Shown here piece after piece: positions 1-33,931 of a stretch of 33,931 bases of DNA. Source of the stretch: Bacteroidales bacterium (GTDB lineage: Bacteria > Bacteroidota > Bacteroidia > Bacteroidales > Muribaculaceae); NCBI GenBank assembly GCA_029007645.1, contig JAQXIE010000015.1, positions 1 through 33,931 of the forward strand, given 5' to 3'. Under the pieces are notes generated by a model. It saw only the letters and a program-made list of their open reading frames with translations. It made no database searches and had not been told where the DNA came from. Every line of letters begins with the position of its first letter. The stretch's first letter is position 1. Made by a program: the position numbers and the translations under genes.

Positions 1-15
1 GGCCGGTGGTGTATA

Positions 16-78
16 GGCGACGTGGACGTCGCCACCCCAGTAGCCACTGGAATGACGACGTCCACGTCGTCCACCTAT
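16..78. repeat. Dispersed palindromic repeat, copy 1
   Basis: A 63-base element made of two GC-rich inverted arms (16-33 and about 54-71) around a short spacer containing CACTGGAATGA. The arms each contain the internally palindromic core GACGTGGACGTC or its complement GACGTCCACGTC, so the whole unit can fold as a long hairpin. A copy that differs at only a handful of positions lies at 8790-8853. No coding potential is seen. It behaves like a REP/MITE-type intergenic repeat; the family is not one I can name. Confidence 0.7.
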
Positions 79-156
79 GGAGTGTGAGCTCCTGAGAACG
101 CTGAGCACATGTTTAATATTTTCACCTAATTTTCGAAAAACCTCGATATTTTTCGT

Positions 157-164
157 TAAATTTG
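157..164 (+). promoter_or_regulatory. Promoter -7 element for the YrdC-family gene
   Basis: TAAATTTG matches the Bacteroidota -7 consensus TAnnTTTG and lies 25 bases before the ATG at 189. The -33 TTTG is not clear; TTTC at 131-134 is the nearest candidate, with a slightly long spacer. Confidence 0.5.
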
Positions 165-188
165 CTGATAATCTAAACGAGTGATGCC

Positions 189-776
189 ATGAAAACTATC
201 AAGATATGGAATGACAATGCTTCGGAGAAGCAGATTTCAGAGATTGCCGCCATGCTCGAGGACGGGCAGACGGCCATCATACCCACGGATACGATGTATG
301 CCCTGGTGTGCGACGCGACCAATCTGCGCTCGGTGGAGCGCATCTGCGCTCTGAAGGGTATCAATCCCGAGAAGACAAATCTGTCGATAATATGCGCCGA
401 CATCTCGATGGCATCGGAGTATGCCCGAATGTCCGACACGGCCTACAGGCTGCTGAAGGAGAACACGCCGGGCCCGTACACATTGCTGCTGAAGGCCGTG
501 TCTTCACTGCCGCGCGCGTTCCGTAACCGCAAGGTGGTGGGCGTCAGGATTCCGGCTAACGAGACCGCCAGGGCCATCGCCGCCAGGCTGGGGCGGCCGT
601 TGCTTACCACAACCGTCGAATACCGCGACGAGGACTATGCCACCAATCCCGAACTCATTGCCGAGGCGTACGACGGACGCATCGATCTTATGGTCGAAGG
701 GGAGCAGGGCGAGATCCGCCAGTCGAAGATCGTTGATTGCACGGGCGACAATCCCGTCGTGATTCGCGAATTATAA
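189..776 (+). CDS. YrdC/Sua5/YciO-family protein (threonylcarbamoyl-AMP synthase-like)
   Basis: The 195-residue protein is a single YrdC domain. It has the family's N-terminal nucleotide-binding signature (IIPTDTMYAL, residues about 30-39), a basic K-x-R-type region and the segment TPGPYTLLL followed by VGVRIPAN. Family members that make threonylcarbamoyl-AMP, the first step of the universal tRNA t6A modification, use threonine, bicarbonate and ATP. This protein lacks the extra C-terminal Sua5 domain, and its length and sequence style fit the YciO branch, whose reaction is less certain, so the enzyme name is provisional. The stop codon overlaps the convergent small membrane gene by six bases. 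The -7 element at 157-164 supports the ATG at 189. Confidence 0.85.
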   Translation: MKTIKIWNDNASEKQISEIAAMLEDGQTAIIPTDTMYALVCDATNLRSVERICALKGINPEKTNLSIICADISMASEYARMSDTAYRLLKENTPGPYTLLLKAVSSLPRAFRNRKVVGVRIPANETARAIAARLGRPLLTTTVEYRDEDYATNPELIAEAYDGRIDLMVEGEQGEIRQSKIVDCTGDNPVVIREL

Positions 777-1049
777 ATCGTAGATGGCCGATTCGGCGAT
801 GTATATGCCGATGATGGACACGACGGTGAGCACACCGAAGATCATCGCCCAGAAGTCGAGCTGTCGGGAGATGGCTTTGGCTCGCGACATATATGTGGCG
901 AGCAGATGGAAAAAGGTCATCATGAACGCCATAAAGACGCCTAAGAACGTCCACCAGGGCTCCGGGCCCAGGCAGAATTGCAATATCAGGACGGTGATGA
1001 CCAGCGCGAATGCGGCCCATGCCGCTCCCCTGGATTCTATCAGTTTCAT
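771..1049 (-). CDS. Small integral membrane protein, unknown function
   Basis: The 92-residue protein has no signal peptide but three hydrophobic segments (about residues 10-27, 33-52 and 66-86), separated by a short basic loop (SRAKAISRQ). I do not recognise a named family. It lies 36 bases downstream of the C10-propeptide-like gene on the same strand and is probably co-transcribed with it. Its stop overlaps the end of the convergent YrdC-family gene by six bases. The start codon sits inside a 14-base sequence that is repeated 23 bases upstream (1044-1057 and 1067-1080). The upstream ATG copy is followed by a stop after six codons, so 1049 is the working start. Confidence 0.7.
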   Translation of the reverse strand: MKLIESRGAAWAAFALVITVLILQFCLGPEPWWTFLGVFMAFMMTFFHLLATYMSRAKAISRQLDFWAMIFGVLTVVSIIGIYIAESAIYDL

Positions 1050-1080
1050 TGTCAGCTATTTCTTATTTTCATTGTCAGCT
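1044..1080. repeat. 14-base direct repeat spanning a start codon
   Basis: TTTCATTGTCAGCT occurs at 1044-1057 and again at 1067-1080, a 23-base period. On the minus strand each copy carries an ATG; only the downstream one opens the 92-residue frame. It looks like a small local duplication. Confidence 0.6.
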
Positions 1081-1085
1081 CATTC

Positions 1086-2039
1086 TTATCTTGAAAGTTT
1101 GAACGAGTAGATTTGGCCGTTGCGGTCCATGATCAGGGCTATATAATATCCCGAAGCCAGACCGGCAAGGTCGATGTCGGCTTCGTTCGTGCCGCGGTAG
1201 CGCCTCTCCTTCATGCGCGCGCCGGCCACGTCGTAGACGCGCAGCAGGCTCGCCTCGTCGGGCAGCAGTATGGCGTAGTGGCTTCCGCCGTAACGCTTAA
1301 CAATCGGATTGGTCGGACTCAGTATTTCCTCGTATGCCGCCGCGCGGGTGCGCTCCTCGTCCTCGATGTTGCGCAGAAAATCCTCGTAGAACGTGAACGG
1401 TATCTCCTCGGGCTCAAGCACGTCGTCGAGGGTATAGTCGCGGTATTGCCCGGGATTGTAGAGGTCGAACTCCACGGCCGTGGGCATGATTATCCAGGAA
1501 TTCCGACGATCCATGGCTTCCAGATCCTCCTGAGCCTCGGGCGTAAGCCGCTCGTATTCCGGCGTGGCATACGGATTGCCCAACATTTGCGTGATATACG
1601 CCGGCATGTCGCCCCACGCCCCGACGGCACGGTCTGGTATCCGGCTGTCGTAGCGGATCAGCTCGATCTCGCGGGCAAACCGCGTGAACTGGTCGCGCTC
1701 GTTGTCGCCCAATTTACCCTTGTCGAATTTTTGCGCGCGGCTATAGGCCAATACCGGATACGCCTTGGTATCGGCCGATATCGCCACGAATCCGCCACGC
1801 GGCGAATCATAGACATAGAAGGGCGTGAACAGCCGGTTGGTAGTCAGTTCCCGTCCGTTCCAGACCAGCTTGGGCCGCGCAGTGCTCTCGCCGTACATGG
1901 CGTTGAAGAATGTCTGTGCCACTTGCGATGCCCATTTCTGACTCACCGTCTCGGCCCGGCAAGCTCCTCCAATCGAAAGAGCCGCTATAATCAGTAATAT
2001 GTATTGTCGGATTAACCTCATAATATTATAACGCTTCAA
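1086..2039 (-). CDS. Stand-alone streptopain (C10) propeptide-like secreted protein with sorting-tail-like C terminus
   Basis: The 317-residue protein begins with a signal sequence (hydrophobic core about residues 12-25; a start at M7, position 2021, is equally possible). Residues about 34-110 resemble the Spi/C10 propeptide: WASQVAQTFFNAMYG, then TPFYVYDSPRGGFVAISAD and YPVLAYSR. In streptopain-like enzymes this part is followed by a cysteine protease domain with GCVATAMAQ-type and histidine motifs. Here neither is present, and the mature chain has no cysteine at all. The last 50 or so residues (RVYDVAGARM, DLAGLASGYYIALI) resemble a type A T9SS C-terminal sorting domain. It may be a secreted protease inhibitor or a decayed protease. 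It shares an operon with the small membrane gene at 771-1049. Family placement is by eye. Confidence 0.65.
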   Translation of the reverse strand: MKRYNIMRLIRQYILLIIAALSIGGACRAETVSQKWASQVAQTFFNAMYGESTARPKLVWNGRELTTNRLFTPFYVYDSPRGGFVAISADTKAYPVLAYSRAQKFDKGKLGDNERDQFTRFAREIELIRYDSRIPDRAVGAWGDMPAYITQMLGNPYATPEYERLTPEAQEDLEAMDRRNSWIIMPTAVEFDLYNPGQYRDYTLDDVLEPEEIPFTFYEDFLRNIEDEERTRAAAYEEILSPTNPIVKRYGGSHYAILLPDEASLLRVYDVAGARMKERRYRGTNEADIDLAGLASGYYIALIMDRNGQIYSFKLSR

Positions 2040-2054
2040 CCCATCAGTAATTAC

Positions 2055-2094
2055 TTCGCAAGCTTGTCTTGCGAAATAATTTTGATTAAATTTG
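2055..2094 (+). promoter_or_regulatory. Promoter with overlapping inverted repeat, lipoprotein gene
   Basis: TAAATTTG at 2087-2094 is a good -7 element 26 bases before the ATG at 2120, and CTTG at 2063-2066 lies 20 bases upstream as a -33 candidate. An 8-base inverted repeat, TTCGCAAG (2055-2062) and CTTGCGAA (2068-2075), surrounds that -33 position. It could be an operator or a hairpin; it sits in the intergenic gap between two divergent genes. Confidence 0.5.
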
Positions 2095-2119
2095 CAAATG
2101 AATCAGAAGGAATTCTTAC

Positions 2120-2602
2120 ATGAATATGAACAGTAAGTTGATTGCCGCCGGAACGGTGGCTTTGATATTGGCGTCATGCAGCCATAAGAACACAGCGGTC
2201 AGCGACGGCCTGACGGCCGTACCCGTCGAGCTTACTCCGGTGGGCTATATGCCCAAGGCCACGGTGTTCAAGATGAGCGGACCTTATGCCGACAAGGTGG
2301 CGGTGACTCTGCAGCCGGACGGCACTCTGTCATATTTCCCGGCTCCCGGCGATATCACGGCCGATTCCGAACCGGAATATGTGGGCAAGGGATGGTGGCT
2401 CAACCGTCAGGGTATCGGCGCCGGGTCGGTATTCACTGACTGGACGTTCGCGCAGTATGCCGCTTTGCCGCAGACTCCTTCGCCCTCCGAAATCAAGGCG
2501 CATATAATTCCCGGAGCACGTGTCACCGAGTTCATGCGCACGGACGTGCCTATGACCGAGGCTGCCGGCCAGTTAGGCCGCATCAGGGCTCAGCTTCCTT
2601 GA
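2120..2602 (+). CDS. Putative lipoprotein, unknown function
   Basis: The 160-residue protein starts with a lipoprotein signal: MNMNSK, a hydrophobic stretch, then the lipobox LASC with the acylated cysteine at about residue 20. After removal it would be anchored to a membrane, probably the outer membrane or periplasmic face. The rest (for example GKGWWLNRQGIGAGSVFTDW) is rich in Gly, aromatic and Pro residues and matches no domain I recognise. It is monocistronic and convergent with the DUF6048 gene; the two coding regions overlap by 20 bases at their 3' ends. A promoter is visible directly upstream. Confidence 0.75.
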   Translation: MNMNSKLIAAGTVALILASCSHKNTAVSDGLTAVPVELTPVGYMPKATVFKMSGPYADKVAVTLQPDGTLSYFPAPGDITADSEPEYVGKGWWLNRQGIGAGSVFTDWTFAQYAALPQTPSPSEIKAHIIPGARVTEFMRTDVPMTEAAGQLGRIRAQLP

Positions 2603-3539
2603 CATGCTCTTTTTTCGGCGCCGGTATGGTCCAGATGGCCGAGAAGGTGAATGTCACCGGGCTGGAGGCGCCGTAGCCGGGCACAAACCAGGGTTTCGAC
2701 CCGATGTCGGCATTCATTCCCGCGGGAAGTCCGGTGGGAGTCCCTTTGGTAAATTTGAATGGGAAGTGATAGCGCACGCTCCATCCCATGGAGAAGTGGC
2801 TCACGATCTTTACCTTGACACCGGCAAGCACTTCGCCCCACCATGCCGTGGAGCGCATGCCCCTCATGTCGAAGCGCATGGCGTCGCCCCAATACGATGA
2901 GTCGATGGTCACTCCGTCGGCATCCCATCCGAAATGCGAGAAACCCGCGCGCAGTCCTAAATATACCTGGTAGTCCGGATTGGATTTGTATAGAAAGTTG
3001 TAGTTCAGTCCCAGTTTGGCGTAAAACGACGGTTTTACGCGATAGTTGAAATTCAGGTTCGCCGGAGTGGCGTCGGCAAAACCGATGCCGGCCTCCAGAA
3101 CGGGAAAGAACCAGTTGTGCAGCGAGACGTCGACGGCCACGTCGAACGATGCGTATCGCTGTTTGAAGGCCATCATCACGGCGTCGGCGAAGTTCAGACC
3201 GACCGAGACGCCGTTGTAGAGAGGGTAGACAGGGCGCGACTTTGCCTTGGTGACGGTGTCGAGCGTGGCCAGGAACATCACGGGTTCGTCGAGCGGGTCG
3301 CCATGTTTGTCGTAATAATGCAAAACGGGTGTCTGCTTCTTGTCGTCGATGTCGACGGGTGTCACCTTGGGCTGCATGCGCTGCGGCGTGACGGGAGCGG
3401 CCACGCTGTCGACGGCTGTCGTGACGGTATCCGCAGGCTCGGCCGCGACACTGTCGGGCAGCGCTGACTGCGCCGACACAAGGCATGTCATTGTGAGCAG
3501 TAGAGCGAGCAGCAGGCAGATCCGTTTACTGTTCATCAT
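2583..3539 (-). CDS. DUF6048-family outer-membrane-type protein
   Basis: The 318-residue protein has a Sec signal peptide ending near VSAQS, a low-complexity Ala/Pro/Val/Thr linker (about residues 25-75) and then a beta-rich region with alternating hydrophobic and aromatic residues (VDVSLHNWFFPVLEAGIGFAD, GWSVRYHFPF, PGYGASSPVTFTFSAIWTI). This pattern and its position directly after a DUF6452 gene match the Bacteroidota DUF6048 family as I know it; the function is unknown. The N-terminal linker looks longer than usual. It is the last gene of the bioB - glycosyltransferase - DUF6452 - DUF6048 run, and its start overlaps the DUF6452 stop by 14 bases, which points to translational coupling. Confidence 0.8.
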   Translation of the reverse strand: MMNSKRICLLLALLLTMTCLVSAQSALPDSVAAEPADTVTTAVDSVAAPVTPQRMQPKVTPVDIDDKKQTPVLHYYDKHGDPLDEPVMFLATLDTVTKAKSRPVYPLYNGVSVGLNFADAVMMAFKQRYASFDVAVDVSLHNWFFPVLEAGIGFADATPANLNFNYRVKPSFYAKLGLNYNFLYKSNPDYQVYLGLRAGFSHFGWDADGVTIDSSYWGDAMRFDMRGMRSTAWWGEVLAGVKVKIVSHFSMGWSVRYHFPFKFTKGTPTGLPAGMNADIGSKPWFVPGYGASSPVTFTFSAIWTIPAPKKEHVKEAEP

Positions 3540-3999
3540 TCCGCTGGTAAATTATCAGATTCGACAATACGGAGTTGGTGATGCGTCCCGAGGGACAGGT
3601 CACTGAGTCGAACAGCGCGCCGGTGGTGCTGATCCGCTTAATGTCGTAGACGTAGCTTACGCCGCATTCGTAAGATGTCAGTACGGGCGTGCGCGTATAG
3701 TCGAAGCGCACCGTGTCGCGCAGTCCGCTGACCGTGTCGCGGAACACATATGTCGTCATGTCGGCGTCCACGCGGAAGGGGAGATAGAGTTCCTGAGCGG
3801 GCGTCACTCCCGGCCACAGCACGGAGTCGTGCGGCGAATCGAGGCCGTACACCTCGGTGCCTCGCAGCTCAGATTCCTGGCCCCCGGGACCGACAAACGT
3901 TGCAAGCGGCAACGCGTTGCGGTTGTCGTAACACTCGCCGGCACACGACGCCAGCAAGCCTGCCGGCAGCAGCCATAGTATGTGGCGCAATCCCCTCAT
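3526..3999 (-). CDS. DUF6452-family putative lipoprotein
   Basis: The 157-residue protein begins MRGLRHILWLLPAGLLASC, a lipoprotein signal with lipobox LASC. The mature part starts with a second cysteine (GECYDNRNALPLATF), as usual in DUF6452, and includes LYLPFRVDADMTTYVF and SYECGVSYVYDIK. The family is Bacteroidota-specific, of unknown role, and is habitually followed by DUF6048, as here. The frame stays open upstream into the glycosyltransferase gene, but the ATG at 3999 is the right start because it opens the signal peptide. That ATG shares one base with the TGA of the upstream gene (TGATG), a typical coupled arrangement. Confidence 0.8.
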   Translation of the reverse strand: MRGLRHILWLLPAGLLASCAGECYDNRNALPLATFVGPGGQESELRGTEVYGLDSPHDSVLWPGVTPAQELYLPFRVDADMTTYVFRDTVSGLRDTVRFDYTRTPVLTSYECGVSYVYDIKRISTTGALFDSVTCPSGRITNSVLSNLIIYQRNDEQ

Positions 4000-4949
4000 C
4001 AGAACTCCTCGGATATCTGATAATTGCGGCGCTCGGCCGAATTGCGCGTGATCAGTTCGCCGATGAAGCCCGTGCAGAAGAACTGCACGCCAAGGATCAT
4101 GAACGTCAGCGACAGATAGAAGTAAACCGAATTCGTGAGCCAGAAATGGAACGTGTCGGAATTCATGGCCACAATCTTGAGGATAAGCACTGTGATCACA
4201 GCGATGAATCCGATGGCGAACATCAGCGATCCCAACAGACCGAAGAAGTGCATCGGCTTGATGCCGAATTTGGTCTGGAACCACAGCGAGATCAGGTCGA
4301 GATAGCCGTTGACGAAGCGGTCGAGGCCGAATTTTGTCGTGCCGTATTTACGTGCCTGGTGATGCACCACCTTCTCGCCGATTTTGCTGAAGCCGGCGTT
4401 CTTGGCCAGGTAGGGGATGTAACGGTGCATGTCGCCGTAAACCTCGATATGCTTCACGACGTTGTTGCGGTAGGCTTTCAGTCCGCAGTTGAAGTCGTGC
4501 AGGTTGTGTATGCCCGACACCTTGCGCGCCGTGGCGTTGAACAGCTTGGTGGGTATCGTCTTCGACAGCGGGTCGTAACGCTTCTTCTTCCATCCCGACA
4601 CCAGGTCGTAGCCATCCTCGGTGATCATGCGGTAAAGCTCCGGGATCTCGTCGGGCGAGTCCTGAAGGTCGGCGTCCATGGTGATCACCACGTCGCCCTG
4701 TGCGCGCCGGAATCCCGTATCGAGCGCCGGACTCTTGCCGTAATTGCGGCTGAACGACACGGCGTGAAACGCCGGATTCTTCGACGCTAATTCCCTGATG
4801 ACTTCCAGCGAATTGTCGCGCGAACCGTCATTGACGAAGATCACCTCGTAGGTGAAATTGTTGGCTTTCATCACACGGTCGATCCAGGCCGCCAGTTCAG
4901 GCAGCGACTCGGCTTCGTTGTATAATGGAATCACTACTGATATGTCCAT
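3999..4949 (-). CDS. Family 2 glycosyltransferase, DPM1/GtrB-like, two C-terminal membrane helices
   Basis: The 316-residue protein has a GT-A fold with VVIPLYNEAESLPEL at the N terminus, VNDGSRDNS (D41) and the metal/nucleotide motif DADLQDSPDE (D92/D94). SRNYGKSPAL and the glycosyltransferase loop LKAYRNNVVKHIEVYGDMHR follow. Two hydrophobic helices occupy about residues 237-262 and 270-295. This build is that of GtrB/ArnC/DPM1-type enzymes that move a sugar from a nucleotide donor to undecaprenyl phosphate on the cytoplasmic side. The sugar is not predictable. It starts 12 bases after bioB and is coupled to the DUF6452 gene downstream, so it is in the same operon, though no shared pathway is obvious. 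Confidence 0.88.
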   Translation of the reverse strand: MDISVVIPLYNEAESLPELAAWIDRVMKANNFTYEVIFVNDGSRDNSLEVIRELASKNPAFHAVSFSRNYGKSPALDTGFRRAQGDVVITMDADLQDSPDEIPELYRMITEDGYDLVSGWKKKRYDPLSKTIPTKLFNATARKVSGIHNLHDFNCGLKAYRNNVVKHIEVYGDMHRYIPYLAKNAGFSKIGEKVVHHQARKYGTTKFGLDRFVNGYLDLISLWFQTKFGIKPMHFFGLLGSLMFAIGFIAVITVLILKIVAMNSDTFHFWLTNSVYFYLSLTFMILGVQFFCTGFIGELITRNSAERRNYQISEEF

Positions 4950-4961
4950 CTCTTTCTTGGT

Positions 4962-5960
4962 TTAAAATTTCATATCCGCTTCCTTGTACAGAATCCGATC
5001 GGAAGCTATATTGTTGCTGACCGTGGTCAGCATGTCGCCCATCAGCACGCCGTTGATTCCGCCGCGAAGCATCCGCAACATCGACTTGTGGCTGAGGCGC
5101 TTTCGGCCGCCGGCAAACCGGATAGCCTTGTCCGGCAATATAAAACGCCACACGGCCGCCGTGCGGATTATGTCTTCTTCGCTTATCAGCGGGGTGTTTT
5201 CCAGCGGAGTGCCCGGAATGGGGTTGAGTATGTTCATCGGCACTGAAACGACGTCGAGTTCCGCCAGTTCGAAGGCTAAGTCCAGACGCTGGGCCAGGCT
5301 TTCGCCCATGCCGATAATGCCACCCGAACAAACCTGCATCCCGGCATTCCTGGCAGCTTGGATCGTCGCTTTCTTGTCGTCGGGCGTATGGGTGCTGCAC
5401 AGCGTCGGGAAGAATCCCCGTGACGTCTCCATATTGCAATGGTAACGCTTCACCCCGGCCTCGGCCAATCGCCTGAGCTGAGGCTCCGTCAGCAGACCCA
5501 TCGACGCGCAGAGACACAGATCGGTCTGGGCCGACAGCTTGCGGTAGGTCTCGCAAAACCGGTCGACATCCTTATCGCTCAGCGCACGGCCCGATGTGAC
5601 AAGGCTCAGCCGGCGGATTCCTTCCCGGTCGTTGGCCTGTGCCGCATCCAGAATCTTTTCATCCTCGAGATGATCGTACATCTCGCAGCCCGTGTGGTGG
5701 CGCACAGCCTGAGCGCACCATTTGCAATCCTCGCCGCACAGACCCGAGCGGGCGTTCACGATGCTGCAGGAATCCACCTCGCGACCCATCAGCTCGGTGC
5801 AGATATAGTCCGCGCCGTCGCACAGCTCGTCAAGGTCGGCAGCTGCAGCCAGAGTCGTCGCCTCCCCGCGGCTGACATATGCATTCGGAGCATAATCCGG
5901 CTCGCGATGTCCCGCCCGGACATCGCCGACAATTCGCTCCGCCCGTTCCAGTATCTTCAT
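4962..5960 (-). CDS. bioB: Biotin synthase
   Basis: The 332-residue radical-SAM enzyme inserts sulfur into dethiobiotin, the last step of biotin synthesis. The SAM-cluster cysteines are C75, C79 and C82 in CGEDCKWCAQ, preceded by SCSIVNARSG. Further BioB signatures are YHCNMETSRGFFP, CSGGIIGMGES, NPIPGTPLEN and FAGGRKRLSHKS, covering the 2Fe-2S ligands and substrate-binding regions. The length is normal. No other bio gene is in the window, so biotin genes are scattered or dethiobiotin is obtained elsewhere. It heads the leftward operon ending with DUF6048; a -7 element at 5980-5987 lies just upstream. Confidence 0.95.
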   Translation of the reverse strand: MKILERAERIVGDVRAGHREPDYAPNAYVSRGEATTLAAAADLDELCDGADYICTELMGREVDSCSIVNARSGLCGEDCKWCAQAVRHHTGCEMYDHLEDEKILDAAQANDREGIRRLSLVTSGRALSDKDVDRFCETYRKLSAQTDLCLCASMGLLTEPQLRRLAEAGVKRYHCNMETSRGFFPTLCSTHTPDDKKATIQAARNAGMQVCSGGIIGMGESLAQRLDLAFELAELDVVSVPMNILNPIPGTPLENTPLISEEDIIRTAAVWRFILPDKAIRFAGGRKRLSHKSMLRMLRGGINGVLMGDMLTTVSNNIASDRILYKEADMKF

Positions 5961-5979
5961 ATTGATATCTTTCCACCCA

Positions 5980-5987
5980 CAAAATTA
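5980..5987 (-). promoter_or_regulatory. Promoter -7 element for bioB operon
   Basis: Read on the minus strand this is TAATTTTG, a match to TAnnTTTG, 20 bases upstream of the bioB ATG. No convincing -33 TTTG was found at the expected distance. A similar motif overlaps it a few bases upstream. Confidence 0.45.
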
Positions 5988-6080
5988 CAAATTTTTACCG
6001 AATTAACAGCCAGATCACCCTCATCAATCCAAAATTGCCTTAGCACCCGATATTGCACAATACGGAATTTACAACAAGAG

Positions 6081-6497
6081 CTATCTCCTCATCCTCTGCC
6101 ATGATGGCAGACCCCGTACAAGATGGATTATTGCAGTCAAACTCATCAGTATACCCAGCCCGTAATGCCAAAGTCCGAGATGCGGGATTTTAACCGGAGA
6201 CAGAAGTTTGACCGTACCCGTAAGCAGAGTAGCGATAAAAAGCACTATCAACAACCAAGTGTCGGCATAGAACCACCTGAACTTCTTTTTCATGGCGCCG
6301 AGCATTTTATTAAACTGCTTCCAATGAACGCAGAGGAGCAGGGTCATGGCATAACCGAAAATCCAGTGCACGGCTTTCAATACACCGCGTGGCTGCACAA
6401 GGATTCCATGACTTTTAAGATGTAGAATTACGCCTGTGATAAGTGTGAATGCAAAGGTTATGACCAATGTAATGCCAATATTCGCCTTGTTTTTCAT
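6081..6497 (-). CDS. DUF4405-like four-helix membrane protein
   Basis: The 138-residue protein has four hydrophobic helices: about residues 7-27, 42-60, 80-98 and 112-130. Histidines lie in or beside several of them (H26, H44, H58, H112/H115, H124), and WKQFNKMLGAMKK and GLWHYGLGILMS are the most distinctive stretches. This resembles the DUF4405 group of small cytochrome b-like membrane proteins; heme binding is an inference from the histidines. It follows the double hydrolase by 38 bases on the same strand and may share its transcript. Base composition is AT-richer than in bioB, like the hydrolase. Confidence 0.65.
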   Translation of the reverse strand: MKNKANIGITLVITFAFTLITGVILHLKSHGILVQPRGVLKAVHWIFGYAMTLLLCVHWKQFNKMLGAMKKKFRWFYADTWLLIVLFIATLLTGTVKLLSPVKIPHLGLWHYGLGILMSLTAIIHLVRGLPSWQRMRR

Positions 6498-6535
6498 CTT
6501 AGATGACTAAATAGTTATGAGCATCCGACTGATGC

Positions 6536-8107
6536 TCATTTCTCATTAACATTTGTTTTTAAACAAGTTCTAAGATTATATTTACATTGTTTCATAAGCA
6601 ATGGCTTGATAATACTGTTCCATAAATCATATCCTTTTGGATTAAGGTGAAGATGATCATTCATGAACAACGCATCATTTATCTGTCCTTGATTATCCAA
6701 TAGTGCAGTCGTAACATCTACATACGTCAATCCTGGGTCCAAAGATGCGTACTTAGCCATCATTTCATTCAGATTGTGCTGTTGCTCACGAAGATTCTCA
6801 CGTGACAATGAATGTTTTATTGAAAGGAAAAACACGGTAGCGTCGGGGTAGTCATTATGTATCCGGTTGATAAAGGTTTTATACAGCCCGAATACTTCAT
6901 CAACACTTAGATCTCCTTCTTTCCATCCACAAATGTCATTGTCACAATACAGCACAATCGCTTTAGGTTTATAATGGGCCATAATCCGATGATAGTTAAT
7001 CATCAGATCTCTCATCATGGCTCCTCCATATCCACGGTTTTTCACGTTGAGCGGTTTCATGGCCTCAAACAAGTCATGCCACAGACGTATGGAGGAACTT
7101 CCAACAAAGAGAGCGTCACAGACGGTATCAGTATCATTATCACTCCTATTAATAAGCGTTTCGATATCGTCATCATAACGATGAAGCCAGTCTGTATCTG
7201 CTTTTATCCCACAAACCGAGACTGAATCCGTGATAAGATTCTCGGCAGCGTAACGGCTCATCGCCACTGCATCATGGCCGATATCAGGCACATATACCCT
7301 GCGCCAATTAAAGTCCCACCTGTTTTTATCAGCGATATTCTTTAAGGTCTCAAAATATTTGTTCCCACGTTCAAGTCTGTTCCGTCCCTGACGGTCAGCC
7401 TCCGGTGTTTTCCGTAGAAAACTTTCCCGAATCGTATCTCCTTCGGCAAGTTGCAATATGATGTTCTTACCCAGCATATTTCTAAGCTGACTATTATCTA
7501 CAACTTCCTGTACGTCTTTGATTCCATAGGAATAGTTTTCATCTGAATCCGGGAAAGTAAACCATCCCGGATTTCCAATGATAGCTTTTTTAACATAAGG
7601 AGAATTGTTCACTAACATGAAACGATGAACAAATTGGCCTCCAGCCGAATGTCCAAATATTGTCACTTTCTTTTCCTTTGTTCCGGAAGTGTTTAAAATA
7701 TGACACAACAGACTGTCCACCAATGCCGAAGTTCGGTGTCCGGCGGGTAAGATATCACCTTTTTCATCTTTTACTCCAACTTCCTGATAACGTCTTGTAG
7801 GGAAATTCTCGTGCGTGAACCACGGTATGAAAAACATAAAGCCTTTCTTCTCCGTATATTCTTTCCATGTTTCAATCCAATAGGAACAATCCCGGTCATT
7901 TCCGTGGAATCCGACCACAACCGGCATAGATGCTCTCTCATACTTGTCCGGGATATAATAGAATACATTTAAAGTATCTCCAATCTCTCCAGATGTAATA
8001 TGATATTGGAAGACGCCTTCTCCCGATGGATAGGTCTCATTTCCGAAACATTTTAGAATCGAAAATGTGGTTAAGAACAATATATAACAAAGTCGATTCA
8101 TTTTCAT
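6536..8107 (-). CDS. Double hydrolase: alpha/beta hydrolase (esterase) fused to SGNH/GDSL hydrolase
   Basis: The 523-residue secreted protein joins two serine-hydrolase domains. After a signal peptide (about residues 1-22), residues about 30-295 form an alpha/beta hydrolase related to PHB-depolymerase/feruloyl-esterase types: VGFHGNDRDCSYW gives the oxyanion region, FGHSAGG carries the nucleophile (S154) and DIGHD gives H278. Residues about 328-505 form an SGNH hydrolase: block I FVGSSSIRLW (S338), block II GYGGAMM, block III YCDNDI (N390) and block V NDHLHLNP (D484, H487). Both sets of catalytic residues look complete. Such a protein would deacylate a glycan or another ester outside the cytoplasm. 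The gene is visibly AT-richer than its surroundings and lies between a DUF4405-like gene and tRNA-Lys, so transfer is possible. A signal peptide and start at 8107 agree. Confidence 0.8.
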   Translation of the reverse strand: MKMNRLCYILFLTTFSILKCFGNETYPSGEGVFQYHITSGEIGDTLNVFYYIPDKYERASMPVVVGFHGNDRDCSYWIETWKEYTEKKGFMFFIPWFTHENFPTRRYQEVGVKDEKGDILPAGHRTSALVDSLLCHILNTSGTKEKKVTIFGHSAGGQFVHRFMLVNNSPYVKKAIIGNPGWFTFPDSDENYSYGIKDVQEVVDNSQLRNMLGKNIILQLAEGDTIRESFLRKTPEADRQGRNRLERGNKYFETLKNIADKNRWDFNWRRVYVPDIGHDAVAMSRYAAENLITDSVSVCGIKADTDWLHRYDDDIETLINRSDNDTDTVCDALFVGSSSIRLWHDLFEAMKPLNVKNRGYGGAMMRDLMINYHRIMAHYKPKAIVLYCDNDICGWKEGDLSVDEVFGLYKTFINRIHNDYPDATVFFLSIKHSLSRENLREQQHNLNEMMAKYASLDPGLTYVDVTTALLDNQGQINDALFMNDHLHLNPKGYDLWNSIIKPLLMKQCKYNLRTCLKTNVNEK

Positions 8108-8194
8108 GCCTTAATATGTTGAGGGGTCAAACCCATTGATGCAATATATCCATCTTGGGTAACACAAGTTTTTCGATCAGTAACAAATCAAGGC

Positions 8195-8229
8195 TTACGG
8201 TTGGCAGTAGTAAGTTCTGCCAACCGTAA
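8195..8229. promoter_or_regulatory. Perfect 13-bp hairpin in leader of double-hydrolase gene
   Basis: TTACGGTTGGCAG (8195-8207) and CTGCCAACCGTAA (8217-8229) are exact inverted repeats around a 9-base loop. On the minus strand no T-run follows, so it does not look like a simple terminator. If the promoter at 8299-8306 is used, the hairpin lies in the untranslated leader about 90 bases before the ATG at 8107. The rest of 8108-8460 shows no coding frame. Confidence 0.6.
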
Positions 8230-8298
8230 ACCGGTCTGTGGCTGGTTACTATATTTTTTCATTTCATAACATTTAACCTGCTCTTGCTAATTAATTTG

Positions 8299-8306
8299 CA
8301 AAATTA
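8299..8306 (-). promoter_or_regulatory. Promoter -7 element upstream of double hydrolase
   Basis: On the minus strand this reads TAATTTTG. GTTG at 8327-8330 lies 20 bases upstream as an approximate -33 element. Transcription from here would give a leader of roughly 185 bases before the ATG at 8107. Confidence 0.45.
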
Positions 8307-8459
8307 CAAATTATTATTATAACCGACAACGCAAGGTCAATGCCATAGGTAAATATTTTCTGATGGATGCTCCATATTAATAGCGTATTATGGCAATCAT
8401 TTGGTAAATTCAGGCACTAACAAGTGGTATGGAGCAATAAGCATAGTTTTAAGGAAAGG

Positions 8460-8498
8460 AATAAGCCAAACTGCTGTGGATTAGCAATTTGGCTTATT
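8460..8498 (-). terminator. Hairpin terminator after tRNA-Lys
   Basis: AATAAGCCAAA (8460-8470) and TTTGGCTTATT (8488-8498) pair perfectly, with a further short inner stem (TGCT/AGCA). It lies just beyond the 3' end of the leftward tRNA; on the minus strand a pyrimidine-rich tract follows. Confidence 0.6.
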
Positions 8499-8502
8499 TT
8501 AT

Positions 8503-8578
8503 TGGTGATCCGCGTGGGGCTCGAACCCACGACCCCAACATTAAAAGTGTTGTGCTCTACCAGCTGAGCTAGCGAATC
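8503..8578 (-). tRNA. tRNA-Lys (anticodon TTT)
   Basis: The minus strand folds as a full cloverleaf: acceptor GATTCGC pairs with GCGGATC (one G-T pair), the anticodon loop is CTTTTAA with anticodon TTT (8543-8545 on the plus strand), and the T arm carries GGTTCGAGCCC. The discriminator is A and the CCA end is encoded (8503-8505). Its 3' end faces the AT-rich hydrolase segment. Confidence 0.95.
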
Positions 8579-8976
8579 TCCGAAGTGTGCTCCGATTGGG
8601 TCATGCCCTCTCAAAAGCGATGCAAAATTAGTGCTATTATTCGAATTTACCAAATAATTTCCCCAAAAATTGCAATCAGACATCTGAAAACGTTTTGAAA
8701 CAGGGAATTTCTGCCGGTTGTCGACGTCCTTGGAGTCAACAACAGGACCGCGCTATTTCGGTGGAGGTTGAAAACCTCCGTCCCATAGCGGCGACGTGGA
8801 CGTCGCCGTCCCAGAAGACGACTGGAATGACGACGTCCACGTCGTCAACCTATAACGAGGGCCGCGCACCGTGCGCGGGCTGAGCCGGGATATACTCGAG
8901 ATCCTCGAGCATAAGGCCAAATTCTCGAATAGGGAGCGGGCAGACCGTCTTGTCCGAAGTTGGGCTCGATGTAATT
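8579..8976. other. Gene-free stretch with palindromes, between tRNA-Lys and HTCS gene
   Basis: No convincing coding frame is seen. It contains GGAGGTT/AACCTCC (8763-8779), the dispersed repeat copy 2 (8790-8853), CCGCGCAC/GTGCGCGG (8862-8878) and CTCGAG-ATC-CTCGAG (8896-8910). The density of short palindromes is much higher than elsewhere in the window. Some may end transcription of the HTCS gene, which stops at 8977 and is read toward this region. Confidence 0.6.
8790..8853. repeat. Dispersed palindromic repeat, copy 2
   Basis: This copy aligns along its whole length with 16-78: the same arm GGCGACGTGGACGTCGCC, the same centre ACTGGAATGACGACG and the same end CCTAT, with few substitutions and one extra base. 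Both copies are intergenic. Beside this copy are further GC-rich palindromes not present at copy 1. Confidence 0.75.
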
Positions 8977-11900
8977 TTAAGGAATTGCACCTGTGTCCTT
9001 GATTCGGTATTCGCTCGGACTGACGCCGAATTGCTTCTTGAACGATGTCGAGAAATGCGACAGGGTCGAGAAGCCTGTCATATCGGCGATTTCCGAGATA
9101 TTATATTTGCCTTCGGCAATAAGCTCGGCGGCACGATTCAGTTTATAGGCCTTGAAGAAAGCCGCCGGATTCTCGCCGGTCAGTCCTTTGATCTTATAGT
9201 AGAATTTGGTGCGGGATATCCGCATGCGCTCGGTCAACTGATTGATATCGATTTCGGAGTTGGACAGTTCGCTTTCCATTATTGCATATAATTCGCTTAA
9301 GAAGGTCTTGTCCTGCGGCGAAAGGACGTTTTGTTCAATTTCCTCGGTCTTGGTTGAGGATTTTACCTGCAATTGCAGCTTTTCGCGATTGCCTAACAAG
9401 GATTTGACAAGAGCGAGCAGGTACTGGGGATCGAACGGTTTTGTGACATATGCGTCGGCTCCGGTATTGAGTCCTTCGATCTGATTCTCAACAGTGGATT
9501 TGGCTGTGACGAGAATCACAGGTATGTGACATACCTGGCTGTCGTTCTTGATCTGTCGGCACAGATCATATCCGTCGCGGCCGGGCATTACCACATCGCT
9601 GATTATGAGGTCGGGATTCTGGTCTGTCGTGGTTTTAAACGCCGAATCTGCATCGAATCTGCAAATGACGTTGTAGTAAGGCGAAAGCAGAGTCTTGAGG
9701 TAATATGCCACATCGGTGTCGTCGTCGACCACAAGCAGGTTTTTCCGGTTGTTGTCGGAGTCGACGGGAGGCTCCTCATTCACCGGATTCAGTTCTATAG
9801 GATAGGCTTTTTGTTGAGTTTCCTCGGCAATGATATGTTCGTTGTCGGGATAGCATTCATCCGCAATCGGAATGATTACGGTGAAAACGGCGCCGCTATG
9901 GCCATCGGTTCTGTTTTCCGCCCAGAGGTAACCGTGATGCAGACGGGCCAGAGCCCGGGCATAATATAGGCCGATACCGGTGCCCCAGTTGTATGAGCCA
10001 TTATTATTGCGGTCCACCTGATAATAGCGTTCGAATATTTTCTCCAATTGGCCGTCGGGTATGCCGTTTCCGCTGTCGGTCACCGTAAGCATGGCATATC
10101 TTGAAGACAGAGCAGTGGTTTTGCCTTCAAGCAGCTTGTTGGCTTCTTCGGCTGTTATAACATCGAAGCGTATTTCCACCTGACCTCCGGCCGGCGTGAA
10201 CTTCAGGGCGTTCGAAAGGATATTGCCGACAATCTTCTCGCACTTGTCGATATCGATCCATGTTATAAAGGAATCATTCAGGCCGCTGCAGGTAAGCTTA
10301 ATTCCTTTTTCCTGTGCATTGATGGAATAGATGTCGATAAACTGATGCAGATGCGAGATCATGTCAGTGCGGCATACCTGCAGTTTCAGCGTGTCGTTCT
10401 CAAGCTTATTGAAGTCCATAAGCTGATTGACCAGACGCAGCATTCGGGCCACATTACGGTGCACGATCCGTAAAATTCTTTTCTCGTCGCCTTTGATCTC
10501 CGGATTTTCATACAATTGCGTTATCGGGCCAGAAATCATGGTGAGAGGCGTACGGAATTCATGTGAGACATTGGCGAAAAAGCTCATGTTCATATTGTTG
10601 ACGCGCCGCTCCTGCTCCTTTTCCAGCCGTGCCTTATGGGCAGCGCGTCTTTCGCGTCTGATCTGTGTCAGAATCCGGATGAAAATCCACGCCACTATCA
10701 GTGCAGCGACCACATACAGACATATCGCCCACCAGGACCGCCATGGGGCAGGCTTGACCTTTATATTGATCGATGTCTCGACAGGTTCGATGCTGTTGTC
10801 GTTATTGGAAATCCTGACTTTGAACTTATAGATGCCCGACGGCAGATTGGCGTAATAAGCCTCACGGTTGTTGCCGGCGTCGATCCAATACTTGTCAAAT
10901 CCCTCCATGCGGTACTGATAATGAACCCGGTCATGCTCGCTGTAGTCAAGGGCGGCGAAGGAGATGCTGAAACCGTTCTCGTCATGATCAATGGTGATGT
11001 CGGGCCTATGCGACATTGCTTTGGAAATGTTGGTGTCATCGGTTGGGTGGATCACCCGGTTGTGTATCTTCAGATCCTCGAAGAGCAGGGGCACCGTTCG
11101 CAGCGTGCCGACTTCCGCAGGTTTGAACACGGTGAGGCCATGCGTGCCCCCGAAAGCGAGCGAGCCGTCGGGCAAACTGCATGAAGCCCTGTCATAGAAT
11201 TGGTTGCCTCCGATGCCGTCTTCCTCGTAATAGTTTGTGAATTTGCCTGAATGCGGGTCATATTTCCCCAGCCCATATTGTGTGGCGACCCAGAGATTGC
11301 CGTTGCTGTCCTCCTCGATGCTCGATATGTCGAGACAGGGCGTGCCGGCGATGTTACGTAAAGTGCCGCTGTCGGAATTATATTTCAGCAGGCCGTTGCT
11401 TACGGTCCCGATCCAGACGTTTCCGGAGCGGTCGCTCATCATGTCGGTGGGAATTAGCACCGACCGTTTGATGCATTGGGCAAGACTGTCGGGATGAAGC
11501 AGAGGATGTGGCTTAAGACTCCCGGAGTCAATCTGGCGTATGTCGGAATAAAATCCGGCAAAAAGCACCTTCCCGTCAGGCATGGCCAGTATGCTCGGTA
11601 CGAAAGCAGGCGAAGCCGGAAAGATATTTACGGGCTTAAATTCAACGTCTTCCTTCCGTTTGGCATAAACCTGATAGCTCTGAGTGCCGACCCATACTGT
11701 TCCCGACTTGTCTTCAACCATGGTCAGCGGCATGAACAGCTTATAAGATCTGACGACATTCAGGCCGTTGCCGTCGTAGGTGCAATGAAGTATAACATTC
11801 CCTTTGGAATAGGCCAGCCAGACATCGTTGTTTGAATCGACCATAATCCGGCTGATGTCGGCCACAGCGTGCGGGTTGTAAAAAGATGTCACAGGAGGGA

Positions 11901-13053
11901 CCTCTATTTTCCGAGCCTTCCGCGATTCGGTATTATATACGAACATTCCATCGGCAAGCGTAACAATCCAAAGATTTCCGCGAGAGTCTTTATCCAGAGA
12001 TATGACCGATTTTCCCTCAAACATCGAATTGAGGAAATTGTCCGTATTGAAGCGGGCCTTATAATGGTACCTTACGGCATAACCTTGGTCGACGGACCCA
12101 AACCATAAATTGTCGTGAGAATCCGTAAATATACAGCTCACATTGAAATCAGGAGCTTCAAACGGGAACCCGCTGTCGGATTGATGCAACATGGTGTTGG
12201 CCCAAAAGTCGAAAAGGAATAGGCCGTTCCGTTCGGTTGCCAGAAGGAGTGAATGGTCGTTGTAGGGATGTATGACGGTTATGGCGCTTCCCTGGAGTTT
12301 CGGGTGATTGGCGGCGGCCTCCGGTACGGCCGTAAATTTTCGTGACGATGTGCTGTATCGGGTCAGGTTGTGTCCCCCGGCCATCCATATGTCGCCGTTG
12401 TCCTGCATATATGCCGTCATCGGCCTCGTTGGCAGCGGAACGGAGTCTTCGACCTGGAACGTGTTGATGTTGATGCGGCGCAGGTATAGCGGGTTTATCG
12501 TCCACATCTTGTTGTCGGGGTCGATAAACGTGTGCTGATTATAAGTGTGCTGCGGGTCAAATTCGCTGACGACTATCCTGATGGAATCGCCTGTCTCGTC
12601 ATATACACCGAGATGATGCATATAGTCAAAAAGTATCCTCCCGTCTTTTGTCTGAAGAATCTTATGGATATTGCGGTTTGGAAAACTTTGGTGGATGTTA
12701 TGGAAATTATCCCGGTCGGTATATCTGCAGGCCCCGTTGACAGTAGCTATCCACAGGTTACCCTGCGAGTCATTCATTATATCGTTGATCTGATTGTCGG
12801 GAATATCGGTGGGATTGTCGGTACAATAATACTGATGGAATTCATGAACGTTGTATTTGTTCAGTCCCCTGATGGTACCCATCCAGATATGTCCTAAGGA
12901 ATCTTCGGCTATGACTTTGACTTTTTTATTTGAAAGTCCGGGAGCGATCACCGGGCTTTCAACCGAAGTCGACGTATGGTCCTGCTGTTCCTTTGTCCGG
13001 TTGCAGGCGGTTAAAATTGTAATTGCAGTCAGAAACAGACAGAGATTTCTCAT
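8977..13053 (-). CDS. Hybrid two-component system (HTCS) sensor-regulator
   Basis: The 1358-residue protein combines a whole signalling pathway. The N terminus has a lipobox-like LTAC (C16). Residues about 40-680 are two-component propeller repeats (recurring GNLWIATxxGLxKY and DSHDNLWFGS motifs), followed by a Y_Y_Y domain (about 695-765), a membrane helix (about 771-791), a coiled linker and HisKA with the phospho-acceptor H831 in NVSHEFRTPL. An HATPase domain (GNGIPDGQLEKIFERYY, GTGIGLYYA), a receiver with D1153 in ISDVVMPG, and a C-terminal AraC helix-turn-helix complete it. In Bacteroidota such proteins bind glycan fragments in the periplasm and activate nearby polysaccharide-use genes. 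It is divergent from the esterase/GH3 operon, the likely target. All catalytic signatures appear intact. Confidence 0.96.
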   Translation of the reverse strand: MRNLCLFLTAITILTACNRTKEQQDHTSTSVESPVIAPGLSNKKVKVIAEDSLGHIWMGTIRGLNKYNVHEFHQYYCTDNPTDIPDNQINDIMNDSQGNLWIATVNGACRYTDRDNFHNIHQSFPNRNIHKILQTKDGRILFDYMHHLGVYDETGDSIRIVVSEFDPQHTYNQHTFIDPDNKMWTINPLYLRRININTFQVEDSVPLPTRPMTAYMQDNGDIWMAGGHNLTRYSTSSRKFTAVPEAAANHPKLQGSAITVIHPYNDHSLLLATERNGLFLFDFWANTMLHQSDSGFPFEAPDFNVSCIFTDSHDNLWFGSVDQGYAVRYHYKARFNTDNFLNSMFEGKSVISLDKDSRGNLWIVTLADGMFVYNTESRKARKIEVPPVTSFYNPHAVADISRIMVDSNNDVWLAYSKGNVILHCTYDGNGLNVVRSYKLFMPLTMVEDKSGTVWVGTQSYQVYAKRKEDVEFKPVNIFPASPAFVPSILAMPDGKVLFAGFYSDIRQIDSGSLKPHPLLHPDSLAQCIKRSVLIPTDMMSDRSGNVWIGTVSNGLLKYNSDSGTLRNIAGTPCLDISSIEEDSNGNLWVATQYGLGKYDPHSGKFTNYYEEDGIGGNQFYDRASCSLPDGSLAFGGTHGLTVFKPAEVGTLRTVPLLFEDLKIHNRVIHPTDDTNISKAMSHRPDITIDHDENGFSISFAALDYSEHDRVHYQYRMEGFDKYWIDAGNNREAYYANLPSGIYKFKVRISNNDNSIEPVETSINIKVKPAPWRSWWAICLYVVAALIVAWIFIRILTQIRRERRAAHKARLEKEQERRVNNMNMSFFANVSHEFRTPLTMISGPITQLYENPEIKGDEKRILRIVHRNVARMLRLVNQLMDFNKLENDTLKLQVCRTDMISHLHQFIDIYSINAQEKGIKLTCSGLNDSFITWIDIDKCEKIVGNILSNALKFTPAGGQVEIRFDVITAEEANKLLEGKTTALSSRYAMLTVTDSGNGIPDGQLEKIFERYYQVDRNNNGSYNWGTGIGLYYARALARLHHGYLWAENRTDGHSGAVFTVIIPIADECYPDNEHIIAEETQQKAYPIELNPVNEEPPVDSDNNRKNLLVVDDDTDVAYYLKTLLSPYYNVICRFDADSAFKTTTDQNPDLIISDVVMPGRDGYDLCRQIKNDSQVCHIPVILVTAKSTVENQIEGLNTGADAYVTKPFDPQYLLALVKSLLGNREKLQLQVKSSTKTEEIEQNVLSPQDKTFLSELYAIMESELSNSEIDINQLTERMRISRTKFYYKIKGLTGENPAAFFKAYKLNRAAELIAEGKYNISEIADMTGFSTLSHFSTSFKKQFGVSPSEYRIKDTGAIP

Positions 13054-13070
13054 GGTTTGTTTTTATAGTG

Positions 13071-13078
13071 CAAATTTA
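13071..13078 (-). promoter_or_regulatory. Promoter -7 element for HTCS gene
   Basis: The minus strand reads TAAATTTG, 18 bases before the HTCS ATG. A TTTG at 13103-13106 lies 24 bases upstream, a rather long spacer. Confidence 0.45.
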
Positions 13079-13132
13079 GCGAAAATTCTTTAAAACGTAT
13101 TGCAAACATATGATGTCTGACGTCTTGCGACG

Positions 13133-13176
13133 CGGGTTGAACAAATAGAAAAGGATTTGAACAAATATGCAACCCG
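13133..13176. promoter_or_regulatory. Candidate HTCS operator in divergent intergenic region
   Basis: TTGAACAAATA occurs twice as an exact direct repeat (13137-13147 and 13157-13167), starts 20 bases apart, close to two helix turns. The pair is framed by an inverted repeat CGGGTTG (13133-13139) and CAACCCG (13170-13176). It lies between the HTCS gene and the operon it probably controls, about 60 bases upstream of the -7 element at 13234. Direct repeats at helical spacing fit AraC-type binding. Confidence 0.55.
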
Positions 13177-13233
13177 TAATGGCTATAGAAAAAAAATTGT
13201 ATTTATCAGTAAGTGAAAATCAGATTTAAATTG

Positions 13234-13241
13234 TAATTTTG
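13234..13241 (+). promoter_or_regulatory. Promoter -7 element for esterase/GH3 operon
   Basis: TAATTTTG matches TAnnTTTG and lies 36 bases before the ATG at 13278. No -33 TTTG is seen at the proper distance, which fits a promoter that depends on an activator. A TTG codon within this motif opens the same frame but cannot be the real start. Confidence 0.55.
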
Positions 13242-13277
13242 CGGAGTAAATCGAACTACTTAAAAGTCACAATAACC

Positions 13278-14918
13278 ATGAATAAAATCTTCATACCTGC
13301 AATGATGGCGGCAGTTCTGTTCGGAGCATGTTCGTCGAAGGCCTCCGCCGAAGCCGTTGCTCAGAATGAGATCATATCAGCATCGGACACAGCAGTTGTA
13401 GAAACTCAATCGGGCAAAGTAGCCGGCTATATTAATAAAGGCATACATACATATAAGGGGATTCCATATGCCAAAGCGAAGCGGTTCTGTGCGCCGGAGG
13501 CGCCGGATAAGTGGGAGGGAGTGCGCAGCTCGCGGGCATACGGCCCGACGTGTCCGCAGGGGAAGCGTACGGGCTGGTACAGCGACGAGCAGGCATTTGC
13601 CTTTGACTGGGATGACGGATACCCCGACGAGAACTGTCTGCGGGTAAATATCTGGACACCCGGAGTGAATGACGGTAAGAAGCGGCCAGTCATGGTGTGG
13701 CTTCACGGTGGAGGTTACTCGGCGGGAAGCGGACAGGAATTGCCTTCCTACGACGGGACAAACCTTGCCAAAAAGGGTGATGTCGTGGTGGTGACCCTCA
13801 ACCACCGGCTCAATGCGCTCGGTTTCCTTGATCTGTCGGCTTACGATGCGAAATACAGTCATTCCGGGAATGCGGGTTTGCTCGACCTCGTGGCGGCCCT
13901 GCAATGGGTAAACCGCAATATAGAAGCGTTTGGGGGCGACCCGGGAAATGTAACCATATTCGGTCAGTCGGGCGGTGGAGGCAAGGTCTCGACCCTGCTT
14001 GCCACACCGGCCGCCAAAGGCTTGTTTCATAAGGCGATAGTGCAGAGCGGATCGATGCTCCGCACCATGGAGCAGAAATATTCCAGAAAGATAGCCGAAC
14101 AGACTCTTGCGGAACTCGGAGTGTCGCCGGCTCAGGTGTCGAAACTGGACGCTATTCCTTACGAGCAACTCCTTGCCGCCGGTGAGGCTGCCATAAAAAA
14201 GGTGCGTGCCGAAGCTGAGAAGGAGGGCATCAGATCTTTCATATTCGGATGGGCCCCCGTTGTGGACAATGATATTCTTCCCGCACAGCCGTTTGATCCG
14301 GCAGCTCCGGAGCAGAGCAAAGATATCCCGATGCTGATCGGTACGACAAAACATGAGTTTACAGCCAGTACTTATGTGCCTAAATTCCGGAATATCAGCG
14401 CCGAAGACGCCAAGGGATTCCTCGCCAACAAGTACGGCGACCGTGTTGACGAATTTATCGCCGCTTATAAAAAGGCTTATCCTGATTTCAAACCTCAGGA
14501 TTTAATCGACATAGACCTTGTGTTCCGTCCCGGCGCCGTGGAGCAGGGACAACTGAAAGCGGCGCAGAAGGGTGCTCCTGTCTACATGTATCTATTTACA
14601 TGGGAATCACCGGTAATGGATGGAATACTTCGAAGCACACACTGTATGGACATTCCGTTTGTATTCAACAACGCCGACAGGCACAGCTCGATGACCGGAG
14701 GCGGAGCCGACGCGTTGAAACTTGCCGACGAGATGAGCAGCGCATGGATTAATTTTGCGCGCACGGGGAATCCTCAGACCGACAGTCTGCCTACCTGGGA
14801 ACCATATTCCCGGGAATCGGGCGCGACCATGATTTTTGACCGGAAATGCAAGGTTGTCCGCAATCATGACAAAGATCTAATGTCGTTCGTCAGGGAGTTT
14901 CCACTCCGTGGATTTTAG
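13278..14918 (+). CDS. Type B carboxylesterase, lipoprotein
   Basis: The 546-residue protein has a lipoprotein signal (lipobox FGAC, C18) and a complete carboxylesterase type B domain. Signatures are GIPYAK, the EDCLxxN-like block DENCLRVNIWTP, the oxyanion motif HGGGYSAGSG, the nucleophile elbow FGQSGGGG (S231), and the remaining triad residues E360 (TTKHEF) and H455 (STHCMD). It would hydrolyse carboxylic esters, probably acyl groups on a glycan, at the cell envelope; the exact ester is unknown. It is the first gene of the rightward operon facing the HTCS. The frame is open 13 codons farther upstream through a TTG, but the ATG at 13278 starts the signal peptide and lies after the promoter. 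Confidence 0.92.
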   Translation: MNKIFIPAMMAAVLFGACSSKASAEAVAQNEIISASDTAVVETQSGKVAGYINKGIHTYKGIPYAKAKRFCAPEAPDKWEGVRSSRAYGPTCPQGKRTGWYSDEQAFAFDWDDGYPDENCLRVNIWTPGVNDGKKRPVMVWLHGGGYSAGSGQELPSYDGTNLAKKGDVVVVTLNHRLNALGFLDLSAYDAKYSHSGNAGLLDLVAALQWVNRNIEAFGGDPGNVTIFGQSGGGGKVSTLLATPAAKGLFHKAIVQSGSMLRTMEQKYSRKIAEQTLAELGVSPAQVSKLDAIPYEQLLAAGEAAIKKVRAEAEKEGIRSFIFGWAPVVDNDILPAQPFDPAAPEQSKDIPMLIGTTKHEFTASTYVPKFRNISAEDAKGFLANKYGDRVDEFIAAYKKAYPDFKPQDLIDIDLVFRPGAVEQGQLKAAQKGAPVYMYLFTWESPVMDGILRSTHCMDIPFVFNNADRHSSMTGGGADALKLADEMSSAWINFARTGNPQTDSLPTWEPYSRESGATMIFDRKCKVVRNHDKDLMSFVREFPLRGF

Positions 14919-14931
14919 AGAGTGTCTGAAT

Positions 14932-14949
14932 TAACACTTAGGAGTGTTA
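14932..14949 (+). other. Small intergenic hairpin
   Basis: TAACACT (14932-14938) and AGTGTTA (14943-14949) pair around a 4-base loop in the 114-base gap between the carboxylesterase and CE1 genes. It could be an mRNA processing or attenuation element; no T-run follows. Confidence 0.3.
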
Positions 14950-15008
14950 TGGAAATTCATTTTCATCCTCTTCGGGTGAATGAAAGTTAAATTCAAACAA
15001 TCACTTAG

Positions 15009-16229
<1,221 letters not shown>

Positions 16230-16252
16230 ACAGGACCTGAATAAATAGTTAT

Positions 16253-18601
16253 ATGAGATCAATACATATAATTCTGGGAACTCTCTGTGCCGGATTGCTG
16301 GTGAGCGGATGCAAGAGCACGCCCCAACTGGGGCGCGATTCAATCGACGACGTGATTGCCGCCATGACTCTTGAGGAGAAGGCTCATCTGGTAATCGGCA
16401 CCGGAATGGATGGGTTCGATAACGGAGACAATGCGGTAGTGGGCGCGACCCGTGGTATCGTACCCGGAGCGGCCGGAACGACATATCCGGTTGCGAGACT
16501 GGGGATTCCGGCAATCGTGCTTGCCGACGGTCCTGCCGGACTGCGTATCGACCCGACGCGCGAGGGAGACAGTGCTACATATTACTGCACGCATTTCCCC
16601 ATCGGGACACTGCTTGCCTCGACATGGAATCAGGATATCGTGGAGCGTGTGGGACGGGCCATCGGTAATGAAGTGCTGGAATACGGCGCCGATGTCCTCC
16701 TTGCTCCTGCATTGAATATCCAGCGAAATCCCCTGTGCGGCCGTAATTTCGAGTATTATTCCGAGGATCCGCTGGTAAGTGGTAAAATCGCCGCTTCATA
16801 TGTGCGGGGTGTTCAGAGTAATGGCGTAGGCACATCGGTCAAGCATTTTGCCCTAAACAATCAGGAAACCAACCGTATGGCAAATGACGCTCAGGTATCG
16901 CCACGCGCCGTGCGCGAGATCTATACCAAGGGCTTTGAAACCGTGGTCAAGGAGTCCGATCCCTGGACCGTAATGTCGTCATATAACTACATTAACGGTT
17001 TGTACGCTTCCGAGAATCCCGAGCTGCTTACAACATTGCTGCGTGATGAATGGGGTTTCAAAGGATTGGTAATGACCGACTGGTTCGGTGGCAATGATTC
17101 TCCGGCGCAAATGCGTGCCGGCAATGACATGCTTCAGCCCGGATATGCCAAGCAATATGAGGACATCGTGGCTGCCGTAAAAAACGGAACACTCGATGCG
17201 GCGGTGCTGGACAGGAACGTCAAGCGTATTCTCGAACTCATCATGAAAACGCCGCGCTTCAAGAAGTATGCCTATAGCAACAAACCTGATCTGAAAGCTC
17301 ATGCAGCAGTCACGAGGGAAACGGCTGCCGAAGGTATGGTGTTGCTTAAAAATAACGACGGCACGCTCCCCTTGAAAGATTCGTGCAAGAAAGTTGCGCT
17401 TTTCGGCTGCACCTCTTACGACTTCATACCGGGAGGCACAGGCTCGGGCAATGTCAACAGGGCATATACCGTGTCGTTGCTCGACGGATTGAAGAATGGC
17501 GGATATACCATCGACACCTCTCTGAGCCGGGAGTACGATGCGCACCTGCAAAAGGAAAGAGAGCGCATCAAGGCGGAATCTGATACGTCGTCTTTGTCCT
17601 CTTTTATGCCGATTGTATTGCCCGAAGAACTGTCATTTACTGCCGACCGGCTGAAACGTGCCGTAGACGAGAATGATGTGGCAATAATTACCGTAGGCCG
17701 TGGCTCGGGCGAATTCCGCGACCGGACGTCATCCAATTTTGACCTTTCGGCGGATAATGTGGCGCTCATCAAGAATATATGCAAGGCTTTCCATGACGCC
17801 GGTAAAAAAGCAGTTGTAGTGCTGAATGTGGGAGGTGCGGTTGAGACAGCCTCGTGGAACGAAGCTCCGGATGCGATCCTCTGTGCATGGCAGGCAGGTC
17901 AGGAGGGTGGAAACAGTGTCACCGATGTCCTGTCCGGTAAGGCTTATCCGTCGGGCAAACTGACCATGACCTTCCCCGTCAGCTATCTGGATCATGCTTC
18001 TTCAGCAAATTTCCCGATCGATATTGAATCCGATATGCTGATCGTCAAGGGGAATCAGGGACCCAAGCATGAGTTGAGAAATGTGGATTACACAGCCTAC
18101 GAGGAGGATATTTATGTAGGATATCGCTATTTCGATGCCTTTGACAAACCTGTGGTTTATCCTTTCGGATATGGACTGTCGTACACCACATTTGAATATT
18201 CCGATCCCAAGATAAAGGCTGACAACGGGCATTATACGGTTGATGTAACTGTCAGGAATTCCGGCAACCGTCCGGGCAAGGAAATTGTCCAGCTGTATGT
18301 AGCCGCTCCCGACAGCAAGAAAGCCAACAAACCGGTGAAGGAACTCAGGGCTTTTGCCAAAACTCGGGAATTAGCTCCAGGAGAGTCCCAGACCCTCTCG
18401 ATGGCCGTAGATGCAGCCGATCTTGCATGGTACGATGAGAACCGTTCGGCATGGATTGTCGATGCCGGTGTCTACGATTTCCTTGTCGGCGCATCGTCAC
18501 GTGACATTAAAGCCAAGCTCTCAGCTCCCGTGGCTGCGTCCGAGGTTCGTACGAATAATATCCTGAATCTTCAGAAACCGATCAAGAGACTGAAACGCTG
18601 A
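16253..18601 (+). CDS. GH3 beta-glycosidase, lipoprotein
   Basis: The 782-residue protein has a lipobox (VSGC, C20) and the usual GH3 order: TIM barrel with SVKHFALNNQETNR and the nucleophile D276 in VMTDWFGG, an alpha/beta sandwich with a probable acid/base E487 in GSGEFRDR (aligned by eye to SGEGYDR of beta-glucosidases), and a C-terminal fibronectin-III-like domain (FGYGLSYTTFEYS, GKEIVQLYVAAP). It should remove beta-linked sugars from the non-reducing end of oligosaccharides; beta-glucosidase is most likely, beta-xylosidase possible. It is the last gene of the operon and is followed by a strong terminator. Confidence 0.94.
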   Translation: MRSIHIILGTLCAGLLVSGCKSTPQLGRDSIDDVIAAMTLEEKAHLVIGTGMDGFDNGDNAVVGATRGIVPGAAGTTYPVARLGIPAIVLADGPAGLRIDPTREGDSATYYCTHFPIGTLLASTWNQDIVERVGRAIGNEVLEYGADVLLAPALNIQRNPLCGRNFEYYSEDPLVSGKIAASYVRGVQSNGVGTSVKHFALNNQETNRMANDAQVSPRAVREIYTKGFETVVKESDPWTVMSSYNYINGLYASENPELLTTLLRDEWGFKGLVMTDWFGGNDSPAQMRAGNDMLQPGYAKQYEDIVAAVKNGTLDAAVLDRNVKRILELIMKTPRFKKYAYSNKPDLKAHAAVTRETAAEGMVLLKNNDGTLPLKDSCKKVALFGCTSYDFIPGGTGSGNVNRAYTVSLLDGLKNGGYTIDTSLSREYDAHLQKERERIKAESDTSSLSSFMPIVLPEELSFTADRLKRAVDENDVAIITVGRGSGEFRDRTSSNFDLSADNVALIKNICKAFHDAGKKAVVVLNVGGAVETASWNEAPDAILCAWQAGQEGGNSVTDVLSGKAYPSGKLTMTFPVSYLDHASSANFPIDIESDMLIVKGNQGPKHELRNVDYTAYEEDIYVGYRYFDAFDKPVVYPFGYGLSYTTFEYSDPKIKADNGHYTVDVTVRNSGNRPGKEIVQLYVAAPDSKKANKPVKELRAFAKTRELAPGESQTLSMAVDAADLAWYDENRSAWIVDAGVYDFLVGASSRDIKAKLSAPVAASEVRTNNILNLQKPIKRLKR

Positions 18602-18677
18602 TATACGCTTTCTCAAATCAGCTACATTATATCGGCAATGTTCTGCGGTTGCAAATAGGCAGCCAGAAACCAAACAA

Positions 18678-18715
18678 TAAGACTCCGACCCGTCAAATAG
18701 CGGGTCGGAGTCTTA
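18678..18715 (+). terminator. Strong hairpin terminator after GH3 gene
   Basis: TAAGACTCCGACCCG (18678-18692) and CGGGTCGGAGTCTTA (18701-18715) are a perfect 15-base inverted repeat with an 8-base loop. It separates the esterase/GH3 operon from the ROK/GH2 unit. Confidence 0.85.
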
Positions 18716-18768
18716 ATTATCTTGAGAGAAAACCGGAGGGGAGGCTGTGGAATTCAGGAAAAAGTAAG

Positions 18769-18776
18769 TATATTTG
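18769..18776 (+). promoter_or_regulatory. Promoter -7 element for ROK/GH2 unit
   Basis: TATATTTG matches TAnnTTTG, 26 bases before the ATG at 18803. TGTG at 18746-18749, 19 bases upstream, is an approximate -33 element. Its place directly after the terminator supports independent transcription and rules out an earlier start for the ROK frame. Confidence 0.6.
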
Positions 18777-18802
18777 CAAATAATGAAGAAAATCTAAAAA
18801 AT

Positions 18803-19633
18803 ATGAAAAACAAGATAGGCGTGGACCTGGGAGGTACCAATATGCGTGTAGGCGTCGTTGCCAATGGCCGGATCATAGAGAAAGAAATTATCCCGTGTCC
18901 GGCACAGGCAGACAAGATGACCGTAGTCAACAAGCTTGCCGACCTCATCGCAAAGTATATCACGCCCGAGACCGAGGGTGTCGGCGTAGGCGTGCCCACG
19001 CTTGTCGATTCACGTACCGGCACCGTTTACCGCGCCACAAACATACCGTCGTGGGATGAAGTTCCGCTGCGTGACTTGCTCACCGAGCGACTCGGTATCA
19101 AGGTGGAAATCAATAACGACGCCAATTGCTTTGCCCTTGGCGAAAAACAGTTTGGCGCCGGCCGTGATCTCGATTCGATGGTGGGCATAACACTCGGCAC
19201 CGGTACCGGCAGCGGCCTGATCATTGGCGGCAAACTCTATTGCGGGCGCAACACGGGCGCCGGTGAGATCGGGGAGATGCCATACCGCGACCATAACTTC
19301 GAATATTATTGCTCGAGTCCTTTTTTTGTACGCGAGTACGGATGCACAGGCGCGGAGGCGGCCAAAGCGGCACGTGCCGGCGACGCCCGTGCGCAAGCCA
19401 TCTGGGATCATTTCGGCCGTAACGTCGGTTGTATGCTCAAGGCGCTCCTCAATGCCTACGATCCCGACGGATTTGTTTTTGGCGGAGGTATCTCGTCGGC
19501 CTTCGATCTCTTTGAACCCGCCATGATGAAGGAACTCTCCACCTTCTGGTATGCCCCCGCGCTTAAAGGACTCGTCATAGCCCGCTCGGAGCTTGACGAT
19601 GTGGCAATCCTCGGTGCATCAGCACTCGTATAA
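18803..19633 (+). CDS. ROK-family sugar kinase lacking the zinc motif
   Basis: The 276-residue protein has the ASKHA phosphate loop GVDLGGTNMRVGV at the N terminus, NNDANCFALGE with the catalytic aspartate, GITLGTGTGSGLIIGG and GAGEIGEMPYRD. Classical ROK kinases continue with HMP and a CxCGxxGC zinc site; here the histidine is replaced by Glu (EIGEM) and the cysteine cluster by YYCSSPFFV, so zinc binding is unlikely. It should phosphorylate a hexose or amino sugar in the cytoplasm. The frame is open 27 codons upstream, but the promoter at 18769-18776 and the motif position make 18803 the start. The GH2 gene follows 10 bases later, hinting that the kinase acts on the GH2 product. Confidence 0.88.
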   Translation: MKNKIGVDLGGTNMRVGVVANGRIIEKEIIPCPAQADKMTVVNKLADLIAKYITPETEGVGVGVPTLVDSRTGTVYRATNIPSWDEVPLRDLLTERLGIKVEINNDANCFALGEKQFGAGRDLDSMVGITLGTGTGSGLIIGGKLYCGRNTGAGEIGEMPYRDHNFEYYCSSPFFVREYGCTGAEAAKAARAGDARAQAIWDHFGRNVGCMLKALLNAYDPDGFVFGGGISSAFDLFEPAMMKELSTFWYAPALKGLVIARSELDDVAILGASALV

Positions 19634-19643
19634 TCAAACCGCC

Positions 19644-22193
19644 ATGCGTATACCTACTATCCTGGCCCTCGCACTGGGCCTTTGCTTCATAACCGGAACA
19701 GCAGGAGCTGCCGATAAGATACGGCTCTCCGATAATTGGCGCGTGCAGTCGGCCGCCGTGGCTCCCGAGGCTCTTCCCGACAGCACGTGGTACAATGCCA
19801 AAGTGCCCTCCACAGCCATGGCCGTGCTTATGGACAACGGCGTATATCCCGCCAACCTGCTTGATGGGAACAGTTACCGTAATGTCAACCGATCGCAGTT
19901 TGACTCGCCATGGTGGTGGGTCACCGATTTCGCGCTCCCGCCACTGACCGACGGTCAGCATGCCGCTCTTGAACTTGACGGCATATCCTATCGGGCGGAT
20001 GTGTATGTCAACGGAAAGCTTGTGGCTTCGGACGATTCGATAATGGGCCCATTCCGCCGTCATACGATAGATATCACCCCCTATGTCAAAACCGAGAATC
20101 GGCTGGCGTTGAAGGTGCGCCGCGCTCAGCCCGGAGAGCCGAACATCGGCTTCGTTGACTGGAATCCGCGCCCGGCCGACGAGAGTATGGGTGTGTTCCG
20201 TCCGGTTACGGTGCATGTCAGCGACCGCGTGGCCCTGTCTTCTCCTGCCGTAAAGAGCAAAATCAACAAGAATACACTCGGCGAAGCTTGGCTAACAGTC
20301 GAAGCTACGCTGACCAACACCTCTGCGACTCCTGTGAGCGGCACGCTGCGAGGCTCGTTCGACGGACGCGAGATAAAGAAGGCTGTTACTCTGGCTCCAG
20401 GCGAGACGCGCACGGTCACCGTCACACCTCAGGACGCACCGGAGTTGCATGTGCTCAATCCGCGCCTGTGGTGGTGTCGCAACATGGGCAGCCCAGAGAT
20501 GTACGGCATGCAGCTGACATTCACCGACGACCAAGGCCGGGTGTATGACAGCGATACTGTGCGGTTCGGCATACGCGAGATAGAGGATTATCTTACATCC
20601 GACAACCAGCGTGGCTTCCGGCTCAACGGACGTCCCGTGCTGCTGCGCGGCGCAGGATGGACCGACGATATCTTCCTGCGCAACGATTCGGCGCGTAATG
20701 AAATCGAGGCGACTTACGTGGCCGACATGAACCTGAATACGGTCAGATTCGAAAATATCTGGGGCACATCGCAGAACATTTACGACCTATGCGACAGCCT
20801 CGGACTGATGGTATTGACCGGATGGAGCTGCCAGTGGGAATGGGAGAACTATATCGGGTCGCCCTGCGACGAATACGGCGGCATACGCACGGAGCCGGAC
20901 ATGAATCTTATTGACCGCTCGCTGGGCGATCAGGTGGCATGGCTGCGCAATCATCCCTCGATCATAGCCTGGTTTGTTGGTTCCGATATGATTCCCCGTC
21001 CGGAACTGGAGCAACGCTACCGACGCACGTTGGCCCGGCTCGATGACCGTCCCTGCGTCACGGCGGCCAAGGATATGACCAGCGATATCTCGGGCCCCTC
21101 GGGAACGAAGATGGCCGGTCCGTACGACTATGTCTCTCCATCTTACTGGTATGATCCGAAAGCCCCGGGCGGCAATTTCGGCTGGAACACCGAGACCGGC
21201 ATCGGAGCGCAGATGCCTCAGCGCGAGTCCGTGCTCAGGATGATACCGGCCGACAGCATCTGGCCCGTATCGACCGCTTACGACTATCATTGCACCAAGG
21301 CCAAAGGTATGGATAATCTCGACAATCTTACCGACGCCATCAATGGACATTACGGACGCGCCACGGACTTCAATGATTTTATACGCAAAGCAGAGCTTGT
21401 GAATTATGAGGGCACGCGCACCATGTTCGAGGCATTCCGCGCCGGTACTCCCCGCGCAACGGGCTTAATACAATGGATGCTCAATTCGGCATGGCCGTCG
21501 CTCTACTGGCAGCTATACGACCACTATCTTGTGCCCACATCGGCTTATTATTCAGTAAAGAAATCCAATCATCCGGTGCAGCTTGTATACGATTATGGCA
21601 AGCATGCGGTGGTGGCCGTAAACGAGACCGCCGGGCCTGTCTCGCTTAATGCTTCGCTTATCCGCTACCGTCTCAATGACAGCGAGCCCTACACCCGGCA
21701 GTCGGTGCCGGTCAGCGTGGAGCCATTCACTGTTGTTAAGGTTGCCGACATCGAACGCCCCGATGATCTGGATTTCCTTTTCCTTTCGCTTACTGACGAT
21801 GCAGGCCGCGAGATTGCCGATAATTTCTATGTTCTTACAGCCGACGAGAGCGTTAACGATTATGAGCACAGCGAGTGGTATATGACAAAACCCACTCATT
21901 ATGCCAGCTACAAGAACCTTGACAAACTTGCTCCCACCACTGTCAAAGTCGACAGCCGTCGCGACGGAGACACGCTTCATGTCACGCTCGCCAACCTCGG
22001 CAAGACGGTGGCATTCTTCAACCGTCTGGCAGCAAAGGATTCCGAGGGACAGTTGATCGCGCCCGCATTCTGGAGCGACAATTATCTTACGCTCAGGCCG
22101 GGCGAGACGCGTACCGTGAACTGCCGGCTGCCTGCATCCGCACCCGATGTGGTCCTGACGCTCGACGGCTGGAATCTCGCACCCTCGAACTGA
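19644..22193 (+). CDS. GH2 glycosidase, exo-beta-D-glucosaminidase-like
   Basis: The 849-residue protein has a Sec signal (ALALGLCFITGTAGAA), a sugar-binding jelly-roll (ELDGISYRADVYVNGKLVAS), Ig-like domains and a TIM barrel (GFRLNGRPVLLRGAG, NTVRFENIWG). Most GH2 enzymes use Asn-Glu as acid/base; here the equivalent is FVGSDMIPRP with D448, and the nucleophile is E517 in WNTETGIG. This Asp/Glu pair, about 70 residues apart, is the hallmark I know from exo-beta-glucosaminidases of the CsxA subfamily; plant endo-beta-mannosidases are related. The likely action is release of glucosamine or a related residue. The ATG at 19644 starts the signal peptide and follows the ROK stop by 10 bases; upstream in-frame codons belong to the ROK gene. 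Confidence 0.85.
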   Translation: MRIPTILALALGLCFITGTAGAADKIRLSDNWRVQSAAVAPEALPDSTWYNAKVPSTAMAVLMDNGVYPANLLDGNSYRNVNRSQFDSPWWWVTDFALPPLTDGQHAALELDGISYRADVYVNGKLVASDDSIMGPFRRHTIDITPYVKTENRLALKVRRAQPGEPNIGFVDWNPRPADESMGVFRPVTVHVSDRVALSSPAVKSKINKNTLGEAWLTVEATLTNTSATPVSGTLRGSFDGREIKKAVTLAPGETRTVTVTPQDAPELHVLNPRLWWCRNMGSPEMYGMQLTFTDDQGRVYDSDTVRFGIREIEDYLTSDNQRGFRLNGRPVLLRGAGWTDDIFLRNDSARNEIEATYVADMNLNTVRFENIWGTSQNIYDLCDSLGLMVLTGWSCQWEWENYIGSPCDEYGGIRTEPDMNLIDRSLGDQVAWLRNHPSIIAWFVGSDMIPRPELEQRYRRTLARLDDRPCVTAAKDMTSDISGPSGTKMAGPYDYVSPSYWYDPKAPGGNFGWNTETGIGAQMPQRESVLRMIPADSIWPVSTAYDYHCTKAKGMDNLDNLTDAINGHYGRATDFNDFIRKAELVNYEGTRTMFEAFRAGTPRATGLIQWMLNSAWPSLYWQLYDHYLVPTSAYYSVKKSNHPVQLVYDYGKHAVVAVNETAGPVSLNASLIRYRLNDSEPYTRQSVPVSVEPFTVVKVADIERPDDLDFLFLSLTDDAGREIADNFYVLTADESVNDYEHSEWYMTKPTHYASYKNLDKLAPTTVKVDSRRDGDTLHVTLANLGKTVAFFNRLAAKDSEGQLIAPAFWSDNYLTLRPGETRTVNCRLPASAPDVVLTLDGWNLAPSN

Positions 22194-22221
22194 TTTCGAT
22201 TTAGGTATTAATAGCCTTATC

Positions 22222-22350
22222 TTAATTAGTTACTTTGACTATCAGCGGATTGACGATACTCTGTTTGATCTCGGAAACCGTTTTGTTCCAGGCGTCGAAA
22301 TCGGCAAAGCCTCCCATGGAATACCAAAATCTTGCAAGCAGTGATATGTG
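22222..22350 (-). pseudogene. Possible 3' remnant of an unidentified gene
   Basis: On the minus strand an open frame ends at the TAA 22222-22224 with a protein-like sequence, including LARFWYSMGGFADFDAWNK and KQSIVNPLIVKVTN. Only 31 codons follow the sole plausible ATG (22315-22317), and the frame runs back without an obvious start into the promoter of the TonB-dependent receptor. The amino-acid mix looks like real protein rather than noise. I do not recognise the family. It may be the C-terminal stub of a deleted gene. Confidence 0.35.
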
Positions 22351-22396
22351 TAAGAAAAATGGCGGAATGTATAATGTCAAGTGTCGGGAAAATTGT

Positions 22397-22404
22397 TAAT
22401 TTTG
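22397..22404 (+). promoter_or_regulatory. Promoter -7 element for receptor/permease unit
   Basis: TAATTTTG matches TAnnTTTG and lies 19 bases before the ATG at 22424. No clear -33 TTTG. Confidence 0.5.
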
Positions 22405-22423
22405 CGATAAAATTTCCCCAAGG

Positions 22424-24283
22424 ATGAAAAAGATAGCAGTATTGGCAGGAATAGCAGTGATTGCCGCCTCCGCGCAGGCCGAACCTGAAGAAGTGCAGCT
22501 TCAGGATCTGGTAGTTTCGGCCCCGTCGAAGACAAGAGTCGAACTATTGCCGCTTAATGTTACTGTTGTGGATGATTCGGTAATCAACAACAGCACGGAG
22601 AGTTCGTTGCTTCCGGTGCTGACGTCGCAGATACCCGGCATGTTTGTGTCAGAGCGCGGACTGGCCGGGTATGGAATATCCAACGGTTCGGCAGGTGCGG
22701 TCAATATCCGTGGTGTGGGCCAGAACAACAAAGTATTGTTTATGATTGACGGCCAGCCGCAGTGGGCGGCGGTATTCGGACATGAATTGCCCGACACGTA
22801 TGTAGCCAACGGTGTGGAGCGTGTCGAGGTAGTCAAGGGACCGTCATCGCTGCTCTATGGCTCGAATGCCATGGGCGGTTCGGTCAATATAATCACGCGT
22901 CATCAGAAGCGCGATGGCGTCTCCGGACGGGCCCGTGCTATGTTCGGCAGCTATAATACTCAGAAATTCAATCTTTCCACCGGTTACCGCAAGGACAAAT
23001 GCAGCGTGCTTGTCGCCGGCCAGCTCGACCGGAGCAACGGCAGTCGCAAGGGCTCGGAGTTCTGGTTGGCAAACGAGTACATCAATCTGACTTATACCCC
23101 GAGCGCACACTGGAGCGTCGGCGGACTCGTCGATATGACCCAGAGCAAAGCCAACAATCCCGGAACGGTGCAGTCGCCGCTCGAAAGCATGTGGACATAC
23201 ATATTCCGGGGAGCCTCGTCGATCTATGCCCACAACACCTACTCCTTCATGGACGGAGGTGTTCAGGCTTATATCAATTGGGGTGACCATGACATCGATG
23301 ACGGACACGCGCCTGGAACCGAACCTCGCAATTATCTGTTCCATTCCACTGATTACAACATGGGCTTCACCCTCTACGAGACGCTGCATCCATGGCAGGG
23401 CAACGACCTGAGTCTGGGACTTGACTTCGTGCATTGGGGCGGCCACACATGGAATACGCTCAAGGCCGACGGCACGGTACAGGAGGGTATCCGCCGTCAC
23501 GTCAACGAGGTGGCCTGGTATGTGATGATGCAGCAGTCGTTTTTCCATGACATCCTGAGCCTTAATGCCGGCGTGCGCCAGCAGCACAGCTCGCAGTACG
23601 GCAACGAATGGGTGCCTCAGGCAGGACTCGTTGTCCGCGGATGGAAAGGCTCGCAGTTCAAGTTCAGTTTCGGCAAGGGTTTCCGTGCGCCCAATTTGCG
23701 AGAACTTTACATGTACAAGCCTGCCAATCCCGATCTGAAGCCTGAGAGTATGCTCAACTATGAGGTGTCACTCCGTCAGCGTCTCTTCGACAACTGTCTC
23801 GACATGGGCGTGGCTTTCTTTCTGATCGATGCGAAGGATATGATCCAGACAGTGATGCGCGAAGGCTCTCCGCTGAATGTAAATACCGGAAAGTTCATCA
23901 ACAAGGGATTTGAGATCGATGCGGCCTACCGTTTCAACAGCTGGATTCGCCTCTCGGCCAACTACGCCTATCTGCACACCAGCAGCACCGATCTGCTCTA
24001 TGCGCCCAAAAACAAGCTGGACGTGCAGCTCGACGTCACGCCCCGCAATTTCGAGATTACACTCAGCAACAACAATATCTGGAGTCTGAATACGGGCAAT
24101 CCCGACGGCAATGTGAATTATTCGCTGCTCAACCTGCGGATGGCCTATAAATATCACGCCAAGGGCATTACGGTCAAGCCTTTCGTAAAACTTGACGACA
24201 TCAACAACAAGCGTTACGAAGTGGTTTACGGCTGTCCGATGCCTGGATTCACGATTATGGGAGGCGTCGAGGCGTCATTCTGA
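22424..24283 (+). CDS. TonB-dependent outer-membrane receptor (BtuB/CirA-like size)
   Basis: The 619-residue protein has a signal peptide (to about SAQA), a TonB-box-like LQDLVVSA, and a plug domain with LPLNVTVVDDSVI, IPGMFVSERG, VNIRGVGQNNKVLFMIDG and VERVEVVKGPSSLLYGSNAMGGSVNI. The rest is a beta barrel (FGKGFRAPNLRELYMYKPANP, YEVSLRQRLFD) that ends with a terminal Phe (GGVEASF). It lacks the N-terminal carboxypeptidase-like domain of SusC proteins and has no SusD partner, so it resembles receptors for small ligands such as cobalamin, metal complexes or heme. The ligand is not predictable from the sequence. A nucleoside-type permease starts 20 bases downstream, which suggests one uptake route across both membranes. 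Confidence 0.9.
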   Translation: MKKIAVLAGIAVIAASAQAEPEEVQLQDLVVSAPSKTRVELLPLNVTVVDDSVINNSTESSLLPVLTSQIPGMFVSERGLAGYGISNGSAGAVNIRGVGQNNKVLFMIDGQPQWAAVFGHELPDTYVANGVERVEVVKGPSSLLYGSNAMGGSVNIITRHQKRDGVSGRARAMFGSYNTQKFNLSTGYRKDKCSVLVAGQLDRSNGSRKGSEFWLANEYINLTYTPSAHWSVGGLVDMTQSKANNPGTVQSPLESMWTYIFRGASSIYAHNTYSFMDGGVQAYINWGDHDIDDGHAPGTEPRNYLFHSTDYNMGFTLYETLHPWQGNDLSLGLDFVHWGGHTWNTLKADGTVQEGIRRHVNEVAWYVMMQQSFFHDILSLNAGVRQQHSSQYGNEWVPQAGLVVRGWKGSQFKFSFGKGFRAPNLRELYMYKPANPDLKPESMLNYEVSLRQRLFDNCLDMGVAFFLIDAKDMIQTVMREGSPLNVNTGKFINKGFEIDAAYRFNSWIRLSANYAYLHTSSTDLLYAPKNKLDVQLDVTPRNFEITLSNNNIWSLNTGNPDGNVNYSLLNLRMAYKYHAKGITVKPFVKLDDINNKRYEVVYGCPMPGFTIMGGVEASF

Positions 24284-24303
24284 CAACTATGACGTACTAA
24301 GAC

Positions 24304-25659
24304 ATGAAGGGGCCGGAAAGCAAATACGTAGCATCGCTCTCGTTGCTCTACTTCCTGCAGTTTGCTGTCTGGGGCTGTTATCTGACATGCCTTGGACAGC
24401 TGCTGGGTGCGGGAGGTCTGGGTCGGGATATTGCCTGGTTCTACGCTGCGGTCGGTTTCGTGTCGCTTGTGATGCCCGCGCTGATGGGCCATATCGCCGA
24501 CAGGTATGTGTCTCCGGCCCGGCTGTTGGGGCTGTGCCACGGGGCGGCCGCGCTGGCCATGCTGGCGGCGTGGCGGTATGCCATGACGCATCCAATGATG
24601 GATTTTGCTCCCTTCTTCGGCTTGTACGTGCTGTTTCTGGCCTTTTATATGCCTACAATGGCATTGGCCAACACCACGGCCTTCGGCATATTGAAAAGCC
24701 GCGGCTTGCGGCCGGTGGACGTATTCCCGCGTATCCGGGTCTGGGGGACAGTGGGATTTGTCGCGGCCATGTGGTTTGTTAACAGTGCCTACTGGCATGA
24801 CGGCGCTTTCGGCTTCACATTGTCGGATGCAGGACCGATGTCGACATTCCGGTTCCAATACACGCCGATGCAGCTGCTGTCCTCCTCGGTGATCGGTTTT
24901 GTCACGGCATTCTATACACTGTCGTTGCCGTGTGTCCGCCCCATGGCACAGCAAAGCACCGGACTCGGCGAGCATTTCAGGGAGATGTTCACCTTCTTCC
25001 GCAATGCGCCGGTGCGGACCTTTCTGTTGCTTGCCGCCCTGTCGGGGGTATGTCTGCAGATCAGCAACGGCTTCGCCACTCCTTTCATATCGAGTTTTAT
25101 GGCCGATTCAGCCTATGCGGGCACGTTGGCGGCGGGCAATGCCACGATGCTATTCTCGCTGAGCCAGATATCCGAGGCCGTCTGCGTGCTGTTCGTGGGC
25201 TGGTGCATGAAACGGTTCGGCATCCGTAGCGTATTGATAACTGCGCTTGTGGCATGGGCGCTCCGTTTTCTGCTCTTCGCGTTCGGCAATCCGGGCGGTG
25301 GCCTGTGGATGCTTAACGGTTCGATGCTGGTTTACGGTGTGGCTTTCAATTTCCTGACCATCGCCGGCAATATCTACATGGATCAGAGCAGCGCGCCAGA
25401 GCGGCGTGGCCTGGGACAGGGCATACTGATGCTGATGAGCAACGGCATAGGCGCATCGCTCGGCACGCTTTGTGCCGGGGGAGTGGTCAACAGCTTCTGC
25501 CACTGGCAGCAGGTCAGCACGGAGTCAGGCGCAACGATGCGCCTCTTTGTCGGCGACTGGCAGTCGGCATGGCTTATATTCGCCGCTTATTCCCTGACAG
25601 TGGCTCTGCTCTATTTCATCTGCTTCCGGCCGGCAAAGACTCCTAAAGTTAATTCTTGA
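24304..25659 (+). CDS. MFS permease, nucleoside:H+ symporter (NupG/XapB) type
   Basis: The 451-residue protein has about twelve hydrophobic segments and the features of the nucleoside:H+ symporter branch: SLLYFLQFAVWGCYLTCLGQ at the start, MPALMGHIADRY, LYVLFLAFYMPTMALANTTAF, FPRIRVWGTVGFVAAMW, and in the second half NFLTIAGNIYMDQ with RRGLGQGILMLMSNGIGA. The family imports nucleosides through the inner membrane by proton symport. It is 20 bases after the TonB-dependent receptor and almost certainly co-transcribed. Its 3' end overlaps the convergent LuxR-type regulator by 11 bases. Whether the substrate is a nucleoside or a related compound delivered by the receptor is open. Confidence 0.88.
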   Translation: MKGPESKYVASLSLLYFLQFAVWGCYLTCLGQLLGAGGLGRDIAWFYAAVGFVSLVMPALMGHIADRYVSPARLLGLCHGAAALAMLAAWRYAMTHPMMDFAPFFGLYVLFLAFYMPTMALANTTAFGILKSRGLRPVDVFPRIRVWGTVGFVAAMWFVNSAYWHDGAFGFTLSDAGPMSTFRFQYTPMQLLSSSVIGFVTAFYTLSLPCVRPMAQQSTGLGEHFREMFTFFRNAPVRTFLLLAALSGVCLQISNGFATPFISSFMADSAYAGTLAAGNATMLFSLSQISEAVCVLFVGWCMKRFGIRSVLITALVAWALRFLLFAFGNPGGGLWMLNGSMLVYGVAFNFLTIAGNIYMDQSSAPERRGLGQGILMLMSNGIGASLGTLCAGGVVNSFCHWQQVSTESGATMRLFVGDWQSAWLIFAAYSLTVALLYFICFRPAKTPKVNS

Positions 25660-26596
25660 TATCTTCGAGATTGACGATATTGTTGACAATAGCATAGATC
25701 GACAGGGCGCCGACACTGTGGATGTCCAGTTTGCGGCTGATGTTCTTGCGGTGAGTCTGCACGGTATGGACGCTTATGAACAGCTTGTCGGCGATCTCCT
25801 TGTTCTTCATGCCGCGCACCAGCAGCCCGACGATTTCCTTCTCGCGGTCCGAAAGCTCGGTTTGCGAACCGGTGTCGTCATTGTCTTCGGTCACCTCGAT
25901 CGAGTCTTCAAGCAGCTTGACGGCCGGAACGAAGATATCGTTCTCCACCTCGCAATGATTGCGCAGGTCCTTTTCGCACACGAATATGTCGTACATCATC
26001 GCGTTGAGCAGGTCGGAAGCGGCGTCGGGCTTGTAATATTTGATTATGACGTTCTTGACTTCCTGCAGTTTCGAATCGATGGCCTCGTGCGATCTGGCGA
26101 AACTGTCTATGCTGTATTCCGCGCGGCGGTTCCCCTCCAGAAGCTCGTCGACGTAGATGAACACCTGTGAATCTTCATGCTCCATGTGTCGGCGTACCTG
26201 CTCGGTGAAACTGTCGTAGAATTGTATTATCAGATTGACGATCTTGCTCAGCTCGCTCTTGTTGGTGCATATAATGGCTTCCAGCAGTTCTCGGCGGATC
26301 GAGGGAAGCTGGAAATCGAGGAAATATCTGTGGGCGCGCCGCAGATAATCCATCAGACAGGGTATGCTCACCTTGCCGATCGATCCGCGCACAGCCTCGC
26401 GACCGAAGCGGATATAGTTGGCGACAGCCAGAAATGTAGTGGTGTCCACATCGTGCTCGCTGCAGATTTCGTCCACTGTTTTATCCTCCACGCCCAAAGG
26501 GATGCCGAAGCGGCTCATCATCTGCAACAGAGAGGGTTGCTGGCATATCAACGAGAACATTTTCGTTGTCGGGCGGTAATATTCTCTGTTCTCCAT
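25649..26596 (-). CDS. RIC/YtfE-like hemerythrin fused to LuxR-type helix-turn-helix regulator
   Basis: Residues about 20-60 of this 315-residue protein resemble the ScdA N-terminal domain (RFGIPLGVEDKTVDEICSEH). Residues about 80-230 form a hemerythrin-like bundle with H89, H137, E141, H170, H214 and E218. These match in order and spacing the six di-iron ligands I recall for E. coli YtfE (H84, H129, E133, H160, H204, E208). Residues about 245-310 are a LuxR helix-turn-helix (LSDREKEIVGLLVRGMKNKEIADKL, SVHTVQTHRKNISRKL). The natural reading is a transcription factor that senses nitric oxide, oxygen or iron status by its di-iron centre. It has no receiver domain. It is convergent with the permease (11-base overlap) and has its own promoter at 26622-26629. 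Confidence 0.85.
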   Translation of the reverse strand: MENREYYRPTTKMFSLICQQPSLLQMMSRFGIPLGVEDKTVDEICSEHDVDTTTFLAVANYIRFGREAVRGSIGKVSIPCLMDYLRRAHRYFLDFQLPSIRRELLEAIICTNKSELSKIVNLIIQFYDSFTEQVRRHMEHEDSQVFIYVDELLEGNRRAEYSIDSFARSHEAIDSKLQEVKNVIIKYYKPDAASDLLNAMMYDIFVCEKDLRNHCEVENDIFVPAVKLLEDSIEVTEDNDDTGSQTELSDREKEIVGLLVRGMKNKEIADKLFISVHTVQTHRKNISRKLDIHSVGALSIYAIVNNIVNLEDIKN

Positions 26597-26621
26597 TCTG
26601 AAAAGGTCGTAATTATCGCGA

Positions 26622-26629
26622 CAAAATTA
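26622..26629 (-). promoter_or_regulatory. Promoter -7 element for hemerythrin-LuxR gene
   Basis: The minus strand reads TAATTTTG, 25 bases before the ATG at 26596. The expected -33 position falls inside the terminator hairpin at 26648-26673. Confidence 0.45.
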
Positions 26630-26640
26630 CAAAAATTACA

Positions 26641-26673
26641 AAAAAAAGCCTATACCCAAAATCGGGTATAGGC
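26641..26673 (-). terminator. Rho-independent terminator of the fructokinase remnant
   Basis: GCCTATACCC (26648-26657) and GGGTATAGGC (26664-26673) form a perfect 10-base stem with a 6-base loop; on the minus strand it is followed by seven T (26641-26647). It ends leftward transcription from the fructokinase side just before the promoter of the hemerythrin-LuxR gene. Confidence 0.85.
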
Positions 26674-26680
26674 CCACTGC

Positions 26681-26760
26681 TATCTAACTATCTAACTATC
26701 TAACCTAATCAGTCTATCGTGGCTATAGAGGCTATAAAGGCTATTGAAGCTATCGGCTAT
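26681..26760. repeat. Two short tandem repeats in the spacer after the fructokinase remnant
   Basis: TATCTAAC is repeated three times exactly (26681-26704). A second, degenerate 9-base repeat GGCTATARA runs from 26721 to about 26747 with further partial copies to 26760. Neither is coding. The unit lies between the fructokinase stop codon and its terminator. Confidence 0.7.
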
Positions 26761-26763
26761 TAC

Positions 26764-27009
26764 TCAAGCCAGGTATTCGGCCGGGACCTTGGGCATCGCC
26801 CCCTGCTGGGTGCAGACGAAAGCCGACGTTTTTACGGCGGTGGCGTGCGCGTCGCGGAGGGAGTGTCCCTTCAGTATGCTGGAGATGAATGCTCCGGTGA
26901 AGGAATCGCCGGCGCCGACGGTGTCGGCGACATCCACTTTCGGAGTGGGGAGGAAGGAATCTTCCTCGGCATCCAGAACATAGCTCCCGTCTATTTTTTC
27001 GTGGTCATT
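26764..27009 (-). pseudogene. C-terminal fragment of PfkB-family fructokinase
   Basis: On the minus strand an 81-codon frame without a start codon encodes the end of a PfkB sugar kinase: FLPTPKVDVADTVGAGDSF, then TGAFISSILKG, SAFVCTQQGAMPKVP and the stop at 26764-26766. The GAGDSF block contains the family's catalytic aspartate. An in-frame TGA at 27010-27012 and unrelated AT-rich DNA lie upstream, so at least two thirds of the gene (ATP- and sugar-binding N-terminal part) are missing. A proper terminator still follows. The sequence is well conserved, which points to a recent deletion. The subfamily is the Bacteroidota fructokinase type, not KDG kinase. Confidence 0.8.
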
Positions 27010-27117
27010 TCAATGTTTGATTTTCAGAGTGTAGAATAAGAGATAGATAACACCGATTTTTCTTGGTTAGATGGCCAATAGTGCAGGCATGCTGACGCAT
27101 GATTCGGGATTTTTTTA

Positions 27118-27125
27118 TATATTTG
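27118..27125 (+). promoter_or_regulatory. Promoter -7 element upstream of GH88 gene
   Basis: TATATTTG matches TAnnTTTG and lies 94 bases before the GH88 ATG at 27220. The tandem duplication at 27126-27180 follows directly, so it would lie at the start of the transcript. The -33 element is unclear. Confidence 0.4.
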
Positions 27126-27180
27126 CATTTGCTATGCGTATGGACCAATAGACATTTGCTATGCGATATGGCCCAATAGA
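27126..27180. repeat. 27/28-base tandem duplication upstream of GH88
   Basis: CATTTGCTATGCG at 27126-27138 recurs at 27153-27165, and each copy continues with an ATGGMCCAATAGA block. A third ATGGCCAATAG without the first half lies at 27071-27081. Together they make a repeated motif array directly before the gene; a regulator-binding role is possible. Confidence 0.65.
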
Positions 27181-27219
27181 ATTGATATTGCAAAGACTAA
27201 CTAACATACAACAATAATC

Positions 27220-28542
27220 ATGAAGACTTACATCACGGTTTTATCCGCAATGTTTCTGCTTGCAACAGGCGCATCGGCTCAGCGAACCACCGGACAGATA
27301 GTGTCGGACGCCGCCGACCAATTACGGTATCAGGCCTCCCGGATTCCGGAGGATGGAAAGTTTCCCCGAACGCTCGTCACTGACTATTCAATACCTGAAG
27401 TGGCTTATCACCTGGAGCGCGCACCCAAAGATTTTTATCCCGAAACCGGCATGGCCAAACATCCTTCGGTCAAGGATTTCAGTACCGTTGCGTATGTGAA
27501 CTACCATGACTGGACGTCGGGTTTCTATCCCGGTTCGCTCTGGCTGGCCTACGAGATGACGGGCAACGAGGACCTGCGCGATCTGGCTGCTAAATACACC
27601 AACCAGCTTCTGCCGGTGTCGCGCAAGAAGGATACCCATGACCTCGGTTTCATGGTGAACTGTTCGTATGGAAACGCGTTGAGGCTCGCTCCCGACGATT
27701 CCATTAAGAATGTGATTGTGGCGACAGCCGACAATCTGATAGGCCGGTTCGACCCCAAGGTGGGACTGATCCGCAGCTGGGATTGGGGCAAATGGAATTA
27801 TCCCGTAATCATCGATAATATGATGAACCTGCAGCTACTCTTCAATGCTTCGAAACTGACCGGCGATCCGAAATACCGTGACATCGCCGTGAAGCATGCC
27901 GACAAGACCATGCGGAATCATTTCCGTTCGGACTATTCCAGCTATCATGTGGTAAGCTATACACCCGACGGCCGGGTTGAGAGCCGCGGCACATACCAGG
28001 GAAAAAGCCATGACTCGGCATGGTCGCGCGGACAGGCATGGGGCCTTTACGGCTACACCGAATGTTATCGCGAGACAGGCGAGAAGCGCTATCTGGATCA
28101 GGCGCGAAACATCGCTTCGCTGATCATGCGCAAGAATGAGGCTCCCGACCGTGTGCCGTATTGGGATCTCGATGCCCGGACCGCTCCCGATTCTCCCCGC
28201 GACGCTTCGGCCGGTGCGATCTGCGCCTCTGCTCTGATCGAACTGAGTACGTTCGTGCCCGAATGGGAAGGCAAGATTTACCGCGATTATGCCATGCAGA
28301 TTCTCGACGCTCTCTCGTCGGACAAATATACGGCCCCCAAATGTGCGAATGGCGGATTTATACTGATGCATTCCACCGGTTCGATGCCCCAGGGCTCGGA
28401 AATAGACACTCCGCTCAATTACGCCGATTACTATTATCTGGAGTCGCTGGCCCGTCTCAAACGAATTCAGGATGGTAAGACTCCCGGAGACTGGGATCGA
28501 ATCGCCGGTAAGAAAATCAGGAAATCCAAAAAATCGAAATAA
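27220..28542 (+). CDS. GH88 unsaturated glucuronyl hydrolase
   Basis: The 440-residue protein has a Sec signal (to about GASAQ) and an alpha/alpha-barrel of GH88. Key motifs are DWTSGFYPGSLWLAYE, THDLGFMV with D141, YPVIIDNMMNL with D199 (matching the two essential aspartates, D88 and D149, of Bacillus unsaturated glucuronyl hydrolase), HDSAWSRGQAWGLYGY and PRDASAGAICASAL. Family members remove the 4,5-unsaturated uronic acid left at the non-reducing end after polysaccharide lyases act on glycosaminoglycans, pectin-like or xanthan-like glycans. The product normally flows through KDG and KDPG to central metabolism; the kinase/aldolase genes for this are fused and truncated 1.4 kb downstream. 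No lyase is in the window. Confidence 0.93.
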   Translation: MKTYITVLSAMFLLATGASAQRTTGQIVSDAADQLRYQASRIPEDGKFPRTLVTDYSIPEVAYHLERAPKDFYPETGMAKHPSVKDFSTVAYVNYHDWTSGFYPGSLWLAYEMTGNEDLRDLAAKYTNQLLPVSRKKDTHDLGFMVNCSYGNALRLAPDDSIKNVIVATADNLIGRFDPKVGLIRSWDWGKWNYPVIIDNMMNLQLLFNASKLTGDPKYRDIAVKHADKTMRNHFRSDYSSYHVVSYTPDGRVESRGTYQGKSHDSAWSRGQAWGLYGYTECYRETGEKRYLDQARNIASLIMRKNEAPDRVPYWDLDARTAPDSPRDASAGAICASALIELSTFVPEWEGKIYRDYAMQILDALSSDKYTAPKCANGGFILMHSTGSMPQGSEIDTPLNYADYYYLESLARLKRIQDGKTPGDWDRIAGKKIRKSKKSK

Positions 28543-28584
28543 CAATGGACAAGATTCCGTATCTGGAAATGAAATAACGTTCGG

Positions 28585-29898
28585 ATGACTCAGGATTTCA
28601 AAGAAGTAAACGAAAGCTATACGCTGCCGGAAGCAATCCGGGAGGCTCAGCGCTGTCTGCATTGCAAGGTGCCCGTATGCCGCAAGGGCTGTCCCATCGG
28701 GAATGATATCCCGGAGTGGATAGGGGAGCTGGCCAAGGGTAACTTCGGCAATGCCATGGCCATAATAAACAAGCGGAGCAATCTGCCGGCCGTGTGCGGC
28801 CGCGTGTGCGCCCACGAACGTCAGTGCGAGGGAAATTGCGTGCTCGGCAAGAAGGGCGCGCATATAAACATCGGCAAACTCGAGCGGTTTGTGGCCGATT
28901 TCGATTCAGAGGCCGGCATCACGCACGAGGCCATCCCTGAAAAGACCCGTGGACGGGTGGCTGTCATAGGCAGCGGACCCGCCGGGCTTACTGTGGCCGG
29001 TGATCTGGCGCGCAGGGGGTTCTCGGTCGAGATTTTCGAAATGGAGCGTGAGGCCGGCGGCGTACTGATGCTCGGTATTCCCGAATATAGGCTTCCCAAG
29101 GCCGTGGTGCGTCGTGAAATCAAGAAGATCGAGAATCTGGGCGTTGTGATACATCTCAACACTACGATCGGGGAGCAGATGACGATCGACAATCTGTTCC
29201 GCCAGAATTTCGACGCCATCTTTATCGGCACCGGGGCCGGCAAGCCGACACGCCTTGACATTCCGGGCTGCAACAATCCGGGCGTGCGTCAGGGCATCCG
29301 GTTCCTGCGCCGCGTCTCGCTCTATGAGAACGGTTATATGGACCGTGACGAGGTCTACGTGCACGAAGGCGACAAGGTGTTTGTCGTCGGATGCGGCAAC
29401 ACGGCCATGGACACGGCGCGCACTGCTCTACGGATGGGCGCGGCCGAGGTGACGGTGGTTTACCGCCGCACCATCAATGAGATGAAGGCACTCCGGACAG
29501 AATATGACGAGGCCGTAAAGGAAGGCGTGAAGTTCATGTGGAAGTCGAATATTGTCAAAATCGATTCCGATCCCCACGCCGACCGCTTGTCCAATATCAC
29601 CATCGACACGGAAGGCACACAGACTACTGTTCCGGCCGACTTCGTGATCCTGGCACTGGGCAGCGCGCCGGCTTCGCGAATCGTCTCGACGACCAACGGC
29701 CTCGATGTGGATGAACGCGGTTATGTGGTGACCCGAAAGGAACCTTACGGCATGTCGTCGCGCGTCGGGGTGTTTGCCGGTGGCGACGTCACCGAACGTC
29801 CGGCGACTGTGGTCGAGGCCATGAGGGAGGCTAAAATGGTTGCCGAAAGTATCGAGAGGTATGTCGACGCCGTGAAATTAATGGAAAAAATCAAGTAA
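28585..29898 (+). CDS. GltD-like NADPH:FAD oxidoreductase (glutamate synthase small-subunit family)
   Basis: The 437-residue protein has the N-terminal Fe-S domain with two cysteine groups (C24, C27, C32, C36 in CLHCKVPVCRKGC; C71, C75, C81, C85), an FAD-binding GSGPAG at residues 130-135 and an NADPH-binding VVGCGNTAMDTA near residue 265. The C-terminal GVFAGGDVTERPATVVEAM completes the FAD site. This is the build of the NADPH-dependent glutamate synthase small subunit and of NfnB-like electron-bifurcating subunits. No large glutamate synthase subunit or NfnA is adjacent, so it acts alone or with a distant partner. It sits 42 bases after GH88 and 6 bases before the kdgK-eda fusion. Confidence 0.9.
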   Translation: MTQDFKEVNESYTLPEAIREAQRCLHCKVPVCRKGCPIGNDIPEWIGELAKGNFGNAMAIINKRSNLPAVCGRVCAHERQCEGNCVLGKKGAHINIGKLERFVADFDSEAGITHEAIPEKTRGRVAVIGSGPAGLTVAGDLARRGFSVEIFEMEREAGGVLMLGIPEYRLPKAVVRREIKKIENLGVVIHLNTTIGEQMTIDNLFRQNFDAIFIGTGAGKPTRLDIPGCNNPGVRQGIRFLRRVSLYENGYMDRDEVYVHEGDKVFVVGCGNTAMDTARTALRMGAAEVTVVYRRTINEMKALRTEYDEAVKEGVKFMWKSNIVKIDSDPHADRLSNITIDTEGTQTTVPADFVILALGSAPASRIVSTTNGLDVDERGYVVTRKEPYGMSSRVGVFAGGDVTERPATVVEAMREAKMVAESIERYVDAVKLMEKIK

Positions 29899-29904
29899 TA
29901 GATA

Positions 29905-30240
29905 ATGAGCAAGATTGTAACACTTGGTGAGATAATGTTGCGGCTGTCGCCCCAGGGCTCGAAGCGATTTGTACAGGTAGACAGCTTCGATGTGATATGG
30001 GGCGGAGGCGAGGCCAATGTGGCCGTAAGCTGTGCCAATTATGGACATGACGCTTATTTTGTGAGCAAACTTCCCGCGCACGAGATCGGTCAGGCTGCCG
30101 TGAACGCGCTGCGCCGATATGGCGTGCATACCGATTATGTGGGTATGGGAAGCAAGCTGTTCCCCAAGGAGAAGGTTTCGGCGGCCGACTGGCAATATGT
30201 CACGGATAAATGCCGCGAGACCCTCGGTTATTACAAATAA
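29905..30240 (+). pseudogene. In-frame fusion of KDG kinase N terminus to KDPG aldolase C terminus
   Basis: The 111-codon frame is a chimera. Residues 1 to about 78 are the start of 2-keto-3-deoxygluconate kinase (KdgK, PfkB family): IVTLGEIMLRLSP, the sugar-binding IWGGGEANVAVSCANYG, and ALRRYGVHTDYV. From about residue 79 the sequence changes to the C terminus of KDPG/KHG aldolase (Eda): VGMGSKLFPKE, SAADW and CRETLGYYK, then TAA. The kinase's ATP site and catalytic GAGD motif, and the aldolase barrel with its Schiff-base lysine, are all missing. The two genes are commonly adjacent as kdgK-eda in Bacteroidota, so a single deletion of roughly 1.4 kb with in-frame joining near 30140 explains the structure. 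Neither activity can remain. An assembly error cannot be excluded. Confidence 0.85.
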
Positions 30241-30283
30241 CCGGGAGCCTCGGCTGATTCTTGACACACTTGCCGGTATGGGC

Positions 30284-31162
30284 TTATTTGTCGAAATTTC
30301 TGGTTACGAAGGGTAGGGCCGTGTAGAGAGCGGAATGCCAGTACTCGCCGGTATGGCCACCGTCGCGGACACGGAACTGGCAGGGAATCCCGGCGTTGCG
30401 CATGGCCTGATAGAACTCGATGTTGCGATCCAGAAGGAAATCGTCATCGCCGCAGTCAACAAACCAGGCAACGGTGCGAAGGTCGTTTTTGCGGGCATCG
30501 TCGGCATCCTGAATATATTTGATGCAGCTGTTCTTGATCACGGCGTTAGTCAGTAAGTTCATCTTGCTCTTCGGGTCGGGTGTGGGATTCTCAGCACCGC
30601 TCGGGATATTCATCAGGGCGCTCATGGCATAGGCCGAGCTGAACATGTCGGGATGTCGCTGGGCATAGCTGGTGGCACCTCCGCCTCCCATCGAAAGGCC
30701 GGCGATAGCGCGGTGGCCCTTGTCGGCTTTGATACGGTACGTCTTTTCAATATAGGGAAGGAATTCCTGATAGAAGAAGTCTTCGTATTTCCAACCGGGC
30801 ATGTTGAAATAGCCGTTCCATTCGGTCGAGGGGTTGCCACCGGCATTGGGTGAAACCACAATCATTTCGCAGGCTTCGCCCGATGCGATAAGCTGATCCA
30901 GAACATCCATGACACGCTGATCGTTGAACCAGCTCGTATTGACTCCGCTCATGCCGTGAAGCAGATAGAGAACAGGATATGTGCGGTCTTTATCCACGTC
31001 ATAACTCTTGGGCAGATAGATTGTATACTGTCGTGTGGCTCCGAGGATGTCGCTGTGAATGCTGTCGGTAACGACTTTGCTCTGAGGACCCCAGCCGGGG
31101 AATTGCGCTCCTGCGCTGAACGCTGTCACCAGCGCGATAAGCGTGAATAGAATCTTTTTCAT
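30284..31162 (-). CDS. CE1-family secreted esterase
   Basis: The 292-residue protein has a Sec signal (to about FSAGAQ) and a single esterase-D/CE1 domain: YLLHGMSGVNTSWF, nucleophile S157 in GLSMGG, the acidic residue in VDCGDDDFLLD and H270 in RDGGHTGEYW. Unlike the CE1 enzyme at 15033-16229 it has no N-terminal Ig/CBM48-like domain. It likely removes acetyl or feruloyl groups from plant glycans. It stands alone, convergent with the kdgK-eda fusion and divergent from the glyoxalase-like gene. No clear -7 element is visible in the 100-base gap upstream. Confidence 0.88.
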   Translation of the reverse strand: MKKILFTLIALVTAFSAGAQFPGWGPQSKVVTDSIHSDILGATRQYTIYLPKSYDVDKDRTYPVLYLLHGMSGVNTSWFNDQRVMDVLDQLIASGEACEMIVVSPNAGGNPSTEWNGYFNMPGWKYEDFFYQEFLPYIEKTYRIKADKGHRAIAGLSMGGGGATSYAQRHPDMFSSAYAMSALMNIPSGAENPTPDPKSKMNLLTNAVIKNSCIKYIQDADDARKNDLRTVAWFVDCGDDDFLLDRNIEFYQAMRNAGIPCQFRVRDGGHTGEYWHSALYTALPFVTRNFDK

Positions 31163-31262
31163 GTAGGTTAAGCTGTATGTGTTATGTCTGTTTTCAGATT
31201 GCCGCGGCTGACCGCATCTGAAAGATGAACGATAAGCAGTAATGTTTTAGCATAATTGAATT

Positions 31263-31649
31263 ATGAAATTAAATAGGATACACCATATAGCGGTGATATG
31301 TTCCGACTATGAAAAGTCGAAACTCTTCTACACGGAAGTTCTGGGATTGAACGTGGAAAGCGAACATTACCGGAAAGAACGTGACTCGTACAAGGCGGAT
31401 TGCTCGCTCAACGGTGAATATGTGGTCGAGCTGTTTTCTTTTCCCAATCCCCCCGGAAGGCCTTCTCATCCGGAAGCCGCAGGGTTGCGTCATCTGGCCT
31501 TCGAGGTGGAAAACCTGAATGAGGCAATCGCCGAACTTGATGCAAAGGGTATTCCCCATGAGCAGGTGCGCATCGATGAATATACGGGGAAACGTTTTAT
31601 GTTTTTCAGCGACCCCGACGGCCTCCCGATCGAGCTATACGAACAATAA
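31263..31649 (+). CDS. VOC-superfamily protein, GloA2/YaeR-like
   Basis: The 128-residue protein is one vicinal-oxygen-chelate unit: LNRIHHIAVICSDYEKSKLFYTEVLGL at the start, VVELFSFPNPP in the middle, LRHLAFEVENLNEAI and the final SDPDGLPIELYEQ. The metal-ligand positions expected for the fold (H7 or H8, E in VVELF, H in LRHLA, E in IELYE) are all present. Close relatives are annotated as glyoxalase I-like (YaeR, SMU_1112c), but their substrate is not established. It is monocistronic; no recognisable promoter is seen in the short gap before it. Confidence 0.85.
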   Translation: MKLNRIHHIAVICSDYEKSKLFYTEVLGLNVESEHYRKERDSYKADCSLNGEYVVELFSFPNPPGRPSHPEAAGLRHLAFEVENLNEAIAELDAKGIPHEQVRIDEYTGKRFMFFSDPDGLPIELYEQ

Positions 31650-31783
31650 TAACTGCTGTCCGATCAAAAGGGAGTTTCAGATGCGGAAACCGATGCGGGG
31701 GCGTGAGGCGGTCGGTTTTGCTACGGCCGGGGGTATGTCTGACATGCAGATTCGTACAGTCACATAGTTAAAGTTATTAAAAC

Positions 31784-33184
31784 CTAAAGTTTTGACAACT
31801 CGTCGATCAACGCAGGTCTGCGAGGAGTGCGCGATTTTTGTTCTATTGCAATTTGTTCCGCTTCTTCCGCACCTCCATATCGAATAAGTTTTCTTAAAAA
31901 TGCTACACCTTCACGGTATGAGTCACGATTGGATGCGCGTTGAAAATATTTTCGGACGGCAGAAGCATATAACCTGACTATTTCATCTCTGAATTGTTTT
32001 TTGACTTCTGAGGGCGCATCATCGATATCATATATGGATGGATTCTTGCGAATATAGTCCATATATTCCTGCCACATCTTCTCTTGTGTGTAAATATACA
32101 GCAGACGGACAATATCTTTTTTGCTCTGAGCCTCGCTTATCAAAGATTTTACATATTTTTCCCATTCTTCATGGGGAACAAGAGACTTAAGCACAGAGTA
32201 CATCGATTCCATGGAGTATTCCTTTTCGCCCCATCTGCTTCCACCGAAAAAGAAGTATCTGGCTAACCGAAGTTCATTGTTCTTGTCTCCTATTTCGCGA
32301 TAGACCTTATATTCCCATTCACGCCAGTCGCTTACAAGACCTGCATACTCTGTATCATGGTTTACGCCATCTATGGCAAGTCTAAGAACCTCATCATAAT
32401 CGGTCTTATCCCAAGCCATTTGAATAAGCCTTTTACGAAAATCCGGATTAGATACGTTGTCATACATAAACTTGACTTGATCTTCCGGACTGCCACACCG
32501 CGAGATTATTTCAAGTTTGTATTTTTGTGCAGTCTCAGCATTGTATTTTGCACTCCAATCATCGCCATTGGGCTTGATGGCATCTAATGCTTTTATTACT
32601 CTATTCTGCTTGTCGGGAGTATCTGCAAGGTCGATTGCCATTTCCATCCAGTCCCACCACCAATCCCATCCTTTGAGATCTTTGTCATTGAACCGGGTAA
32701 GAGCAAGCTCAAAAATTTCGGATTTAATACTTATTGGGAGGTTTGGGTCAGAACCGAGTTCATGCCATTTTTCAAAGCAGTCGTACACTATTGCTCCTAA
32801 TTCTCCAGCACTATCGTCTCCGCTATTGATAATATCTTCGGCAACGGAAGCGATACCGGTTAGAACGGCTACAGCGACTGTCCATTGTCCATTTCTCATT
32901 GCTTCATCCGCTTCATCAAGAATACGAGTTACAGCGCGGTTGAAGCCAAAACTATCGCTATACTCAATATAGCCATGTCTTCCGCCGAAATCCTCAATCA
33001 GATCCTCTACTCGTGACGCATAGACATCAGGATTGGGCCGGAATAATGTACCTGCACCAAGAGCGAGGAATCTATCTTGAAATTGTCCGTCGTGAGTACA
33101 TTCCTTTCGGATGAAGTCCTCGATTTGCTCTCGGTCAAGCTTTGATAAGAGTAAATCCACTGTATTAATTTTCTTTTTTGCCAT
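31784..33184 (-). CDS. Helical-repeat protein, unknown function (SWIM-protein C-terminal-like)
   Basis: The 466-residue protein is cytoplasmic (no signal), strongly helical and rich in charged and Trp residues (GWDWWWDWMEMAIDLAD). Its second half, with alternating helices (LLYIYTQEKMWQEYMDYI, RLYASAVRKYFQRASNRDSY, FLRKLIRYGGAEEAEQIA, RRPALIDELSKL), resembles the solenoid that follows SWIM zinc fingers in larger bacterial proteins. No CxC-type zinc site is present here, so it would be a free-standing solenoid. It begins 7 bases after the beta-barrel gene and is most likely co-transcribed. Base composition is AT-richer than most of the window. The similarity is weak and by eye. Confidence 0.6.
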   Translation of the reverse strand: MAKKKINTVDLLLSKLDREQIEDFIRKECTHDGQFQDRFLALGAGTLFRPNPDVYASRVEDLIEDFGGRHGYIEYSDSFGFNRAVTRILDEADEAMRNGQWTVAVAVLTGIASVAEDIINSGDDSAGELGAIVYDCFEKWHELGSDPNLPISIKSEIFELALTRFNDKDLKGWDWWWDWMEMAIDLADTPDKQNRVIKALDAIKPNGDDWSAKYNAETAQKYKLEIISRCGSPEDQVKFMYDNVSNPDFRKRLIQMAWDKTDYDEVLRLAIDGVNHDTEYAGLVSDWREWEYKVYREIGDKNNELRLARYFFFGGSRWGEKEYSMESMYSVLKSLVPHEEWEKYVKSLISEAQSKKDIVRLLYIYTQEKMWQEYMDYIRKNPSIYDIDDAPSEVKKQFRDEIVRLYASAVRKYFQRASNRDSYREGVAFLRKLIRYGGAEEAEQIAIEQKSRTPRRPALIDELSKL

Positions 33185-33191
33185 AAATTGC

Positions 33192-33722
33192 TTATAGGGT
33201 GAACTGAACGCCTATCTGGAAGCCGTTGTTAATAGAGAATCCTATACCGTTGACTCCATTAATATAAACATATTCGAACAATGTGGTCTTTCCGACAATC
33301 CCGAATTTATCGGTGATATGGGCCACAAATCCCGGGCGCAAAGCTATCGAGAATCCACTGTAGCCATCTCCGTCACTGAACTGACAAACATAGCCAAGTG
33401 CTCCTTCGCCGAAGAAATCAAAAACACCGGCATGGGCAAAAGTTCCTCTTACATACGGCAAAACACTGAATGTGGCAATGTCGGACGGAGAGCGATATCC
33501 AAGATCTATTGTCCCTCCTACGGCCCAGACCGAATTGAAATTATATCCCACTTCCGGGGAAAGTGAAAAAGAACAACTTGTCTCGGAGTCATATCCTCCG
33601 ACTACATCATCCTTGTAACCGGCATTTACAACACCAATTCCAAGAGTGCCGCCAATATAGACTTTGGCTCCGGCTGTAATAGAAACTACAGCGAGCATCA
33701 TCAAAACAACGATTTTTTTCAT
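33192..33722 (-). CDS. Small outer-membrane beta-barrel protein
   Basis: The 176-residue protein has a signal peptide (MKKIVVLMMLAVVSITAGA) and then alternating beta-strand sequence typical of eight-stranded barrels (YIGGTLGIGVVNAG, SFSLSPEVGYNFN, WAVGGTIDLGY, FFGEGALGYVCQF), ending IGVQFTL. The function is unknown. The frame is open seven codons upstream, but the ATG at 33722 starts the signal peptide and agrees with the promoter at 33741-33772. It is the first gene of a two-gene operon with the helical-repeat protein. Confidence 0.82.
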   Translation of the reverse strand: MKKIVVLMMLAVVSITAGAKVYIGGTLGIGVVNAGYKDDVVGGYDSETSCSFSLSPEVGYNFNSVWAVGGTIDLGYRSPSDIATFSVLPYVRGTFAHAGVFDFFGEGALGYVCQFSDGDGYSGFSIALRPGFVAHITDKFGIVGKTTLFEYVYINGVNGIGFSINNGFQIGVQFTL

Positions 33723-33740
33723 AACATCAAGGATTTGGCT

Positions 33741-33772
33741 CAAATTTAGGATTTAAGTCGCAAATTTACAAA
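33741..33772 (-). promoter_or_regulatory. Well-formed Bacteroidota promoter for barrel/solenoid operon
   Basis: On the minus strand TTTG (33769-33772) and TAAATTTG (33741-33748) are separated by 20 bases, a good fit to the primary sigma factor consensus. The -7 element ends 18 bases before the ATG at 33722. Confidence 0.75.
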
Positions 33773-33827
33773 ATTTCATATCTTTACTTTGGAATATAAT
33801 ATCAAAGTTCCGAATAAGTTCCGACCC

Positions 33828-33863
33828 GCAAAAAGAAAAGCACTTACATATGAATGTAAGTGC
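33828..33863 (-). terminator. Terminator after the CAT tRNA
   Basis: GCACTTACAT (33840-33849) and ATGTAAGTGC (33854-33863) form a perfect 10-base stem with a 4-base loop; on the minus strand it is followed by a T-rich run. It lies 15 bases beyond the tRNA 3' end. Confidence 0.8.
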
Positions 33864-33878
33864 CTGATTATTAGAGAG

Positions 33879-33931
33879 TGGACCCACTTGGGCTTGAACC
33901 AAGGACTCCCTGATTATGAGTCAGGTGCTCT
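33879..33931 (-). tRNA. tRNA with CAT anticodon (elongator Met, or Ile2), partial
   Basis: The minus strand shows the 3' part of a tRNA: anticodon stem CCTGA/TCAGG with loop CTCATAA (anticodon CAT), T arm CTTGG-TTCAAGC-CCAAG and acceptor strand TGGGTCC with discriminator A. The 5' end is cut by the window edge. CCA is not encoded, unlike the tRNA-Lys. Elongator tRNA-Met is more likely by the arm sequences; tRNA-Ile(CAT) cannot be excluded. Confidence 0.85.

Follow-up and report, generated by a model that had tools for sequence, protein, structure and literature searches.

How did a gene that begins as a sugar kinase come to end as an aldolase, and is the result a protein or a scar? The frame at 29905-30240 (+) of the window, by which we mean the whole 33,931-nucleotide stretch of DNA that was analysed, stays open for 111 codons from ATG to TAA with no internal stop and joins the first 77 residues of the KDG kinase KdgK in frame with the C-terminal 33 residues of the KDPG aldolase Eda. 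Profile searches match residues 1-79 to PfkB (PF00294, E 6.7e-10) and, among the kinase models, residues 2-80 to NF041633 (E 9.1e-31) and residues 1-79 to NF041332 (E 1.3e-20), while residues 77-109 correspond to positions 184-216 of 223 in the aldolase model NF005499 (E 3.9e-7). In a search of solved structures, the KDG kinase 2afb matched residues 3-83 (E 3.8e-25) and the KDPG/KHG aldolase 8di1 matched residues 76-109 (E 9.6e-5), each covering its own part rather than one structure covering both. The initial annotation had read this frame as an in-frame union of a kdgK N terminus and an eda C terminus, and the Pfam and NCBIfam profiles and both structures bear it out. The N-terminal part of the KdgK family profile is present in the frame; the GGGDSF stretch seen in the C-terminal part of relatives' KdgK, where we take it to have a catalytic role, is absent from the 111 residues. 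Eda in full is a chain of about 220 residues that carries the Schiff-base lysine; the fused frame does not hold such a chain, only its last 33 residues. Lacking most of both enzymes, the 111-residue product should have neither activity. The gltD-like gene for an NAD(P)-binding oxidoreductase at 28585..29898 (+) has its stop 6 bases before the fused frame, and with this position, the start of kdgK and the stop of eda, the frame may still be transcribed. RNA folding of its 3′ end places a hairpin where the frame ends (z -3.12). We put the probability at roughly 0.86 that the frame is a deletion scar, probably a recent one, in an abandoned hexuronate pathway.

The case for a deletion begins with relatives, for which we used at least 80 loci from a public genome collection together with genomes of the genus. 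Their kdgK and eda genes are full length and adjacent. With a gap of less than 400 bp as the pairing criterion, 94 relatives' loci have eda 3-200 bp behind kdgK on one strand, a figure that includes overlapping or duplicate stretches of one genome and is not a species count. The start of kdgK occurs in 123 loci, three of them the window's own and 120 from relatives. A gltD-like gene of at least 60% identity stands directly before kdgK in 10 of these 120 (L002, L003, L038, L043, L059, L063, L070, L079, L082 and L163), after kdgK in four and elsewhere in the stretch in six; in L158 the order is reversed and the gltD-like gene is not before kdgK. The other 100 loci, 94 of which extend at least 1400 bp upstream, have no gltD-like gene at that identity. 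The exact ancestral layout therefore rests on a minority of loci, among which L059, L063, L082 and L079 have the whole order of gltD-like gene, kdgK (340 aa) and eda. An intact pair behind the gltD-like gene in sister genomes, for which the initial annotation proposed a search, is thus found, and the in-frame deletion of about 1.4 kb that it postulated agrees with these adjacent pairs, since the loss on the L059 layout comes to 1366 bp. The ancestor of the present locus would have had kdgK and then eda behind the gltD-like gene. Apart from the fused frame itself, no row spanned both parts in the search of the 111 genomes of the genus or among the matches listed in the search of 393 genomes of the order. 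The possibility raised earlier, that the 111-residue form is an ancestral short gene, fails on these two grounds of full-length relatives and no spanning row listed. One genome of the genus, G091, was considered as a sister with the same fusion and rejected, as both parts, kdgK and eda, sit at the ends of contigs and represent contig breaks. None of the titles and abstract openings listed in our literature search mentions such a kdgK-eda fusion, and a published one may exist. Four loci titled as Mollicutes or Anaeroplasma-like MAGs (L087:8484-8732, L088:8484-8732, L094:8478-8726 and L099:939-1187) show, about 1.5 kb ahead of the first kdgK-like match, a second one of 51% identity.

The joint itself can be placed closely. 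In the DNA search, most kdgK rows stop at query positions 1541-1554 and most eda rows start at 1554-1555, which corresponds to window positions 30125-30139, and a codon comparison with relatives puts the joint within 30131-30138. The junction had originally been given as near 30140, which was close but a few bases too late. The kdgK remnant thus occupies 29905..30130 (+), with its own start codon, codons 1-75 and the first base of codon 76, and the eda remnant occupies 30139..30240 (+), with the last 33 codons and the stop. Between them, at 30131..30138 (+), are the bases CCGATTAT, attributable to either gene and a putative short repeat of up to 8 bp. Codons 76-79 of the window read ACC GAT TAT GTG. 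At this site relatives' kdgK commonly has ACC GAY, then TAY, CAY or TTY, then ATN; the first base A is kdgK-like and GTG is eda-like, so the crossover falls inside the eight bases. In L059, kdgK reads ACC GAC CAC ATA against GCC GAC TAC GTG in eda, and the two sites have CCGAC and two of the next three bases in common. ACC GAT TAT occurs at the kdgK site in seven of the rows listed, and A-D-Y occurs at the eda site in L059 and L068 only among the rows listed; no relative listed in the codon comparison has the eight bases on both sides. We infer an ancestor that carried all eight at both sites. The roughly 1.37 kb that separated kdgK codons 76-78 from the site late in eda would then have been lost; slippage or illegitimate recombination is the probable mechanism, acting on a short stretch of up to 8 bp common to both genes. 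The accessible part of PMC11372144 describes illegitimate recombination in E. coli as considerably similar to microhomology-mediated end joining.

The remainder of the genome indicates what kind of pathway the deletion struck. The assembly is a 2.01 Mb draft of 112 contigs (the window is on contig C15) that is 90.15% complete and 1.3% contaminated. Within this draft, the fused frame has no second match, and nothing of the Aldolase family exceeds the cut-off; a single weak match of 13.3 bits falls in a 723-codon frame. The initial annotation had allowed for intact copies elsewhere; the search of the draft for kdgK and eda found none. PfkB matches occur in four places, namely the fusion, 26764-27009, contig C46 (over the cut-off) and contig C12 (under it), the last two being partial matches in longer frames. 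The portion of PMC12838403 available to us names KduI or DhuI, followed by KduD or DhuD, as the enzymes that metabolise unsaturated uronate. KduI has no match in the genome. UxaC is represented only by profile positions 398-463, its C-terminal end, in a 72-codon frame behind a tRNA-Leu gene (L167:1487-1705, own contig C37), an assignment confirmed by the glucuronate isomerase 3iac (E 6.1e-21) and PF02614. By eye, a tandem repeat of about 14 bases precedes this remnant. For UxuA there is a single match, which spans 36 positions, at L168:1522-1659 on contig C65, where it adjoins an alginate-lyase-family gene. It does not reach the cut-off (E 0.003), and its second codon is a stop; compared with mannonate dehydratase it gives E 0.001 over 29 residues. 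At this strength the match does no more than suggest a remnant. On its other side lies a stretch that looks by eye like one tRNA in two identical copies. Across the five genes searched (kdgK, eda, kduI, uxaC and uxuA), the glucuronate and unsaturated-uronate routes look to be gone, and through more than one event. Having no KduI, just the C terminus of UxaC and no more than a scrap of UxuA, the strain has probably lost the ability to burn uronates. The loss of the KDG branch and the abandonment of the pathway, both suggested from the start, are favoured by these further gaps.

Among the rival explanations, an assembly or strain-mixture artefact fares best, although we rate it as improbable. 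It holds that kdgK and eda are intact and that the assembler skipped about 1.37 kb. The genome is indeed a draft in 112 contigs with 90.15% completeness, and the kdgK and eda parts at contig ends in G091 indicate that the region can be hard to assemble. However, with no more than 8 bp the candidate repeat is far below usual assembler word lengths, and neither an eda part nor another kdgK part was found elsewhere in the assembly. Furthermore, the missing KduI, the cut UxaC and the missing or cut UxuA would each need a separate artefact; since the hexuronate route is lost at several loci, a local misassembly becomes unlikely. The misassembly named as the main alternative in the initial annotation keeps a small share of the probability, reduced by the other pathway scars and the absent excised pieces.

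If the frame is a deletion scar, its intact reading frame needs an explanation. We counted the exact repeats common to two genes and the share of them that lie in the same codon phase. For kdgK and eda of L059, the phase is the same in 69 of 83 repeats of at least 7 bp and in 25 of 30 repeats of at least 8 bp. Over 97 loci, which are related and partly duplicated rather than independent, it is the same in 3544 of 5157 repeats (69%) at 7 bp or more and in 1237 of 1667 at 8 bp or more. Between 12 genes of the window, the corresponding counts are 3847 of 7060 (54%) and 1089 of 1874, and shuffled genes gave 1712 of 5215 (33%; one shuffle, 7 bp or more only). The two genes both encode proteins and use similar codons, which puts most of the short sequences that they share in phase, and an in-frame joint is therefore the likelier outcome of a short-repeat deletion. 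In-frame fusion of the two ends would need no selection. The remark that a deletion in frame is odd for simple decay is not supported, as these counts favour an in-frame outcome. Where a short-repeat deletion joins two coding genes, an in-frame joint says little in favour of function, a point of relevance to how short chimeric genes are annotated.

The phase counts matter for a second rival, in which the fused frame encodes a novel short protein that is retained because it serves some role, such as that of a small regulator or inhibitor made from the kinase N terminus. We give this reading a very small chance. The frame is open, has a start and a stop, lies behind gltD and shows no conserved-site change in either part. 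That last observation is a weak test, as the kdgK part shares this state with 60 of 91 relatives and the eda part with 67 of 71. Over its 77 codons the kdgK part agrees with L059 at 71 first, 72 second and 31 third positions, and the eda part over its 33 codons at 28, 29 and 17, respectively. Unchanged sites and mainly third-position differences fit both a recent loss and continued selection, between which one sequence cannot separate. Against a new protein, homologues spanning both parts are lacking from the rows of the genus (111 genomes) and from those listed for the order (393 genomes), and the other scars of the hexuronate pathway point to plain loss. The predicted structure has a mean pLDDT of 44.9 and a pTM of 0.42 with no residue at 70 or above, and is weak evidence because its alignment had 14 rows and none for the aldolase part; lacking a confident fold, the prediction just gives the 111-residue product no support. 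The suggestion of a new functional short protein consequently finds no support, for want of a spanning homologue in the listed rows and of a confident fold.

The genes around the scar raise the question of what becomes of the uronate. The GH88 unsaturated glucuronyl hydrolase at 27220..28542 (+), 1.36 kb before the fusion, is retained. Its best solved match is 3wiw, 'Glycosyl hydrolase family 88', over residues 65-417 of 440 (E 1.3e-105), which confirms the label first given to it; PF07470 scores 44.6 bits against a cut-off of 26.6, and the N terminus has by eye a signal-like stretch. Beside the UxuA scrap is a 404-residue protein of the Alginate_lyase family (PF05426, E 1.3e-89; 3nfv, 'alginate lyase', E 3.1e-106). 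Judged by family membership, this enzyme and GH88 could make and cut unsaturated uronate ends. As both genes are kept and the inner route is gone, released uronate may go unused by the cell itself. The two enzymes probably uncover a non-uronate part of a glycan or are themselves being lost: access to the sugars adjoining the uronate would be their simplest use, and ongoing decay is equally possible. Between a LuxR-type regulator and GH88, within about 3 kb of the fusion, lies another scar of a PfkB sugar kinase at 26764..27009 (-), a C-terminal end (profile positions 230-300 of 302) with no start codon and its 5′ part missing. We considered it as the missing half of kdgK and rejected it, as its best curated match is ribokinase (E 5.8e-14) with the KDG kinase model NF040938 lower (E 3.1e-11), and it differs by eye from the kdgK C termini of relatives; its sequence makes a separate scar more likely. 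On the other side of the fusion, a convergent esterase gene (PF00756; CE1 in the initial annotation) occupies 30284..31162 (-). The window also encodes, at 31784-33184 (-), a 466-residue protein with no Pfam or PADLOC match at E 0.001 and, at 8977-13053 (-), a hybrid two-component protein with propeller, histidine kinase, receiver and AraC domains. A protein of this type is the usual regulator of Bacteroidales glycan loci.

Retention of GH88 also speaks for a third rival with as slim a chance as the new protein, a pathway that is intact but moved or replaced, yet kdgK, eda, kduI, uxaC and uxuA would all at once have to be hidden in the missing tenth of the genome or replaced by non-homologous enzymes, and the isomerases of this kind that do exist, such as DhuI, belong to a dhuD-dhuI system placed in Bacillota but not Bacteroidota by the portion of PMC12838403 available to us. 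We return, therefore, to a deletion scar, and to a bacterium that keeps uronate-releasing enzymes and has lost the using steps, which is a testable case of leftover or shared digestion. With outer release by the alginate-lyase-family enzyme and GH88 kept and the inner route lost, unsaturated uronate would go to neighbours. That the strain does feed its neighbours in this way, and that short-repeat deletions in coding genes are at the same time biased to in-frame chimeras well above one in three, is a joint proposal that we hold tentatively and consider rather doubtful. If true, gene loss keeps producing translatable chimeric frames above the one-in-three expectation.

The distribution in the genus is compatible with ordinary loss. 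In counts over 111 genomes, from whose kdgK set we left out G132 because its sole match is an eda part, both genes are present in 43, neither in 64, kdgK only in three and eda only in one (53% complete). The three with kdgK only are the genome under study and two genomes that are each 67% complete (G114 and G124). Among the 46 genomes with a completeness of 90% or more and no more than 5% contamination, the fused-frame query matched 19 and the Aldolase family 18. Absence of the pair is thus common in the genus, and our genome is caught in a partial state. PF07470, which covers GH88 and its relatives, is found at E 0.001 in 54 of the 111 genomes, 51 of them over the cut-off; eda is present in 41 of the 54 and absent from 13, several of which are weak matches. 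Fisher tests on these genus counts ignore kinship. Taken alone, the event is ordinary gene loss, and the fusion was found in its own genome only.

Three known systems place the locus in context. NF041633, a natural KHG/KDPG aldolase-sugar kinase fusion of 580 positions, holds the same two activities in one chain, and its positions 242-320 match the kdgK remnant. In NF041633 the kinase match starts at position 242, with another part ahead of it, whereas here 77 residues of kinase open the chain and 33 of aldolase close it, and the fused frame scores 106.9 bits against a curated cut-off of 700. The kdgK-eda pair of Bacteroidales, as seen in L059, L063, L082 and L079, has the same order, strand and place behind the gltD-like gene as the window; the genes of that pair are full length, and the window is without about 1.37 kb of them. 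Bacterial deletion pseudogenes, which arise by short-repeat or illegitimate-recombination deletions, share with this locus a clean internal deletion, an unused pathway, further scars in the genome and a joint compatible with a short repeat. Unlike them, the deletion described here cut into two adjacent genes at once and left their remains in a single open frame, an outcome that the phase bias of the repeats shared by kdgK and eda makes likely.
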